Below the pieces are notes generated by a model. The model was not told the DNA's origin. It worked only from the letters and a program-made list of their open reading frames with translations, and searched no databases. The translations under genes and the position numbers were made by a program. DNA of 64,000 nucleotides from Methanobacteriota archaeon (GTDB lineage: Archaea > Thermoplasmatota > Poseidoniia > Poseidoniales > Thalassarchaeaceae), in the NCBI GenBank assembly GCA_016845365.1, contig JAERST010000013.1, positions 1-64,000 of the forward strand, given 5' to 3'. This document shows, piece after piece, positions 1-64,000 of the stretch (position 1 is its first letter; each line of letters starts with the position of its first letter).

Positions 1-147
1 GTCCTGAGACCATTGCATGAATGGTTGGATTATCATGCTGATGACCTGATCTAATAGCGAAGGAGGCATATTCCCGTTTCCTGGAACCAGTGTGGTGTTC
101 AAAGGGCTCCCCTCTGTATCACCCATGGTCGGATGGGTACCCTTTGT

Positions 148-1305
148 TCAGGGGTGGAATAGGAACGCAGCCCCAAGAATCACGTAAGCTCCCAGAAGCA
201 TCGCCCCTTCCAACCAATTCGACTTCCCATCAGCAGCGATCAGATTGGCAATCATCACCGCACAAAACACCGCCACGGTCTCGAGCATCCCGAACTCAAA
301 AGTCAGCGGCACACCAAGTAACCAAGCGATCACGACCATCAACGGCGCAACGAAAACAGCAATCTGCGTCGAGGAGCCGACCGCAATCGCGAATGACAAA
401 TCCATCTTGTCTTTGCCAGCGACTGCAACGGCGGTGAAATGCTCAGCTGCATTACCAAAAAGCGGCAATAAAATCACGCCGATGAATAGATGCGGCAGAC
501 CGACATCATCGGCGGCAGATTCGACTGAATGCACCAAAATCTCTGCCATCCAAGACACCAGAACGGTAGCGAGAACCAGGAGAATTATGGCGTCGCGTTG
601 GCTCATTTCGGGGGCCTCGTGGTGTTGGCCTTCGGTGGCGAAGAGGTGCGCGTGCGAGCGAAATTGGAAGTAGAGGAAAAGCCCGTACAACCCCAACAAA
701 ATCAGCGCTGCAATGTGGCTCAAATTCTCTACGCCGGACTCGCCCACATCTCCTCCAACAGATGAGTGAAAAGCGGTTGGTACGACGAGCACGACCATCG
801 CCAGAAGCAAGAGACTGCTATTGGTGCTGACCTGGGCTGAGGAGAATTCCTGCTCGTCGAAATGGATACCACCCCAAACGAAAGCGAGCCCCATGACTAG
901 CAAGAGATTTCCAAGAATGCTTCCAATCAGGCTCGCTTGGACAAGGTGAATCATTGTGTTCGCGGTCTCACTGCCCACTCCTGCCTTGTAGGCTGCATAG
1001 ATTGCTAGTCCTGCGATTATCATCTCGGCGGCGTTTCCAAATGTTGCGTTGAGTAGTCCGCCGAGCGATTCGGATGTTCTCAGTGCGATTTCTTCTGTTG
1101 CCCGTCCCATCAGGAATGCCAGTGGCATGATGGCGACCATCGATGCGAAGAATGCGGCTGTCGAGTCGTGCGCGATATATGCGTAATAGCAGGTTATCGG
1201 CAGCGCGAGTAGCAGGATATTCAGTTTATTTTCTCGCGGGTCCATCGCACCAAGTACGCTCACAGACTCACTCATGTGCACGTGCGTGAGCAGGGGATGG
1301 GTCAA
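148..1305 (-). CDS. Ca2+/H+ antiporter (CAX/ChaA-like)
   Basis: 385 aa multi-TM protein with GNAAEMI and GNAAEHFTAV repeats typical of cation/Ca2+ exchangers. Confidence 0.88.
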   Translation of the reverse strand: MTHPLLTHVHMSESVSVLGAMDPRENKLNILLLALPITCYYAYIAHDSTAAFFASMVAIMPLAFLMGRATEEIALRTSESLGGLLNATFGNAAEMIIAGLAIYAAYKAGVGSETANTMIHLVQASLIGSILGNLLLVMGLAFVWGGIHFDEQEFSSAQVSTNSSLLLLAMVVLVVPTAFHSSVGGDVGESGVENLSHIAALILLGLYGLFLYFQFRSHAHLFATEGQHHEAPEMSQRDAIILLVLATVLVSWMAEILVHSVESAADDVGLPHLFIGVILLPLFGNAAEHFTAVAVAGKDKMDLSFAIAVGSSTQIAVFVAPLMVVIAWLLGVPLTFEFGMLETVAVFCAVMIANLIAADGKSNWLEGAMLLGAYVILGAAFLFHP

Positions 1306-1375
1306 TGTTGCGCCGGCATTACCGACTCAAATCAGATTCAGAATCTTTTCAAGTGGATACGGCCAAGGTCGTAAT

Positions 1376-2278
1376 ATGAAGGTCGCAGTCATCCAGATGG
1401 CACCTGTATTTCTAGACAAATCTGCATCGTGGCAGAAACTCAAGGGAATGATTCTGGAGGCGGTTGCCGAAGGTGCTAGTGTGATTACTTGGGGTGAAAC
1501 TCTCATCCCCGGTTATCCTGTTTGGATGGGGAGTACCGACTCGGCTCGCTGGAATCATCCAGATCAGAAGCGAGCGTACTCGACCTATGTGCGAGAATCT
1601 GTCAGTCTCAATGACCCAATCGTTTCCGAAATGTGCGAGATTGCTGGCGAAAACGAAGTCATGTTGATGGGTGGCATTCTCGAGAATGGAGGTAGTAGCG
1701 TTTACTGCACTCTATTGACGATTGGTTTCGATGGTGTAATCCTCGGTCGGCATCGAAAAATCAAACCGACCTATGATGAACGCTTGATTTGGGCGGACGG
1801 TGATATCGAGGGACTGAGGACTTACGAGACTCCTGAAGGTAGAATTGGTGGCCTAAATTGCTGGGAGAATTGGATTCCACTTGCTAGAGCCGCCCTGCAT
1901 CAAGAGGGCGAGATGATTCACGTCGCAGTTTGGCCGGGCTCTCATTCACTCACCAAAGACATCACCCGATTCATGGCAATCGAAGGGCGGTCATACGTCC
2001 TCTCGGCCTGTGGAGTCTACAAGGGAGAGGACTTCGGTCATCTCTCTGAGGAGGATTTTCCGATGAAATCGAGCATGATGGAAGCTGGAGGGTTCCATTC
2101 AGGAGGTTCTCTCATCGCAGGCCCGACTGGGGAAATCCTCGCTGGTCCTTTGCCAGATTTCGAGGAGGGGATTCTGTACGCCGATGTCGAAAAGAGAACG
2201 GTTGTTGAAGAACGTCAGAACTTCGATTATAGCGGGCACTACAGCCGGCCTGAACTCCTGAATCTCAGCAGAGATTGA
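1376..2278 (+). CDS. Carbon-nitrogen hydrolase (nitrilase family)
   Basis: MKVAVIQMAPVFLD start; E..K..C triad motifs including GRHRKIKPTYDER and GGLNCWENW; internal ATG at 1376 chosen. Confidence 0.9.
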   Translation: MKVAVIQMAPVFLDKSASWQKLKGMILEAVAEGASVITWGETLIPGYPVWMGSTDSARWNHPDQKRAYSTYVRESVSLNDPIVSEMCEIAGENEVMLMGGILENGGSSVYCTLLTIGFDGVILGRHRKIKPTYDERLIWADGDIEGLRTYETPEGRIGGLNCWENWIPLARAALHQEGEMIHVAVWPGSHSLTKDITRFMAIEGRSYVLSACGVYKGEDFGHLSEEDFPMKSSMMEAGGFHSGGSLIAGPTGEILAGPLPDFEEGILYADVEKRTVVEERQNFDYSGHYSRPELLNLSRD

Positions 2279-2290
2279 GTCGGTGCGTTC

Positions 2291-2860
2291 ATGGCTTCGC
2301 GGCGGGCCCGAGGCTTCGTGACAGATGCCTTCCGACTTGCCCTCGCCGGCTCTCCCGGCACTGGCAAGACCACCGTCGCCGCACTATTGGCTGCGAGCGG
2401 ATTCGGCATCGTGACAATCGAAGAATTGGCCGATGCCGCTGGTGCTTTGGGCGAGGTCGACCCTGCAGACGATGCTCGTCCAGTCGACCTCGATGCACTC
2501 TGTGACTATCTCGATGAATCTTGGGAGTCGGCTCCTACCTCGCCGGAAATAATCGATGGACACCTCTCGCACCACCTACCCGCTGACGCTGTGGTGGTGC
2601 TCCGCTGCAACCCAGCAATCCTGCGCGAGCGTTTGCGCGAGCGTGGTTATTCATCAGCAAAAATCGAAGGGAATGTCGAGTGGGAATTGCTTGGCGGCGC
2701 TTGGAACGAGCGTGAAGGAATTTCTCCTTGGGCGGAGTTCGATACCTCGGCGAATTCTGCGGACTCCGTTGTCAAAGCGATTCTCACATGGATTTCAGAT
2801 GGCTTCAAACCGGCTAGCCCTGAGGCGGTCATCGACTGGATAGCGCGGATGGATGAGTGA
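2291..2860 (+). CDS. Archaeal adenylate kinase-like NMP kinase (Fap7/hCINAP type)
   Basis: Walker A GSPGTGKTT at N terminus; DGHLSHHLPAD and VLRCNPAILRERLRERGY motifs. Confidence 0.85.
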   Translation: MASRRARGFVTDAFRLALAGSPGTGKTTVAALLAASGFGIVTIEELADAAGALGEVDPADDARPVDLDALCDYLDESWESAPTSPEIIDGHLSHHLPADAVVVLRCNPAILRERLRERGYSSAKIEGNVEWELLGGAWNEREGISPWAEFDTSANSADSVVKAILTWISDGFKPASPEAVIDWIARMDE

Positions 2861-3540
2861 TGTTCGAGAAGATGCGTGACACCTGGACTCGGGCGGTCCA
2901 CCCCCTCGTCCTTCGAATGGGAGACCTCGACCCAAGTGTTCTGACCTGGACTTCACTGGTTATTTCGGTCGTCGCCTTCTACTTGCTGGCTATTGCTGGG
3001 ATGGACAGCAGCGGCGCGATGATGATTTTGGCTGCTGTCGGCTTGGTTTTGTTGGCTGGAATTTTCGACGCGCTCGATGGGGCGCTTGCGCGGCATCAAG
3101 GTACGGCTGGTCCTTACGGGGATTTTCTTGACCATACCATCGATCGCGTCGTCGATGTTGGATTGATTCTCGCCATCGGCTACAACGCCGCATACGTCGT
3201 CGACCCGCTGGCGGGTTGGGCTGCGGCGCTTCTCACCTTGCTTGGCTCGTACATGGGCACTCAGGCTCAGTCGGTTGGCTTGGGCCGGTTGTATGGCGGA
3301 TTTTCGCGGGCTGACCGATTGGTTGTCACTTTGGCTGGGCTGCTTTGGGCGGCTTGGCAGGCTGGCACTGGTGGGGCTGGAATCGATATTTCTGGGGTTC
3401 ATGAATATGCGAATTGTGTGCTTCTTGGCAATGATGTGTTGAATGGGATGACCCTTGCTTTGGCGGTGTCCTTCTGGGGTGGCGTCTACACTTTCCTTGT
3501 GCGTTTTGTTGAGACGCGCAGGGGGCTTTTGGCGCAGTGA
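2857..3540 (+). CDS. CDP-alcohol phosphatidyltransferase family protein
   Basis: Motif D..DGALARHQGTAGPYGDFLDHTIDR matches DG..AR..G..G..LD..D; multi-TM. Confidence 0.9.
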   Translation: MMFEKMRDTWTRAVHPLVLRMGDLDPSVLTWTSLVISVVAFYLLAIAGMDSSGAMMILAAVGLVLLAGIFDALDGALARHQGTAGPYGDFLDHTIDRVVDVGLILAIGYNAAYVVDPLAGWAAALLTLLGSYMGTQAQSVGLGRLYGGFSRADRLVVTLAGLLWAAWQAGTGGAGIDISGVHEYANCVLLGNDVLNGMTLALAVSFWGGVYTFLVRFVETRRGLLAQ

Positions 3541-3618
3541 GAGAGTGTTCGACAATGGGCCCTTCGGGCCCAATCGCTACGGCAAGCATTATCCTTGCTT
3601 TGAGCGCCAGCGGTTCGT

Positions 3619-4737
3619 ATGAAGCACCTTATCGACCGTGTATTGGAGCTTCAGGATGGGGAAGAATCGCCGGGCGCGCCGGTCCAGACGGAGTCCGATC
3701 CTGAACTGAAGAACTTGCTCAAATCCCTGCAACCCCGCATCCGTGTCTTCGGCTGTGGTGGCTGTGGTTCAAACACGGTGGCTCGCTTGGAACTCGAAGG
3801 GTTGTTCGATGGTGAGTATGTTCGTGGGATGGCGATTAATACCGACGCCCAGCATCTGCTTCGAGTGGGCGTCGACAACAAGGTTCTGATCGGTCGCAGC
3901 GCTCGTGGTCGCGGTGCTGGCGGCGACCCTGAGAAGGGGGAGCAAGCCGCTTTCGAATCGGAGAAGGCTCTCAAGAAGGAGGTCGCGGATTGCGACTTGG
4001 CTTTCATCACCGCCGGACTTGGTGGTGGTACCGGAACCGGTTCGGCGCATGTGATTGCCCGATTGGCTCGCGCCGAGGGTGCGCTGACGATTGCTGTTGT
4101 GACCTATCCATTCCTTTCGGAGGGCGCTCTGCGCCGGCAGAATGCCGAGTGGGGGCTCGAGCGATTACGTGAGGTGTGCGACACGGTCGTTGTTTTGCCC
4201 AACGAGCGGCTTCTGGAGGTTGACGGGGTTCGAGATTTGCCGCTCGATGCCGCCTTCCGCGTGGCTGATGAATTGCTGATGCGGTCGATTGCAGGTGTCT
4301 CGGAGATGATTGCCAAGGAAGGCGTTGTCAATCTCGACTTCCAAGACTTGCGTTCGGTGATGGAGAATGGCGGTGGCGTTGCGATGATTGGACTCGGCGA
4401 GGCGAGTGGAGAGAATTGCGCCGAGAAGGCCACCGACGAGGCGCTGGAATCGCCTCTGCTCGACATCGACATCTCAGACGCGCGCGGTGCGCTCGTCAAC
4501 GTGGTTGGTGGACCGACGCTTTCGCTTGGCGATGCCGAGCGTTGCGCCCAATTGATTCGCGATAGAATCAATCCGTACGCGCGAATCATTTGGGGCGCGA
4601 CAACCGATCCATCGATGGGAGACGAAATACGCGTACTGCTCGTCTTAACCGGTGTCAAGTCCGAGCAGATTCACGGTGCGGCGCTGCATACTCAAATGCG
4701 CAACCTGCGCACTCGCACCGTCGAATTCGTCAATTGA
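3619..4737 (+). CDS. ftsZ: Cell division protein FtsZ
   Basis: GCGGCGSNTVARL, GLGGGTGTGSA and NTDAQ motifs; located upstream of secE/spt5 as in many archaea. Confidence 0.95.
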   Translation: MKHLIDRVLELQDGEESPGAPVQTESDPELKNLLKSLQPRIRVFGCGGCGSNTVARLELEGLFDGEYVRGMAINTDAQHLLRVGVDNKVLIGRSARGRGAGGDPEKGEQAAFESEKALKKEVADCDLAFITAGLGGGTGTGSAHVIARLARAEGALTIAVVTYPFLSEGALRRQNAEWGLERLREVCDTVVVLPNERLLEVDGVRDLPLDAAFRVADELLMRSIAGVSEMIAKEGVVNLDFQDLRSVMENGGGVAMIGLGEASGENCAEKATDEALESPLLDIDISDARGALVNVVGGPTLSLGDAERCAQLIRDRINPYARIIWGATTDPSMGDEIRVLLVLTGVKSEQIHGAALHTQMRNLRTRTVEFVN

Positions 4738-4819
4738 TTCGCAACAAGATTCGCCGAGAGCGAATTCGGCCATCGAGTTCTAGCTCTCGTCAACGAACCC
4801 TTTGGGGTTCGCCCGGCGT

Positions 4820-4852
4820 GCTTAAAGAGGGGTGGTCGGTCGCCGGGTCGCT
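4820..4852 (+). promoter_or_regulatory. secE promoter/leader: TATA-like GCTTAAAGAGGG plus GGTCGCCGGGTCGCT
   Basis: Near-identical block with identical 18-nt spacing occurs upstream of rpl11. Confidence 0.55.
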
Positions 4853-4866
4853 ATTGAGGGAGAGCC

Positions 4867-5133
4867 ATGGCTATGGAGAACTCAGACGTCGGGTCCATCG
4901 AGCAGACTGCTCAGAAGTTGCAGGATGACATCGAGGAGCGCGTACGCCGAGTTCAGACCGGCTCGATGGCTCGTATCTTGAAGATGGCCCGCAAGCCATC
5001 CAAGCAAGAGTTCCGCCAGACTGTAATCGTCTGTGGAATCGGTATGTTCGTTCTCGGCGCAATCGGCTTCGGCATGCTTTGGCTGATGGACAATGTCCTG
5101 CCGCAATTCTTCGCTTGGCTAACCAGCCCCTGA
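4867..5133 (+). CDS. secE: Preprotein translocase subunit SecE (Sec61-gamma)
   Basis: 88 aa, RILKMARKPSKQEFRQTVIVCGIGMFVLGAIGFGMLWLMD single-TM pattern; position before spt5. Confidence 0.85.
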   Translation: MAMENSDVGSIEQTAQKLQDDIEERVRRVQTGSMARILKMARKPSKQEFRQTVIVCGIGMFVLGAIGFGMLWLMDNVLPQFFAWLTSP

Positions 5134-5143
5134 GGTGTGAGAG

Positions 5144-6043
5144 ATGTCTGACGCATTCGTTGTCTACGTTCGCCACGGCGAAAAAGTTCTGATTATGCAG
5201 CGCGCCGATGAGGTCGCTGATTTCCCCGGCGCTTGGGATGGAATCTACGGCGTCGGCAATCCAGAAGATATCGACGCTGTTACCGCTCGCGTCACCGAGT
5301 GTACCGGGCTCCCTGCCGAGTCGCTCGAACACGTTCGCTCCGGTCCCGCTCGCGGTCTCGAATTCGGAAACCGCCTCAACGACGTGATTCCTCTGCTCTT
5401 CGTCTCAGATACTAACGAGGTCTCACCTCGAACAATCTACAAGAATCACGATTGGGTCGACCCGGCCAATATCGAGCACTACAAGACCGACAAGGCCGAA
5501 GGAACAGGCGCACCTCGCTACGCTATTCCTCAGATTGGTGCAATGTATGGCGACGTCGCCTCTTTCCTCTACATCCTCAAGACCAGCATCGGTCAGGAGC
5601 AGAACGTCGCCAAGGAAATCCGCGCCCGTCTCTCAGGAACCGGGTCGCTCAAGGATATCCAAGACGAAATCTTCGGAGTCCTCGTCCCAGGCCACGTCCG
5701 TGGCTACATCTTCGTCGAGGCCTCCGCGCTTCACCACGTCGAGAAGCTCATCGGAATGGTCGGCATGACCACGACTCGCCTGAAGAATTGCCGCAAGGTG
5801 CTTCCAGGTGTCTCGCCTCTCGAAAACACACTTTCCTACCTCGAGCCGAAGGCGGCCACCGCCGGAATCGAGGAAGGCTGCATCATCGAGATTAGCGGTG
5901 GCGCCTTCAAGGGTCAATCCGCTCGCGTCGTACGCGTTACAGAATCCAAGGAAGAGGTCACGGTCGAGCTCTTCGAAGCGGCTGTACCAGTCGCTCTGAC
6001 CGTGCGCGCTGACCAAGTAAGAGTCACTCAGCGCGTCGAATAA
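5144..6043 (+). CDS. spt5: Transcription elongation factor Spt5 with N-terminal Nudix-like domain
   Basis: C-terminal half is NGN (SFLYILKTSIGQEQNVAKEI) plus KOW (IEISGGAFKGQSARVVRV); first ~140 aa resemble a Nudix fold (VLIMQRADEVADFPGAWDGIYGVG...). Confidence 0.88.
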   Translation: MSDAFVVYVRHGEKVLIMQRADEVADFPGAWDGIYGVGNPEDIDAVTARVTECTGLPAESLEHVRSGPARGLEFGNRLNDVIPLLFVSDTNEVSPRTIYKNHDWVDPANIEHYKTDKAEGTGAPRYAIPQIGAMYGDVASFLYILKTSIGQEQNVAKEIRARLSGTGSLKDIQDEIFGVLVPGHVRGYIFVEASALHHVEKLIGMVGMTTTRLKNCRKVLPGVSPLENTLSYLEPKAATAGIEEGCIIEISGGAFKGQSARVVRVTESKEEVTVELFEAAVPVALTVRADQVRVTQRVE

Positions 6044-6088
6044 GACAATTTAGAGCACAATCAGGAGAATCCGGAGGTCCGTCAGCAC

Positions 6089-6121
6089 GCTCAAATAGGG
6101 AGAGTAGGTCGGCGGGTCGCT
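6089..6121 (+). promoter_or_regulatory. rpl11 promoter/leader: TATA-like GCTCAAATAGGG plus GGTCGGCGGGTCGCT
   Basis: Matches the secE upstream block (14/15 in the second element, same spacing). Confidence 0.55.
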
Positions 6122-6140
6122 TCAGAAGGGGGTATCAAGG

Positions 6141-6419
6141 ATGGCAGCACGTAATGAGACGCCTCATGTGATCATTCAGACCCTCGGTCAGAAGAAGTGC
6201 AACGGCGACTGGGATGCGTCCACTGAGAACCTCTCGATGGACCAAGTCAAGCAGATCGCTGAGAAGCAGAAGGACCGCTTGACCGGTGCTAATCTGTATG
6301 CGCGCTCGCGTGAGGTCATGGGTACCTGCGTGGCAATGCGCGTCAAGGTCGAAGGCATGGAGCCTAAGGCCGCTCTAGCAGCAATGACAGAAGGGAGATT
6401 CAACGAGCATTTTGAGTGA
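6141..6419 (+). CDS. rpl11: Ribosomal protein L11, C-terminal domain only
   Basis: 92 aa; ENLSMDQVKQIAEKQKDRLTGANLYARSREVMGTCVAMRVKVEGMEPK matches the archaeal L11 CTD; sits between spt5 and rpl1; no N-terminal domain. Confidence 0.8.
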   Translation: MAARNETPHVIIQTLGQKKCNGDWDASTENLSMDQVKQIAEKQKDRLTGANLYARSREVMGTCVAMRVKVEGMEPKAALAAMTEGRFNEHFE

Positions 6420-6472
6420 ATTATCACGAATTGCGGGAGAGGGAAACCTCGCAGACCGCAGAGGTGAGAAAG

Positions 6473-7117
6473 ATGAGAGACAACATCCAAACAGCAATTG
6501 AAGAAGCACTGAACAGCGCTCCAGAGCGCAAGTTCACCGAAACCGTCGAGTTCTCGTTCAACTTGAAGGATATCGACCTGAAGAATCCATCAAACCGTAT
6601 CCAGGAGGAGATTCGTCTCCCTTCAGGTCGCGGCAAGCCGGTGAAGATCGCTATGTTCGCCGGCGGCGAGATGGCAACCAAGGCGCGCGCCGCCGGAATC
6701 GACATCATCGACCCTTCAACAATCGAGGACCTCGGTGGAAACCGCCAGCAGGCTCGAAAGTTGGCCAATAGCATCGATTTCTTCCTCTCCGAAATCCCAC
6801 ACATGGGAACTGTCGGTCGCTTCCTCGGTGTTGTTCTCGGTCCTCGAGGCAAGATGCCTCGCCCAGTTCCTCCAACCCTCGACCCTGCGATGATCGCTGC
6901 AGGTCTGAAGGATACCGCAATCGTTCGCAGCCGCGACAAGATGACCTTCCACAGCCCAATGGGCTCGCGCGAACAGAGTGTCGACGAGTTGACCGCCAAT
7001 GCAATGGCAATCTGGACTCGTGTTATCGGCAAGCTCGAGCGCGGAACCGGAAATATCCGCTCGTGCTACGTCAAGACCTCGATGGGTCCTTCGATTAAGA
7101 TCGAGGTGATTGAATGA
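6473..7117 (+). CDS. rpl1: Ribosomal protein L1
   Basis: GPRGKMPRPVPP signature; start at ATG 6473. Confidence 0.95.
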   Translation: MRDNIQTAIEEALNSAPERKFTETVEFSFNLKDIDLKNPSNRIQEEIRLPSGRGKPVKIAMFAGGEMATKARAAGIDIIDPSTIEDLGGNRQQARKLANSIDFFLSEIPHMGTVGRFLGVVLGPRGKMPRPVPPTLDPAMIAAGLKDTAIVRSRDKMTFHSPMGSREQSVDELTANAMAIWTRVIGKLERGTGNIRSCYVKTSMGPSIKIEVIE

Positions 7118-8139
7118 TCGAGGCAAAGGTCGCTGGCTGGAAGCGTGACCGCGTCGGCGAACTCGCCGCTGTACTCTCCTCTGATGGAGTTCTCGGAATC
7201 GTCGATATCAGCGGCGTTCCAGCCAAGAATATGCTCAGCATGCGCGATGATTTGCGCAACAGCATGAGCATCACCATGGCCAAGAAGACACTGATGCGCC
7301 TCGCTTGGGAGCAGTCTGGTCGCCCAATGGGTGAATTGGAGACTCTTCTCGATGGTGCAATTCAGCCTGCTATTGTCCACAGTTCTTCGATGAACGCATT
7401 CCAACTCTTCTCGGAACTCGAGAAGACCAAGCAGGGCCGCGCAGCCAAGGAAGGCGAAGCGGCCCCAATGGACATCGTCGTCGAGAAGGGACCGACCGAG
7501 TTCGGACCTGGTCCAATCGTCGGTGAGTTCAACGCGGTCGGAATCCCAGCAAAGATCGACAAGGGTAAGGTCGCCATTCAGAAGACCACAACCGTTGTTG
7601 AGAAGGGAGAGGCAATCTCTGCCGACCTCGGAATCATGCTCGCAAAGCTCGGAATCAACCCGATTGAAATCGGAATCATTCTGACTGGAGCAATCGAGGA
7701 CGGATTCCTCTTCGAGGCCGATGCACTCGACCTCGACACGGATGGATTCCGCTCGGACATCATTACAGCGACCTCAGGCGCGTTCAACCTCGCCTGCAAT
7801 ATCCGCTGGTTCTCTTCACAGACAATGCCAACCCTACTGGCCAAGGCCAGCGGCGAGGCAACATCTGTCGCTGTGGAAGCGGGCATCACCAACGATGTCA
7901 CGATTCCACTATTCATCTCGCGTGCGAACGCACGCGCGCTGGCCCTAGCAGGCCAGCTAGATTCCTCTGCGCTTGACGACGAGTTGGCGGCGGCACTCGG
8001 TGCTGCTGCTAGCGCCGCCGCCAGCGCACCCGTCGCAACCTCTGATGCGGCAGACTCAGTCGAGGAAACTCCGGCTGAGGAGGAAGAAGAGGAAGAGGAG
8101 GAAGCTGCGTTCGGTGGACTTGGCGACCTCTTCGGCTGA
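7114..8139 (+). CDS. rpl10: Ribosomal protein L10 (P0)
   Basis: Archaeal L10 with acidic C-terminal [19 protein letters not shown] stalk tail; gene order. Confidence 0.95.
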
Positions 8140-8155
8140 AAAAAAAGGTGAGAAA

Positions 8156-8467
8156 ATGGAATACGTATATGCTGCAATGCTTCTGCACTCCGCAGAGAAG
8201 GATATTGATGAAGACGGTGTGAGCTCAGTTCTGAGCGCCGCTGGTGTGGATGTTGACGGTGCCCGTGTAAAGGCGCTCGTTACTTCACTCGGCGATGTTG
8301 ACATCGGTGAGGCAATGGCTACCGCTGTCGCTGCACCTGTCGCTGCTGCCCCAGCTGCTGCTGGTGGCTCGAGCGACGCTCCTGCTGCTGAGGAAGCTCC
8401 AGCTGAAGAAGAGGAAGAGGAAGACGACGCCGGTGGCTTCGAAGGACTCGGATCTCTCTTCGGCTGA
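8156..8467 (+). CDS. rpl12: Ribosomal protein L12 (P1/P2 type)
   Basis: [30 protein letters not shown]...[11 protein letters not shown]. Confidence 0.95.
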
Positions 8468-8500
8468 AGCCCAGAGCAAGCGAGAATCACACTCCTGCAA

Positions 8501-8517
8501 CCACCGCTGAGCGGTGG
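8501..8517 (+). terminator. Hairpin downstream of rpl12
   Basis: CCACCGC-TGA-GCGGTGG perfect inverted repeat 33 nt after the rpl12 stop. Confidence 0.45.
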
Positions 8518-8524
8518 CTATCAG

Positions 8525-8720
8525 GTCGTGCGGACGCTGGCCGCTCCAATGGGCGGATGCCGGGGGACGGCTCACCCTTTCCTCGTCCAGGCTGCACGAC
8601 GGACGCGTCGGACCCCCGTTGGCTGAATTTGCCAGCGGCGCTCGATGCGACTACACGAAGTCGCTACGCGCGACCGATGTGACCGGGCAACATGGTCGAG
8701 CGGTTGAGCTGACCATGCAG
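8525..8720. other. Structured intergenic segment, candidate ncRNA or complex 3' region
   Basis: Nested inverted repeats: 8525-8536 (GTCGTGCGGACG) pairs with 8584-8588 plus 8594-8600; further hairpins CCGC/GCGG, GCCG/CGGC, GCGACT/AGTCGC and GACC/GGTC; no plausible CDS of its own. Confidence 0.35.
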
Positions 8721-8721
8721 G

Positions 8722-8772
8722 TTCAGGACTTGGCCTCGTTCACGACTTGGCCTGGTTCACGACTTGGCGTGA
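8722..8772. repeat. 17-bp direct tandem repeat, 3 copies
   Basis: TTCAGGACTTGGCCTCG / TTCACGACTTGGCCTGG / TTCACGACTTGGCGTGA; third copy overlaps the 3' end of the YchF-like gene. Confidence 0.8.
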
Positions 8773-10043
8773 ATGCGAATGATGTCGCCATTCTCGACCT
8801 CGTGGTCGGCACCGATGACGCGCCCACTGCGCGCATCGGTGGCGCGGATGAATCCGTCTCCAAGGTCAGTGTGAACCGCGTAGGCAAGCCCCTTTGCAGT
8901 GGTTCCTTCGGCGATGAGGATGGCGTCTGGTAGAACGTTCCCATCGCCATCTACCCAATGGGTTTCGTCTTGCACAGGGTATGCGACTCGTCGGTTCAGC
9001 CTATCGAAGACGATGTTGCCGACTAGGCCAACGAGTCCTCCCCCTGACCAAGATGTGAGGGACTCTCCTATCGATGCGAGAGCTGCCCTTTGAGCTTCGG
9101 AGAGTTTATTCTCACCCTCGGCCGAGATTGTGAATTCAGTTTGTCCAGGCCGGTGCTCGATCAGTCCTGCCGCACTGGCGCGGCTGAGTGCGAGTTCTGC
9201 CTCAGCGCTAGATGGGACGAGTATTCCACCGCTGGATTCGACGAGCGCTGCGAGTTCTTGCCAAGCATCCTCAGGCGCTCGGTCAGCTTTGTTGGCCGCG
9301 ATGCAGATCGGGAATAGCGCAGTCCTAACCGACTTTGCAAGCGTGGTCAATTCAGCCTGCCCCCAATCCCAAGGCACTCCGGCATCGGGGTGCTGCGAGC
9401 CTACAGCAGCGATTGCAGCAATCACTTGGGCCTCGCTGGCACCGATGCCGCTCAATTGCTCATGCAGATAGGTTGCCAGCGCTTTCTCCCCCTCAGATTG
9501 AACTCGTCGGGCGCCGCGCTGCCAACTCGACTCGATTATTCCACGAATCCACGCGTCGAGTTCACCAAGTAAGAATTCGTGTTCCTCAACCGGATTCGAA
9601 CCTCCCTCTCCAACAGGATTGCCCTCAAGATCGGTCGAACCCGATACATCGACGACTTGGATGAGAGCATCACAACGGGCGAGGTCAGAGAGGAATTGGT
9701 TCCCTCGCCCGCGCCCTTCGTGAGCACCCGGGACCAACCCAGCCACATCGACGAGGGTTACAGGAACCAATCGATTGTGGCCAACACAAGAGCCGGTATT
9801 TGGAGTGCAAATACTGCCTGCGCGAGGGTCGTCTGAACTCGTCGCCTCAAGCCGTCCATCAGCCTCGCGCCTCTCCCTCAGTGCCGCGCAGGCACACGGT
9901 TCTCGTAGTGGAATCCAAGCCACACCGACATTCGGTTCTATCGTCGTAAATGGATAATTGGCGATGTCCACAGGAGTCTGAGTCAGAGCCGAGAATGTCG
10001 TGGACTTACCCACATTCGGCTTGCCGACCAGTCCAATCCTCAT
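8757..10043 (-). CDS. Redox-regulated/translation-associated GTPase, YchF/OLA1 family
   Basis: MRIGLVGKPNVGKSTTFSALTQ, NYPFTTIEPNVGVAW, LVDVAGLVPGAHEGRGRGNQFLSDLARCDALIQVVD; TGS-like C terminus. Confidence 0.92.
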   Translation of the reverse strand: MRIGLVGKPNVGKSTTFSALTQTPVDIANYPFTTIEPNVGVAWIPLREPCACAALRERREADGRLEATSSDDPRAGSICTPNTGSCVGHNRLVPVTLVDVAGLVPGAHEGRGRGNQFLSDLARCDALIQVVDVSGSTDLEGNPVGEGGSNPVEEHEFLLGELDAWIRGIIESSWQRGARRVQSEGEKALATYLHEQLSGIGASEAQVIAAIAAVGSQHPDAGVPWDWGQAELTTLAKSVRTALFPICIAANKADRAPEDAWQELAALVESSGGILVPSSAEAELALSRASAAGLIEHRPGQTEFTISAEGENKLSEAQRAALASIGESLTSWSGGGLVGLVGNIVFDRLNRRVAYPVQDETHWVDGDGNVLPDAILIAEGTTAKGLAYAVHTDLGDGFIRATDARSGRVIGADHEVENGDIIRIHAKS

Positions 10044-10128
10044 ACAATCCCCTGTATCCAACTCGGGCGTTCAGCCCTCAACTTGACGGTCCACCAATTT
10101 GGCCGCCCGAGTAATTCGCCGCTAGTGA

Positions 10129-11802
10129 TCAGAGGTCGGTCGCAGAACCAGCCTCATCCGACTCGCCGACCGGCACGACGACTGTGTCCATTCCAGCGCC
10201 AGAGCCGAGGATTCGAGCCACAGTCGTCGCCGTAGCGAGATTGTAGGTGTCCGCCTCGAGGCTCGAGGCGTCCTCACTGCCCTCACCGACAATGTTCCCG
10301 CGGAATAGACCGCTGACCATGTTCAGGCAGTGCAGAATCATTGCAATCACTACGAAGTAGAAGATTACCGAGCCTGCCACAGACAATTCGTGAGCCAGGC
10401 TCGATGGGTCCTCGACGCCAGCGTCGAGTAGAGCCATGTCGATGGCGTTCGAGGTCAAAGTAACCATCAATCCCAACAAAACGCCGCCCGACATCAGCCA
10501 GAAAGCAGTGCGTGCGCGGCTTGCAGAAGCCAACTCGCGCCCAGTAATCGACGGGTAAAGAGCCAGAACCGCACCGAAATTCAACGGCACCAAAACGGCC
10601 CAGCGGCCCATCTCATCGATGGTTGCCGCAAGCCCGGTCAAAGCATCGGTGCCGGAGACTGAATCAGTCTGAATGAACAAAGCACCAACAAAGACCGGCA
10701 CCATCGCCATCACACCGAGATTCATCTCAGCCAATCCAGCCCCGTTAGGGTTGGAACCAGAAGAATCCCCACCGCGCATAGTCAACATCACATTTGCACA
10801 GAAGGCAATCACCGGAATTGCAGCGAGTGCAAGCAAGAAGCTCGAGACAACCATGTCCGATTGTCCCATCGCCATCTCGCCAGCATCCAAGCCGAACAAG
10901 TCAGCGACCAGCTTTCCATCGCGGGCACCGAGCGGCTGCAGAGTGAACAGTCCACCGAGCAAGGTCGCGCCAACCAAAGTGCGCGACCAAAGCGCATTGC
11001 CGCTCGCAACGCTGGCAGCGTAGAGAACGATTCCAGCCGTCGACATGAAGAAGAATCCACCAGATTGCAAGCGGTACATCAACCACTGACCATCGCCATC
11101 GGTAATCGCGCCGGTGACAATTCCAGCGACCAAATTGAATGACTCAGCCATCAATCCAAACAGAATCAACCAAGCCGGCGCAGAGACCGAACCAGCACGG
11201 TTCGCCAATGTCAAAAGTTGGTTAATCACAATCGCTGCAACAGCCAACACGTGAATTCCAGTGCCAATAACCAGCACCTTAATTCCCAAAATTTCGGGGG
11301 CGTGCGAGCCGATTATCATCACTACAACCGACCCCGAGTAAAGGAAGGAGACGAGGGTGCCGTTGCGCTCACTCGCCAAATCGGTGCCTAGCAACTTCGG
11401 CAAAACGTGCAATCCACAACCGATGATCGCCATCGACACACCGCCGAAGATAGTCACGGCCTTGCCGGTAGCAGCAAGAGTCTCGGCGGTCGGGTCGTAA
11501 CCCCATGCACCGAGTGAATGCAAAGCGGTAGGGTCGTGAGCCAGCCACAGACCCTCGAAAGTAAACAGCCCACCGAGCATCAACCACAGGGCTGACTGAA
11601 CAATCCATGCTCGTGCCGCAGAGCCTGAACGGCCCTCCACCAATTCGATTCCAGGACCAAGGGCCTTCTCGAGCATGAACATCCCCATGCCACGAGCGAC
11701 GTCGGAGAATATCCACAGGCCACGGTGAACGAGGACGTAGAAGATGAGGGCGCAAGCCCAGAAAACTGTGAGAGTTGAGAGTACCGAATCCATCATGACC
11801 AC
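10129..11802 (-). CDS. Multi-TM membrane protein, possibly a divergent heme-copper oxidase subunit I-like protein
   Basis: 557 aa, about 12 hydrophobic segments; GLHVLPKLLGTDLASERNGTLVSFLY resembles the HCO-I TM II-III region; canonical heme-ligand His not evident. Confidence 0.4.
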   Translation of the reverse strand: MVMMDSVLSTLTVFWACALIFYVLVHRGLWIFSDVARGMGMFMLEKALGPGIELVEGRSGSAARAWIVQSALWLMLGGLFTFEGLWLAHDPTALHSLGAWGYDPTAETLAATGKAVTIFGGVSMAIIGCGLHVLPKLLGTDLASERNGTLVSFLYSGSVVVMIIGSHAPEILGIKVLVIGTGIHVLAVAAIVINQLLTLANRAGSVSAPAWLILFGLMAESFNLVAGIVTGAITDGDGQWLMYRLQSGGFFFMSTAGIVLYAASVASGNALWSRTLVGATLLGGLFTLQPLGARDGKLVADLFGLDAGEMAMGQSDMVVSSFLLALAAIPVIAFCANVMLTMRGGDSSGSNPNGAGLAEMNLGVMAMVPVFVGALFIQTDSVSGTDALTGLAATIDEMGRWAVLVPLNFGAVLALYPSITGRELASASRARTAFWLMSGGVLLGLMVTLTSNAIDMALLDAGVEDPSSLAHELSVAGSVIFYFVVIAMILHCLNMVSGLFRGNIVGEGSEDASSLEADTYNLATATTVARILGSGAGMDTVVVPVGESDEAGSATDL

Positions 11803-11803
11803 C

Positions 11804-12082
11804 TCACTCGCGAGTTGCCTCCGTAATCATCGTCGCAACAATCGCAAACATTCCGAAGGTCGCTCCGAGGATGAAGAACCAGATTCCGCCGGTTAATGCG
11901 CCGAAGGTTTCGAAGTCCGAAATTACTGGATAATCCTGACCGGGGTAGAGGATGCTGAAGACCACCATGAAGATGAGAGCGGAGACCAAAGCTCCGACCA
12001 ATATCACCCTTGAAGCCGCGGGTTCGTTATCGCCTTGCAGAAATCCGTCGTCATTTGTCATGCTGACACCACTGACCCACAA
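11804..12082 (-). CDS. Small membrane protein, likely co-transcribed with the 10129-11802 gene
   Basis: 92 aa, two hydrophobic segments; stop is immediately upstream of the next gene's start. Confidence 0.5.
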   Translation of the reverse strand: MWVSGVSMTNDDGFLQGDNEPAASRVILVGALVSALIFMVVFSILYPGQDYPVISDFETFGALTGGIWFFILGATFGMFAIVATMITEATRE

Positions 12083-12131
12083 AACTTCGTGGGCAGACCG
12101 ACCACCGGAGATTTGCCCTTAAGCATTGGGC

Positions 12132-12148
12132 GAGGGACGTAGTCCCTC
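12132..12148. terminator. Hairpin downstream of RaSEA
   Basis: GAGGGAC-GTA-GTCCCTC perfect inverted repeat just after the 3' end of the minus-strand gene at 12152. Confidence 0.4.
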
Positions 12149-12151
12149 ACC

Positions 12152-13291
12152 TCAGGGCGCTCGCATTAGGTCAACGCGGTTGCCTCTGCGGTCGCGCCCT
12201 GTACCGAGGGGCGTCGGGAGCGAGAGATCTGAGGAGATTTCTGAGCTCCAGACGGCTTTACAATCGCAGTCTAATCCTTTGAATTCGGCTAATTCTCGTG
12301 AGACTGAGTAGCGTTCGATTGCGGCGACCACATGCTTGTCGCATTGGCCGCAATTGTGGGCGCCGCGGATTTTTCCGCCCGCGGTTGGATGTACGATGAT
12401 GCGGGCGTCGTCGTCGACGGTCGCTTCGTGGGTTCTCTGAATCATTTCGACGAGCGACCATAGCCATGGCGGGCGGTATTCGCGATTGCGGAAGAGTCGG
12501 TCGACGATGGTTCGATTTTGGATGTTCATTGGGTTGATCGATACCTCGTCGGATAGCGGGGCGACTTCGACGAGCCACTTTGAGGTGTGTTCGAGAGCGT
12601 CGCCCTCGCTCATGAATGGGGGCTTGAAAATTAGGTAGGTTTTGACTCGAAGACCGTTGGCGCGCAAGTCTTCTACAGACTTGCGCCAGGTCTTCGTTGA
12701 GAAGCCTTTGTTGACGTGAAATCGCAGCACTGCGTCGTCGTAGGCTTCGAGTCCAATCGCTACTGTCGTGTTTGGATTGTGATTTGCGAGGAAGGCGAGT
12801 TTCTCCGGTTTGCACATGTGAGCTTGGGCTTCGACGATGAGGTGCAGGCCTCGTTCGTGGGTCTCGCGGAGGACGTGTTCCTGCCATTCGACAGGGTTCT
12901 CTTGGTCTTCGAAGAATGTCCCCGAGGTGTAGACCTTGACCATGCTACAACCATCGAAGTCCTTGGTTTGCTTCTTGGCGTATTCCCATTGTGCGAAGAG
13001 GTCGTCTGCTGTGACATCATCGCGAACGTCGTTGAAGTATCCGCAGAAGGTACAACCGGATTTCCACCACCAAGCGCAGCCGCGAGTTCGCAAAATCACC
13101 GTCGCGGCTTGGCAAGGAGTCCCATCGGGCATGCGCTCGGGTGTGACGTAGACGGTTGCGGGCTTGCTCGCGTCCCACGATTCTCTGCGGGCGATGGACT
13201 CAGCTGTGTTCTCGGGCGCCTTGACCAGATGGTGGACCTTGACGGCGGGCGAGCCGTCGCCCATCATGCCGCACGCTTGAGCCATATCCAT
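12152..13291 (-). CDS. Archaeosine biosynthesis radical SAM protein (RaSEA-like)
   Basis: RTRGCAWWWKSGCTFCGYFND (C-x7-C-x2-C) radical SAM cluster; IGLEAYDD, INPMNIQN and HNCGQCD motifs; start placed at MDMAQACG. Confidence 0.8.
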   Translation of the reverse strand: MDMAQACGMMGDGSPAVKVHHLVKAPENTAESIARRESWDASKPATVYVTPERMPDGTPCQAATVILRTRGCAWWWKSGCTFCGYFNDVRDDVTADDLFAQWEYAKKQTKDFDGCSMVKVYTSGTFFEDQENPVEWQEHVLRETHERGLHLIVEAQAHMCKPEKLAFLANHNPNTTVAIGLEAYDDAVLRFHVNKGFSTKTWRKSVEDLRANGLRVKTYLIFKPPFMSEGDALEHTSKWLVEVAPLSDEVSINPMNIQNRTIVDRLFRNREYRPPWLWSLVEMIQRTHEATVDDDARIIVHPTAGGKIRGAHNCGQCDKHVVAAIERYSVSRELAEFKGLDCDCKAVWSSEISSDLSLPTPLGTGRDRRGNRVDLMRAP

Positions 13292-13372
13292 TCGGCTGTC
13301 GGGCTCGTCTTGATTGTGCCGCCGTGCCAAATTTGATGACCGATGCGCCTCGACAGGGTTCGGGGTGGGTGA

Positions 13373-14092
13373 GTGAAGTCGTTTGAGTTGGTCCAGAACT
13401 TTCTCACCTTGCTCATCGTTCCCTTCCTCGCAGCGGTAGTCGGGATTGCTTCTGCGCCCGCGGTCTGGATGTTTCTCGAGGCGCGGGCGCTGCTCGTCAA
13501 GCAGGAATATTGGGTCGAGATTCTCGGTACGAGCCTTGCCCTCGGAATGGCTTGTATGATCTGGGGAACTACCTTGGTGATGCTGAGCGGATTCCTTGGG
13601 GGTTTGTTCCGACCACGCTTGGAACCGGGGCGCTACCCTCTGCGTTCCTTCGTCACGATTCAATGGGCGTGGTCGATGATTTTCCATCGGATTGCGCTGC
13701 TTTTCCTCAAGACTCTGGTCCCCTCATTCATGGGTACTGCCTACTATCGCATGTCGGGTGCGAAGATTGGTTCTGGTTGTCAAATCAATACTGAGAATCT
13801 CAACGACGCGGGGTCGGTTGTCATCGGTGACCGCGTCGTTATTGGTGGCCACGCGGTCATCAATGCACATCTAGTCGAGCGTGGCGAATTGGTCATGGCT
13901 CCGGTCAAGATTGGTGATGATGCGTTGATTGGAGCCAACTCGACCGTCCAGCCCGGATGTACGATTGGCGCTGGAGCGGTCGTCGCCAATAAGGCGGTAC
14001 TTGCGAAGTGGACCGAGATTCCGCCGGGCGAAATCTGGGGCGGAATTCCCGCCAAGTGCATCCGCCTTGCCGACGGTTCAAAACCGCAGTGA
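13373..14092 (+). CDS. Membrane-anchored acyltransferase with left-handed beta-helix (hexapeptide repeats)
   Basis: N-terminal TM helices, then IGSGCQINTENLNDAGSVVIGDRVVIGGHAVIN...GAGAVVANKAV...GIPAK. Confidence 0.8.
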   Translation: MKSFELVQNFLTLLIVPFLAAVVGIASAPAVWMFLEARALLVKQEYWVEILGTSLALGMACMIWGTTLVMLSGFLGGLFRPRLEPGRYPLRSFVTIQWAWSMIFHRIALLFLKTLVPSFMGTAYYRMSGAKIGSGCQINTENLNDAGSVVIGDRVVIGGHAVINAHLVERGELVMAPVKIGDDALIGANSTVQPGCTIGAGAVVANKAVLAKWTEIPPGEIWGGIPAKCIRLADGSKPQ

Positions 14093-14172
14093 AACTGCTG
14101 TGGCTTGAGTGCGAAATGCTGCGCAGTAGCGCGATTTAGTTGATTTGAGCCGAGAGCGGGTCTCGCCGAGAA

Positions 14173-14799
14173 TCACTCGTCGTCGACTTCTTCTTCGGGC
14201 TCGTCTGCAGCCATCTCTTCTGCTGCATCGGCTGCCGCCTCAAGCGCCTCATCCATGCGCTCGCGGAAGGTAGCCTGCTTGAGTTCCTGCTCCCGAATCG
14301 CTTCGATGGCCGCATCGATCATATCGTAGCGGGTCTGAATCGCTGTGCTGAGGTCTTCGAAGAGCTTCATGTGTTGAGCATACCAATCGTCGCGAGCGGT
14401 CAATTGACCCTTGGCAACGCGCAGAGCCTCATCGAGGTCTTCTGCGACTTCGAAAACGCGACCGAGGCGAGCCGATTCGCGAGTGTACATCTCTTCCATC
14501 TTCTGCAATTCCGGCTCGAGGTGCTTTACTCGCTGAGAGTTCTTCGCACCATCGAGCTCGAGGTCGCGGATTCGGTTATCCTTCTCCGAAAGTAGACCCT
14601 CAAGTCCCTCTCGCTCGATCTCTTTCTCGATGGCCTCCTTCTCGAGGACATCGATCACCGCATCCTTCTCGTCGGAGGCCTCTTTGAGCGCGGAATATCC
14701 GGCGTAGAGTTTGTCCAGACGGTCCTTCTCCTTGACCAGATCCTCCTCCAATTGGCGGATTCGCAACTCAGGCGAAGCGCTGGTGTCTTCATCGCTCAT
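14173..14799 (-). CDS. Coiled-coil acidic protein of unknown function
   Basis: Glu/Lys/Leu-rich heptad-like sequence; start at MSDEDTSAS. Confidence 0.65.
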   Translation of the reverse strand: MSDEDTSASPELRIRQLEEDLVKEKDRLDKLYAGYSALKEASDEKDAVIDVLEKEAIEKEIEREGLEGLLSEKDNRIRDLELDGAKNSQRVKHLEPELQKMEEMYTRESARLGRVFEVAEDLDEALRVAKGQLTARDDWYAQHMKLFEDLSTAIQTRYDMIDAAIEAIREQELKQATFRERMDEALEAAADAAEEMAADEPEEEVDDE

Positions 14800-14944
14800 G
14801 AGGGTCCCTCGCCACCTTCGACACTCGGCCCCGCTATAATTGCGGCGGAGCGATTGTTCTGCGAATTCGCGGTTGGAAAGTCCACGTAGCCGCCTCAGAA
14901 AAGGCAAATCTGCTCTGCCAAAGGCCGGCTATGGCGGCTCTGAC

Positions 14945-16357
14945 TCACTCGCAAAGTGCGGCTACGGCTGCTGCTAGCGCCACATTCAATCGCTTTGAGT
15001 GTGGAATATGCAATTTCTCGTCCGGACCATGGGCATTATTGCCCGGTCCGGCCGACCCCGTGCAAAGGAAACAGGCATCAGGGAATTTATTCTGAATCAT
15101 CGCCATGAATGGAATCGTTCCGCCAATCCATGTCGCCATCGGAGGGAATCCGGTCAGGTGCTTGCAAGCTTCCTCGAGTGCAGCCGCAACCCCTTCGTGC
15201 ATCGGCGGAGCGTGGAATCCATCAGCAGGCTCGGTGGCATGGTAGGTCACTTCCGCTCCGTATGGCGGGTCGGCCTCGAGGGTTTCTTTGATGATGGCCT
15301 GAACCTCCTCGGCCTTGACACCGGGTGGGATTCGGAAACTCAGTTTCAGGTCGGTATTGGTTCGCAGGACATTGCCTGCGGTCTGCACCGGTGGCATTCC
15401 ATCGGCGCCGATGACTCCCATCGCTGGTCGCCAATTGACATCGAGAAGAATTTGGTCGGCGCCGCGAGTCTGCGGTTCTAGCGAATCGACCACTGGCAGA
15501 CTCTTCCACAAGGCATCTCCGAGAATTTCGCCGAGGGCTGCGGCCTCGGCGCGAATCTTGTCTGAAATATCGACGTGCATCTCTGGAATCAAGATTCGAC
15601 CGGTCTGACTATCCTCGACTCGATCGAGCAACATTCGCTGAATCCTGAACGAGGATGGAATCGCACCTCCTGACATCCCAGAGTGTACGCCCTCGTGCGA
15701 GACGCGCACGCTGAGATTACCAGCGACGAGGCCTCGCAAAGCCTCGGTAACCCAGATGTGGTCATATGTCGGCCCACCGCTATCGAGCACGACAATTAGG
15801 TCGGGCGAGCCAAGTTCCTCGGTTAGCGCATCGAGGTACGGAGGCAGATCGAATGAGCCCGACTCCTCGCAAGTCTCGATTAGGAATGTCGCCTTCGGGT
15901 GCGGGATTCCAGCCTCCTGAAGAAGGCGAATAGCAGCCACGCAGAGATAACCTCCGTAACCGTCGTCGACGGCGCCGCGTCCGAACAAAAATGGCTCGCG
16001 GCGCACCGCTTTCAGTGGATGAAGTCCCTCCGACCACAGTTCAGGTCGGCTCGGTTGTTTATCCAAATGTGAGTAGAACAAAACCTCGCCGGGGCCGGTG
16101 CCTTCAATCGTCACCAAGAGCACCGGCGAATGGTCGCCGATTCGATGAGTTTCATGGCTCATACCCTCAAGGCCTTGAGCCTCGAGCCATCCAGTGAAGA
16201 GTTCGATCGTTTCTTGCAAATCGCCCTTGGCATCCCAGTCGGGTTCGAACATCGGTGAGAGTGCATGAATTTCGATGAATTCTGAGAGGCTGGGCAAAAT
16301 CGACTGCTCCCAGATTCGCTCAGCGTTTTCTGTCAGGCTATCGATGTCGACGCTCAT
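14945..16357 (-). CDS. M20 family metallopeptidase (ArgE/DapE/CNDP-like)
   Basis: LFYSHLDKQP, GRGAVDDGYGG, ETCEESGS, GTIPFMA and GPGNNAHGPDE motifs. Confidence 0.9.
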   Translation of the reverse strand: MSVDIDSLTENAERIWEQSILPSLSEFIEIHALSPMFEPDWDAKGDLQETIELFTGWLEAQGLEGMSHETHRIGDHSPVLLVTIEGTGPGEVLFYSHLDKQPSRPELWSEGLHPLKAVRREPFLFGRGAVDDGYGGYLCVAAIRLLQEAGIPHPKATFLIETCEESGSFDLPPYLDALTEELGSPDLIVVLDSGGPTYDHIWVTEALRGLVAGNLSVRVSHEGVHSGMSGGAIPSSFRIQRMLLDRVEDSQTGRILIPEMHVDISDKIRAEAAALGEILGDALWKSLPVVDSLEPQTRGADQILLDVNWRPAMGVIGADGMPPVQTAGNVLRTNTDLKLSFRIPPGVKAEEVQAIIKETLEADPPYGAEVTYHATEPADGFHAPPMHEGVAAALEEACKHLTGFPPMATWIGGTIPFMAMIQNKFPDACFLCTGSAGPGNNAHGPDEKLHIPHSKRLNVALAAAVAALCE

Positions 16358-16415
16358 GGCTCCGGCTGAACGCGTTGGCAAATGGATTCTTCCCCCCGCT
16401 CGCTTCGTCGCTCGC

Positions 16416-19400
16416 TCAGGCTTCAAGGTCCTCTTCCGCCTCTTCCAAAGGTCCGCAAATCGGTAGGTCACCCCTGCTGAATGGGCACATGGCACAGATG
16501 TGTGATTCGGATGCTGGGCGGCGCTGGAATTGGGCGAGTGGTAGCTCTGTTGCGAGTTCCATTCGCGCCGCTTGGGCTAGAATTTCGTCTATCTCGGCCT
16601 GGGCTTGGGCGAACATTTCGGCCGGATAGACGACGAGGCGGCCGGTGAGACCGACTAGAATTGCCGGCCGCTCGACTCTTCGACGCTGGCCTTCTGGCCG
16701 CGTCGCTTCCATCTTCTCCAAGGCTCGGTGATAGAGGGCTAATTGTAATCGATGATGGAGCAGCATCTCGGTTTCCGCTTGGCTTGCGGGTTCTGTTCCC
16801 TCGATTCCAATAGTTTGGAGGAGCGGTCCAGAGCCGTCGAGAATGCTCGCCGCTTGCTCGGTCTTGAGGTCGATTGGGCGGATCGAGGACGAACCATCGG
16901 CGTGGGATGAACAGAGGACGAGGTCGATGGAACCGTCCATGTCCACCCTCGCTGTTTCGATGCTCGCCAATTCTTCGATACCGTCTGGTGTCCAGCGGGT
17001 TCTGGGGACTTGCTCAAATGCCACTTGATTGGAAATTGTGAATGGGTATTCTGTTCGCAATCCTTCGACTCTTTCGCCTTCGATTTCTTCGGATTGTGTA
17101 AGGCGGCCGACGATGCCGTCCTCGATTCGCTGCAGCATCGTCGTGACGACTTGCTGAGTCTTCGCCTCGTCGACTCCGCGGGGTAGCAACTCTGCGAAGA
17201 CCTCTGCTAGCAAATCTTGGTCTAGCAGTCTGCTGGGGTTTGGTTTTGACCAAATTTCGGGTAATGGGATTGATGGTGCGGCCCCTTTGGGGCCGGGGTT
17301 GCCGATTCCCACCTCGAGCATTCTGTGGACGAGGAGACCCAATTGGGTTGGAATCGGCAGGTCTGCGTGGGTCGAATCGGGGTCGCTATCTTGAGTTCCG
17401 CCGGGGCTTAGGCCGGGGCTCAGGCCAGGGGCGAATCCGGGTTCGTAGTCGGGCTCGTCTAGCAGTTTGGCCGAGCGGGGGTCTTCCTCGTCGTTGTCGA
17501 CGAGTTGGGCGGCGGCGATCGCATCTGGTTTGAGGCCGCCGCGCGTCTCGAACCAATGTCTGCGCGGACAGGCGTCGATCTTCGACAGGCGATGAGGTGC
17601 GAGACGGATCCGAGCGCCTGTCGAGACCCGCGTGGAGAGTTCGACTGGCTCGACACGCGGGTCATTTGCTGCTTGGTTGAGCATTGTTTGGCGAACGAGG
17701 GGGGAGTGGAGAACATCCTCGTCCTCTTCCTCACCGCGCAGACAATCTGGATGATGGTAGACCGCCATGCCATTCTTCGGGTGGCCCGCCTCCTCTGCTC
17801 GCAGCCAAGCATCAGCTTGCAATTCGGCAGGATTGAGCAGGTGGTCAGGGCCGTTTTCTGATTCCAGCGGGTGTGAATGGTCGTCGTCTTCGGGCGAGAC
17901 CCAAGGCGAATCGTCTGATTCCTCACCCCTTCGATGCGAGCCCTGTCTAAGTGATTCTAAACACATTTGGCCCAGTGTGGTCTCGGTGTCTGAGTAGCTC
18001 CATTTCAATTGCAGTCCTTCCCCATCCGACCACTTGGTTTTGTCAGGCGAGCCGACGATAACCAGATGCTTTTCAGCCCGCGTTGCGGCGACGTAGAGGA
18101 GTCGGCGAGCTTCGGCATTTTTGCGCTTTTGAGCGATGCGGCGAGAGTGAATCCACATGGCCGAGAGAGGGTATTCTTTGCCCGGCCATGGAGCTGGGTG
18201 ACCTGCGAAAAATTCTGGATTGACGATTAGCCGAGATTGGTTTTCATTGGTCAGGGTCACCTGCTTTTTGCTGAATAGGTCGGCGATGAATACCACCTTT
18301 GCTTCGAGTCCTTTTGCATTGTGAATCGACATCAATTGCACCGCATCGCGCTCGGGCGTATTCTTGCCTTCAAGCGCCCGACCGACCTGCTCGCGCAGGT
18401 CGCGGAGTCGGTCGGCGATGACGATTGGATCGCCGCCGGCCGAAGCAGAAATCGACCTCACCTCATCGATGAATCGCTCAACATCCTGAACCGCTCCCTC
18501 ATCGCAATGGGCGATGAGTAAGTCGGATTGGTCGATAGTTTCCTCAAGCAAATCGACCAATCGTCCAGCGGCTGCGAGGTCGAGCCAGCGCTGGACCAGA
18601 GCCTGCTGCCGAGTTGTTGCGGCGTGGTCGAGCAGCCGGATCAGCAGGTTTTCGCCAGCCTCGGCTGCGAGGAAGGCTTGCAGGCTCGCATCATCCATCC
18701 CGATGAGGGATGAACGCGCGACCCAAGCCGCGGCAAAGCGGCTCTTGGGTCGCGCAATGAATTGTACTAATCCATCCAATTCGGCGACCACCGGTCGCCG
18801 CATCAAGCCGCCCTCACGGTCGGCTTGAGCAGGAATGTCGTGGTCGCGCAGATGGCGAAGCAGAGCATCGCGAATCTTCGACCTGCTCGCCATCAAGATC
18901 ATGATGTCGCTAAAGCGAATCTGTTCCTCAGACGCGGGCACGACTTCCCAATCCCCATCTGGGCGCATCACGCGCGTGGGGCGGTTCTCAGTCAGCGCTT
19001 TGATGCGCTTTGCAATCATCATCGCTTGTCGCTCGAAAGAATCCGCTTTGCCCGGTCCGAATGGGTCGATGTAAGTCGTCAATTCGGTCGGAGGGTCCTC
19101 GCCTCCATCGTCTCGATCCGGGCAAATCCATTCGAGTGCGCCGGGCTGATGCTCGTTATCGGTGGAAGGCAGCAATCGCTGCGGCTCAGCATAATAATCC
19201 GCATTTGGGAAGAATCGATGGCGGTCCGAGAAGACATCCTCCCACCACTCATTCATCACGTTCAGGAGGTCACCATCGGTGCGGTAATTGATGGTCAGAG
19301 AAATCTCGCCCTCGCGCCGAGCATCAATCTCTCGAGGGTTTAGTGAGGCGACCCCTTCAGTCGTCCCAAACTCAACCCATCCCGTGAGATTGCGCGCGTT

Positions 19401-21545
19401 TTCGGTTAGCAATTCAGACGCGCGCCGAATCTGTAAATCATGTGAAAATCGAGGGTCTCGGCTGTGGGTTTCACTACGCAAAATCGGTTCGCGCGTGAGT
19501 TCGGCGATGTTGTCAATTTCGTGCCGATTGATGGTCCTCAGTCGCTGCGCGAATTGGCGGAATCCGGCGACTTCGGCTTGGCGGAAGGCGTAGATTGATT
19601 GCTTCATATCGCCGACGTAGCAGACCGTTGGTTGCCAATCTGTGTCGGGTTCTTCGACCTCTTCAGAACGCACTTCTCTCGGCCCCCAAAGCCTCGAGAG
19701 CATCCTCCACTGCAAAGGAGAATTATCCTGTGCTTCATCGATGATGAATGCACGGTAGCGCCGCCTGATTTGGCGGAGTAATTCGTGGCGGCGCTCGAGA
19801 TCCGTGCGGATCTCGCCAAGTCGATTGGCTGCATCTCCAGCCAATCTCGGATTGGCTTCGAGGGCTTCCAGCGCGACGAATGCACGGTGAATATGGTCGT
19901 CGCGCCAAGTCTGTTCCTCGATTGAATCGAGGGCTTCGATGACCGACTCTGGGTAGAATGAACGGCAAATGCGCGGGCAATTTGCCAACAATAAGTCGCC
20001 CGCGAGCAGCGCGATGTCACGATGCTCGTGAACCTCATCGCGCTCCTTCAGAACATCGACGATACCCTCGAGTCCCTTCAATACAATTCGGATATCGTCG
20101 AGGTTACGAGCCTCGCTCGTCAAATCGAATGAATACTTCTTCGCTGAACGACCAGGAGGCAAGCGCTCGGGCAATTCCTCAGGCAGGTGCTCGAGCGCAT
20201 GAGGCGCATCGCTGGGTATTCCCAATCTGCTATCCGGATCCAGTACCAGGGCGAGGAGAGCGTGGTGGCGTACACGAAGGCCAATTTCCGAGGAGAGCAG
20301 GGTGCGTGCTTGGTCCTGACAATTCTTCCACAATTCCCGCAAGTTCACCCGGTACGGGTCGTCCAAAACCGCATACGAACCGATTCCAGCCGGCCATGCA
20401 TTATCTGGCAATTTTTTGTCTGAAAATGCCTGCCATTTATCATCGAGTAAGCCGCTTGCCGCGATGCAATTGAAGACGCGGCTGAGCCAAACCAATCTCT
20501 CCCAATCCTCCGTTGGCGGACCACCATCAGAGAGTCTTGCTAAGAGGTCAATTCGCGAGCCTGCGTCCCATCTTCCGGTATCGGTGAGACCAGCCAAATT
20601 GGCTCTCGTTCCATCGACGTAATCCTCGATTATCGGGTGTATCTGGTCAACCACATGAGCGATGTCTTCGCTGCGAATCGAGGACATGATTCTCTCGTGC
20701 AAACGGTTTGGGTCGATTCGGTTATTTTGGCCGAGTAGGCCTCGTTCTCCCTCGGCGATGAAAATCGAATTTGAAATGAGGGGGCTGAGAATTTTGGTGG
20801 CGCGATATCTGCCTGAATAATTCGCGGAGATTCTGTCGCGGGCGGCGAGGACCTGACCGACTCGCTCTGCCGGAATTCCTGCGTCGACTGCGTCGCCGAA
20901 TAAATTGGGAGAATTTGGTAGGCGCCAGAGTGTGTTGATACTCTGTTCGACGATGCGAAGAATCTCTGATTCGGTTACAACATCGTCGCCTAATTCGTCG
21001 CCCAGCAAGCTTCGGTACGGGGCGACGAGTTGATTGAAGAAGGAGTCGATTGTGCCAATCGGGGCATCCTCAACCAGCATCAATAATTGCTCGGGGAAGC
21101 CCTCGTGAGTTATTCTTGGGTCGTAGTCAAAATCGCTCGACCTTCTGTATGAACCGGGGCGCAGTCGAGCGATTTTTTGCCGTAATTCGCCTCGCATTTT
21201 ATCGGCGGCGGCAACGGTGAAAGTGAGTAGAACCACCTCCGCTGGAAGCAAGCCATTCCACTCTTGCAGATTCATCCGCTCTGCTGCTGGCGAGAGCACC
21301 GTGCCGCCCTCGAGCATCCTTGGGCGCTCGGGTTTTGGTAGGATGCGAGTGGCCCGTTGGTCCTCTTCGAGATAGTGTTGGATTACCCGTTCGACAATCG
21401 TCATCGTCTTGCCCGTTCCAGCCCCAGCGTCGATGACGATGTGAGAATCGAGGTTCAGCGCCATTCGCTGACCTGTGTTGAGAGTAAGGCCGTCCCCGTC
21501 TTCTTCGGTGTTGACCGATTCCTCAATTGTCGATTCCTCGCTCAT
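16416..21545 (-). CDS. AddA/RecB-like UvrD-family helicase-nuclease
   Basis: 1710 aa; Walker A VIDAGAGTGKTMT, Walker B FIIDEAQD, SIHNAKGLEAKVVFIADL, LLYVAATRAEKHLVIVG; C-terminal DLKTE nuclease motif and CxxC...C cysteines. Confidence 0.85.
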   Translation of the reverse strand: MSEESTIEESVNTEEDGDGLTLNTGQRMALNLDSHIVIDAGAGTGKTMTIVERVIQHYLEEDQRATRILPKPERPRMLEGGTVLSPAAERMNLQEWNGLLPAEVVLLTFTVAAADKMRGELRQKIARLRPGSYRRSSDFDYDPRITHEGFPEQLLMLVEDAPIGTIDSFFNQLVAPYRSLLGDELGDDVVTESEILRIVEQSINTLWRLPNSPNLFGDAVDAGIPAERVGQVLAARDRISANYSGRYRATKILSPLISNSIFIAEGERGLLGQNNRIDPNRLHERIMSSIRSEDIAHVVDQIHPIIEDYVDGTRANLAGLTDTGRWDAGSRIDLLARLSDGGPPTEDWERLVWLSRVFNCIAASGLLDDKWQAFSDKKLPDNAWPAGIGSYAVLDDPYRVNLRELWKNCQDQARTLLSSEIGLRVRHHALLALVLDPDSRLGIPSDAPHALEHLPEELPERLPPGRSAKKYSFDLTSEARNLDDIRIVLKGLEGIVDVLKERDEVHEHRDIALLAGDLLLANCPRICRSFYPESVIEALDSIEEQTWRDDHIHRAFVALEALEANPRLAGDAANRLGEIRTDLERRHELLRQIRRRYRAFIIDEAQDNSPLQWRMLSRLWGPREVRSEEVEEPDTDWQPTVCYVGDMKQSIYAFRQAEVAGFRQFAQRLRTINRHEIDNIAELTREPILRSETHSRDPRFSHDLQIRRASELLTENARNLTGWVEFGTTEGVASLNPREIDARREGEISLTINYRTDGDLLNVMNEWWEDVFSDRHRFFPNADYYAEPQRLLPSTDNEHQPGALEWICPDRDDGGEDPPTELTTYIDPFGPGKADSFERQAMMIAKRIKALTENRPTRVMRPDGDWEVVPASEEQIRFSDIMILMASRSKIRDALLRHLRDHDIPAQADREGGLMRRPVVAELDGLVQFIARPKSRFAAAWVARSSLIGMDDASLQAFLAAEAGENLLIRLLDHAATTRQQALVQRWLDLAAAGRLVDLLEETIDQSDLLIAHCDEGAVQDVERFIDEVRSISASAGGDPIVIADRLRDLREQVGRALEGKNTPERDAVQLMSIHNAKGLEAKVVFIADLFSKKQVTLTNENQSRLIVNPEFFAGHPAPWPGKEYPLSAMWIHSRRIAQKRKNAEARRLLYVAATRAEKHLVIVGSPDKTKWSDGEGLQLKWSYSDTETTLGQMCLESLRQGSHRRGEESDDSPWVSPEDDDHSHPLESENGPDHLLNPAELQADAWLRAEEAGHPKNGMAVYHHPDCLRGEEEDEDVLHSPLVRQTMLNQAANDPRVEPVELSTRVSTGARIRLAPHRLSKIDACPRRHWFETRGGLKPDAIAAAQLVDNDEEDPRSAKLLDEPDYEPGFAPGLSPGLSPGGTQDSDPDSTHADLPIPTQLGLLVHRMLEVGIGNPGPKGAAPSIPLPEIWSKPNPSRLLDQDLLAEVFAELLPRGVDEAKTQQVVTTMLQRIEDGIVGRLTQSEEIEGERVEGLRTEYPFTISNQVAFEQVPRTRWTPDGIEELASIETARVDMDGSIDLVLCSSHADGSSSIRPIDLKTEQAASILDGSGPLLQTIGIEGTEPASQAETEMLLHHRLQLALYHRALEKMEATRPEGQRRRVERPAILVGLTGRLVVYPAEMFAQAQAEIDEILAQAARMELATELPLAQFQRRPASESHICAMCPFSRGDLPICGPLEEAEEDLEA

Positions 21546-24500
21546 CGGTCGTCCTCCTTGTGTCTGACATTGCAAACCGATGTCACCGGGCAGAATTTGC
21601 AGGCATCCTTGCCCGGGGTTGGGTGAACTCGTCCCGCGGCAGCTCCCGCTGCCGCTGCCAGCGCAGTCGAAAGTCGCTGGGCGAGCCAGGCTCTGAATGG
21701 GTCGCTGGTACTCTCGTGGTCCTCGTCCGGGAATCGATGACGGTCCGGTGTCTGTTGCTTACTGGTATCGCCGATCTGCAAGTTCCTCGCTGCGGCGGGA
21801 AGGTGTCTGGAAACCTCGAGGAAATGTTCGGTATTGTGGCCAATGATACTGATTCCTGCGGCGACCACGAGGTCGCCGGGATGGGCCACCTCCCACGCGC
21901 GAGCGTAAAGGGCGAGTTGCAACTCCTCGAGTAGACCTATTCGATGTCGCTCGAGAGGGATTCCCTCGCTGGTTTTTATGTCGCGGATTACGATTAATCG
22001 GCGCGGTTTCCAATCGCTATTTTCGAGGCGCAGTGGTGCGATTGTCTGCGCGCCCGATTCGTCGACCAGCACTTTCATATCGGCATCGAAGGGCAGCAAG
22101 TCGACGCGGTCGATTTGCCCGCGCATTCGCAGATTCGGCAATTCCTCCTGCGCGGGACTGCTTAGGGTCGCGGGAATACTGATTTCGATCCCGTCTGGGT
22201 CGTGGCTCAACGCCTCCCACTCGGTCGCGATTGGAATGCTTCCACTGAGATTTCTTTCGGCGTTGATTAGCCGGCCAATGCGGCCGGCAGCCTGAGTCGG
22301 AGCCGAATCCTGCAACCAGTCCAACCACTCCGTACGACTCAGGCCGGTTAGTGTTCGCAATCGAGCGTTCGATACTGCATCTGTGCGCTCCAACCACGGT
22401 GCAAATCTTGAGAGTTCGTCGAGAGCGATCGATTGCAACTCTTGCTCGCTCAAGCCGCTCTCGGCGATATTTCGTGGCACACCAGCCTCGCGAATCTGCT
22501 CGATGGTTTTCTCGACGCCCTGTTCAATTCCGAGGATTCGCTCGAGGATTCGATGATGGACTTCGTGCAGAAGATTTCCTTGCACTCGCGCGTCCAAATC
22601 TTCCTTCTGTCTCTCTTCCTCCTCTGCTGAAAGCCCTCGAGACAGCCAGCCACGCCTCGGGCATGTGACCCATTCTTTCAGCCGGCTGGCTGACCAAATT
22701 TCCACCGACTGCGCAGCGCCCTCAAGGTGACCATGTCGGGAATCAAATGGCTCTGATTCAGTCGCCTGAGGCCTCAACGGGCGCGGGTCGATGCTAGCGC
22801 GGCTCGGTCCACCGATGACTGGCCAACGCGCCGCCAAGCGAGGTGGGATGCTTCCCTTTCCGCGGGTAGTTCGCAGGAGCAGGTCTTTGCCGACCGCCCA
22901 GATGTGCTCATCCGCTCCTTCTGGAAGGTAGCCTTGCTCATCGACCAAACGTGGCTGGCGGCGCTCCCTATCGCCTTGGATTTCGACATCCAATGGGATG
23001 GAAATTGCATTTGGATTCAGCGCTGGGCGAGATGGGGCTTGCATTCGTTGCAGGTCTTGGCCGTCGCTCCAGCGCTGGGCTCGAGCATGGTTCTCACGTC
23101 CAGGCGATTGCTCGAGCAGCGGCGCCTCAGTATCTGGACTGTTGAATTGAACCCACTCTCTGACCGGCGCCGCCAATGGTGTGGATTTGTCTTGGCTCGG
23201 GTCGAGGATGACGATTTCGCCTCGCGCCGCGCTCAACAGGTGTGAGAGATGGTGTCGGGCGTTGCGGATTGGGTCGTCGGGCCTGAGGATGCCGAGATGG
23301 TGTCTTTCCTCGTCGCCGAGTAGGGGGATTTTTGGTACTCGTAGGTCCCAGGATGAGCTCGAAATATTTGCCAGAATGATCAGGTCAGCCGTACAACCCA
23401 ATGCTCCTTCGGGAGTGGTCAACCGGACGTCACCTCTGCTGAAACCACCACCGCTTGGGACTGGAGTCGAGGACAGAATCGTGGTTAATTCCTCGACCCA
23501 ATCGGCCCCTCCATCGGGACTGTTCTGGCCGATTGTCAACTGCATATGGCGCAGTCGTGAATGGGCATCGACGAGGTTCTGAACGACTGATGCGGGTAAG
23601 GCCGATGAGCCATCTGCGGCCTCGATTCCCGAGGTTAAATCAATCCTAGATAAGGCCGCAGTAAGCCATTCGTCGGCCGTTGCTGCTGCATCTGCAACAG
23701 GCAGGTGCTGACCGCTATGGCATCCACGCCATAATTCGCGGTCAGCCAGAACGCGCTGGTCATAATCCGCAAGTAGCGCGCGATTGGAATGCGCGAGACA
23801 CAGTAGCCACCATTGCGCAGCTTCCTTCCTCGGTCCTTTCCTGATATCGGGCTCTTCACGCGCAAGGGTGACCAACCATCTCTCCAAGGCTCCCGCTCCA
23901 CCCAAGAGATGGTCGCTGCGAGCGGATTCGGTCAGTAGGTTGGCATCGGCGACTGGGCGAACCTCGTCGAGGGTTGGGTGTTGAGGAGCCGATGCGAAAA
24001 GTGTCAGTGAACCCTGTAAAGCGAGGGCTCGCAGATTCTCCAAAGACCATGCATTCGGCCCATGACAAATACCGGCAAGGGCCGACATCCAATGTCCAAC
24101 AGGATGGCTGGAAGCCATCATTTCGCTCGCCGGAAGTGCGATTCCAAGGTCGGCGAGCGCGCGACCCCACCGATACGAATCATCATCCGCGGTGGGGTCA
24201 ACGATCAGAATGCTACTGTTAGGGTCAGATTGCATCTGCGCAGAAATCAAGCGCGTTGCCTGAGGAATCGAATGTGTTTCGCGCTGCAATCTGAATCGGC
24301 GGTGAGGGGAGCGCTGCAAACCACCGGAAAAATCAGCAATCTCATGCTCGGGCAGCCATGGCAACTCAGATAGATCCTCAACCGGATATTGGTCTTCCAA
24401 GAGCAAGCCGTGTTCCCCCAAGCGGAAATTTCCCGGATTGGCCAATTGATGCAGCGATTTATGGCGCGAAATTGCCCGTAGCAATTCGCGCCGACCCGCG

Positions 24501-25147
24501 CTCATAACAGGCGCATGGTCGAGCATGATTATCCCATTAATCTCCGAGAGGCTGAACGGCGTCGAACCGGCTTGCAGTGCCGCATTCAGCCCCTCGATAA
24601 CGCGGCTCGTCACGAAGTCAGGATGAGTCCCGCCAAGCGCCTCCTCGAGCCTGCGAAGAACCCGCGAAAATGGCCTAAGGCGCCCCTCCTCCCAATCCAG
24701 AGCCGACTCGCGCGCCAAAACCGAATGCAAAGCAGCCAAGGCACGCGTCTTATTCCGATTCCAAGCAAGGCTCGGAATCGGATGCAAAATCGGAAACTCA
24801 AGCCGCGCAGCTGCCTCCGCACAAGCCGCATCCAGCACCAATTGCCAACCGCCAGAAAGAGACAGCACGCGCGGCAAGCGCAAATCAGCCAAGAGAGATT
24901 TCTCAAGAGAGTCGAGGGTATGGTGTAGAGTCCTGTCGATCACCACACCCTCGTCAGCGAGCCGCTCGAGATTCTCGCGCCTCGCCTCCTCCCCCGCGTA
25001 CAACACCAGCACCCGCGAAGGCCCGCCCATAGAGTGAGGACGAGGGTCGCAACTCTGTGCGCGCATGTGGTCGAGCAACCATCTCGGCAGAGGACCGGGG
25101 GCCACCTCCTCATTGCTCACAGACAAGCCCACTTCCAGAACCATCAC
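21542..25147 (-). CDS. AddB-like nuclease/inactivated-helicase subunit
   Basis: 1201 aa; GQIDRVD...IRDIKTS PD-(D/E)XK motif; Cys in WVTCPRRGWLSRGL plus CKFCPVTSVC (AddB-type Fe-S nuclease); 4-bp overlap with AddA-like ORF. Confidence 0.75.
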   Translation of the reverse strand: MMVLEVGLSVSNEEVAPGPLPRWLLDHMRAQSCDPRPHSMGGPSRVLVLYAGEEARRENLERLADEGVVIDRTLHHTLDSLEKSLLADLRLPRVLSLSGGWQLVLDAACAEAAARLEFPILHPIPSLAWNRNKTRALAALHSVLARESALDWEEGRLRPFSRVLRRLEEALGGTHPDFVTSRVIEGLNAALQAGSTPFSLSEINGIIMLDHAPVMSAGRRELLRAISRHKSLHQLANPGNFRLGEHGLLLEDQYPVEDLSELPWLPEHEIADFSGGLQRSPHRRFRLQRETHSIPQATRLISAQMQSDPNSSILIVDPTADDDSYRWGRALADLGIALPASEMMASSHPVGHWMSALAGICHGPNAWSLENLRALALQGSLTLFASAPQHPTLDEVRPVADANLLTESARSDHLLGGAGALERWLVTLAREEPDIRKGPRKEAAQWWLLCLAHSNRALLADYDQRVLADRELWRGCHSGQHLPVADAAATADEWLTAALSRIDLTSGIEAADGSSALPASVVQNLVDAHSRLRHMQLTIGQNSPDGGADWVEELTTILSSTPVPSGGGFSRGDVRLTTPEGALGCTADLIILANISSSSWDLRVPKIPLLGDEERHHLGILRPDDPIRNARHHLSHLLSAARGEIVILDPSQDKSTPLAAPVREWVQFNSPDTEAPLLEQSPGRENHARAQRWSDGQDLQRMQAPSRPALNPNAISIPLDVEIQGDRERRQPRLVDEQGYLPEGADEHIWAVGKDLLLRTTRGKGSIPPRLAARWPVIGGPSRASIDPRPLRPQATESEPFDSRHGHLEGAAQSVEIWSASRLKEWVTCPRRGWLSRGLSAEEEERQKEDLDARVQGNLLHEVHHRILERILGIEQGVEKTIEQIREAGVPRNIAESGLSEQELQSIALDELSRFAPWLERTDAVSNARLRTLTGLSRTEWLDWLQDSAPTQAAGRIGRLINAERNLSGSIPIATEWEALSHDPDGIEISIPATLSSPAQEELPNLRMRGQIDRVDLLPFDADMKVLVDESGAQTIAPLRLENSDWKPRRLIVIRDIKTSEGIPLERHRIGLLEELQLALYARAWEVAHPGDLVVAAGISIIGHNTEHFLEVSRHLPAAARNLQIGDTSKQQTPDRHRFPDEDHESTSDPFRAWLAQRLSTALAAAAGAAAGRVHPTPGKDACKFCPVTSVCNVRHKEDDR

Positions 25148-25213
25148 CCCACCGAGCGTCGACGATGCTCTGAGGGGGTTCTTGAACCCGCCGATTGGTG
25201 AGAGCGGAGAAAC

Positions 25214-26146
25214 TCAGTCTTGGCGCGCTGCTCGGGTGAGTGGAACTGCTGCGAGCAGCGAGAATAATGTTGCAATTCCGACTCCGGGAAGACTACTGTG
25301 AACGTTTGGACCGGAGTCGTGTTCAATTTGCCAATCGATGAGCAGTATAGCGTTCATATCCTCTCCATCCCATGCTGATGGCGCATCGATTGCGGCCGTG
25401 CCATTGGTTCCGCTGAGTTGCACGGCCGAGTGTGTAACATGCACGTAATCATCGAGTCCGTTCGAGCCGTCCTCGAAGCGCGCCGAGTCCTCGACGAAGA
25501 GAATCCAAGGCGTCGTCGTCTGCTCGGGACAATCATCGGCGCAGGAGAAAACAAGATCATCAAAATTCCATGTGAAAGATGGTGTCGCGTCTGAGAAATC
25601 AACCGAGAATTGGATGGTTCCACCCATGAACCAGGCGCGATTTCCAACTTGCAGAGATTGAGAATAATCGTCGACGAGAGACGTCCCCTTCGGCGAGGAA
25701 CCTACATGCATTCGTTGTCCGTCGATGACCGATGATGGAGCAGTTCTATTCCTGTGACTCGCCTCAATCGAAGACTCGCCATATACTGAAACCCAACGCT
25801 CCTCCGTGCTAACCGAACCGAATGGATCCTCGACCTCAAACCAATGACGGTGGTAGTGAATCAATTCAGCATCGACGCCATCTGTGGCCTGCTTCATGGC
25901 GTTCTCACTGGTGACGCAATTCATGCACCAAGTTGCCGTGTAAACCTCGACGATATTTGGTAAATCGTTGTACTCAGCGGCTACGCTCGCGTCGATTGTG
26001 CCGTTTCCGAGCGCGAGCTTCAGCCCGCCAAAGGTTCCTGCATCCTCCTGATGGCGGGCTGTACTCCAAATCGGCTCACTCTCAGCCAGCGCGCCCATCG
26101 GAGCCAGCAGCAGAGCGGTCATTGCGAGTGCCAACAGGGTTCGCAT
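25214..26146 (-). CDS. Secreted, C-terminally membrane-anchored thioredoxin-like protein
   Basis: N-terminal signal peptide MRTLLALAMTALLLAPMGALA; VEVYTATWCMNCVTSE active-site-like CxxC; C-terminal hydrophobic helix plus RAARQD. Confidence 0.65.
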   Translation of the reverse strand: MRTLLALAMTALLLAPMGALAESEPIWSTARHQEDAGTFGGLKLALGNGTIDASVAAEYNDLPNIVEVYTATWCMNCVTSENAMKQATDGVDAELIHYHRHWFEVEDPFGSVSTEERWVSVYGESSIEASHRNRTAPSSVIDGQRMHVGSSPKGTSLVDDYSQSLQVGNRAWFMGGTIQFSVDFSDATPSFTWNFDDLVFSCADDCPEQTTTPWILFVEDSARFEDGSNGLDDYVHVTHSAVQLSGTNGTAAIDAPSAWDGEDMNAILLIDWQIEHDSGPNVHSSLPGVGIATLFSLLAAVPLTRAARQD

Positions 26147-26185
26147 CGAATCGCTGAAATCGCACTGATGATGAAAGATTCGCCC

Positions 26186-27232
26186 TTATTGCGTCGCGGC
26201 AAAAGCGGCGATTGCGCGCTCGATATCTTCGTCTGTGATGTGCAAGTGAACCACTGCGCGAATCGTTGAATCGTCGATAGTTAGGGTGTCCACACCGTGC
26301 TCGGCAACCTTGTCGACAATTGCTTGGGCCTGTCCTTCCGCCGTTGAAATGTAGGCCATATTTGTTTGAACCGCAGCCATGTCGACCGCGTAGCCGTCCA
26401 TTTTGTTGATTGCTTGTGCAAGGCGGTGTGCGCGGTCGTGGTCTTCGGACAGCCGCTCGACATGATGGTCGAGCGCGTGGAGGCCGGCGGCGGCGAGGAT
26501 GCCTGCTTGCCGCATGCCGCCTCCAAACATCTTCCTCCAGCGATAAGCCAAATCGATGAATTCTCTACTGCCGACTAGGACGCTTCCGACCGGTGCCCCG
26601 AGTCCCTTTGAGAGGCAAATCGAGACGGAGTCGTAATCTCGAACCATTCGAGCAGCGTCGGTTCCTGAGGCGATGACCGCGTTGAAGATTCGAGCCCCGT
26701 CCATGTGAGCGATGCAAGCGTTTTCGTGAGCCACTCGGGCTATCTCATCGAGGGTTTTCTGCTCATAGCAAGAACCCCCGCCCATATTTGCCGTATTTTC
26801 TACGCAGACGAGCGTTCCATCGGCTGAATGACCCAAACTATTCTTCGCCTTGCGAATGGCTTTCTGAACATCGCTTGGTTCCATCAGCCCACGCTCGGCT
26901 TGGACCAGCGCTATCGAGCATCCCGAAAGGGCGGCAAATCCGCCGCCCTCGTAGAGGTAGATGTGACTCTTTGCTTCGGTGATGACTTCATCGCCAGGCT
27001 TGGTATGAGCCCTGATGGCGATGGCGTTCGACATTGTTCCGCTCGGCACGAAGAGTCCTGCTTCCTTGCCGAGCATCTTGGCCAGACGATTCTCCAGCGC
27101 GATTACCGTCTGGTCGTCGCCGAGAACATCGTCGCCGACCTCGGCTGCTGCCATGGCTCGTCGCATAGCCGCGGTCGGCTGCGTCACCGTGTCCGAGCGA
27201 AGGTCGACCCTATCGGAAGGATGCTCGCGCAT
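26186..27232 (-). CDS. Low-specificity L-threonine aldolase
   Basis: [75 protein letters not shown]-type motifs. Confidence 0.92.
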
Positions 27233-27328
27233 GCCCGCCACACGGCGGGCCTGCATATCAAGCGAACGCGCGTGAGAAAATCTCACTCGGGCGGCCGTAG
27301 CGGGCTCACTCGGGTGGTTGCTGCAGGC

Positions 27329-30300
27329 TCACTCAGGCGGCTTCTTGCGCCGCTTGGCTCCCTTTGGAGGAGGCCCGCGGCGCTTCTTCCCACCGGAACC
27401 GCCCTTCGGCGGTCCGCCGGACTTTCCACGATTCATCATGAAGAATCCAATCGCAGCGACGGCAAGAACCGCACCTGCGATTGGCACGATCGGCAGGCTC
27501 GAATCGCTCGCGTCCTTGATGCACTCGGTCTGTCCTCGCGCTTCCTGCGAATATCCAGCAGCACACTTCGTCTGCGAACTCGCACCTGCCGTATCGACAT
27601 AATGACCCTTCTTGGCTTCCTTACAAGTCGTCTCACCCGAGCGGTCCTGATAGGTTCCCGGCTCGCAAGGAATCTGCGAATCGGAGCCCTTCACTGGAAC
27701 ATAATGACCCGGTTCGGCATCGACACAACTCGCTTGACCCGAATCGGGTTGGAAGGTCCCCAAGCCACAGGGCTCTTGCTCCTTCTTGCCATTCAATTCG
27801 ACATGATATCCGGGGTCCGCGTCCAAGCAGGAAGACTGACCAGCGCTCGGCTGGTAAGTTCCTGGCTCACAGAATGATGGATTGGTCATGCCTTCCTCGC
27901 CTGCGTAATAACCCGCTTCAGCGTCCGTGCACGAGTCTTGTCCGGTTCGGCTTTGGTAGGTTCCCGCTGGGCAGGGAGTTTGCTCTGCTGCCCCATCATC
28001 AGGGACGTGGTGACCCATATCCGAGTCTACACAACCAGTCTGTCCTGAGTCCGGTTGGTATTGGCCGGATTCGCATGGGATATCCTCGGTTGAGCCTTCG
28101 ACGAAGACATAGTGTCCGGGGGAGGCTTCGATACAATCGGCTAATCCTGTCGTGTCCGAATACGTTCCCACCGCGCACCTCTGTTCGGTTGTTGAACCTG
28201 CTTCTGGGACATGGTGGCCTTCGCTGGCATCCTTGCAGAATGTGCTACCGGGCTCGTTTTGGTACGAGCCCGCGGGACACTGAGTCTGGTCTGTTGCACC
28301 CATTCCATCGATGAAGTGTCCCGGGTCTGCCGCGACGCAGCTCGAAGAGCCGGTCGCGGTCTGATAGTAACCGCGGTCACACTCGAGTTGGGCACTCATG
28401 CCCTCCTCATCGGTATAGTGGCCTGCATCGGTATTGATGCACTCGGTTTGACCGCTCGAGGGTTGGTAAGTTCCGGCAGCGCAGGGGGTGCTACTCGACG
28501 CTCCTTCAGTGTTGACGTAGGTGCCCGGGTCAGCGTCCTTACAAGCTGTCAGACCGGTTACATCGGCGTAGGTTCCGATGCCGCATGGGGTCGTGCTCGT
28601 CGCCCCTTCGGTGTCGACATAACCGCCGATGTCTGCAGGAGTACAATCGACTGTTCCGTTGCTATCCGCGTAAGTCCCAGCCGCGCACATCGATTGGCTG
28701 GTCGAGCCACTCGTCGCTACGTGGTATCCCGGGTCGGCGAGCAAACATTCGCTTTGGCCTGCAGTGGGTTGGTACGAGCCAGGCGCGCAGGGGATTTGCT
28801 CCGAATCGCCACCTGTCGTATAGTGGCCAGCGCCTGTCTCAAGACACTCTGTCTGTCCTTCTGCTGGTTGGTATTGGCCGGCGGGGCATGGCATCGCTTC
28901 CACCGCCGCTTCGTAATCGACGTAATGACCAGCGGGCGATAGCAAACAAGCCGTTTGGCCCTCTGCAGGTTGGTAAGTACCGTTGGCGCAAGGAATCTGG
29001 TAGTACATCTGAGGTTGGTCGGTGTAGTATCCGGGGTCAGTCGCATAGCACTCGCCGGTCGAGGTATTAATCCAAGTTCCAGCGATGCAACCGTAAGGCG
29101 ATGGGTCGAAAATCGATAGTAGACCATCATCATCAGGGTCACGATCGTCGAGCCACATATGTTGGCCCGTAAAGTTCAGCAATTGCGGAGTGTGCTCATG
29201 CGTCTGGGATAGACCATGTCCAACACTGCCAAACCAATTATTCCCCCAGCAATACACCTCTGCATCGGAAGTGATACCACAAACGGTATCATCCAAGAAT
29301 GAGAGACTAACAAATTCATGCGAACCCGTGACTGTAGTTGGTGTGCTCTGTTCACCCCCCATCGAACCAGAGCCGAGTTGTCCCCATCCATTAGCACCCC
29401 AACATTTTGTATCACCCCAATCGTTGATTATGCAAGTAGTATAGAAACCGGTTACGATGGAACGCGCTGTGTCTGTCCCTAAACTGGAATAAACCGGAGT
29501 TGTCTCATCATCACCGGATTCCCCATTTCCAATTTGGCCGTAACCATTTGCTCCCCAACACATTACCTTGCCATTGTCCATTATTGCACATGAATGCCAG
29601 CCGCCTGCAGCGATTGACACCACATCTCGATTGAAGGGAATAATTACCATAATCGGCTCATAATCCCCCTCATCGCTGTTCCCATCACCGAGTTGCCCAA
29701 ACGAATTATCACCCCAACAGTAGGCATTACCTGTATTCGTAGCAACGCAGGTGTGCTCATTGCCAGCTCCGATGGAAATTGCGTACTGAGTTCCCGGAAG
29801 GTCGACGTGAACAGGATTCGCTTCGGTGTTTTGGTATCCAGAGGCTCCGACCGCTCCATTCTCGTTTTCCCCCCAACAATAAACCTCGTCATTATCGGCG
29901 ATTACACAGGCATGATGTTCACCAACAGCCAAAGTTTTGGCGGTTCTTCCAGAGAGTAAGTTAACTGGATTAATCGGGCGATTGGTATTACCAGTTGTGC
30001 CATCGCCGAGTTGTCCAGACCATGCAGCACCCCAACAGTAGACATCTCCTGAATCCATGAGGGCGCAGGTGTGGTACATACCTGCTCCAATCTCAGCGGG
30101 TGTTTCATTCGCAGGTAGGACGACATAGGTTGGATTGGGGGAGGCTTCATTGGTACCATCGCCAAGTCCACCATTACCATTGCCGCCCCAACAAATCATG
30201 CTCTTGTTCAGCAAGATTGCGCACGAGTGGACATGCCCTGCGGTGATGGTCAAATTCGTGTAGACCGAGCCGAGAGGGGCTCCCGGCTCGTTGAGGCTCG

Positions 30301-30460
30301 TGTGTGTTGGTGCTACGGCGGTGTCCTCGGGGAGTGCAGCGGGTGATTCTGTGTCGAGGCCTCCCGCTGCTACCATGCCGAGCATGAGCAGAATCAAAGA
30401 AATCGAAATTACGTGATCACGCAGTGACTCATCGGCGGTCAAATTGGCTTGTCGATTCAT
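27329..30460 (-). CDS. Giant surface protein: RCC1 propeller, 15 Cys-rich repeats, C-terminal TM (paralog 1)
   Basis: Seven blades of the form HSCAI...CWG.N..GQLGDG; loop DDRDPDDDG; 15 repeats of ~34 aa (C..GTYQP..GQ..C..A.PGHYV...G...Q..); TM then Lys/Arg-rich tail. Confidence 0.85.
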   Translation of the reverse strand: MNRQANLTADESLRDHVISISLILLMLGMVAAGGLDTESPAALPEDTAVAPTHTSLNEPGAPLGSVYTNLTITAGHVHSCAILLNKSMICWGGNGNGGLGDGTNEASPNPTYVVLPANETPAEIGAGMYHTCALMDSGDVYCWGAAWSGQLGDGTTGNTNRPINPVNLLSGRTAKTLAVGEHHACVIADNDEVYCWGENENGAVGASGYQNTEANPVHVDLPGTQYAISIGAGNEHTCVATNTGNAYCWGDNSFGQLGDGNSDEGDYEPIMVIIPFNRDVVSIAAGGWHSCAIMDNGKVMCWGANGYGQIGNGESGDDETTPVYSSLGTDTARSIVTGFYTTCIINDWGDTKCWGANGWGQLGSGSMGGEQSTPTTVTGSHEFVSLSFLDDTVCGITSDAEVYCWGNNWFGSVGHGLSQTHEHTPQLLNFTGQHMWLDDRDPDDDGLLSIFDPSPYGCIAGTWINTSTGECYATDPGYYTDQPQMYYQIPCANGTYQPAEGQTACLLSPAGHYVDYEAAVEAMPCPAGQYQPAEGQTECLETGAGHYTTGGDSEQIPCAPGSYQPTAGQSECLLADPGYHVATSGSTSQSMCAAGTYADSNGTVDCTPADIGGYVDTEGATSTTPCGIGTYADVTGLTACKDADPGTYVNTEGASSSTPCAAGTYQPSSGQTECINTDAGHYTDEEGMSAQLECDRGYYQTATGSSSCVAADPGHFIDGMGATDQTQCPAGSYQNEPGSTFCKDASEGHHVPEAGSTTEQRCAVGTYSDTTGLADCIEASPGHYVFVEGSTEDIPCESGQYQPDSGQTGCVDSDMGHHVPDDGAAEQTPCPAGTYQSRTGQDSCTDAEAGYYAGEEGMTNPSFCEPGTYQPSAGQSSCLDADPGYHVELNGKKEQEPCGLGTFQPDSGQASCVDAEPGHYVPVKGSDSQIPCEPGTYQDRSGETTCKEAKKGHYVDTAGASSQTKCAAGYSQEARGQTECIKDASDSSLPIVPIAGAVLAVAAIGFFMMNRGKSGGPPKGGSGGKKRRGPPPKGAKRRKKPPE

Positions 30461-33400
30461 GCTTCTTCATCTCCTTCGTCTTCTGCAGGTCGCTCCCAAC
30501 CCGTGGTTTCGGGTTCGGCTTCGCTCGTTTCCGCCGGTCGCTTCCGCCTGCGTCGTGCGCCCTCTGGAGGTCGTCGGCGTTTGGGCTGTTCAACCTCGGG
30601 CTCGCTCTTGCCGCGGCTCAGCATGAAGCCGGCTAATGCGATTATTACGAGCGCGCCGGCTGCGATTGGAATTATTGGGAGCGAGTCATCCTCATCTGCG
30701 ATGCAGGATGACTGTCCAGTATTGGGTTGAGATGTACCAGCCGGACATGGAACTTGTTTGGTAGATCCGGCTGATTCGACATAATGCTGAGTACTCGCCT
30801 TGCGACACTCATCCTCGCCGAATAACGGTTGATAGGTCCCCGGCTCACATGGTGTTTGTTCGCTCGAACCGGGCGATTCGGCGACGTGTCCGGGTGAGGC
30901 GGTTTCGCACTCGCTTTGACCGGTCAGTGGTTGGTAGGTGCCAGCGTCGCACGGAATCTGTTCGGTTGCACCGTGTGAGAAAACGTGGTGTCCAGCATCG
31001 GCTTCTAGGCAGGATCCCTGTCCTTCATCGGGTTGGTATTCGCCGGGTCCGCAATTCGCGACCGTCGTGGCCCCGGAGCCGGCCGCGTAAGTGCCCGCAG
31101 GTGCGATGATGCATTCAGATTCGCCTGATTCCGATTGGTAGGTCCCCTCCGCGCAGGCTACTTGTTCGGTTCCGGCTGCTGATTCGACATAGTGTCCTTC
31201 GTCGGCTTCGAAGCATTCGGTTGCGCCCGCTTCGCCCTGGTAAGTTCCCGCCTCGCACGCGACCTGTTCTGTTGCTCCATCGTTCATTGCGTAATGGCCG
31301 GGCTCGGCTATGCTACATTCTGAGGATGCAGGGCTTGCAGAGTAGGTGCCTGCGCTGCATTCCATTTGCTCTGTTGACGCGGGGTTGGCGACGTACCAGC
31401 CCGCGTCAGCATCGATGCACGAAGTGCTCGCCTCCTCGACTGAATAGGTGCCTGCTGGGCAGGCCATTTGGTTGGCTGTGCCCGGTTGGTCGACGTAGTA
31501 TCCCGGGTCGGCAGCTAAGCAGTAGGTTCTGCCTTCTTCGTTCTGGTAATATCCCGCTTCGCAGGGTATCATTTCGGTCGAACCGATGTCGGGATTGTGA
31601 TTGCCGGCTTCTGTGGTTAGGCATGCGGATTGGCCGGATTGAGGTTGGTATTCGCCCGGTGCGCAAGCTGTTTGGCCGGCCGCGCCGGAGGCTGCGACGT
31701 AGTGGCCGGGGTCGGCATCGGCGCATCCGGTTAGGCCGCGTTCACCTGCGTAGGTTCCCGGTTCGCAAAGGGTTTGGGAGTCGGATGCGGCCTCGCTGAC
31801 ATAATGGCCAAGATTTGCTTTGATACAGCCGTCTTGGCCTGAATCCGGCTGGTACCAGCCGGGCTCGCACGCGGTCTGATTGGTTTGAGCTTCCGCGTCG
31901 ACATAATGGCCGGGATTGCTGAGAAGACACTCTGTTTGGCCGGTCGTCGGTTGGTATTCACCTAAACCACAGGCGACCGCTTCTTCGGCGGCGGAAGTAT
32001 TGGTGAAATATCCCGCCGGCGAGTCGATGCACGAAGTCTGCCCGACCTGATCTTGGTAGGTTCCGGGCAGACAGGCTGTCTGATTGACCGAGGCATTCGT
32101 ATCTGTGTAATGGCCTCGAGTCGTATCCAAACAATGGTCTTGCCCCGCGTCGGGTTGGAAGGTTCCAGCGGGGCATTCGAGTTGCTCGCTCATCCCTTCA
32201 CTCGGTGTGTAATGACCGGGGTCCGCATCAAAGCACTCGTAGCCGATCAAATACTGTCCACGAGGGCAGGTCGGCGGAGGGTAAGGAGTATCGTCGAAGA
32301 TATTGAGAATGCCGTCATCATCGTGGTCTCTCTCCCCCAATCTCCCATGAGTATTCGAGCCGACATCAACGAACAATGGTATGTCGCTATCGGTAGTCCA
32401 ACCATTGCCTAATTGACCAATCTCATGGGCTCCCCAACAGTAGACAGAACCATTCATCACAATCGCGCAAGTATGTACTCTACCCGCGCTGATTGTGGCA
32501 ACTCCGATGCCTCCTGGGAAGGTGACATTCGTTGGCGTTAAGCGGTCCGTTGTGGTATTATCACCAATCTGGCCATATTCGTTATCACCCCAGCACATGG
32601 CGCTATTATCGTCGAGAATTGCACAGGTATGCATCATACCCGCATCGATCGCGATTGCCGTTCGGCCAGCGGGGAAATCGACCTTAACTGCGGAGCTATT
32701 CATTGTCTCAGTATTCCCGTCTCCCAATTGGCCATCATCCCCCCAGCCCCAACAATAGACGCTTCCATTGTCCAACAAGCCACAGGTGTGTCGTACTCCG
32801 ATGGATATAGCGGCGAGGTTTGAGTTCGCGGGTAGGACCGTAATCGGTGTGAATGAGGTGTAATTTGTTGTGTTTCCATTGCCCAATTGTCCATCTTGAT
32901 TGAGTCCTGTGCACATGCCGGTGGAATCGTTCAGTATGATGCAGGAGCTATCGAATCCACCTGTAACTGCAATGACGCTACGATTGTCTGGAAGGGTTAC
33001 CGATGTTGGGACATTTTCACGCTCGGAGGTCGTACCCAAACCTAGTTGACCCACTCGATTATCACCCCAACAATAGAGGGAGCCATCGTCCATCACTGCA
33101 CACGAGTGATGGAAACCGTTGGCTACAGTTTGAGCGGTTCTACCTGTGGGCATGGTCACTTGAACCGGTGTTGCATCGCCACCATGCCACCCACCACCGG
33201 AGCCATGGCCGTTTTGGCCATAGTAATCCTCACCCCAGCACTGCATCGAACCATCGGTCATTACAGCGCAGCTGTGGTGGGTTGAGCCTGAACTGACTTC
33301 TACGGCTGTGGTTGGGCCGCCGTTACCACCTAAATTGACTGAGACTGGGTCTGCTCGGTTATACCATTGACCATTTCCGAGGCGCCCCATTCCACCATCA

Positions 33401-33666
33401 CCCCAGCACTTCATCGAATTGGTGTTGAGGACAACGCAGGTGTAATTCCACGAGGCGAGGATGGTAGAATGGGAGTAAATCGAACCCGAGGTCGAGCCGC
33501 GTATATTCCGGCTGAGATGTGAGGCTCTGGGTTCGTCCTCAGCAGGTAGTTCTAGGTCCTCGTCTGGGGGGTAATTATCCGATATTCCGAATGATGCGCT
33601 CATTCCGAGCATCAAGACGACTAATGAAAATGCGAGCAGGCATTGGCTTCGCTGGGTGGCAATCAT
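30457..33666 (-). CDS. Giant surface protein: RCC1 propeller, 15 Cys-rich repeats, C-terminal TM (paralog 2)
   Basis: Same architecture as paralog 1, with a longer acidic tail ending TGWERPAEDEGDEEA; 4-bp overlap with paralog 1. Confidence 0.85.
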   Translation of the reverse strand: MIATQRSQCLLAFSLVVLMLGMSASFGISDNYPPDEDLELPAEDEPRASHLSRNIRGSTSGSIYSHSTILASWNYTCVVLNTNSMKCWGDGGMGRLGNGQWYNRADPVSVNLGGNGGPTTAVEVSSGSTHHSCAVMTDGSMQCWGEDYYGQNGHGSGGGWHGGDATPVQVTMPTGRTAQTVANGFHHSCAVMDDGSLYCWGDNRVGQLGLGTTSERENVPTSVTLPDNRSVIAVTGGFDSSCIILNDSTGMCTGLNQDGQLGNGNTTNYTSFTPITVLPANSNLAAISIGVRHTCGLLDNGSVYCWGWGDDGQLGDGNTETMNSSAVKVDFPAGRTAIAIDAGMMHTCAILDDNSAMCWGDNEYGQIGDNTTTDRLTPTNVTFPGGIGVATISAGRVHTCAIVMNGSVYCWGAHEIGQLGNGWTTDSDIPLFVDVGSNTHGRLGERDHDDDGILNIFDDTPYPPPTCPRGQYLIGYECFDADPGHYTPSEGMSEQLECPAGTFQPDAGQDHCLDTTRGHYTDTNASVNQTACLPGTYQDQVGQTSCIDSPAGYFTNTSAAEEAVACGLGEYQPTTGQTECLLSNPGHYVDAEAQTNQTACEPGWYQPDSGQDGCIKANLGHYVSEAASDSQTLCEPGTYAGERGLTGCADADPGHYVAASGAAGQTACAPGEYQPQSGQSACLTTEAGNHNPDIGSTEMIPCEAGYYQNEEGRTYCLAADPGYYVDQPGTANQMACPAGTYSVEEASTSCIDADAGWYVANPASTEQMECSAGTYSASPASSECSIAEPGHYAMNDGATEQVACEAGTYQGEAGATECFEADEGHYVESAAGTEQVACAEGTYQSESGESECIIAPAGTYAAGSGATTVANCGPGEYQPDEGQGSCLEADAGHHVFSHGATEQIPCDAGTYQPLTGQSECETASPGHVAESPGSSEQTPCEPGTYQPLFGEDECRKASTQHYVESAGSTKQVPCPAGTSQPNTGQSSCIADEDDSLPIIPIAAGALVIIALAGFMLSRGKSEPEVEQPKRRRPPEGARRRRKRPAETSEAEPETTGWERPAEDEGDEEA

Positions 33667-33824
33667 CGCACGCTCAACGGGATTACGCCGATTTAATCAT
33701 TCTCCTATCGGTGCCGAAATTTGGCTATCCAATGCTTTGGTTGACTGATTTTTCGGTCCGGAAAGTCCCTATTTTTACATAATTCGGAAGGAGGATGGCA
33801 CACGCTTTCATGAGACGATGAGAA

Positions 33825-36800
33825 TTATTCGCCCTGGTATTCGTGGGGTTCTTCAGGTCGCCCCCAACCTGTTTCTTCCTCCTCGTAATCATAATCTTCC
33901 TCGGCATAATCGTAGGTTTCTTCGGCCTCGGATTCTACTTGACCGCCGCGGCGAGTTAGAACGAATCCGACTATCGCGAGTAATACCACTGCGGCGCCTA
34001 CAAGAGGAATAATTGGCAGTGAACCTCCTGTATTCGGCGGCCAAACGCATTCGCTTTGGCCCTCGAGAGGTTGACTCGATCCTTCTTCACATGGTGTCTG
34101 TGTGCTCGCTCCAGTCGTCGCGACATAATGGTCGATTTGTGCCGTCTTACACTCGGTCTCACCAGAGCCATCTTGGTAGGTTCCAACTGCGCAAGGGGTT
34201 TGCTCGGCCGAACCTTCTCCGGCAGCGAAGTGGCCCGGCTGCGCTCGTAGACACTCGGTCTGGCCGGTGGCAGATTGGTACCATCCTGGGCCACAAATTG
34301 TCTGCTCAGTCATCCCTGAGATGAGCACATAATGCCCCTTGTCTGCGGCTCGGCATTCACCTTGCCCAGCATCTGGTTGGTAGGTTCCTGCTGGGCAAAT
34401 CACCTGTTCGGTCATCCCCGCCTCAGGCGTGTGATGACCGGGGTCAGCATCGATGCAAGACAGCATTCCGACAAGATTCTGGTAAGTACCGGGAGGACAC
34501 GGAGTTTGAGCGCTCGCACCCTCTTGGTCGACGTAGTGGCCCTCCTCAGCAAAGAGACAGGCGAATTGACCAGACTCCGGTTGGAAGGTTCCGTTTCCAC
34601 AAGCGGTTTGTGCCGTGGATCCCTCGTTATTGATGTAAAATCCGGGTGAGGCGAGGGTGCACTCGACTGAGCCTCGTGAATCGGTGTAATTTCCGACCGG
34701 GCATCGAGTTTGCGAGGACGAGGCTGGCTCGGGAACGTAGTAACCCTCGGCAGACTCGATACATTCGGTTCTGACGAAGTGACTTTGGAAGGTTCCTGCC
34801 TCACAAGGAGTCTGTTCGGTAGCTCCCGTTTGGTCAACGAAGTATCCGGGTTTCGAGGTCTTGCAACGGTCCGCTCCAGACTCGCTTTGGTAATATCCAA
34901 TTTCACAAGCAATCTGTTCAGTCAACCCCGCCCGATCTGTATAATGGCCAGGGTCGGTCGTCAAGCAATCGGCCTGCCCGCTCGCGGGTTGATATTGCCC
35001 GAGCGGGCACCTCACCTCGCCCGAGGCCCCAATTCCACCTACAAAATGTCCAGGATTTGCATCCTTGCATTCTGCCAAGCCGGTGACGTCTGCGAAGGTT
35101 CCTGCTGCGCATTCGACTTGGGTGGTGGCGCCCTCAGTCGGAACGTAATGCCCAAGGCTTGCATTGGTGCAGACGTAGGCGCGTATCGTTGGATTGTAAG
35201 AGCCAGCTGCGCAGGGCGTTTGGGAGGCTGACCCCACTTCCTCTACGAAGTAACCAGCCTCGGCATCGAGGCATTCTGTTTGACCGGGATCCGGTTGGTA
35301 GGTTCCCAAGAAGCACGGGGTCTGGTCTGGTGCTCCTGCTAGCGAGAAATGTCCGGGCGTGTTATCTAAACAATCGGTTTGACCGACCGACGGTTGATGT
35401 TGACCTGCTGGGCAAGGTGTCGCAGAGTCTGAGGCTTCAACATCAGTATAGTGTCCTGCCGGGGAGAGCAAGCACTCGGTTTGACCTGAGGACGGTTGGT
35501 AGGCACCGACCGCGCATGGGATTTGATGGTCTAACTCAGCTTGGTCGGTGTAATAGCCCGGAGATGCCCATTGGCAATCCCCGTGCGTCGAATTGTACCA
35601 AGAGCCAGCGATGCACCCAACCGGGAAGTCATCAAAAATCGACCAAGTGCCATCATCATCTGCGTCTCGGTCGTCGAGGTAAGCATGGTTAGGTGAGTAA
35701 TCGATGGTGGAGGGGGATAACTGAATATTGCCACTTGTGCCTTGTCCTGCTTGGCCGTTGTTATTCTCACCCCAACAATAAATCTGGGCATCATCCCTCA
35801 CCGCGCAAACCACGTCTCCCCCGAAAGAAAGCCCAACGAAATCATGATTTCCAGCGACTTCAGTAGGCACTGGATGGGTAGTGGGTGTGGCGCTCCCCGT
35901 ACCAATTTGTGCTTTCTCATTATTACCCCAACACTTGGTCTCACCAGAGTCAAGAATCATGCATGCAGAGCGATAGCCTACCGCGAGCAGATTGGCAGTC
36001 TCTCCTGAACCCATCGAGACATAGATCGGAGAAGTTTGGTCGCCACCGAGAGGCCCGCGGCCCAATCTTCCATCATCATTCGAACCCCAACACATAACCT
36101 TGCCATTATCCATCAAGGCACAGGCATGAGTTTCTCCAATCGATATTGAAACTGGGGTTCGCCCACTTGGAAATAGAACCTCGACGGGGGTGGTCTCGCG
36201 AATGCTCGTCGAGCCATTTCCGAGTTGGCCATCATCATTTTTCCCCCAACAATATGCCATTCCATCTCGGGTGATTGCACATGTACTGAAATCTCCGGCT
36301 GAGATAGATATCGCAGGACTCTGCGTTGGCATATCGACCCTCACAGGTAAATTTCTGTTCGATATTGAACCCTGACCGAGCTGCCCATCCTCTCCTCTAC
36401 CCCAACAATAGATGTCACCATTATCGACGATGGAGCAAACGTGGTCGTGAGCTATTGAGACTGAAAGAGCGGAGAGACCTACGGGAAGCGAGACGAGTTG
36501 CATCTCGGTATTCACCCATTCCGACCAACCATTGTAGGGCTCACCATTGCCCATCTTTCCATAGGCACCAGATCCCCAACAATATACATCGCCGGACTCC
36601 ATCAGAGCACATGCAGTCGATGTGCCAGCTGCTATCTCAATCGGAGTCTCGTTAGCAGGGATAATTGCATGAATCGGACTGTTAGAATTGTTGGTTGTCC
36701 CATCGGCAAGTTGGCCGAACCAATTGGCACCCCAACATATAATGCTCATATTCTCAAGAAGGGCACAGCTGTTGTACGAACCACCCGCGACGCTCATATT

Positions 36801-36989
36801 CGTGTAGATTGAATCCGGCGAGAAGCCGAGGTCATTGGTGCTGGTATGGGTGCCTCGCTCGTCGATTGAGTCCGCCAAATCCACTGGATTCTCGCCTTTT
36901 TCCGGACCGATGGCAAATGATGCGCTCATCCCGAGCAGGATGAGAATAGAGAACGCGAGGAAGATTTGGCGTCGGTTGGGAATAAGCAT
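33825..36989 (-). CDS. Giant surface protein: RCC1 propeller, 15 Cys-rich repeats, C-terminal TM (paralog 3)
   Basis: Same architecture; acidic/Tyr-rich tail with TGWGRPEEP; start placed at MLIPNRRQIFLAFSILILLG signal peptide. Confidence 0.85.
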   Translation of the reverse strand: MLIPNRRQIFLAFSILILLGMSASFAIGPEKGENPVDLADSIDERGTHTSTNDLGFSPDSIYTNMSVAGGSYNSCALLENMSIICWGANWFGQLADGTTNNSNSPIHAIIPANETPIEIAAGTSTACALMESGDVYCWGSGAYGKMGNGEPYNGWSEWVNTEMQLVSLPVGLSALSVSIAHDHVCSIVDNGDIYCWGRGEDGQLGQGSISNRNLPVRVDMPTQSPAISISAGDFSTCAITRDGMAYCWGKNDDGQLGNGSTSIRETTPVEVLFPSGRTPVSISIGETHACALMDNGKVMCWGSNDDGRLGRGPLGGDQTSPIYVSMGSGETANLLAVGYRSACMILDSGETKCWGNNEKAQIGTGSATPTTHPVPTEVAGNHDFVGLSFGGDVVCAVRDDAQIYCWGENNNGQAGQGTSGNIQLSPSTIDYSPNHAYLDDRDADDDGTWSIFDDFPVGCIAGSWYNSTHGDCQWASPGYYTDQAELDHQIPCAVGAYQPSSGQTECLLSPAGHYTDVEASDSATPCPAGQHQPSVGQTDCLDNTPGHFSLAGAPDQTPCFLGTYQPDPGQTECLDAEAGYFVEEVGSASQTPCAAGSYNPTIRAYVCTNASLGHYVPTEGATTQVECAAGTFADVTGLAECKDANPGHFVGGIGASGEVRCPLGQYQPASGQADCLTTDPGHYTDRAGLTEQIACEIGYYQSESGADRCKTSKPGYFVDQTGATEQTPCEAGTFQSHFVRTECIESAEGYYVPEPASSSQTRCPVGNYTDSRGSVECTLASPGFYINNEGSTAQTACGNGTFQPESGQFACLFAEEGHYVDQEGASAQTPCPPGTYQNLVGMLSCIDADPGHHTPEAGMTEQVICPAGTYQPDAGQGECRAADKGHYVLISGMTEQTICGPGWYQSATGQTECLRAQPGHFAAGEGSAEQTPCAVGTYQDGSGETECKTAQIDHYVATTGASTQTPCEEGSSQPLEGQSECVWPPNTGGSLPIIPLVGAAVVLLAIVGFVLTRRGGQVESEAEETYDYAEEDYDYEEEETGWGRPEEPHEYQGE

Positions 36990-37093
36990 CGAGTCCGCAC
37001 CTTCGCGGGCGATATATAGCGATTCTCGCCGAGCCCGAATTTCGCGGGAGTGGCGAGGAACATGATGATGTATCGAAGGCATAACCGGCGGGC

Positions 37094-38347
37094 ATGGCTG
37101 AGCGTGTGGAGTCTTTCTTGTCGGATAATTGCCCGCCGATGGGAATCTACGAGACGCTCTATGCCTTCGCCGACACCTTCGGTCAATTCATGGGTACCGA
37201 AGGAACTCACCCATGGTCGCAAGGCTTCCCTCTGACAACACCCCTCGAGAAGTTCGGAGGGCCTGAACTACCCTCCAGTGTGGACGTAACTTGGGAGGAC
37301 CGCTTCTACCCCAAGGCGTGGGGGCATCCAAAATTGCGAGAGGCGATCGTTGCCTTCTACAACGACCAATACGGCTCGAGCATCACGCCCGAGAATGTGA
37401 TGGTATTTGCGGGCGGGCGGCCTGGAATCTACACCGTGATGGCCTTCCTCAAAGAGCATGTCAAGGTCAGAATCGGCAATATCGAATGGCCGGCTTACCT
37501 CGATATTTTGACCCAAACAAATACCGAATACGATATCGTTCCGTTCACCAAGGAAAACGGCTTCCACCCGAGCAACGAGGATTACTTCGACCGCTCAGGA
37601 GTCGCCCCCGAAACAGCACTGATGCCAGTCATATCGAACCCCCAAAACCCCTCTGGACAAACCCGCTCAGGTGAAGAATTACGCGACCTAATACGCATAG
37701 CCGAGCAACCCGGAAACGGCGTACTGCTAGACGAGGCCTACGAGATGTTCCACTCTCCATCAGTCAGTGGAATCGAATACGTCGAAGACCTCGACAACTC
37801 AAACGTCTTCATCGCTGGCGCCTGCACCAAAGGCCTGCAATCACCAGGAATCCGCATCGGTTGGATAGTCGCCAGCAAAACCAATATCGAGACAATGGCA
37901 AATTACTCGAGTTTTGGAATGGGCGGCGTAAGTCACCCTTCGCAGCATTACGCCGTCGCGCTCCTCGAACCGGAGCGAGTCAAGCGAGCGAGAAAGGCCG
38001 TCGAAGAACACTACAATTGGCAGCGTGAGCGTTACGGCGAGGCATTTGAGGAGATGGGTTTGGGTGTGTACACGGGGAACGGTGGTTTCTACCATTGGCT
38101 CGAATTACCCGAAGGCATGACCAGCGACGAGCTCAACAAGCGGCTGTTCAAGCGAGGCGCTGCGATTCTCTCAGCGAAGGATTGCGATATGGCACGTCCT
38201 CACTCGAAGGACCCGAGTTATGTCTCACCATACATGAGATTCTTCCGATTCTCATTCGGCCCCTTGCTGCCTGAGACATTCGAATCTGACATCGAATTAT
38301 TCCGCGAAGTGTATGAGGATTACAAGCGCGATTGTGGAATTGAATGA
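37094..38347 (+). CDS. PLP-dependent aminotransferase, class I/II
   Basis: ISNPQNPSGQTRSGEEL, LLDEAYEMFH, GACTKGLQSPGIRIGWIV (PLP-Lys region). Confidence 0.88.
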   Translation: MAERVESFLSDNCPPMGIYETLYAFADTFGQFMGTEGTHPWSQGFPLTTPLEKFGGPELPSSVDVTWEDRFYPKAWGHPKLREAIVAFYNDQYGSSITPENVMVFAGGRPGIYTVMAFLKEHVKVRIGNIEWPAYLDILTQTNTEYDIVPFTKENGFHPSNEDYFDRSGVAPETALMPVISNPQNPSGQTRSGEELRDLIRIAEQPGNGVLLDEAYEMFHSPSVSGIEYVEDLDNSNVFIAGACTKGLQSPGIRIGWIVASKTNIETMANYSSFGMGGVSHPSQHYAVALLEPERVKRARKAVEEHYNWQRERYGEAFEEMGLGVYTGNGGFYHWLELPEGMTSDELNKRLFKRGAAILSAKDCDMARPHSKDPSYVSPYMRFFRFSFGPLLPETFESDIELFREVYEDYKRDCGIE

Positions 38348-38375
38348 TTTTCGAAAATTGATTTTTTCCCGACCG

Positions 38376-38966
38376 CTACGCGGTCGACTCGGAAGCCGGC
38401 GCGTAGATGTTGTAGGCGTACAGGGGCGGAGTGTAGACGTGGACATTTATCAGTTCGCCATTCGTATCATTGGAAATGCGGTGAATGTCCGGTTCTGCTG
38501 CTGCACAAACCTCTCCCGCTTGGTAAGTTCGAGACTCGGTCGGTACGGCAAGGCCTGCTTCGTTTAGCTCGTAGATCGTCTCGGTAGAGACGCCGTCGGC
38601 GATTAGGAAAGCGCAGTCTGAGCCGACGTGATCGTGGATGGGAGTCTGTTGACCGGGGGTCCAGCAGATTGCGACGAGTTCGTAGAACTCGGTTTTCTTG
38701 ATGACGTTGCGCTGGTAGCCGTCATCGGCGTAGCCGATGCAGTCCTTGAGTGCTGCAACGTTGACTTCGAGGCCGCTCAGGTGGTTGTCTAATTCGTCGA
38801 GACCTGGGCGGCGGTCGATTGTGTCGAGCCAATCGACCAGGCCTGAAAGGCCTGTGCACTCGGTTAGCAGGTTGTCGCGGACATCGGGGTCGAGTGCGAC
38901 CTGCACCACCATAGGTGGTGAGGGTGGGTATCGATTCTTGACGGTTCGGGCTACGGTGCGTAGCAC
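38376..38966 (-). CDS. Cysteine dioxygenase-like cupin (thiol dioxygenase)
   Basis: CWTPGQQTPIHDHVGSDCAFLIADG and DIHRISND match CDO HxH...H metal motif; alternative start at 38912. Confidence 0.8.
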   Translation of the reverse strand: MLRTVARTVKNRYPPSPPMVVQVALDPDVRDNLLTECTGLSGLVDWLDTIDRRPGLDELDNHLSGLEVNVAALKDCIGYADDGYQRNVIKKTEFYELVAICWTPGQQTPIHDHVGSDCAFLIADGVSTETIYELNEAGLAVPTESRTYQAGEVCAAAEPDIHRISNDTNGELINVHVYTPPLYAYNIYAPASESTA

Positions 38967-38993
38967 CGAATGGTGTTAGGAACACTCGATGAG

Positions 38994-39027
38994 GCCGGTG
39001 TTATCAGGTGTTGTCGGATACACCGGC
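38994..39027. promoter_or_regulatory. Inverted repeat in divergent promoter region
   Basis: GCCGGTGT-N18-ACACCGGC perfect 8-bp arms between the cysteine dioxygenase and MIP-like genes. Confidence 0.35.
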
Positions 39028-39136
39028 GTTCGGAAACAAGTTCTGAAATGCGGTTGCGTTTCCGTTTTTCGGCAGTTTCGATTATATACTCACCGAATAG
39101 CGCGAGACCGCTCGCTTAGGCGGGAGGAAGAAAAGA

Positions 39137-39721
39137 ATGAACATAGATATGGATGCGATGAAAGCAGAAATGGGCGGCGCCTTCGTGGTGTCGTGGGTTG
39201 TGCTAGGCTTAGGTCTGGGCACCCTCGAAGGAGCTGTCGCGTTGGCGGCTGTTTGGATGACGTTTGCCGGCGCTCATGTGCTGCCGGTCGTGACCTGGTG
39301 TCACATGATGACTGGTGCCCTTGACGACGTCGAGGGTAACTGGCTGGCAAACGGAATGCGATTGCTTGCACAAGCAGTCGGTGCGGTACTGGCGATAATG
39401 CTGGCAACCGAAGCCGGCGCGATCGAGACAGGCTGGGCAGCGGTTGAGTTCGCAATGCCTGAGACCTGGCCGTTACTCGGTACGGTTGCTGCAGGTGCTC
39501 TATGGTGGACTGTGCACAGCAGGGCTGACTCGGCTTGGGTCTCTGCCTTCGGACTGATGGTCCTCGGCGGAGCAATGACCCTAGACGGTGGTCACCAGAT
39601 GGGTGCAATGATGGCTGATGGATTCGGTTCCGTCGCTGATGTTGCTCCAGCATGGATCGTCGATGGTCTACTAGTCGGTCTAGGTGCCCTCGTTGGCTCC
39701 AAGATCGACGAATTGATCTGA
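39137..39721 (+). CDS. Multi-TM membrane protein, possibly a divergent MIP/aquaporin-like channel
   Basis: FAGAHVLPVVTW resembles the SGAHxNPAVT hemipore; LGGAMTLDGGHQMGAMM and terminal WIVDGLLVGLGALVGSKI resemble the second MIP half. Confidence 0.4.
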   Translation: MNIDMDAMKAEMGGAFVVSWVVLGLGLGTLEGAVALAAVWMTFAGAHVLPVVTWCHMMTGALDDVEGNWLANGMRLLAQAVGAVLAIMLATEAGAIETGWAAVEFAMPETWPLLGTVAAGALWWTVHSRADSAWVSAFGLMVLGGAMTLDGGHQMGAMMADGFGSVADVAPAWIVDGLLVGLGALVGSKIDELI

Positions 39722-39940
39722 AGTTCTGAGAAGTAATTCACTGAACTGAACCACGTAAGGCAGGCTGGGGGACTTTGGTCTCCCAGCCTCGCCGAATCTC
39801 AAACCCCCCTCGGAGAGGATTCCCTCTGCGAGGGGTTGCTTTCGTTTCGCACGTAGCGACGGCTTTCGATACACGCCGAGCGTGGTTGCGCACATTCTTC
39901 TGGGACACGATAGAGTCCACCATGAGGTGGGGCTCTCTGC

Positions 39941-40285
39941 CTATCCCATGAGTTGTAGGTGACCGGTTATCTTGTCGATTTCACTACGAGGCCCGGGCCC
40001 TAATCCAACGACGGTTACAGTCCCTGGTGGAATCTCTGTGTGGCCCGCATCTTTGACGAGATATGCGATAACGCCAGTGGATTTTGCGTGGGCGAGAATC
40101 TTTCGCAGAGCCTCCTCGTCCGCGGCCTTGCAGACGATTTTACGCGCCCCCTCACGTCGATAGCGGTCGAGTTCGCGCGGTGATTGCTTCTTTGCGGTCA
40201 CTGTGCATTCCAGCACAGCATGACCGCACTGCGCGGCCAATTTCCCCTTTGAGAGTTTCAGGTCAGCCCTAGTCACGAGGACCAT
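39941..40285 (-). CDS. pth2: Peptidyl-tRNA hydrolase, Pth2 family
   Basis: MVLVTRADLKLSKGKLAAQCGHAVLE; AYLVKDAGHTEIPPGTVTVVGLGPGP. Confidence 0.95.
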   Translation of the reverse strand: MVLVTRADLKLSKGKLAAQCGHAVLECTVTAKKQSPRELDRYRREGARKIVCKAADEEALRKILAHAKSTGVIAYLVKDAGHTEIPPGTVTVVGLGPGPRSEIDKITGHLQLMG

Positions 40286-40295
40286 GGTGAGCTCT

Positions 40296-40949
40296 TCACT
40301 CGGTGGCAAGTTCGCTCACCGTTCCAGCCGAGGGCTTGACGCGATGGCGCTGCATGATCTCGCCCAGCGGCACTGCCAACCACGCGATGAATACGAGGTT
40401 ACCAACAGCGTGGTAGAGGTCGTAAAGCAGACCATTGAGCAGGTAAGGTGCGAGCATCGAGACATCCGTCTTCAACAAGATGCTCGAGGAAACAATCCAA
40501 TCGAAAGCAAATGCGGATATCATGGCGAGTGCAGCAAGAGCGTGCAATTGCAGCTCGCCATCCTTCAGCAATCGGTCGGCAAACAAAGCCCCAGCAAGGC
40601 CGACCGCACCCCATCCAAGCACTTGGAAAAGCGTCCACGGACCGTGTCCCAAAAACAAGAGATTCGATGCCAAAGCGATGACTCCAGCAAGAGCCAGCGC
40701 GCGAGGCGCGCCGAAGTAGACGCCGGCCAGCAACACAATCACCGTGACCGGCTGGATATTTGGTAGCGGCTCGAGCAGGATGCGACCCGCGATGCCGAAT
40801 ACAGCAAGAATTCCAAGCATCGCGAGAGGATTCGACTCCTCGATCCGCCTCTCACCCTTGAGCACGGCGTAGACGATTACCGAAAGAATCGTGGCGTTGA
40901 GCAGCAGTGACTGAGCGGGCGTCAAAGCGATGTTGTGGAAGTCATACAT
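40296..40949 (-). CDS. ECF-type transporter S component (cobalamin/vitamin-type)
   Basis: NIQPVTVIVLLAGVYFGAPRALALAGVIALASNLLFLGHGPWTLFQVLGWGAVG; start MYDFHN. Confidence 0.7.
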   Translation of the reverse strand: MYDFHNIALTPAQSLLLNATILSVIVYAVLKGERRIEESNPLAMLGILAVFGIAGRILLEPLPNIQPVTVIVLLAGVYFGAPRALALAGVIALASNLLFLGHGPWTLFQVLGWGAVGLAGALFADRLLKDGELQLHALAALAMISAFAFDWIVSSSILLKTDVSMLAPYLLNGLLYDLYHAVGNLVFIAWLAVPLGEIMQRHRVKPSAGTVSELATE

Positions 40950-41008
40950 GGTGGAACCCCGTTCGTCTGGATGTCTGGTCACACTTGATGGTTGCTGAGA
41001 GCGCAGGT

Positions 41009-41560
41009 TCACCAAGTGCCGATGCGCCAGAGCAGAACATCGCCCTCTGACAGGATAACATCGCCGATTCCGACCATCGACAAGGCTCCGTTGTGATGCA
41101 ATTCCCAGTAGGCTCCACTGAAGTCGCCGGTGAGATTGTTGGCGTTCAGTCCACCGATTGTGTGTACGTATGGGCCCCAATCTCCAACATCATAACCGAC
41201 CGCGAGGTCGCCATTCGTTGCGTTCGTTGCATCGAGGAAGAATGACATTCCATCGGTGTACCCAGAGAATCCTCCGACACAAGCGCCGGTTCCGTTGTAG
41301 TCTGCGTTGACTCCGTAGGTTGAGCCGTCGGACTCGATCATTGTAACTCCGCTGTTGAATTCAGCGTGTGGTGAATCGTCTGGGAAGAGGACGCAGAGGA
41401 TTTGGCTCTCGTTCCAAGATTCTGGCATTCCATCGTGTGAAGATTCGCTATCGTTGACGTATTTTGCTGCCTCTTCTTTGAGGGCGTTTTGGATTGCGGG
41501 GGTGAGGATGATGAGAACGATGACCGCTACTATCGCTGCGGGTTTGAGGTCGTTTGACAT
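41009..41560 (-). CDS. Membrane-anchored DUF4430-like (transcobalamin C-terminal-like) protein
   Basis: N-terminal TM; AYWELHHNGALSMVGIGDVILSEGDVLLWRIGTW resembles DUF4430 signature; adjacent to ECF S gene. Confidence 0.6.
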   Translation of the reverse strand: MSNDLKPAAIVAVIVLIILTPAIQNALKEEAAKYVNDSESSHDGMPESWNESQILCVLFPDDSPHAEFNSGVTMIESDGSTYGVNADYNGTGACVGGFSGYTDGMSFFLDATNATNGDLAVGYDVGDWGPYVHTIGGLNANNLTGDFSGAYWELHHNGALSMVGIGDVILSEGDVLLWRIGTW

Positions 41561-41655
41561 GGAAGCCGAGGGCTCGGTTTTGAGTCTATGAAGTTAGCCT
41601 GAGTGAATTCTATTGAAAGAGGTTGAATTTGGCGTTTTTTTGTTGAATCTCTGGT

Positions 41656-43797
41656 TCACTCTTCGGTGATTTCGTTGATTTTTTCGCGCAAGATTTGGCT
41701 GACTAACTTACCGTCTGCGGACCCTCCCAACTTGCCCATTACCATTCCCATGAGTGGTCCGACCGCGCCTAAGCCGCGCTCTTTGACGAAGTCTGCGCGG
41801 TCGGCGAGGATGTCGTTGACGGCTTCCTCGACAGCTGATGAATCGGCTGGGGTTAGGCCCTCTGCCTCGGCTCGTTGCGTGAACCAATCGAGGCGGGTGT
41901 CGAATTCTGTATTGCTGTGTGATGGCCCTTCTTGGAGGAGAATGCGGGCCATCGGGACGAGGCCTTCGCGGGTGATGATTCCTTGTTCGCGCGCGTAGAG
42001 TGCGAGGGTTAGGATTGGCCACGGGAATGAGTCGGGGTTGACGCTGGTTCCTTCTGCGATTTCTGCGCGCGTATTGTCGAGGAGTGCTGATGCCATGGCT
42101 TTGGCTGGGACCCCTGGGCAACCGCATGGGCCTCCTTCGACAGCCGTGATTAGGACGTCGTCGAGTTCTGCGTTGAGCAGGGCTTCGACTTGGTTGTTGG
42201 AGACGTCGTAGCCGCTCAGTCGCTCGGTTCTTTGAGTTCGGTTGAGTGGGAGGTCTTCGCTTATGCTGGACCACCTTTGCTCGTCGAGTGGGACGACTGG
42301 GATGTCGGTCTCGGGGTACATTCTGGCCCCACCTGGGAGTGGTCGCATGGCTGTGGTCGTGCCATCTTCAGGTGCGCCCTTGCGGATGACTACGTTGCGG
42401 ACTTCCTTGGGAATTCTGTGGTAGGATTGGCGTGCGCGGGTGATGACTGATTCGAGGGCTAGGTCAGCTTGCCACTCTGGTGCTAGGCAGAGTACGAATG
42501 CGTCTTGTTCGGTGAGTTCGAGTGAGTGGCGGACTGCATCGACTTCTGGCTGGGCGATTCCGTAGGCTGGTAATTCGTCCGAGTGGAAGATTCCTGCTAC
42601 GCCTGCCTGCTTTGCTGCGCTTGCGAGTTCGCGACCTAAGCGCGGGAGTTGGGCTCCTTCCTCGTCCGATTGTTTGGTGCCGATTTTGCCTGTGAATCCT
42701 GGTAGGATTGCTGCTTTGACGACTGCCCCGCTTGCTATGCCTCGCTCGACCATGGTTGATGTGCACTTTGCGAATGCTTCTGTTACGTCGTGGAGTTCCA
42801 TCGGGATTCGTGCTGCTGCGGACTTGGCGACGCGATTTTCAGTTGGGATTTGGTCATCGCGTCGGTCATTGGGTAGTGCTGGGAGGTTTGCTTCGGCTCG
42901 TAGCTCATTTGCCAGTCTGAACATGTGGAGTTGGCGGGCCATTTCGAGGCGGATGATTTTGGGAATCCAATCGAGATCTTGGCATCCCTTGATTTCGACT
43001 CGGTCTCCACAAGCGATGCTGACGTTGAGGTCTTGGCGGATCGAGCCGAGACCGCGGCGGACCATTCTGGTGTCGCGCAGAAGTGTTCCGAGGGCTAGTG
43101 CGGTCTCCTTTGCGTGCTCGGGGGTTTGCACGTCGGGAGCCGTTGCGATCTCGACGAGTGGGACTCCGAGTCTGTCGAGGGTGTAGATTACGACCTCGCC
43201 GCCCGCCGTTGATTTTGTGTCGAGTTTGCGGGCGGAATCCTCTTCGAGGCAGATTACATCGACGCCGACGGCGCCTGAATCTGTCTGAATTTCGCCGTCG
43301 GTCGCGATGAGGGTGGTTCGTTGGAATCCACTGGTGTTGGAGCCGTCGACCACTGTTTTTCGCATGGCTTGCAGGAATGGTACAGGCTTTGCGTCCATCA
43401 TCGCGCTGATTGTTAGAGCAGCGCTGACCGCTGATTCGTCGTGGGCTAAAGGCGGCGCCTCATCGAGTTCGATTAGGCCCGAATTCGGTGATTGAACGTA
43501 GACGAAGGAGCGGTTGCGGCGCGCCTCGAAGCGCGCCGCCACATCTACTCGGCCGCCTTCTCCTTGCGCCGCCCGCAGGCGGCGCGCCTCACGCTTCCAC
43601 TCAGTCGGAATCTCTTCGATTCCCATTTCGTACAGTGTGCTGGGCATGCGTGAGTGTAACTTGCCGGTGTTGAGTTGTTGGTGGATTTCGAGGCCGCACA
43701 TGAAGCCAAGGCCAGCCGGGTCCAACTCGGATGGCCTTGCCACCTCGCCACGTGGCTCGCTGCTGCTCACGAAGTCCAGCGAACGGTCATCGCTCAT
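41656..43797 (-). CDS. gatE: Glutamyl-tRNA(Gln) amidotransferase subunit E
   Basis: LGFMCGLEIHQQLNTGKLHSRMPS, SIRQDLNVSIACGDRVEIKGCQDLDWIPKIIRLE, GARMYPETDIPVV. Confidence 0.93.
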   Translation of the reverse strand: MSDDRSLDFVSSSEPRGEVARPSELDPAGLGFMCGLEIHQQLNTGKLHSRMPSTLYEMGIEEIPTEWKREARRLRAAQGEGGRVDVAARFEARRNRSFVYVQSPNSGLIELDEAPPLAHDESAVSAALTISAMMDAKPVPFLQAMRKTVVDGSNTSGFQRTTLIATDGEIQTDSGAVGVDVICLEEDSARKLDTKSTAGGEVVIYTLDRLGVPLVEIATAPDVQTPEHAKETALALGTLLRDTRMVRRGLGSIRQDLNVSIACGDRVEIKGCQDLDWIPKIIRLEMARQLHMFRLANELRAEANLPALPNDRRDDQIPTENRVAKSAAARIPMELHDVTEAFAKCTSTMVERGIASGAVVKAAILPGFTGKIGTKQSDEEGAQLPRLGRELASAAKQAGVAGIFHSDELPAYGIAQPEVDAVRHSLELTEQDAFVLCLAPEWQADLALESVITRARQSYHRIPKEVRNVVIRKGAPEDGTTTAMRPLPGGARMYPETDIPVVPLDEQRWSSISEDLPLNRTQRTERLSGYDVSNNQVEALLNAELDDVLITAVEGGPCGCPGVPAKAMASALLDNTRAEIAEGTSVNPDSFPWPILTLALYAREQGIITREGLVPMARILLQEGPSHSNTEFDTRLDWFTQRAEAEGLTPADSSAVEEAVNDILADRADFVKERGLGAVGPLMGMVMGKLGGSADGKLVSQILREKINEITEE

Positions 43798-43801
43798 AGG
43801 C

Positions 43802-45955
43802 TCAGCGGGCGAAGGAATACTCGTCGGTGCGGGGGTTGAACAATTCGCCGCTTTGCAACATCTTGGAGAGGACACCCTCAACTTGGAACTCGTTGACGCC
43901 TCGATTTTCGCAGCGGTTGAGGATATCCGTAAGTTCTGCAACGCCCTTATTTGAGCAGATATCGCGTAGAACTGCCCTCACAACATTGCTCGCGTTCCTT
44001 TGGCCGACGGACACTCCGGACATCAGTTCCGACTCGTCCTCGATTCCTGCTTCCTCGCGCCAATGGCGGAAGATCGCAAGCGCCATCTTCGCATCGTCAG
44101 CGGTAGCGATATCGCGAAGATGCATTCTCGCATGCGCTTCGGTTAAGCGGATTAGGGCTTCAAGCGCACGCGGAGTAATCGGAATCACTTCGGTTTCAGT
44201 GTACTGCGCCTCATCTCGGCTGAATGATTGGCGCTCGTTCGTGTAGTATTCTAGAATCATCGCCTTAGCATCCTTGTTCAGATCAGGATGGATATTGCGC
44301 TTCGCGTAGGCGATGTATTTGCGAAGGAATTCAATTGTAAGGTGCTGAGAACCATCAACTCCTTCGCCGTAGATTTGTCCTTCATCGGCTTCTCTAAGGT
44401 CGAGTTCCATCGCTTCATCCAACTTCGATTCACTGATTCCTTGAGTTCTGACTTCCAAAATATGCCGAGCAATCCGCTCATCGTCGTCTACTCGAACCTC
44501 GTCGCGGAGCATCCAGATGATGTCGAAACGCGAGGCGAGGGGAGGAGGTAGGCCAGTTTCATTGAATGAGTGCATCACACTCTCATTTGAGCCACGCTTT
44601 GTGAACCGCCCTTGGATTGGATTGGCTGCCGCAAGGACCGCGCAACGGGTGTTCAATGTCGCCTTTACACCACCCTTCGATACATCCAGCCGCTGCTGCT
44701 CCATGGCAGGGTGCATTGTTCTCCTATCCTCTTCACTAATCTTGTCAAATTCGTCGATGGCTGCCATTCCTCGGTCAGAGAGTGGTAGAATTCCCGCTTC
44801 GAGGGCGAAACGGCCTCCGCCGCCGAAATCGTCCCGCACCGCCGCTGCAGTCAGACCGGCTCCCGAGACACCTCCTCCTGTTGCGAACATGCCGCGAGGG
44901 GAGAGTTTAGACATGTAATTCAGGAGTTGAGATTTTGCTACACCGGGATCACCCATCAACAGAATATGGATGTCGCCACGCGAGCGGGTTGCGTCCTTGT
45001 TAACTCTCGAAACCCCGCCAAATAGTTGCATTGCGAGGCTGCGTTTGACATAATGCACGACTCCGGTGGCGTAGACCGAAGGTGCGATTGACTGCTGCAT
45101 CAATTTCAGCAGGTCGGGGCGAGAGCCGATGTCGAGAATCGCTTCACGGTCCTGGTCTGAGATTTTGATTTCAGTGAATGGAGTACTCTCATGCTCCGAA
45201 CTGACGAGGTGATAGATGATATCGAACATCGGGGTTTTCTTGTTCCTTTTCACCTCGGAATGAACCACTGGAATCACATTGACGACGACTCTCTGGCCGG
45301 GTAGGTGCTTGTTGACGAGGTCGCCTTCGACGAGAACGTGCCCTCGAGAGGGTTGGGCACCGCTCGGCACGTTCTCGGGAACCTCTTGAATCTCAATCCA
45401 CTGATTGTTGACCATGCGAGAGATGTTCATCACGAGGACGAAGCGGGTGCCGCCGTTGCGACCAGCCATCTCTCCGCAACCGGTCTCTTCAGGGCACTTT
45501 AGCGGCTCTTTCAATTCCCGCTCGTTATCCTGAATCTTCTCGACGGTGTGGCCGCAAGCCTCGCATTGGAAGACCGCTCGGTGAATGCGAGGCTTGATTT
45601 CGCTGATTTTTGTGACGATTACCTCAGCGCTTCGTAATCGCTCGATATCTCGACTGCCCATGTCGCGTAGGTCTCGCCGACTATCCTTGGGCAGCTCGCC
45701 AACTCGTAGAAGACAGTCGAGGTCTTCGCCTCGCTCGCGGCAGATTTCGTTGAGCGTCTGGCGGCCTTTATCGAGAATCTTGCGAGGATCGATTAGAACG
45801 TCCTCTGCGAACTCAGGGTCAAATGCCTGAAGCTCGTGAAAGGTGACGTCGAGGACAGCATTTTCGAACTGCTTTGACAGGAGCAAAACAATCTCCGGTT
45901 CCTTGGCTTCGGTGAAGAAAGTCCTCCACCGCGCCGATGAATCATGTGCTGCCAT
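43802..45955 (-). CDS. mcm: Replicative DNA helicase MCM
   Basis: Zn-binding C..C...C..C region; LLMGDPGVAKSQLL Walker A; AAIDEFDKISEEDR; arginine finger SRFDIIWML. Confidence 0.96.
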   Translation of the reverse strand: MAAHDSSARWRTFFTEAKEPEIVLLLSKQFENAVLDVTFHELQAFDPEFAEDVLIDPRKILDKGRQTLNEICRERGEDLDCLLRVGELPKDSRRDLRDMGSRDIERLRSAEVIVTKISEIKPRIHRAVFQCEACGHTVEKIQDNERELKEPLKCPEETGCGEMAGRNGGTRFVLVMNISRMVNNQWIEIQEVPENVPSGAQPSRGHVLVEGDLVNKHLPGQRVVVNVIPVVHSEVKRNKKTPMFDIIYHLVSSEHESTPFTEIKISDQDREAILDIGSRPDLLKLMQQSIAPSVYATGVVHYVKRSLAMQLFGGVSRVNKDATRSRGDIHILLMGDPGVAKSQLLNYMSKLSPRGMFATGGGVSGAGLTAAAVRDDFGGGGRFALEAGILPLSDRGMAAIDEFDKISEEDRRTMHPAMEQQRLDVSKGGVKATLNTRCAVLAAANPIQGRFTKRGSNESVMHSFNETGLPPPLASRFDIIWMLRDEVRVDDDERIARHILEVRTQGISESKLDEAMELDLREADEGQIYGEGVDGSQHLTIEFLRKYIAYAKRNIHPDLNKDAKAMILEYYTNERQSFSRDEAQYTETEVIPITPRALEALIRLTEAHARMHLRDIATADDAKMALAIFRHWREEAGIEDESELMSGVSVGQRNASNVVRAVLRDICSNKGVAELTDILNRCENRGVNEFQVEGVLSKMLQSGELFNPRTDEYSFAR

Positions 45956-46178
45956 TGTCATCGATTTCACCGCCGGGCGCGGGAAGTGAGAATCCGTGGT
46001 CTATGAACAAAGCGGGTAGGGAACTCGACCCCTTCACTTCCGGTGGAGGAAATCACCGCCTCACGTCGTCAAAATGAGGGGCTGAGGCCTTCCACTGCAA
46101 TTTCTTGGTCGTCAGCGCCGAGCCCACAGGAAGTGTACCTTGGGATTTGTTCAAACACCGATTCCCAATCGCTAGGTC

Positions 46179-46607
46179 ATGGAGTACACACGTTCAGGCA
46201 GTGACATCCTCGTGCGAATTGACCAAGGTGAAGAAATTCACACGGCGCTGAAGGAATTGACAGATGAGCTTGGATTCGATGCGGCTGCTATCACAAGTGG
46301 TATTGGTCGAACTCGTGACAATCAATATGGATACATGAACTCAGAAGGTGTCTACCAGAGGCACCCATTGGATTCTCCTTCTGAATTGGTCAGCCTTTCG
46401 GGCAATATTGCTCGCACCCAAGAAGGAGCCCCATTCACCCACATCCACTGTTGCTGGTCTGATGATGACAACAATGTGCATGCAGGACACATGTTTCAGG
46501 CGACCGTACATGTCGTCGCTGAAATTCACCTCCGAGTGATGGATCATGCCTCGATGACGCGATGTCCTCTCGCTGAGTTTGAATTATTGGGCTTGGAATT
46601 TGATTAG
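46179..46607 (+). CDS. PPC domain (DUF296) DNA-binding-like protein
   Basis: Small PPC/DUF296 fold pattern: IHTALKELTDELGFDAAAITSGIG...HIHCCWSDDDNNVHAGHM. Confidence 0.8.
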   Translation: MEYTRSGSDILVRIDQGEEIHTALKELTDELGFDAAAITSGIGRTRDNQYGYMNSEGVYQRHPLDSPSELVSLSGNIARTQEGAPFTHIHCCWSDDDNNVHAGHMFQATVHVVAEIHLRVMDHASMTRCPLAEFELLGLEFD

Positions 46608-46631
46608 AACCAATTCGATGGGCGGATGATG

Positions 46632-47243
46632 ATGCGGATTCTGTGGGCTCATGGCCTAGAGGGAAGTCCGGGTGGTTCGAAGCCGACTTGGATTGTTGAG
46701 AATCTCGGCTGGGAAGTTGTTTCGCCAGCGATGAGTGAGCGAGGCTGGACCATCGCTGAGCAAACCGATGTCGTCGTTGAGGCGATTGCTGCTGACGACG
46801 ACCTTGATGTCATCATGGGGTCATCCTACGGCGGGCTCGCCATCGCCAATGCCGCCGCACAATTTCTCAACCGTGATTTGCGAATTGTGCTGATGGCGCC
46901 CGCCTTCGGCCTCGCCGAGAATTTTCGAAGGATTGCCGGCGAGGCCGGTGTGCGCGAATGGGAGGAGACCGGCTCGCGCCCATATTTTCACCATGGATTC
47001 GGCCACGAGGTCGAGTTCGGCTGGGATTTCATCACCAGTGCCGACGAGATGTCGTGGCCAGACCTTCAGCATCCGACCGTAATCATCCACGGAACGTCGG
47101 ATGATATCGTTCCAATCGAATCATCTCGCAAAGTTGCGACCTCGAACGAATTGGTCGAATTAATCGAGGTCGATGACGGCCATCGTCTAGCCGAATCTTT
47201 GCACCTCATCCCGCTGGCCGTCCAGCGCGTTCTCGCTCATTGA
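46632..47243 (+). CDS. Alpha/beta hydrolase (YqiA/RBBP9-like esterase)
   Basis: WAHGLEGSPGGSK, MGSSYGGLAIAN nucleophile elbow, HGTSDDIVP, DDGH. Confidence 0.8.
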   Translation: MRILWAHGLEGSPGGSKPTWIVENLGWEVVSPAMSERGWTIAEQTDVVVEAIAADDDLDVIMGSSYGGLAIANAAAQFLNRDLRIVLMAPAFGLAENFRRIAGEAGVREWEETGSRPYFHHGFGHEVEFGWDFITSADEMSWPDLQHPTVIIHGTSDDIVPIESSRKVATSNELVELIEVDDGHRLAESLHLIPLAVQRVLAH

Positions 47244-47322
47244 GGACTGAGGGAATTAATCCCGCGCGCGTGTGGGCGAAGCGTATTAATGGGGCTGAAA
47301 TTGCCCCGACAAATCCCTTCAA

Positions 47323-48039
47323 TCAGTGAGACCCGAGGAAGTATTCCCCAATTTCAGGGTCGGTCAGAATGTGTTGAGCATCACTCGTGTGAACCACCTT
47401 CCCGCTCGCCAAAATGTAGCCACGGTCAGAGCGAGCAAGGCTCAACCGAGCGTTCTGCTCGACGATTAAAACAGTAATTCCCTCCTCACGCAGAGCATCA
47501 ATCCGCTCGATGATTTGTTGCTGATATAGCGGAGACAGCGCCGCTGTTGGCTCATCTAAAAGCAAGAAAGTCGGATTGGAAATGAGCGCCCTCGAAATCG
47601 CCAACATCTGGCGCTCACCACCAGAAAGTGAAGCAGCCAAATCGTGGGTGCGATCGCGCAAATCTGGGAACATCTTCAGAGCGCGCTCGATGCGCTCATT
47701 CAGCACCTTAGTAGGCAATTTATTGCCACCCATCTGCAAATTTTCGTGCACAGTCAGCGAAGGGAAGACATTGTTCACCTGCGGAACGTAAGCGATGCCG
47801 CGGTTGACCAATTGGTCGGTTCGCCAGCCGGAGACGTCGTCCCCATCGTGCTCAACGGTTCCCGAGTAGTGGGTGGCGATGCCGAAAATCGTCTTGATGA
47901 AAGTGGATTTTCCGCAGCCGTTCGGGCCGATGATTGTCACGAATTCGCCCTTGTCGACGTAGAGGTCGATATCGTAGAGAATCTGCACAGAGCCGTAGCC
48001 GCCGTTCAATCCCTTGACCTCGAGGATGCGCTCGCTCAT
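47323..48039 (-). CDS. livF: Branched-chain amino-acid ABC transporter ATPase, LivF-like
   Basis: GPNGCGKST, SLSGGERQMLAISRAL, LLLDEPTAALSP. Confidence 0.92.
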   Translation of the reverse strand: MSERILEVKGLNGGYGSVQILYDIDLYVDKGEFVTIIGPNGCGKSTFIKTIFGIATHYSGTVEHDGDDVSGWRTDQLVNRGIAYVPQVNNVFPSLTVHENLQMGGNKLPTKVLNERIERALKMFPDLRDRTHDLAASLSGGERQMLAISRALISNPTFLLLDEPTAALSPLYQQQIIERIDALREEGITVLIVEQNARLSLARSDRGYILASGKVVHTSDAQHILTDPEIGEYFLGSH

Positions 48040-48845
48040 TCCTCCTCGCCCCCTTCGCCTTGGGCCTCGCCCTCATCGCCAGCCGCGCCCAGATAGGCCT
48101 CGATGACAGCACGATTGCTGCGAACCTCGTCCGGAGTGCCGACCATGAGGATTTCACCCTCGTTCATGACGACGATTCGGTCGACTCCTTGTCGAAGAAT
48201 GAAATCCATATTGTGTTCGATAATCAGAACCGAAATGCCCGTCTCATCGACAATCTTTCGAAGATTGTTGAATATCTTCATCGCCAGCGGACCGGCTACA
48301 CCCGCAACCGGCTCATCGAGAAGCAGAAGTTGCGGGTCACCCATCATCGAGCGGCCGATGTCAACGAGTTTCGACTGGCCACCAGAGAGTTCGCTGGCGA
48401 GATTGTGCGCCATGTGCGGAACTTCGAGCTGGTCCAGAACCTCGTAAGCACGTGCCAATCGGTCTTGCTCGGCGGGTCGAGAAAATGGTTGCAGAATCGC
48501 CTGTAGCGGATTCGGTTTGAATTGCTCGCGAGGCGGCACCAAGAGATTCTCGATGACCGTCATCTGCCGCCAGAGCCGAGTGTGCTGGAAAGTGCGTGTA
48601 AAGCCGAGATTCTGAATCTCGTCCGGCCGCATATCAGATGCATCCTCTCCGAAGACTTCGACACTTCCAGAGGTCTGCTGCAGCAATCCACTGATGCAAT
48701 TGAAAGTGGTTGATTTGCCGCATCCGTTCGGCCCGATCAAACCTACGAATTCACCCGGGCCGACCTCAAAAGAGACATCCTTTACAGCGACCAGCCCACC
48801 GAATTCCTTGCGAAGATTCTGAATCTTCAACACAGGTTCACTCAT
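48036..48845 (-). CDS. livG: Branched-chain amino-acid ABC transporter ATPase, LivG-like
   Basis: GPNGCGKSTTFNCISG, ELSGGQSKLVDIGRSMM, LLLDEPVAGV. Confidence 0.92.
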   Translation of the reverse strand: MSEPVLKIQNLRKEFGGLVAVKDVSFEVGPGEFVGLIGPNGCGKSTTFNCISGLLQQTSGSVEVFGEDASDMRPDEIQNLGFTRTFQHTRLWRQMTVIENLLVPPREQFKPNPLQAILQPFSRPAEQDRLARAYEVLDQLEVPHMAHNLASELSGGQSKLVDIGRSMMGDPQLLLLDEPVAGVAGPLAMKIFNNLRKIVDETGISVLIIEHNMDFILRQGVDRIVVMNEGEILMVGTPDEVRSNRAVIEAYLGAAGDEGEAQGEGGEEE

Positions 48846-51800
48846 TCGAATCACCTCCGGATGTCGAGTCCGACCGGGTAGGCCGGCTCGGAACTTCTGG
48901 CATCAAGCCCTTCGGATTGAACTTGAGAGAGAATAGAATCAGACAGCCGATTAGGAAGACCTTGACGTAGGCCATATCGGCTTGGAGTCCACCGATGAAA
49001 GCCTCGTCAATTGAGCGTTGGCCCATCATCAAGCCGGTGAAAGTGAAGGTGACAGCACCGGCTAATCCCACTTCTCTGAGCCCTGCCTTCCCGATTAACC
49101 AACCGAGTAAGCACAGAATGATGCAGAGGTTGACCACTTCCCACGAGTCGACAACTAGCCACTCAAACAGGCTATCGATACGCGCGGCCGTCGTGTGCAA
49201 GGGTAAGTCTGCAGAACCTTGGCCGGCGACTAGAACGTTGAAGACGAATTCCATCAGTACGATGATGAAGGCGCCGACGACCATTCCTCGGTTATTCGCG
49301 GCTCCACCAACGATGAAAGCAGCCCAAACGAGGAATGTCGACCTTGCTGGCATCATATGGTTGGGCTGGAATCCTGTAAGCTTCCAAGCCCAGAGTGCCC
49401 CTGCGAAGGCGGCGATTGCCGCGCCGAGAGCGAGGCTCGCCGCCTTGTGAGTCAAGACATCGTGTCCGTGGTGTTGAGCGACTTCTTCGTCCTCGCGGAT
49501 GGCTCGCAGAATGCGACCCCATGGTGAGGCGAGCACCGTGTCGAGAAGCCACCAAATCAGAACGGTTGCGACGATTCCGATTATGGCTAGCAGGAGCATG
49601 TAAGGAGCTGGCTCACCCAAATTCAGCAAGTCGCCAACCGAAGCCGCGGGACTTGACAAATCCACTACATCGCGGCAATCTGCCGGTTCCATCTTCGAGA
49701 TGATATCATCCGCAGTCCCCAAAGTGGCATCCGGTCCAGCCAAAGGCGCCTTATTCGGAACATCGGAACCGCAGAACCACCATGATTCACCCGGCAGAGT
49801 ATACCGTGAGATTCCAATCGAGGAACCCCAAGAACCAGCGCGTAGCAAGGGTTCACCAGCAAGCAATACGCGTACGATTTCACCGAGTGAAATCGTCACG
49901 ATTGCGAAGTAATCCATCCGCAATCGAGCGGTTGGATAAGCCAGCAGCCAGCCGGCGAGAGCGGCGATGAGGACAGCCGCTATCGTCGCCGGAATCACGG
50001 GCCAATCGTAGCCGTGTAATTCAGAGGGAGCGCTCAGAATCCCCACGACGATTGACCCGATACCAACAAAGAATATCACACCAAAATTCACCATTCCCGT
50101 GACACCGGTGTGGAGGTTTAGTGAGAAGGCCATGAGGGCGAAAATAGCCAGTGTGACCAGCACGTTTGAGACTTGTAGGACCTTGATGAAGCGCATTCCA
50201 TCCTGTTCTGCGACCGGCAACCAAGCCAAGAATAACAGCAAAATGAACATCATTACACTGAACATAATCCACGAGCCCTTCGGACTCTCACGCCCGTACA
50301 ATGCAAGGTGATCTGTGCCGCTAGACTCCGGTCGAACTCGCGAAATCAATGGAGAAATCTGCTCTGAAATTTGCACAGTGAATCCATCGATCTGCGCAGA
50401 GACCCTCGTTGGAATTGTGTTGAGTTTGACAGCGAGTTGATTCAAGGAAGTCGAGAGATTTCCAAAGCCCGGGCTCGCGCTCGCTGTTACGTCTTCAATC
50501 ATCGAAGTTATTCGGCGAAGTGGGTCTTCATCACGCCCCTTCAGCAGATTGATTCCCTCGACAATTGCGATGAGCCACACCAAGATTGGTAATGCTGGCC
50601 AAATCACATCTCCGAGGGTGCCAATGATATCGAGTAAGGCCAGCTCGCTTGACATCAAGTCAAACCAAGTCTGATTCATGAAATCGAGATGTTCTGCCGT
50701 CCAGCTCTCGTGCAGATATGGGGCTACGTCGCTGGGCGGCGAATCGATATTCGATTCTGTGAACGGGGCATCGGCCAGAGTGAGTGAGCCATCGCTTCTG
50801 CCCGTAACCAATTCGAGATTGGTTGCGATGCCTTCTGAGTCTTGGCAGGTTTGCGAGCAGGCGCCCTCAGAGAATGAGTTCGCGCCGATGAATTGTGAGA
50901 TTCTGTGGAATACGTAAGCACCAATCGTCGCTATCAGCATCGATTGACCACGAGCCTCTTTGCGCTGCTGGAAATTGTGTAGACCCAATGCACCGGTTGG
51001 CAGAATCGCAAGGATTCCTCCTGTCTTCTTGTTCGGTGCCCGGTCTTGCTCAGCGCGTTTTCTGAGTCGGTCGACCTTCCATTTCTCATAGGCATCGCCG
51101 ATTCCCTCGGGCATAATCATCAGGATAGCGATGAGGAAAATGTAGGGCATTACTCCGTCGAGTGCTGTGTAATTTGAGCGCCCGAGTGGTTGTCCTATAC
51201 CGATTAGGACGGGGGATGAAAGGGCGCGAACAAAACCGACGATTAGCGAGCCGATTATCGCTCCGGGAATTGAGCCAATGGTTCCGAGGACGATTACTGC
51301 GAACGATGGAAGAAGGAGTGTGAAGGCCGTTTCAGGCGTGAAGCGGAGCGTCATCGCGAAGATGGCCCCACCCATCCCAGAAAGGCCGGCCGAGAGGAAG
51401 GCGCTGGTCATTTGCACCCTCTCGACGTTGATACCGCTGGATGCGGCAAGGTCTGGGTTGTCGGCAACAGCGCGCATGCGGCGGCCGAGGCGAGTCTTGT
51501 TGAGGAGAATCAGAAGGAGAATTACCGAGATGAAGATCACAACCGGCATGGCACCCTTGTAGTAGGCATAGCCGGTTGTGGCTTGGTCGACACAATTTGT
51601 CGCCAAATCATAGGTCTCGAAGAGTGGTTTGCTTCCTTCGACGACAATCCTCTCGCCGCCCTCAGCATCGCAAGAATTCAGAGTATAGGTCGAGCCTTCC
51701 TCGATACTGCGGTCGCCGAGGTAGAGGCGAAGTTTGGTTGTTGGAATGTCCCACCGCAGGGAAGGTACGCGCCAATCTGCATCTGGCTCGAACATATTCT

Positions 51801-52554
51801 TGCCTGCACCAAATCGAAGGTAGACGAGTGCGCGCAAAATCAGTGCCACACCCAGCGATGCGATCATCATCACCTGAGGTGAAGCATCGCGCTCGCGGAA
51901 TCCGCGATAGACCAAACGATCGATGACAATGCCAGCGATTCCAGTCAGTACAAAGGCGCCTAAGACTGTCCACAAGAGGAGAGACCAGACGATTACACCG
52001 TCTCTAGGAGCAGCGGCAAGTGGGTAGAAATGATCTACCCAAACCATCACCATTGCCAAATACATACCAATCATGAAGAATTCAGATTGGGCAAAATTTC
52101 CGTAACGCTGGACCTTGTAGGTCAGGGTTAATCCGACGGCTATCGCAAGATATGTCGTCGACCAAGTTAGCGTTCCGACTCCAACCGATACTAGGTCGAG
52201 GGTAATGATTGCATCATCGGCCATTCCCTTGAACAAGAGGTCCAAGGTTAACCAGACAATGAATAAGAGAAAAAGTGGAGAACAAGCGATTCCGATAGAA
52301 CGGGCGGTGCTTTCTGGGACATCATCGAAGAGGATTTTGATCAGCATAAATCCGCCTGAGATAGCCACGACGGTTTGCAATAACCATACCATATCATTCG
52401 GAATTCCTCCCCCGAGGATAGCGTCACTGTGATTGAGTAGACCGAAGCCGTATCTCAAGCCCAGCCAAGCATCGAAGATGATGATTAGCGAAATCACCAG
52501 GCGCTGGCGGCCACGGTCAAGGGATTTCCAGCCGGAAGTCACAGATTCAATCAT
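48838..52554 (-). CDS. Fused LivH-LivM branched-chain amino-acid ABC permease
   Basis: 1238 aa; LivH-type SQ(S)EFFMIGMYLAM...AVADNPDLAASSGINVERVQ followed by LivM-type LNLHTGVTGMVNFGVIFFVGIG...RAIREDEEVAQHHGHDVLTHK. Confidence 0.88.
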   Translation of the reverse strand: MIESVTSGWKSLDRGRQRLVISLIIIFDAWLGLRYGFGLLNHSDAILGGGIPNDMVWLLQTVVAISGGFMLIKILFDDVPESTARSIGIACSPLFLLFIVWLTLDLLFKGMADDAIITLDLVSVGVGTLTWSTTYLAIAVGLTLTYKVQRYGNFAQSEFFMIGMYLAMVMVWVDHFYPLAAAPRDGVIVWSLLLWTVLGAFVLTGIAGIVIDRLVYRGFRERDASPQVMMIASLGVALILRALVYLRFGAGKNMFEPDADWRVPSLRWDIPTTKLRLYLGDRSIEEGSTYTLNSCDAEGGERIVVEGSKPLFETYDLATNCVDQATTGYAYYKGAMPVVIFISVILLLILLNKTRLGRRMRAVADNPDLAASSGINVERVQMTSAFLSAGLSGMGGAIFAMTLRFTPETAFTLLLPSFAVIVLGTIGSIPGAIIGSLIVGFVRALSSPVLIGIGQPLGRSNYTALDGVMPYIFLIAILMIMPEGIGDAYEKWKVDRLRKRAEQDRAPNKKTGGILAILPTGALGLHNFQQRKEARGQSMLIATIGAYVFHRISQFIGANSFSEGACSQTCQDSEGIATNLELVTGRSDGSLTLADAPFTESNIDSPPSDVAPYLHESWTAEHLDFMNQTWFDLMSSELALLDIIGTLGDVIWPALPILVWLIAIVEGINLLKGRDEDPLRRITSMIEDVTASASPGFGNLSTSLNQLAVKLNTIPTRVSAQIDGFTVQISEQISPLISRVRPESSGTDHLALYGRESPKGSWIMFSVMMFILLLFLAWLPVAEQDGMRFIKVLQVSNVLVTLAIFALMAFSLNLHTGVTGMVNFGVIFFVGIGSIVVGILSAPSELHGYDWPVIPATIAAVLIAALAGWLLAYPTARLRMDYFAIVTISLGEIVRVLLAGEPLLRAGSWGSSIGISRYTLPGESWWFCGSDVPNKAPLAGPDATLGTADDIISKMEPADCRDVVDLSSPAASVGDLLNLGEPAPYMLLLAIIGIVATVLIWWLLDTVLASPWGRILRAIREDEEVAQHHGHDVLTHKAASLALGAAIAAFAGALWAWKLTGFQPNHMMPARSTFLVWAAFIVGGAANNRGMVVGAFIIVLMEFVFNVLVAGQGSADLPLHTTAARIDSLFEWLVVDSWEVVNLCIILCLLGWLIGKAGLREVGLAGAVTFTFTGLMMGQRSIDEAFIGGLQADMAYVKVFLIGCLILFSLKFNPKGLMPEVPSRPTRSDSTSGGDSNE

Positions 52555-52618
52555 CTGGCACACCGTCGGGAAAAAGGAATCAGTTTCAACTCTGCAGTTT
52601 CAAAAATAGGGTTGGGGG

Positions 52619-52651
52619 GCTCCCCAGCGAGCGTGTTGCCCGCTGGGGAGC
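52619..52651 (-). terminator. Hairpin between SBP gene and permease gene
   Basis: GCTCCCCAGCG-N11-CGCTGGGGAGC (perfect 11-bp stem); followed on the minus strand by CCCCCAACCCTATTTTTG. Confidence 0.65.
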
Positions 52652-52681
52652 TTTACGTTCCCAGTGCGTGTCTCTACGAGT

Positions 52682-55600
52682 TCACGCGTTCGTTACGCCG
52701 CCGTCGCGTGACCAGAAGCGGTCACAATCGAACGACACGGCACCATCATCGGCGACGTTGAACGTACCGACGCAGTATCCGTTACCAGCGACATCACCAA
52801 CAGCATCGAAGCTGTGGACACCAGAGGCGCCCACGAAGCCTTGACCTACAGCCGAGATGAGAGCGCTCAGAGGGGTTCCCTCTGGGCTCGAAGCCAATGC
52901 GAACACCGAGTAACCGATGATGATCATGGCGTCGAATGCCTCTGCGGTGTAGATTCCACCAGCGCAGTCAGGCACAGCGCCGCAAGCCGCGGCGAATGCC
53001 ATCGAGCGCTCGTTTGGTGTTGCTGATGCTGGCTTGGTAGCCACCGCACCGTCTAGCAGAGAACTGTCTGCCATGTCGGCTGCGATTCCTTCCTCAGCGA
53101 CTCCGTCGCCACCGTAGATAGCTCCGGAGAAGCCCTGAGCACCGAGTTCCTCGATGATTGCGGCTCCATCACTCGCGTACGAGATCAGCATGACGCTGTC
53201 GCAGCCACCGTCGACAACAGACTGCACCTGTGAGGTGAAGTCAGTCTCGGTGTCTGCGTATCCGACCTTCGTGCAAAGTGCGTTACCTGCATCTGTCCAA
53301 GCAGCCTCGAAGGAGTCTGCAAGACCAGAACCGTAGTCGTTGGTCATGTAGAGCAGTGCAATGTTGCTGTGGCCACCGGCGGTGACAACATCAGCGAGTG
53401 CAGGTCCCTGAATCGCATCGCTTGGCACGACACGGAAGAACAGCGGGTATGCCGAGGCATCGCTGAGTCCAGGGTTAGTGCTCGCGTACGAAATCATTGG
53501 GATTCCAGCAGCCGATAGGACTGCGTTTGCACCCATGGTTGCACCAGAGCAGGCTGCTCCAGCAACTGCGACTACACCGGCGTCGATCAGAGTCTGAGCG
53601 CCGGTAGCAGCGACGGTTCCGTCACAGCCCGAGTCAGCGAATACCAACTCGAACTGTAGGCCTGAGCCCCATCCTGCAACGTTCATCATCTGAAGAGCGA
53701 TTCCTGCAGCAGCTGCGAATCCTGGCGCGTAAACAGCGATAGGACCGGTTGCTGGATTTAGGAATCCGATCTTGACCGTCTGGCCGGTGAAATCGCTTGC
53801 AGCGACTCCACCGTCACGGGTCCAGTGTGCTCGGCAGCTGAAGAAGACATCAGTGCTCGACAGAGCGTCGAAGCGGCAGATATCGTATCCTGCTCCTGCG
53901 ACGTCTCCGCTCTCATCGAAAGTGTGAGATCCGGATGCGCCTTCGTAGTCGGTTCCGACCATGCCAAGGTGGGAAGCCATGTTAGCTCCCTCTTCCATCA
54001 TTGCAGCCTTACCGATCATCATGACCGCATCGTAAGTCTCTGCAGTGTAGATTCCACCAGCACAGGTCTCGTCAGCAGCGCAGCGCTCACCGAAGTCACC
54101 AGCACCGGCTACGGCGCGTGGCTTGGTGGCCTGGACGCCGTTTGCAGCACCAGGTGCGCTGAAGTCGTCGAGGAAGCCGGCGTCAGCGATTCCATCCGCG
54201 CCGAATGTTGGCAAGGATAGGCCGACGTAGGCCATTGTCTCGAGGATTGCAGCACCGTCGGTTGCGTAGGTGACCATCACGACGGAGCCACAGCCCGCGT
54301 CAGCGATTGCTTGGACCTCAGCAGCGAAGTCGGTCTGAGTGTCCTCGTAACCGATCTTTGTGCAAAGGTTGTCCGATCCCCATGCGCCCTCAAAGGCGTC
54401 TGCTAGACCAGAACCGTAGTCGTTGGTCATGTGCAGAAGTGCCGGGTTTGATGCACCAGCTGCTGTTACCATTGCGGCGATTGCAGGACCCTGGATTGCG
54501 TCGCTTGGAACGACGCGATAGAAGCCTGGGTAAGCCGAGGCGTCAGAGAGACCAGGGTTTGTGCTGGCGTATGATACCTGCACGATTCCAGCCTCGCTGA
54601 GGACAGCGTTTGCACCCATTGAGGCACCAGAGCACGCGGCTCCAGCGACACCGACAACGCCGGCGTCAACAAGGGTCTGTGCGGCTCCGCTTGCGACGGT
54701 TCCGTCACAGCCGGAGTCTGCCTCGACGAGTTCGAAGTCGCCGCCCATTGCGTTCAGGTCAGCGATTGCCATGTTGGCAGCTGCTGTGAACGGTGGTGCG
54801 TAAACTGCGATTGGTCCAGTCAATGGATTTAGTAGACCGATCTTCATCGACTCTACTGGCTCTTCTGGAGCCTCAAACATTGGGTTATCGTTACCCATGT
54901 AGTGAGCAGCGATCTCATCGACGAGCGCGTTAGCGACGTCGACATCGAATCCGACAGCGTTACCATCTTCGTCAATGCTCTCGAACGGCGGGTAAGCCGT
55001 GTCCGAGCAGAGCTTGAGCGAACCGGACTCGAGAACCGCTGAGAGGGTTGATCCCTCGCTCGGGCTCGGGTAAGCGGTTGCAGTGTTGTCGTCGCGGTCA
55101 TCTGTTAGGACAACAGCGCCATCGAACCAAGCACCGAAGATAGCGTCGTACTCGCCGGAGTCGACAATCGCGGTGATTGCGACGTTGAGGGCATCGAGCA
55201 ATTCGCCCGAGTCCTCGCGGACAGCGAGTCCGAAGGTCTCATCCGAAAATGTCGTCAATAGGTCACCGGACAATGCCAGCACGGGCGAATCGCCCATAGC
55301 GTAGTCCGCCTCACCATTTCCAACAGCCGCTACGACCGAGGGGAAGTCAGCGTATGCGACGATTGTCGCGTCACCGAGGTTATCCTGGGCGTAGAGATCG
55401 GAGGTCGTTCCGGATTGAACAGCGACGGTTGTACCAGCCGCATTCAGTTCCGAGACGTCCGAGATAGCTGCAGCACCAGCCGCACCGATTACACCCTGGC
55501 TACTCGTGTAGTAACCGCGGGTGAAGTCGACGACTTGGTCGCGCTCCTCCGTCTTCGTCATCGCCGAGATGATGGCATCGCACATCTCGCCGCCGTTCAA

Positions 55601-55771
55601 GTTGGGAATAATCGGATCCCAATCAGACGTAACAAAGTCTGCCGACACATCGTCGGCTGGACTCAGTTCCCACGTCTCTTCAGGTTCCACTTCCCCGCCC
55701 AGACATCCTGCGAACGCAGCCGCAAGCATGCTGAGCGTCATCAGCATTGCAGTCATTTTCTTGTCTAACAT
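52682..55771 (-). CDS. Multi-domain ABC substrate-binding lipoprotein: permuted SBP_bac_3-like domain plus two LivK-like (Peripla_BP_6) domains
   Basis: Lipobox LAAAFAGC; DFVTSDWDPIIPNLNGGEMCDAIISAMTKTEERDQVVDFT precedes LKLCSDTAYPPFESIDEDGNAVGFDVDVANAL; then KIGLLNPLTGPIAVYAP and KIGFLNPATGPIAVYAP duplicate domains. Confidence 0.85.
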   Translation of the reverse strand: MLDKKMTAMLMTLSMLAAAFAGCLGGEVEPEETWELSPADDVSADFVTSDWDPIIPNLNGGEMCDAIISAMTKTEERDQVVDFTRGYYTSSQGVIGAAGAAAISDVSELNAAGTTVAVQSGTTSDLYAQDNLGDATIVAYADFPSVVAAVGNGEADYAMGDSPVLALSGDLLTTFSDETFGLAVREDSGELLDALNVAITAIVDSGEYDAIFGAWFDGAVVLTDDRDDNTATAYPSPSEGSTLSAVLESGSLKLCSDTAYPPFESIDEDGNAVGFDVDVANALVDEIAAHYMGNDNPMFEAPEEPVESMKIGLLNPLTGPIAVYAPPFTAAANMAIADLNAMGGDFELVEADSGCDGTVASGAAQTLVDAGVVGVAGAACSGASMGANAVLSEAGIVQVSYASTNPGLSDASAYPGFYRVVPSDAIQGPAIAAMVTAAGASNPALLHMTNDYGSGLADAFEGAWGSDNLCTKIGYEDTQTDFAAEVQAIADAGCGSVVMVTYATDGAAILETMAYVGLSLPTFGADGIADAGFLDDFSAPGAANGVQATKPRAVAGAGDFGERCAADETCAGGIYTAETYDAVMMIGKAAMMEEGANMASHLGMVGTDYEGASGSHTFDESGDVAGAGYDICRFDALSSTDVFFSCRAHWTRDGGVAASDFTGQTVKIGFLNPATGPIAVYAPGFAAAAGIALQMMNVAGWGSGLQFELVFADSGCDGTVAATGAQTLIDAGVVAVAGAACSGATMGANAVLSAAGIPMISYASTNPGLSDASAYPLFFRVVPSDAIQGPALADVVTAGGHSNIALLYMTNDYGSGLADSFEAAWTDAGNALCTKVGYADTETDFTSQVQSVVDGGCDSVMLISYASDGAAIIEELGAQGFSGAIYGGDGVAEEGIAADMADSSLLDGAVATKPASATPNERSMAFAAACGAVPDCAGGIYTAEAFDAMIIIGYSVFALASSPEGTPLSALISAVGQGFVGASGVHSFDAVGDVAGNGYCVGTFNVADDGAVSFDCDRFWSRDGGVTNA

Positions 55772-56085
55772 GGCGTATCTCACGCTCCTTAGCCCTCGTA
55801 CGACATTTCCTATTTGTTATAGAAGTTCGCAATATTGTTCCAGAAAACACCGTTTCGGTATGTTGGTGAAATGGAATCCTGAATGATTGGAAACTGAGGT
55901 AATGCGCGGATATGATTCCCTTTTGTGATAATTTTCTTCCATATTTCTACAAATTCTAGAAAATGGCGCATCGGAAATTCCCCACGAAGTGGATTTTTTA
56001 GAAATCCGAATTTTTCGTGAGTTTTGAGAAGGGGGCCTCAAACTCTTTGCTAGTTTTTTTCTGAGTTTGAGCAGCCGATTGAATC

Positions 56086-57231
56086 ATGAAGTTGGCCCTG
56101 CGCGTTCGGTGCGTGGCAGACACCCCCATGGACTATGCCAGCAGCGGGGTCGACATCGATGCCGAGGGAGCTGCGATTGCCAGTCTAATCGGTTCGTTGA
56201 GCGGCTCGGTCCGACAGCCTGGGACGAGGGGAGCTCCGATTCCTCTTCCCGGGGGCTTTGGTGGTATCATCGAATTCGGTGATTCACGCTTGGCTCTGGC
56301 GACCGATGGTGTGGGTTCAAAATTACAACTTGCTAATTCTCTCGGTCGCTACGAGGGGGTCGGCATCGATTGTGTCGCAATGAATGTCAACGACTTGCTC
56401 TGTGTAGGTGCCGAACCACTCGCCTTCGTAGATTACATCGCCGTGCCTGCAACCGACCCAGCGACTCATGCCGTCATCGGCTCATCGCTTGCTGAGGCTA
56501 GCCGACGCGCGCGAATTACTTTGGCCGGCGGCGAGACTGCAACCCTTCCAGGTATTGTTACCGAACTGGATTTGTCCGGTACCGCACTTGGTTGGTTTCC
56601 AGCAGGTGGAGCGATTACGGGTGAGAGGTTAGAGGCCGGTGATGTGGTCATCGGTTTGCCGAGTAGCGGCGTCCACTCAAATGGCTACACTTTGCTCCGA
56701 GCAGTGGTTGAGAAATCAGGACTCTCGCTGACCGACGCGGCACCATTCGATTCGGAGCACGCCGGGCGAGTGATTGAGGGGGCGGGTGAAGCAGGTGCGA
56801 GCCTTGGCGAGGTTTTGTTGAACCCGACTCGAATTTATGTTGACCCAATTATCGATTTGATCGATGCTTGCCGCGACGGATCGGGCCCTTGTGCGAGCGA
56901 GGATTTGAAGGCGATTGCTCACATTACAGGTGGAGGTTTGTCGAACCTACTCCGACTTCACGACTCGCTCGGTTGGCACATCTCAGACCCCTTGCCGGTT
57001 CCGCCTGAATTCGGTTGGATAGCAGAGGTTGGCCCTGTCGAGAATCTCGAGATGCACAAGGTCTTCAATATGGGAATGGGGATGTGTCTCGCCGTATCTG
57101 AGGATGTTGTTGATTCTGTCGAAGAATGGCTTGCTGCGAGGCTGTCGGGCAGTCGACGAGTGGGTGTTGTGACCGATGAAGGACATCGGGTAACCCATGC
57201 TGATTCCGATGTTGTGTTCGAACATTATTGA
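56086..57231 (+). CDS. purM: Phosphoribosylformylglycinamidine cyclo-ligase
   Basis: YASSGVDIDAEGAAI, ATDGVGSKLQLA, VAMNVNDLLCVGAEPLAFVDYIA, AGGETATLPG, HITGGGLSNLLR. Confidence 0.95.
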   Translation: MKLALRVRCVADTPMDYASSGVDIDAEGAAIASLIGSLSGSVRQPGTRGAPIPLPGGFGGIIEFGDSRLALATDGVGSKLQLANSLGRYEGVGIDCVAMNVNDLLCVGAEPLAFVDYIAVPATDPATHAVIGSSLAEASRRARITLAGGETATLPGIVTELDLSGTALGWFPAGGAITGERLEAGDVVIGLPSSGVHSNGYTLLRAVVEKSGLSLTDAAPFDSEHAGRVIEGAGEAGASLGEVLLNPTRIYVDPIIDLIDACRDGSGPCASEDLKAIAHITGGGLSNLLRLHDSLGWHISDPLPVPPEFGWIAEVGPVENLEMHKVFNMGMGMCLAVSEDVVDSVEEWLAARLSGSRRVGVVTDEGHRVTHADSDVVFEHY

Positions 57232-57303
57232 GACTCATTTCGTGAGTACTCACCATTCTGTCCGAGCAGTCAAGCCAATGTGTGAGGGCTCATCCGAGGC
57301 GAC

Positions 57304-58632
57304 GTGACATCTCCAACTCCGCGCGGTTGGCCCGGCCTTGTCCACAGAGAGGGAAGGACGCTTACTCGCGTGACGAAATTGCCGGAATCCACCGCTCGAG
57401 GACCGGCGGCAAAGAGTGCCGATGGAGTGTTTCTGAATCCGGCGATGGCAGGCTCGCGCACGCGGAGCGTGCTGTTGATGGCGCATGCCATCGAGTCTGG
57501 AATACTCGGTGATGGGAAAATTCGCGCCCTCGATGGATTGAGTGCGTCTGGGTTGAGGCCCCGGCGTTGGTTGCGCGAATTGCCCGAAGACGCCGCCGCG
57601 CGATTGATTGCGACCGCGGGTGACATGGATCAGAATTCCTTGGACTGGGGGGCGGCGACCGAGGCTGAATTTCCTAGTGGCCGCGGAGAATTGCACTCAC
57701 TTCTCGGTGACCTTCGCACCAGCGTCCTCTCCCAAGGTTGGCACTGGATCGACATCGACCCCTTCGGCTCGCCGGTTCCATTCCTCGACACGGCAGTCCA
57801 AGCTTTGGCACGCCGTGGTGTTCTCGAGGTCAGCGCAACCGATACAGCCGCACTTACCGGCTCTTCGAAGAATCCCTTGATGCGCCGTTACGGGGCCAGA
57901 GTGCGGCTGGACAAACTCAAACACGATTCAGGGCTTAGAGTTCTGATGGCAACGGTCGCGCGCGCGGCTGCGCGCCACGACCGGAGCATCACGCCCCTGC
58001 TCTCAATTTGGGATTCGCACCACCTACGAGTCTCGGTTCAGGTACGTCGAGTCATGGGTGGTGCGAATGATATCGAGGCATCGCTCGGCTGGCGAGTTTT
58101 CTCGCCAGACCAGTCCGAGGTCGATGCTTCGGTTGCGGCAGGTCTGCTCCCGGCTGACTCCGGAAGCGACCTGCCAATCCGTTGTTTCCTACCTCTTTCT
58201 CACCCCGTCGCCCGCGGCGATAAGCGGGTGTCCGGGCCGATGTGGATCGGCCCGCTCGGCGATGCGGATACGATGGCTTCGATGAGCCAAGAGCGCGCAC
58301 TCGAATTGTGTGGACCGGCGGCTGGAGAAGCCGAAGACCCTGCGTGTTGGAGCGAGAAGCAATTTGAAGCCGAGCGAAGACGAGTTGCACGCGCCGTCAG
58401 AAACATCGCAGAAGAATCTCAAGCCATCGACGCAGCCCATCTGATCGCCGTCGATGAACTATCCAGTTGGCTGGAAAGAGGCAGCCCCCCAAGCCCAGCC
58501 AAGATGGTTGCCCACCTCCAAAAACAAGGCCACTGCGCGGCAGTCTCACACTATGCAGAACCCTCGTTCAGCACCGACGCGCCGTGGTCAGCAATCCTCG
58601 CCGCCTTCGATGAAATCACGGCAGGCGAGTAA
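57304..58632 (+). CDS. trm1: tRNA (guanine26-N2)-dimethyltransferase Trm1
   Basis: FLNPAMAGSRTRSVLL, LDGLSASGLRPRRWLREL, WIDIDPFGSPVPFLDTAVQAL, SATDTAALTGSSKNPLMRRYGAR. Confidence 0.93.
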   Translation: MTSPTPRGWPGLVHREGRTLTRVTKLPESTARGPAAKSADGVFLNPAMAGSRTRSVLLMAHAIESGILGDGKIRALDGLSASGLRPRRWLRELPEDAAARLIATAGDMDQNSLDWGAATEAEFPSGRGELHSLLGDLRTSVLSQGWHWIDIDPFGSPVPFLDTAVQALARRGVLEVSATDTAALTGSSKNPLMRRYGARVRLDKLKHDSGLRVLMATVARAAARHDRSITPLLSIWDSHHLRVSVQVRRVMGGANDIEASLGWRVFSPDQSEVDASVAAGLLPADSGSDLPIRCFLPLSHPVARGDKRVSGPMWIGPLGDADTMASMSQERALELCGPAAGEAEDPACWSEKQFEAERRRVARAVRNIAEESQAIDAAHLIAVDELSSWLERGSPPSPAKMVAHLQKQGHCAAVSHYAEPSFSTDAPWSAILAAFDEITAGE

Positions 58633-58635
58633 AAC

Positions 58636-59652
58636 TCAACCGCCGATATACGACATTTCAATCCGCGGAAGCGCAGAAGCAGAAGTCTCCTCGGAACGGA
58701 GTTCGGAATATCGGTCGGCGCGACGCTCCCAGATAGCAGCAATTGCAGCGGTCAAATTTCCACCATTCGCGCCATTTTGAATCAGCGCACGTAAATCGTG
58801 CCCACCAGAAGCGAAGAGGCAAGTGAAGAATCTGCCATCTGCAGAAATACGCGCGCGAACGCAATCTCCACAGAAAGGCGCGCTAACAGAAGAAATCAGG
58901 CCGATCTCGCCCGACCCATCGGAATGGCCCCACCTCACTGCAACATCGGAGGCGCGCTCGGCCGCGAGCGGAATCAAATCGAATTCACCACGAAGATGCT
59001 CGAGTAAATCCCCGCTCGCCACAACCTCACCCAAAGTCCAGCCATTGGTCCGGCCCACGTCCATGTATTCGATGAAGCGGACGGTGACGTCGGTGCCGCG
59101 GAAGTGGCGTACGAGTTTTGCCGCCTGTTCTTCGTTGACCCCCCTGCGAATAACGCAATTCACCTTCACCGGAGCTAAACCCGCCTCCAGTGCAGCGTCT
59201 ATTCCATCGAGGATTGTTTCGACGGGGATATCGGTATCGCTCATCGCCCGGTGGACATCATCGTCGAGGGCATCCAGACTTACTGTGACCCTCGTCAAAC
59301 CGGCGGCTGCGAGGGCGGCTGCGTTGCGGCGGAGCAGCGAGCCGTTAGTTGTCAATGCGAGCTCGATTTCGAGGTCTGATAGGCGTTTGACTAAGTCGGC
59401 GAGGTCAGGACGGAGTAGAGGTTCGCCGCCGGTCAGTCTAACTTTTTCGAGGCCGAGTGGGATGCTCGCGCGGACGACTTTTTCGATTTCGTCGAAGGAG
59501 AGGAAGGCGCGGCGCGGAAGGAAAGTGTGCTCCTCGCCGAAGCGCTCGCGCGGCATGCAGTAAGGGCAGCGGAAGTTGCAGCGGTCGGTGACTGAAATTC
59601 GCAAGTCCTTGAGTTGTCTTCCGAGTCGGTCGGTGACCTGCTCGGACGTCAT
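58636..59652 (-). CDS. moaA: GTP 3',8-cyclase MoaA
   Basis: LRISVTDRCNFRCPYCMP radical SAM motif; VRLTGGEPLLRPDL; C-terminal Gly-Gly (SYIGG); second Cys cluster CGDCVRARISADGRFFTCLF. Confidence 0.95.
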   Translation of the reverse strand: MTSEQVTDRLGRQLKDLRISVTDRCNFRCPYCMPRERFGEEHTFLPRRAFLSFDEIEKVVRASIPLGLEKVRLTGGEPLLRPDLADLVKRLSDLEIELALTTNGSLLRRNAAALAAAGLTRVTVSLDALDDDVHRAMSDTDIPVETILDGIDAALEAGLAPVKVNCVIRRGVNEEQAAKLVRHFRGTDVTVRFIEYMDVGRTNGWTLGEVVASGDLLEHLRGEFDLIPLAAERASDVAVRWGHSDGSGEIGLISSVSAPFCGDCVRARISADGRFFTCLFASGGHDLRALIQNGANGGNLTAAIAAIWERRADRYSELRSEETSASALPRIEMSYIGG

Positions 59653-59678
59653 GGTCGCTTGGTGTGTGCGATGAGTCA

Positions 59679-59763
59679 AAGGCTTGGTGATGTCGAAGGC
59701 TTGCTGTTGTCGAAGGCTTGCTGATGCCAAATGCTTGCTGATGTCGAAGGCTTGGTGATGTGG
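59679..59763. repeat. 17-bp tandem repeat, 5 imperfect copies, upstream of moaA
   Basis: AAGGCTTGGTGATGTCG / AAGGCTTGCTGTTGTCG / AAGGCTTGCTGATGCCA / AATGCTTGCTGATGTCG / AAGGCTTGGTGATGTGG. Confidence 0.9.
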
Positions 59764-59893
59764 GTTTGGTGATTGATGACTCAAGATTTGAGTGGCTGAG
59801 TCCGGGATTTGTTTGGCGGATCACTTTCACTTTCTGCTCAGCCCACTCGCCCGCAGGTTGAAGACGGGTGGGCTTGTGAACGGGGTGAGAGCC

Positions 59894-60454
59894 ATGCTGT
59901 CGATCACCCCGAAGGCGCGCGAGATGCTCGATTCATTCGCTGAACAAGCTGGCGAAGATGAGCTCTCGCTGCGCGTAGAAATCATCGGTCGTGGTCCAAA
60001 TGGATTCCAGTACGACCTGCAATTCGTCGGCGCCCAGGGCGGCGGCGAAGACGACCTCATCGTTGAGGTCGAGGGAATGAAAGTTCGAGTCGCCGCCCGC
60101 AGCGTGCAATATCTCGATGGTTCAACGCTCGACTTCAAGGAGACGCTGATGGGCGGCGGATTTTCATTTGACAATCCAAATCCTATGTGGGTCGACGAGC
60201 TCTCAAAGAAGGTCGCTGAGATCATCAATAACGAAGTAAATCCAGCCGTGGCCAGCCACGGCGGAGTAGTCGAACTCGTCGGTGTTGACGACGATAAGGC
60301 AATCATCGCCTTCGGTGGAGGCTGCCAAGGCTGCGGCATGGCGGATGTAACTCTCAAGCAAGGTGTTGAGGTGATGATCAAGGAGAAGGTCCCTGAAATC
60401 ACCGAGGTCATCGATTCAACAGACCATGCCGCTGGAACAAATCCGTTCTATTGA
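59894..60454 (+). CDS. NfuA-like Fe-S biogenesis protein (HesB/A-type-like domain plus NifU-type domain)
   Basis: MLSITPKAREMLDSF...; C-terminal VNPAVASHGGVVELVGVDDDKAIIAFGGGCQGCGMADVTLKQGVE (NifU CxxC). Confidence 0.88.
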   Translation: MLSITPKAREMLDSFAEQAGEDELSLRVEIIGRGPNGFQYDLQFVGAQGGGEDDLIVEVEGMKVRVAARSVQYLDGSTLDFKETLMGGGFSFDNPNPMWVDELSKKVAEIINNEVNPAVASHGGVVELVGVDDDKAIIAFGGGCQGCGMADVTLKQGVEVMIKEKVPEITEVIDSTDHAAGTNPFY

Positions 60455-60481
60455 GTCGTTCAACACGACTTGAACTGCGGC

Positions 60482-61252
60482 TCAGTATACCATTCTGACT
60501 TCATCGTCGTCACGATTGTCACCAGGCGCTGGTAGAGCATTTGCCTGCGCCCGCTCAAATGCCTCGCGCACGCGCTCTTCGATAGCGCGCGCATCCTCGA
60601 GCAAGCCCTTGACGGGAATCTCCATGTCGAGTAAATCGCAGACTCCCTCAATCGCTAGAAGAGCGGCTCGAGCATCCGGATACATCGGATTGCACTCAGC
60701 TAGAAGTGCTGTAACATCGAGTCCGCGTCGCTCACCCTCAGCAATCAGATAGCCGGAGATTCCTGAGACGATTCCTTGCTGAATTCGTTGAATCCCGGAA
60801 TCGTCGAGCGCATCGCGCCCAATCGCAGTCGAGGAGACTCCCCAAAGGTCGCTCTCCTCCTTGATTCCCAAATCATTGCTAACCACCCCGTCGATGACGA
60901 TTAGGCGCTCGAAGCCACCTTTGGTGAACCACTCGAGAACGGTCTCGCCGAAGTGGACGTCGTTTTGGGGTGGGAATTGAATCTCGGCGATGAAAACGCC
61001 GAGGTCTTCGCCTTGGTAGACGCGAACCGGGTGCTTAGGAACCGAGTCGTGAATCAGCGCGATGGCTGGAAATTCTGGATGGAGCACGGTTCCCATCGGA
61101 TTCAGTTCGAGGGTCTGTATGATGTGAGACATCGCGATGACCCCGACCGAACCAACCGTCGAAAAGCCACAAATCGCTGTACCACCAAGCCTTGTGGGGT
61201 CCGCTGCGGAGTGCAGGACGAGGGGGTAGGCCGAGTTGTCGTGTCCACCCAT
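60482..61252 (-). CDS. PAC2 family protein (proteasome assembly chaperone-like)
   Basis: ICGFSTVGSVGVIAMSHIIQTLELNPMGTVLHPEFPAIALIHDSVPKHPVRVYQGEDLGVFIAE. Confidence 0.85.
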   Translation of the reverse strand: MGGHDNSAYPLVLHSAADPTRLGGTAICGFSTVGSVGVIAMSHIIQTLELNPMGTVLHPEFPAIALIHDSVPKHPVRVYQGEDLGVFIAEIQFPPQNDVHFGETVLEWFTKGGFERLIVIDGVVSNDLGIKEESDLWGVSSTAIGRDALDDSGIQRIQQGIVSGISGYLIAEGERRGLDVTALLAECNPMYPDARAALLAIEGVCDLLDMEIPVKGLLEDARAIEERVREAFERAQANALPAPGDNRDDDEVRMVY

Positions 61253-61436
61253 CGTGTCGTTGCCGGGTTCGGTCCGTCTTGAATCAAACGGTCGCGCGAG
61301 GGGGCGGTGAGAAGGTGGGCATATGTCGGATAGGGAGCGGCCGGGAGGACGGCCGGAGTAATGCCTGCCGCTCTGAAAAATGATATGATTTGCGCGTCGA
61401 TTTTATCAAAAGGAGGCTTTTGCTCGCGTCGATAAC

Positions 61437-61982
61437 ATGTCTGAGGATGAGAATACAAACATCGGACGCATCTGGATTCGAGTCGGGTCGACCGAGGTCG
61501 ATTTGACGGGATCAGCCCGCGAAGTCAATGATTCTTGGCTGAAATTGAAGGATCAAGACACCTGGGCATCTGCTCTTTCGAAGATTCGAGCGGCCAGACA
61601 AGACGCTATCGAGGCCGCTCGGCAATCGTTGAGCGAAGCGGGTGTGCCTGAACGCGGCTCAGCCTTCAGGCGATTGCTTGAGAATTGCAATATCTATCGA
61701 ACCGGAGACGTGATTCTTGCCGCAATTCACTACCTGCGCTCGGTCGAGAAAGAGGAGGATACTCCACCTCGCGCAGTCAAGAAATTGATTGCAGATTCTG
61801 GTCGCTGGGATGAGGTCGAGCTCGAAAAGTGGAACCTCTCGCTCTACATCAATCGCATGCTCGATGATTCATCGGCTCGCGGAAAACCAGCCCTTCTGAC
61901 ATATCCGGAGGGCCGCGAGAAAAATCGCTACGTCATTCTGACCGACGCGGGGCGCGACTATCTCGAGAGGCTGTCATCGTGA
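61437..61982 (+). CDS. Conserved-looking hypothetical protein, possible winged-helix
   Basis: 181 aa ORF with coding-like composition; overlaps the start of the pentapeptide-repeat gene. Confidence 0.55.
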   Translation: MSEDENTNIGRIWIRVGSTEVDLTGSAREVNDSWLKLKDQDTWASALSKIRAARQDAIEAARQSLSEAGVPERGSAFRRLLENCNIYRTGDVILAAIHYLRSVEKEEDTPPRAVKKLIADSGRWDEVELEKWNLSLYINRMLDDSSARGKPALLTYPEGREKNRYVILTDAGRDYLERLSS

Positions 61983-62404
61983 GCGAGAATGTCGAAGAAG
62001 GCGAATCGGTCGGTGATGGTGAAGAAGCCAAGGATTGGTCCTTCACCTCGCACGTCGGTGCTGATTTGCGCGGCGCGAACCTTGCTGGTGCGAACCTGCG
62101 CCGCGCGGTTTTCGACGGGGCTGACCTTGAGGGCGCCGACCTATCAGGAGCCGATTTGCGCCGCGCTTCCTTCAAGCGAGCCAATCTAATGAAAGCCGCT
62201 TTCGATGGCGCGGACATGCGCGATGCGAGTTTCATCAAAGCACGCATGAACCTCTCAAATTTCCAATGGTGTAGACTCGACCGCGCTGACCTGCGCGGAA
62301 TTCGCGGTCGCTACGCCATCTGGCGCGAAGCGAATTGGTGGGACGCGATTATGGATGATGACCTTCGCGCCGCCCTAACCAAAAAATGGCCAAAGAAAGA
62401 GTGA
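61979..62404 (+). CDS. Pentapeptide repeat protein
   Basis: ADLRGANLAGANLRRAVFDGADLEGADLSGADLRRASFKRANLMKAAFDGADM (A[D/N]LxX repeats). Confidence 0.93.
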   Translation: MSENVEEGESVGDGEEAKDWSFTSHVGADLRGANLAGANLRRAVFDGADLEGADLSGADLRRASFKRANLMKAAFDGADMRDASFIKARMNLSNFQWCRLDRADLRGIRGRYAIWREANWWDAIMDDDLRAALTKKWPKKE

Positions 62405-62430
62405 CTGCACCCCAGTCAAGCAAACTCAAT

Positions 62431-62847
62431 TCATTCTGGCGCCATCTTCGCGAGCCCTTCACGCATCCAGTCTGGTACCGAAACCTTCTGCTGAATCTCA
62501 CTCATGTCGACACAAACTGTCACTTGGTCGGCACTCCAACAAAGAGTGCCGTCTTGATTGCGAAATTCGATACGCCAGGTAATCGAAGTATTGCCCACGC
62601 GAGGGACAGTGATCGTGCAGTGAACGGTATCGCCATAGGCCAGTGGATGGTGAAAATTTGCTTCGGAATGAACCAACGGGAAACCGATTTGATGTTTCAT
62701 CAGCACCTCATTGTAATGCATGCCACACGAAAATTCCCACGACTCCTCGTAAAATCGGTGCGCCAAATCCCAAAATCGCGGATAATACACGATACGCGCG
62801 AGGTCAACCATGGGGAAGTCGACGCGGCGAGTCGAGGTGAATGCCAT
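62431..62847 (-). CDS. 4-hydroxybenzoyl-CoA thioesterase-like hotdog protein
   Basis: VDLARIVYYPRFWDLAHRFYEES hotdog motif; start MAFTST. Confidence 0.85.
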   Translation of the reverse strand: MAFTSTRRVDFPMVDLARIVYYPRFWDLAHRFYEESWEFSCGMHYNEVLMKHQIGFPLVHSEANFHHPLAYGDTVHCTITVPRVGNTSITWRIEFRNQDGTLCWSADQVTVCVDMSEIQQKVSVPDWMREGLAKMAPE

Positions 62848-63006
62848 GTCGCCGCGTCGGGGCTCAATCAATTGAACATACAGGTGGGTTCGCCATCTGG
62901 GCTTACTTTCGTTAACAAGCGCCGAGATGGCGGACCTCCCGCACAATCACAGATTGCGCTCAGGTCCACCATTCAGGAATGCATACGCCTCCAAACGCCT
63001 GAATGG

Positions 63007-63080
63007 CGGACCCACCGCGATTCGAACACGGGTTTGAGGCTCCGCAAGCCCCAGTGATATCCAGGCTACACTATGGGTCC
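63007..63080 (-). tRNA. tRNA-Arg (anticodon GCG), CCA encoded at 63004-63006
   Basis: Minus strand GGACCCA...TTGCGGA anticodon loop...TTCGAAT T-loop...TGGGTCC-G-CCA folds into a cloverleaf. Confidence 0.93.
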
Positions 63081-63134
63081 AGCGAGCCGCTCGACCTGTG
63101 ACTTCGGTTTAATTCCGACGGTCGCTGGATGGGC

Positions 63135-63485
63135 TCAGAGACTGAGCGGAAGAACCGTCTTCCAGCGAGGCTCTGCGAGCTTCTTCGCATTGGGGCCGTC
63201 GCGCACATTCCTAGTCTTGTGAGTCAGTACACCGTGCATGCCATCGACAGAGAATTTGACACGAAGTTCGACCATTCGATCGCGCTCAGCAGCATTCATC
63301 TGGTCGCCATCCAATTCGATGGTTCCACCAGCATCAGCGCCAGCATTGGTGATGCTCAGTGAATTGCCTTCCATGCTGGCGCGCGGAGCAAAATCGAAGT
63401 CGTTTGGGTCGTTCATGAAAACGTCGACATCGACGATGAGACGGTCTCGAACCGAGGCCTTCTTTATCTCGATAGAGCGCACCAT
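63135..63485 (-). CDS. Hypothetical protein
   Basis: 116 aa, coding-like; downstream of the 63540 ORF on the same strand. Confidence 0.5.
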   Translation of the reverse strand: MVRSIEIKKASVRDRLIVDVDVFMNDPNDFDFAPRASMEGNSLSITNAGADAGGTIELDGDQMNAAERDRMVELRVKFSVDGMHGVLTHKTRNVRDGPNAKKLAEPRWKTVLPLSL

Positions 63486-63539
63486 CGTAGCCTTCCACAG
63501 GCCGGGAGTTGAAAGGCCTTCTCCATCGGAATTGAGGCT

Positions 63540-63989
63540 CTAGACGCCGACTTCGCTGACCCTTGGAATCAGAATTACGTAATCGATTGTTAGTGTCCAG
63601 TCGTTGCCTGTATCGGGGTCCAGTCCATCGATTGGAATGTCCGGGTCACACTCGTCAGCCGTTACTGTCCAAACCCACTCCCCCTGACCAAACCTCGCTC
63701 CTGCTTCGTTGAGCAAACTCGCTATGAGGCTCTCAGAGGAGTCGGCACTGACGGTGTATCCACTCTCGGGCCACGGATTCATCTCGCCTCGGTCGATGCG
63801 CGCGGTCGCGTTGAGTGTGACATTATCCTGAGCGGTCTGCGCGCTCGTGGTCCAACCTGTCATCGGCACGTTGAGTCTGAGCGTGAAATTGTCTTCCGGC
63901 CAGTGAATAGGGAGTAGGTCTCGTGCCAGAGTCAACGTCGCATTGACCTGCATGATGCGTGCTCCTTCACCAGGGATATGCTGGTTCAC
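63540..63989 (-). CDS. Hypothetical protein, possibly N-terminally incomplete at window edge
   Basis: 149 aa from the first start in the window; no in-frame stop seen between 63989 and the window end. Confidence 0.45.
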   Translation of the reverse strand: MNQHIPGEGARIMQVNATLTLARDLLPIHWPEDNFTLRLNVPMTGWTTSAQTAQDNVTLNATARIDRGEMNPWPESGYTVSADSSESLIASLLNEAGARFGQGEWVWTVTADECDPDIPIDGLDPDTGNDWTLTIDYVILIPRVSEVGV

Positions 63990-64000
63990 CGTGCTCTCCC

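Follow-up and report, generated by a model that had tools for sequence, protein, structure and literature searches.

Archaeal Spt5 is described as an NGN domain followed by a KOW domain, and the NusG/Spt5 family has, as far as we know, been described as the sole universally conserved family of transcription factors. One Spt5 gene of the Poseidoniales family Thalassarchaeaceae, in the window examined here (the whole stretch of 64,000 nucleotides that was analysed), starts some 140 residues ahead of its NGN domain, and an earlier note, made from the sequence alone, had taken this added segment for a Nudix-like domain with a degenerate Nudix box. The locus thereby raises the questions of whether the joined gene is real, what the added segment is and where it came from, and what it may do on an elongation factor.

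The fused gene and its distribution

The features of the locus are as follows.

4867..5133, + strand: SecE, conserved upstream neighbour (name from translation and gene order)
5132..5137, + strand: Shine-Dalgarno-like GAGGTG, read from the sequence; overlaps the SecE stop codon, upstream of the fused ORF
5144..6043, + strand: Spt5 fused to an N-terminal pseudo-Nudix domain; ATG start, 299 aa and a stop codon
5144..5476, + strand: predicted Nudix-fold domain, residues 1-111 (AlphaFold2 model, fold searches, family profile matches, tree)
5249..5311, + strand: degenerate Nudix box, residues 36-56, GVGNPEDIDAVTARVTECTGL (alignment to the related free family)
5477..5533, + strand: linker, residues 112-130, variable and modelled with low confidence (pLDDT <50 at 115-126; mean pairwise identity 35%)
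5534..5563, + strand: connecting helix, residues 131-140 (MYGDV), conserved, Tyr135 and Gly136 invariant (alignment and AlphaFold2)
5564..5818, + strand: NGN domain, approximately residues 141-225 (PF03439, E=2.2e-12; Spt5 structures)
5861..6034, + strand: KOW domain, approximately residues 240-297 (TIGR00405 over 143-297; PF00467 at 249-275)
6141..6419, + strand: uL11 without its N-terminal domain, conserved downstream neighbour (PF00298, E=3e-7; PF03946 absent)

The gene order in the window is secE, the fused spt5, the uL11-like gene, uL1, uL10 and the stalk protein gene, the names of secE, uL1, uL10 and the stalk protein having been read off translations and gene order. Of 108 family members, 89 have a Shine-Dalgarno-like motif ahead of the annotated start. 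Codon 134, just ahead of the NGN domain, encodes Met in 95 of the 108 sequences and is preceded by such a motif in none of them (control positions, 17%), which rules out an internal start yielding a short Spt5. Because a start signal is absent ahead of the NGN domain, the fused form is expected to be the sole product, and this single intact gene should produce only fused Spt5.

The earlier note had also placed NGN and KOW domains in the same reading frame, and this is borne out by PF03439 and TIGR00405 over residues 143-297. The Spt5 equivalog model TIGR00405 scores 108.3 bits there (cut-off 69.95; E=3.1e-31), and PF03439 identifies the NGN domain of the window protein. The KOW domain that follows is covered by TIGR00405; its own model, PF00467, falls slightly below the cut-off in the window protein (21.0 versus 22.3 bits) and matches 47 of 49 family members at E<=1. 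The NGN region resembles 3p8b and 9bct, and residues 143-297 (E=7e-25 to 3p8b) are the NGN-KOW part held in common with the Spt5 proteins of P. furiosus (3p8b), M. jannaschii (4zn1) and T. kodakarensis (9bct). As in other archaea, the Poseidoniales gene sits between secE and rpl11, and the partner Spt4 is encoded (PF06093 above cut-off in 59 of 59 genomes, the source genome included). Unlike these archaeal proteins, the Poseidoniales protein adds an N-terminal pseudo-Nudix domain and a connecting helix, and its full matches to TIGR00405 are lower (approximately 88-119 bits, versus mostly 130-198 in other Thermoplasmatota).

The fusion was found in 55 of the 59 relatives tested, some matches being partial at contig ends. 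In a class-wide search, 121 Poseidoniales genomes had a Spt5 match; in 118 of these the match lies within an open frame of 280 aa or more, and the other three matches are partial. Both Poseidoniales families carry the fusion, in more than 100 species genomes, one of which is a single 2.06-Mb contig, and this dates the event to the base of the order. The sister order MGIII has a Spt5 of NGN-KOW form in which a short leader, approximately 20-40 residues long, comes before NGN, so an extra domain general to the class is ruled out. It should be noted that the genomes used are mostly metagenome-assembled, which leaves room for the idea that a Nudix gene and spt5 were misjoined by assembly or annotation. 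Yet the same junction recurs in independent metagenome-assembled genomes and in what appear to be single-cell genomes (AG-422-I22, AG-447-I14 and others) as well as across more than 100 species genomes, the listed full-length matches are all free of internal stops, and the domain is under purifying selection. Since the fusion spans Poseidoniales and is absent from MGIII, misassembly is excluded as its source, and we consider an artefact of any kind extremely improbable. The survey of relatives that the earlier note had called for thus found the fusion in all close relatives with an assembled spt5 locus, and not a misassembled junction.

The same note's statement that archaeal Spt5 is normally NGN-KOW only is right for most archaea and fails for several families of Thermoplasmatota. 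Spt5 of families f16, f23, f26, f29, f36, f37 and others bears a different N-terminal domain of approximately 130 aa with an EW...P.G..D signature. These domains, examined at loci L164, L169 and L177-L187, have no Pfam match above cut-off; with neither a Nudix motif nor a Pfam Nudix match, their assignment to the Nudix fold is unsupported. They look beta-rich or beta-sandwich-like, a resemblance that is not confirmed. Because the domains added differ, the Spt5 N-terminus was extended at least twice in Thermoplasmatota.

Two smaller variations were seen within Poseidoniales. One genus (g3; L139) has a strongly acidic tail of approximately 60 aa ahead of the Spt5 Nudix domain, which recalls the acidic N-terminus of eukaryotic Spt5. 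The NGN domain of Poseidoniaceae contains a basic insert of approximately 9 aa (GRDPxARRG; alignment A1 columns 231-241, e.g., L172, L192, L200) that is lacking in Thalassarchaeaceae.

Fold and ancestry of the added domain

Residues 1-140 of the window protein, scanned singly against Pfam, gave no match, Nudix included, and for this reason family-level evidence was required; they weakly match a Nudix-fold isomerase model (E=0.022). When the 49 non-redundant fused proteins of the alignment were each scanned singly, PF00293 (NUDIX) matched 14 (best 6.1e-6) and the Nudix-fold model IPP_isom_1 matched 22 (best 1.5e-4). Searching PDB sequences with the N-domain profile returned NADH pyrophosphatase as a suggestive best match (E 0.013). 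AlphaFold2, run on the family alignment, predicts strands, a Nudix helix at residues 43-54 and further strands after it, with pLDDT by block of 73-95 over residues 1-110 and pLDDT mostly 80-97 in the N-domain; modelled alone, the N-domain reached a pTM of 0.81. The alignments behind these models contained no active Nudix sequence. With the predicted structure as query, VIA-align gave Z scores of 14.6 to NudI over 126 residues, and 13.8 and 12.9 to the Nudix domains of the regulators NrtR and AraR, and the 50 entries matched at Z 12.8-14.6 were all Nudix-fold among the matches listed. Foldseek, given the N-domain model alone, likewise returned exclusively Nudix-fold structures among the matches listed. 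According to these models, residues 1-111 form a Nudix fold, and we regard it as almost certain that Spt5 carries a pseudo-Nudix domain here. The earlier reading of the first 140 or so residues as Nudix-like therefore holds by fold, family profiles and phylogeny, the fold itself spanning residues 1-111, and the AlphaFold and Foldseek comparisons proposed with it yielded a Nudix fold rather than another one.

The matches to isomerase models do not extend to identity as a type I IPP isomerase, which was rejected: the score with TIGR02150 is 14.6 bits, far below the cut-off of 105.8. No Cys follows Trp31, at the position of the isomerase motif, in the fused-protein alignment, and the IPP isomerase motif NSCCSHPL is found on a separately encoded protein of the same genome (locus L215).

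In many other Thermoplasmatota, profile searches with the N-domain singled out one Nudix gene in each genome as a strong match (best E 1e-16 to 1e-18). The products are either free proteins with a length of approximately 135-150 aa or form the C-terminal half of an AcnX-swivel-Nudix protein. These are the closest relatives of the Spt5 domain by both profile and tree. Profile-profile comparison with hhalign (alignment A3) gave a probability of 99.2 over 116 columns, and in a maximum likelihood tree that also included 31 other Nudix proteins from the phylum, the Spt5 domains and the free family were united against these with support of 96/90. The Spt5 domains group as a single clade, with a stem length of 2.24 changes per column, and may branch inside or beside the free family, a topology in which the free family is itself a clade not being rejected (AU p=0.44). 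By these sequence comparisons, the Spt5 N-domain stems from a Nudix family of Thermoplasmatota whose members elsewhere stand alone or, in several families, are fused to an AcnX swivel domain. Unlike the Spt5 domain, these members keep their Nudix box intact, have all five Glu invariant and are unattached to Spt5.

No free member of the family was found in Poseidoniales, where the other Nudix proteins score at most approximately 51 bits with the profile of the family (156-192 for true members) and, where placed in the tree, group with other Nudix groups. This fits a capture that left no surviving free copy; it could also be that the free gene was lost before the domain was captured from elsewhere. 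One route, in which the gene was freed through loss of the AcnX isoprenoid branch in Poseidoniales, is ruled out, since AcnX was found in 95 of 98 genomes across the class. Viral relatives of the N-domain were searched for and not found.

At L268-L274 (e.g., L269:4932-5753) the related Nudix domain is fused to an AcnX swivel domain of the phosphomevalonate dehydratase small-subunit type, and the fusion adjoins an AcnX-like gene, which Pfam confirmed in L269. This arrangement suggests that a Nudix step is tied to the archaeal mevalonate pathway; in the searched literature, Nudix was not found together with either enzyme name. At L258, L259, L261 and L262, which represent several families, the free Nudix gene lies directly 3' of a gene of approximately 594-611 aa, whose product in L261 Pfam identifies as a PIN-ATPase-KH protein.

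Loss of the catalytic residues and constraint on the domain

The Nudix box, with the consensus GX5EX7REUXEEXGU, carries the metal-binding Glu of Nudix enzymes. Residues were counted over 112 distinct Spt5 sequences and 19 free or swivel-fused relatives. Glu42, Glu54, Glu57, Glu58 and Glu103 (free-family numbering) are invariant in the relatives. In Spt5, the Glu54 position is Arg in 111 of 112 sequences (Arg49 in the window protein), the Glu58 position is C/S/V/A/T in 112 of 112 (Cys53 in the window protein) and the Glu103 position, likely the general base of the free family, is L/I/R/V in 112 of 112. At the Glu57 position (Glu52 in Spt5), 107 of 112 sequences keep an acidic residue, Glu or Asp, and at the Glu42 position Asp predominates. 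The box does not survive as a metal-binding Glu motif, the Glu54 and Glu58 positions being replaced in all 112, and these counts confirm for the whole set what the earlier note had read from one sequence, namely that most metal-binding Glu are lost from the box as quoted there.

An enzyme with an unorthodox active site would be in keeping with the mostly acidic residues at the Glu57 and Glu42 positions and with the different chemistry used by some Nudix-fold enzymes such as IPP isomerase. Against this stand the loss of two of the three Glu of REUxEE, an Arg in the metal site and a likely base that is missing from every sequence, and, as regards isomerase chemistry, the lack of the corresponding Cys and the separate NSCCSHPL protein encoded in the same genome. 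Retained catalysis is thus very unlikely, and we are highly confident, on these residue patterns, that the N-domain is non-catalytic.

Leu16, Arg20, Trp31, Asp32, Gly33, Thr54, Pro83, Tyr99, Trp104 and Asp106 are invariant in the 112 Spt5 sequences; of these, Asp32, Tyr99 and Asp106 are novel compared with the free family, and so are the near-invariant Arg49 and a conserved loop with Gly71 and Leu78. Median dN/dS values for close pairs are 0.061 for the N-domain, 0.017 for NGN and 0.006 for KOW, to be read as orders of magnitude with dS near saturation, and the N-domain evolves approximately 3.6 times faster than NGN. To judge from these substitution rates, selection on the N-domain is purifying. 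Since catalysis was lost while new residues became fixed, the pattern indicates altered function and not decay.

These data also bear on whether the domain is a relic, joined by chance, stripped of its activity and kept since its deletion harms the folding or expression of Spt5. Its faster evolution relative to NGN and KOW is what such a remnant might display, but the new residues were fixed and kept across both families, in more than 110 distinct sequences, the domain is under strong purifying selection, and no sampled Poseidoniales lineage has shed the domain. We therefore regard a relic as unlikely and a functional binding module as probable.

Possible roles on the elongation complex

The reading that we tentatively prefer, and to which we would give a little under an even chance as a whole, is that of a captured, dead Nudix domain whose ligand binding is relayed to NGN. 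A Thermoplasmatota Nudix-family gene would have been joined in frame ahead of Spt5 in the Poseidoniales ancestor, after which three catalytic carboxylates would have been lost and the new set of residues fixed. Because NGN should bind the RNA polymerase clamp as in other archaea, the Nudix domain would be carried on the elongation complex, where we infer that it rides as a binding module. The old substrate cleft may still bind a nucleotide-like ligand without cutting it, and binding would be relayed via the conserved helix 131-140 to NGN, altering the action of Spt4/5 on RNA polymerase. The linker is poorly predicted in the model, which makes rigid coupling between the two domains uncertain. 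The new invariant residues would line the old cleft if the Nudix topology of the model is followed. The Arg that replaces Glu may simply stabilise the fold, Entamoeba CFIm25 having Lys at that place (PMC3695940). Ligand sensing in particular has somewhat less than an even chance.

Several inactive Nudix domains offer comparisons. MsNrtR has lost hydrolysis and still responds to ADP-ribose (PMC6800001), and AraR, which is without catalytic residues, uses its connecting helix as a hinge (PMC4666351). As proposed here for the Poseidoniales protein, MsNrtR and AraR (Z 13.8 to NrtR and 12.9 to AraR above) use a non-hydrolysing N-terminal Nudix domain to steer a transcription effector domain at the C-terminus; unlike that protein, they are bacterial, and their effector is a DNA-binding winged helix that acts in promoter control, in whose place NGN and KOW stand here. 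Dead Nudix domains also occur in RNA processing and Pol II elongation, but as separate eukaryotic proteins, for which we claim no close homology: CFIm25 (NUDT21) has lost catalytic Glu, lacks hydrolase activity and binds RNA, the Entamoeba protein having Lys there (PMC3695940), and CCAR2 (DBC1), a member of the DBIRD complex, which acts on elongation by Pol II, has an inactive Nudix domain that binds NAD (PMC10834508). The extra domain DII of Thermotoga maritima NusG is, like the Spt5 N-domain, lineage-specific, but it is a different domain and not Nudix; it aids recruitment and lends stability to the complex (PMC7819879). The T. kodakarensis structure shows NGN in contact with upstream non-template DNA and KOW extending to the terminator FttA, and it has no density for the first three residues of Spt5 (PMC11616081), for which last reason the Spt5 N-terminus appears free to carry a domain.

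The same comparisons lend themselves to a second possibility, that the dead Nudix domain is a constitutive docking or stabilising platform that binds RNA, DNA or protein (RNA polymerase, FttA or the ribosome) with no sensing of a metabolite. CFIm25 is a precedent for a dead Nudix domain that binds RNA, and does so beside CPSF73, a relative of FttA; NusG DII is a precedent for an added domain of this kind. Spt5 bridges FttA to RNA polymerase (PMC11616081), and a match to the FttA family (TIGR03675) was found in 39 of 39 genomes, 37 above cut-off. The different N-terminal domains that other families of the phylum put at the same place, and the conserved Gly71/Leu78 loop that is new relative to the free family, would also be in keeping with docking, and evolution faster than that of NGN also suits a docking or structural role. 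On the other hand, many of the new invariant residues fall, by topology, at ancestral cleft positions and not on the outer sheet. By analogy with these systems we hold docking to be a serious possibility, to be put below even and not far behind ligand sensing. The earlier suggestion of a sensor or protein-interaction module without catalysis is compatible with either role.

Whichever role applies, a whole marine archaeal order has added a catalytically stripped Nudix domain to a universal elongation factor family. Poseidoniales are abundant marine archaea, and the domain probably binds something for their transcription machinery. Ligand sensing, if true, would let metabolism bear directly on a general elongation factor; docking, if true, would hint at a component of elongation or termination not yet known in archaea. 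The wider proposal that Spt5 is here a metabolite receptor, whose Nudix cleft binds a nucleotide-type signal and retunes elongation or termination genome-wide, is conceivable but rather doubtful. The searched literature, which leaves out the majority of subscription journals, contained no description of a pseudo-Nudix domain on a NusG/Spt5 elongation factor, and domain databases may already show this pairing. Each half belongs to a known kind, and what appears new is the combination of Nudix and Spt5.

The neighbouring uL11 shows a further change. The window protein is 92 aa and lacks the PF03946 N-terminal domain, for which a credible match was found in 0 of 67 Poseidoniales genomes versus 10 of 12 in MGIII and 14 of 14 controls. 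This domain, at the base of the ribosomal stalk, is otherwise universal to our knowledge. A stronger variant, in which the Spt5 domain is part of a rewired transcription-translation coupling in an order that lost the uL11 N-domain, strikes us as very unlikely. The uL11 loss and the Spt5 fusion each trace to the base of the order, so their coincidence counts as one event.

Follow-up and report, generated by a model that had tools for sequence, protein, structure and literature searches.

The window, by which we mean the whole 64,000-nucleotide stretch of DNA that was analysed, carries an open reading frame of 1033 aa (52682..55783) for a lipoprotein, with the minus strand as the coding strand. 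Translation probably begins at an internal ATG at 55771, the point from which homologues align, and the stop lies at 52682. An earlier note on this DNA had given 55771 as the end coordinate, which coincides with this ATG. Counted in the 1033-aa frame, the lipidated Cys of the lipobox is residue 27. It is followed by the C-part of a family-3 substrate-binding domain (SBP_bac_3), a linker, the N-part of SBP_bac_3 and two Peripla_BP_6 domains (Table 1). In Pfam, SBP_bac_3 appears split into two swapped pieces ahead of two Peripla_BP_6/ANF_receptor domains, and the claim of the earlier note that two fold classes are joined in one lipoprotein is borne out by these assignments. The note had also called the Peripla_BP_6 pair highly similar. 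The two copies are indeed related, with 56% amino-acid identity and up to ~86% identity over short DNA stretches, but they are far from near-identical and share no near-identical DNA.

Table 1. Lipoprotein gene and Liv operon: features, with coordinates in the window.
Feature	Coordinates	Strand	Evidence
Signal peptide and lipobox MLDKKMTAMLMTLSMLAAAFAGC	55703..55771	-	sequence; conserved at homologue N-termini
Permuted SBP_bac_3, segments C1+C2, aa 46-221	55121..55648	-	Pfam profile 38-131; AncCDT-1 61-246; segment models; invariance
Linker from native C-terminus to native N-terminus, DGAVVLTDDRDDNTATAYPSP..., aa 222-242	55058..55120	-	conserved in homologues; homologous to the linker of family f3
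Permuted SBP_bac_3, segment N, aa 243-298	54890..55057	-	Pfam profile 1-37; AncCDT-1 12-60; strand and helix in the model
First Peripla_BP_6 (LivK-type) domain, aa 313-662	53798..54847	-	Pfam; 56% identical to second copy
Second Peripla_BP_6 (LivK-type) domain, aa 669-1033	52685..53779	-	Pfam; 56% identical to first copy
Fused LivH-LivM permease, 1241 aa, two BPD_transp_2 stretches	48838..52563	-	conserved 3' of the SBP gene in related genomes
LivG ATPase	48036..48854	-	Pfam ABC_tran and BCA_ABC_TP_C; synteny
LivF ATPase	47323..48039	-	Pfam ABC_tran; synteny

The lipoprotein gene opens an operon in which LivHM, LivG and LivF follow on the same strand. As the earlier note had proposed, a Liv transporter thus adjoins the gene, and this neighbourhood is kept in related genomes. 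The Peripla_BP_6 domains are encoded beside LivHMGF, as is expected of a LivK-type binding protein. The LivH-LivM fusion contains a long region between its halves and is likewise kept in related genomes. A sister family (f2) has a Liv lipoprotein that lacks the permuted domain, and therefore this domain was added to a system that already existed. In Thalassarchaeaceae, livK, co-located with the full transporter, is reported to be among the most transcribed genes (PMC9723583). It is likely that this livK and the gene for the permuted-domain lipoprotein are the same.

Fold and binding pocket of the permuted domain

Sixty-seven homologues were combined into a profile (A1), which was aligned against the PDB. 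With AncCDT-1 (5t0w), an SBP of solved structure, chain residues 12-60 matched domain residues 204-252, and chain residues 61-246 matched domain residues 6-182. The two SBP_bac_3 parts tile AncCDT-1 exactly, with no overlap and no gap, and the cut point falls between alpha1 and beta2. Segments C1+C2 correspond to beta2 through the C-terminus of an ordinary SBP_bac_3 domain, segment N to the native beta1-alpha1. Jointly, the two stretches cover positions 1-131 of the 132 in Pfam profile PF00497, above the curated cut-off. For A1, AlphaFold2 predicted one compact domain (pLDDT 91.5, pTM 0.86), in which the moved beta1-alpha1 segment mostly has pLDDT values of 92-97. The best Foldseek match of the model was AncCDT-1, with an rmsd of 1.7 over 179 columns that comprise the sequential part only. 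A single two-lobed closed fold is thus predicted by AlphaFold2 and by the Foldseek match. Judged from pTM, tiling and conservation, the moved segment would occupy its native place.

To read the order of the parts, the domain was cut into three segment models, N, C1 and C2. The canonical order is N-C1-C2, whereas the order observed here is C1-C2-N, and the domain is therefore filed as a circular permutant and not as an ordinary SBP_bac_3 member. Homologues in the parent order exist (L073, L074 and Thermoplasmatota outgroups), as is expected of a natural circular permutant whose parts tile the parent. The tiling, the AlphaFold2 model, the order kept in 84 genomes and the canonical-order relatives all support a single, circularly permuted domain. 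The earlier note had described swapped N- and C-parts that together make about one complete domain, and had suggested structure prediction as a check. The swap is seen in the order of the Pfam pieces and recurs in 71 distinct homologues, the exact tiling and the profile coverage agree with one complete domain, and the predicted structure is a compact permuted domain.

Eight residues, W55, S73, T76, R81, T126, D165, D261 and Y264 (domain positions 16, 34, 37, 42, 87, 126, 222 and 225), are invariant in the 67 sequences. We take them to correspond to amino-acid-binding residues of the LAO- and Gln-binding proteins, presumably the Asp and Tyr after beta1, the aromatic residue in DWD, the Ser/Thr and Arg in SxMTxxxxR, the Thr in GTT and the Asp in lobe II. 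Two of the eight, D261 and Y264, belong to the moved segment N, and the other six are found in C1+C2. The pocket residues expected of an amino-acid-binding member of the family are thus present and invariant. Cys68 in C1+C2 and Cys259 in segment N are also invariant in the 67 sequences, and a disulfide between them is plausible. We also considered whether the Cys pair might be a staple that only the permuted form needs. This idea is not supported, as the pair is present in the canonical-order proteins L073 and L074 and both Cys are absent from the permuted proteins of family f3.

Conservation of the arrangement

The permuted domain was found in 84 of 149 Thalassarchaeaceae genomes, covering 8 of 11 genera, and many of the genomes that lack it are incomplete. 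Named carriers are Ca. Thalassarchaeaceae, Ca. Thalassarchaeum and MGII. All 71 distinct full copies that were recovered show the permuted arrangement, at 55-90% identity. In comparisons with unsaturated synonymous sites, dN/dS is ~0.02-0.22 in the permuted parts. In two comparisons within one genus (L006, L010), pN is ~0.06 in the permuted C-part versus ~0.27 in the LivK domains. The far higher divergence of the LivK domains between the window (52685-54847) and these two copies suggests exchange of LivK cassettes. In L079/L143 (G133:C38), ~300 extra N-terminal residues precede the permuted domain, and this extension contains a zinc-ribbon-like motif, a TM helix and Asp-rich TSP3-like repeats.

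Two explanations raised in the earlier note would make the arrangement a by-product and not a domain in its own right. According to one, an assembly artefact or a collapsed tandem repeat produced it, and the genome assembly is indeed 84% complete and made up of 26 contigs. However, the homologue search that the note had suggested recovered the identical order in many independently assembled genomes. A collapsed repeat is also unlikely because the LivK copies, although related, are only 56% identical and far from near-identical. Since independent genomes share the order, purifying selection acts on the permuted parts and the LivK copies have diverged, the artefact explanations are rejected and we regard their probability as negligible. 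According to the other, the pieces are two unrelated partial SBP_bac_3 remnants that recombination left behind and that do not combine into a domain, which would fit the wrong order of the two Pfam pieces. Against this, the pieces cover the parent with nothing missing and nothing doubled, AlphaFold2 models them as one domain, and the arrangement is kept across 8 genera under purifying selection. Remnants of this kind are thus contradicted and very improbable. The arrangement is a conserved natural rearrangement, not an error.

Three cyclic orders and the origin of the permutation

The segment-order survey covered the Thermoplasmatota. Within the class, which comprises Marine Group II and related archaea, the segment models revealed all three cyclic orders, C1-C2-N, C2-N-C1 and N-C1-C2. 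The order C1-C2-N is that of the Liv lipoproteins. The canonical order N-C1-C2 occurs in the Thermoplasmatota outgroups and in two long surface proteins of Thalassarchaeaceae, L073 (G081:C19) and L074 (G150:C3), which are ~55-61% identical to the permuted domain; these two proteins also carry Cys-rich CDxGExIPxxWxxDGxxDCxDGSDE repeats. In the phylum search outside the class, N stood before C in 19 of the 19 genomes with both pieces listed, as read by us from the coordinates. The third order, C2-N-C1, is that of standalone proteins of 320-350 aa with a signal peptide and a C-terminal membrane anchor. It is strong in family f3 (E about 1e-55; L200, L201, L202, L211 and L213) and divergent in Thalassarchaeaceae, where nine proteins of 325-345 aa (L075-L078 and L119-L123) combine it with a C-terminal TM helix and the Cys pair. 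The f3 genes adjoin, in divergent orientation, a gene with an N-terminal repeat region and a segment that we read as permease-like. AlphaFold2 modelled the f3 form with a pLDDT of 80.6 and a pTM of 0.76. Foldseek gave poor superpositions with a lobe-swapped look (rmsd 6-16), which are weak evidence but are as expected because a two-lobed fold is half-rotated in this order.

The linker is homologous between the lipoprotein and f3 (VVLTDDRDDNTATAYP / VVLTDDTNANTATEYP). Most pairs give z values of ~8-13 with no shuffle scoring as high, and the match is weaker for the divergent L015. Homologous linkers in both permuted forms point to one tandem-duplication ancestor. The simplest and most likely account would be that an ancestor carried the domain in duplicate, as [SBP]-linker-[SBP], and that separate lineages later trimmed it back to different positions. 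Alternatively, the two permuted forms might have arisen independently from canonical SBPs, with the similar linker being convergent or copied. The different cut points of the two forms would fit such separate origins, as would the linker in the 330-aa proteins of family f1, which for the most part does not resemble the lipoprotein linker. The f3 match far above all shuffles in most pairs argues against them, as does the ~50% identity between the lipoprotein and f3 domains, which runs straight through the junction, and we consider independent origins rather unlikely. Among the tandem arrays examined in the phylum, no intact [SBP]-linker-[SBP] intermediate with the shared linker was found. Family f17 of the phylum does have single ORFs (L239, L240, L241) with at least two tandem SBP_bac_3 domains in canonical order. 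In trees, f3 branches outside the group of lipoproteins, and the canonical pair from Thalassarchaeaceae falls beside or within that group. With long branches present, the AU test gave p 0.20 for monophyly of the lipoprotein rows and p 0.038 against a clade of lipoprotein and f3 without the canonical copies. It is conceivable, though we hold this only tentatively, that all three cyclic orders descend from a single tandem duplication and that the canonical Thalassarchaeaceae copies were secondarily re-created from a permuted ancestor.

Putative function and relation to known systems

Taken as a whole, the protein is quite probably a three-domain, amino-acid-capturing Liv lipoprotein of Ca. Thalassarchaeaceae (Marine Group IIb) whose membrane-proximal domain is a family-3 circular permutant of tandem origin. 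This explanation builds on computed domain order, tiling, fold, conservation, pocket, operon and junction homology, from which we infer binding, transport and the tandem intermediate. The native termini would be joined by the ~20-residue linker and the new termini would open between alpha1 and beta2, so that the permuted type II, family-3 (polar amino acid) domain would fold as one closed two-lobed clamp, probably with an alpha-amino acid as its ligand. Branched-chain or other amino acids would be the ligands of the two LivK domains, which would dock on LivHM, with transport presumably driven by LivFG. By analogy with GlnPQ, the permuted domain is most likely an extra amino-acid capture domain on the Liv importer, and the fusion may widen the substrate range or raise the local ligand concentration at the importer. 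Delivery from the permuted domain to LivHM is uncertain because family-3 domains normally serve HisM-type permeases, and we know of no family-3 domain that docks on LivHM. This gap in family knowledge would suit a different role, in which the domain is a real fold that acts as a spacer, ligand reservoir or sensor near the membrane while the importer relies on the LivK domains alone. The Liv operon of the sister family, which does without the permuted domain, would suit it as well, as would related domains in long surface proteins without transporter fusion. On the other hand, all eight pocket positions are invariant in the 67 homologues, and in some comparisons selection constrains the permuted domain more strongly than the LivK domains. 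Such a role is possible, but it seems to us unlikely compared with amino-acid capture.

The permuted domain resembles family-3 SBPs (PF00497; LAO-, Gln- and Arg-binding proteins, AncCDT-1) in sequence, predicted fold and pocket residues. It differs from them in that beta1-alpha1 stands behind the C-terminus, in the fusion to LivK domains and in the conserved Cys pair. Like LivK/LivJ, the lipoprotein has Peripla_BP_6 domains, two in number, and belongs to a LivHM-LivG-LivF operon; unlike in LivK/LivJ, the domain is duplicated and a permuted family-3 domain is added at the N-terminus. We know of no earlier description of an ABC-importer binding domain that is circularly permuted in nature and conserved in this form. 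GlnPQ (6h30; PMC8025302) also has several binding domains per chain and one importer, and its tandem domains may widen the substrate range or raise the local ligand concentration. However, in GlnPQ these domains are canonical, belong to a single class and share a chain with the permease, whereas here one domain is permuted, two fold classes are combined and the carrier is a lipoprotein. The open-access literature searched yielded engineered permutants of binding proteins but no natural one among ABC-importer domains. The engineered ones include permuted halves of ribose-binding protein (PMC9815098) and sensor modules cited in PMC3454389. These permutants show that binding-protein folds tolerate rearranged connectivity, but they are laboratory constructs, whereas the permutant in the lipoprotein is natural and conserved across genera.

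Our data support the main interpretation of the earlier note, and the finding is broader than the note had stated. The rearrangement is hidden by standard domain annotation. The permuted domain sits in a protein family (livK) that is reported to be among the most highly transcribed in an abundant ocean archaeal group. With three rotations, a homologous linker and canonical relatives, these proteins form a natural series for testing the evolution of circular permutation, and the series also suits testing how the termini of a binding domain relate to docking and lobe closure.
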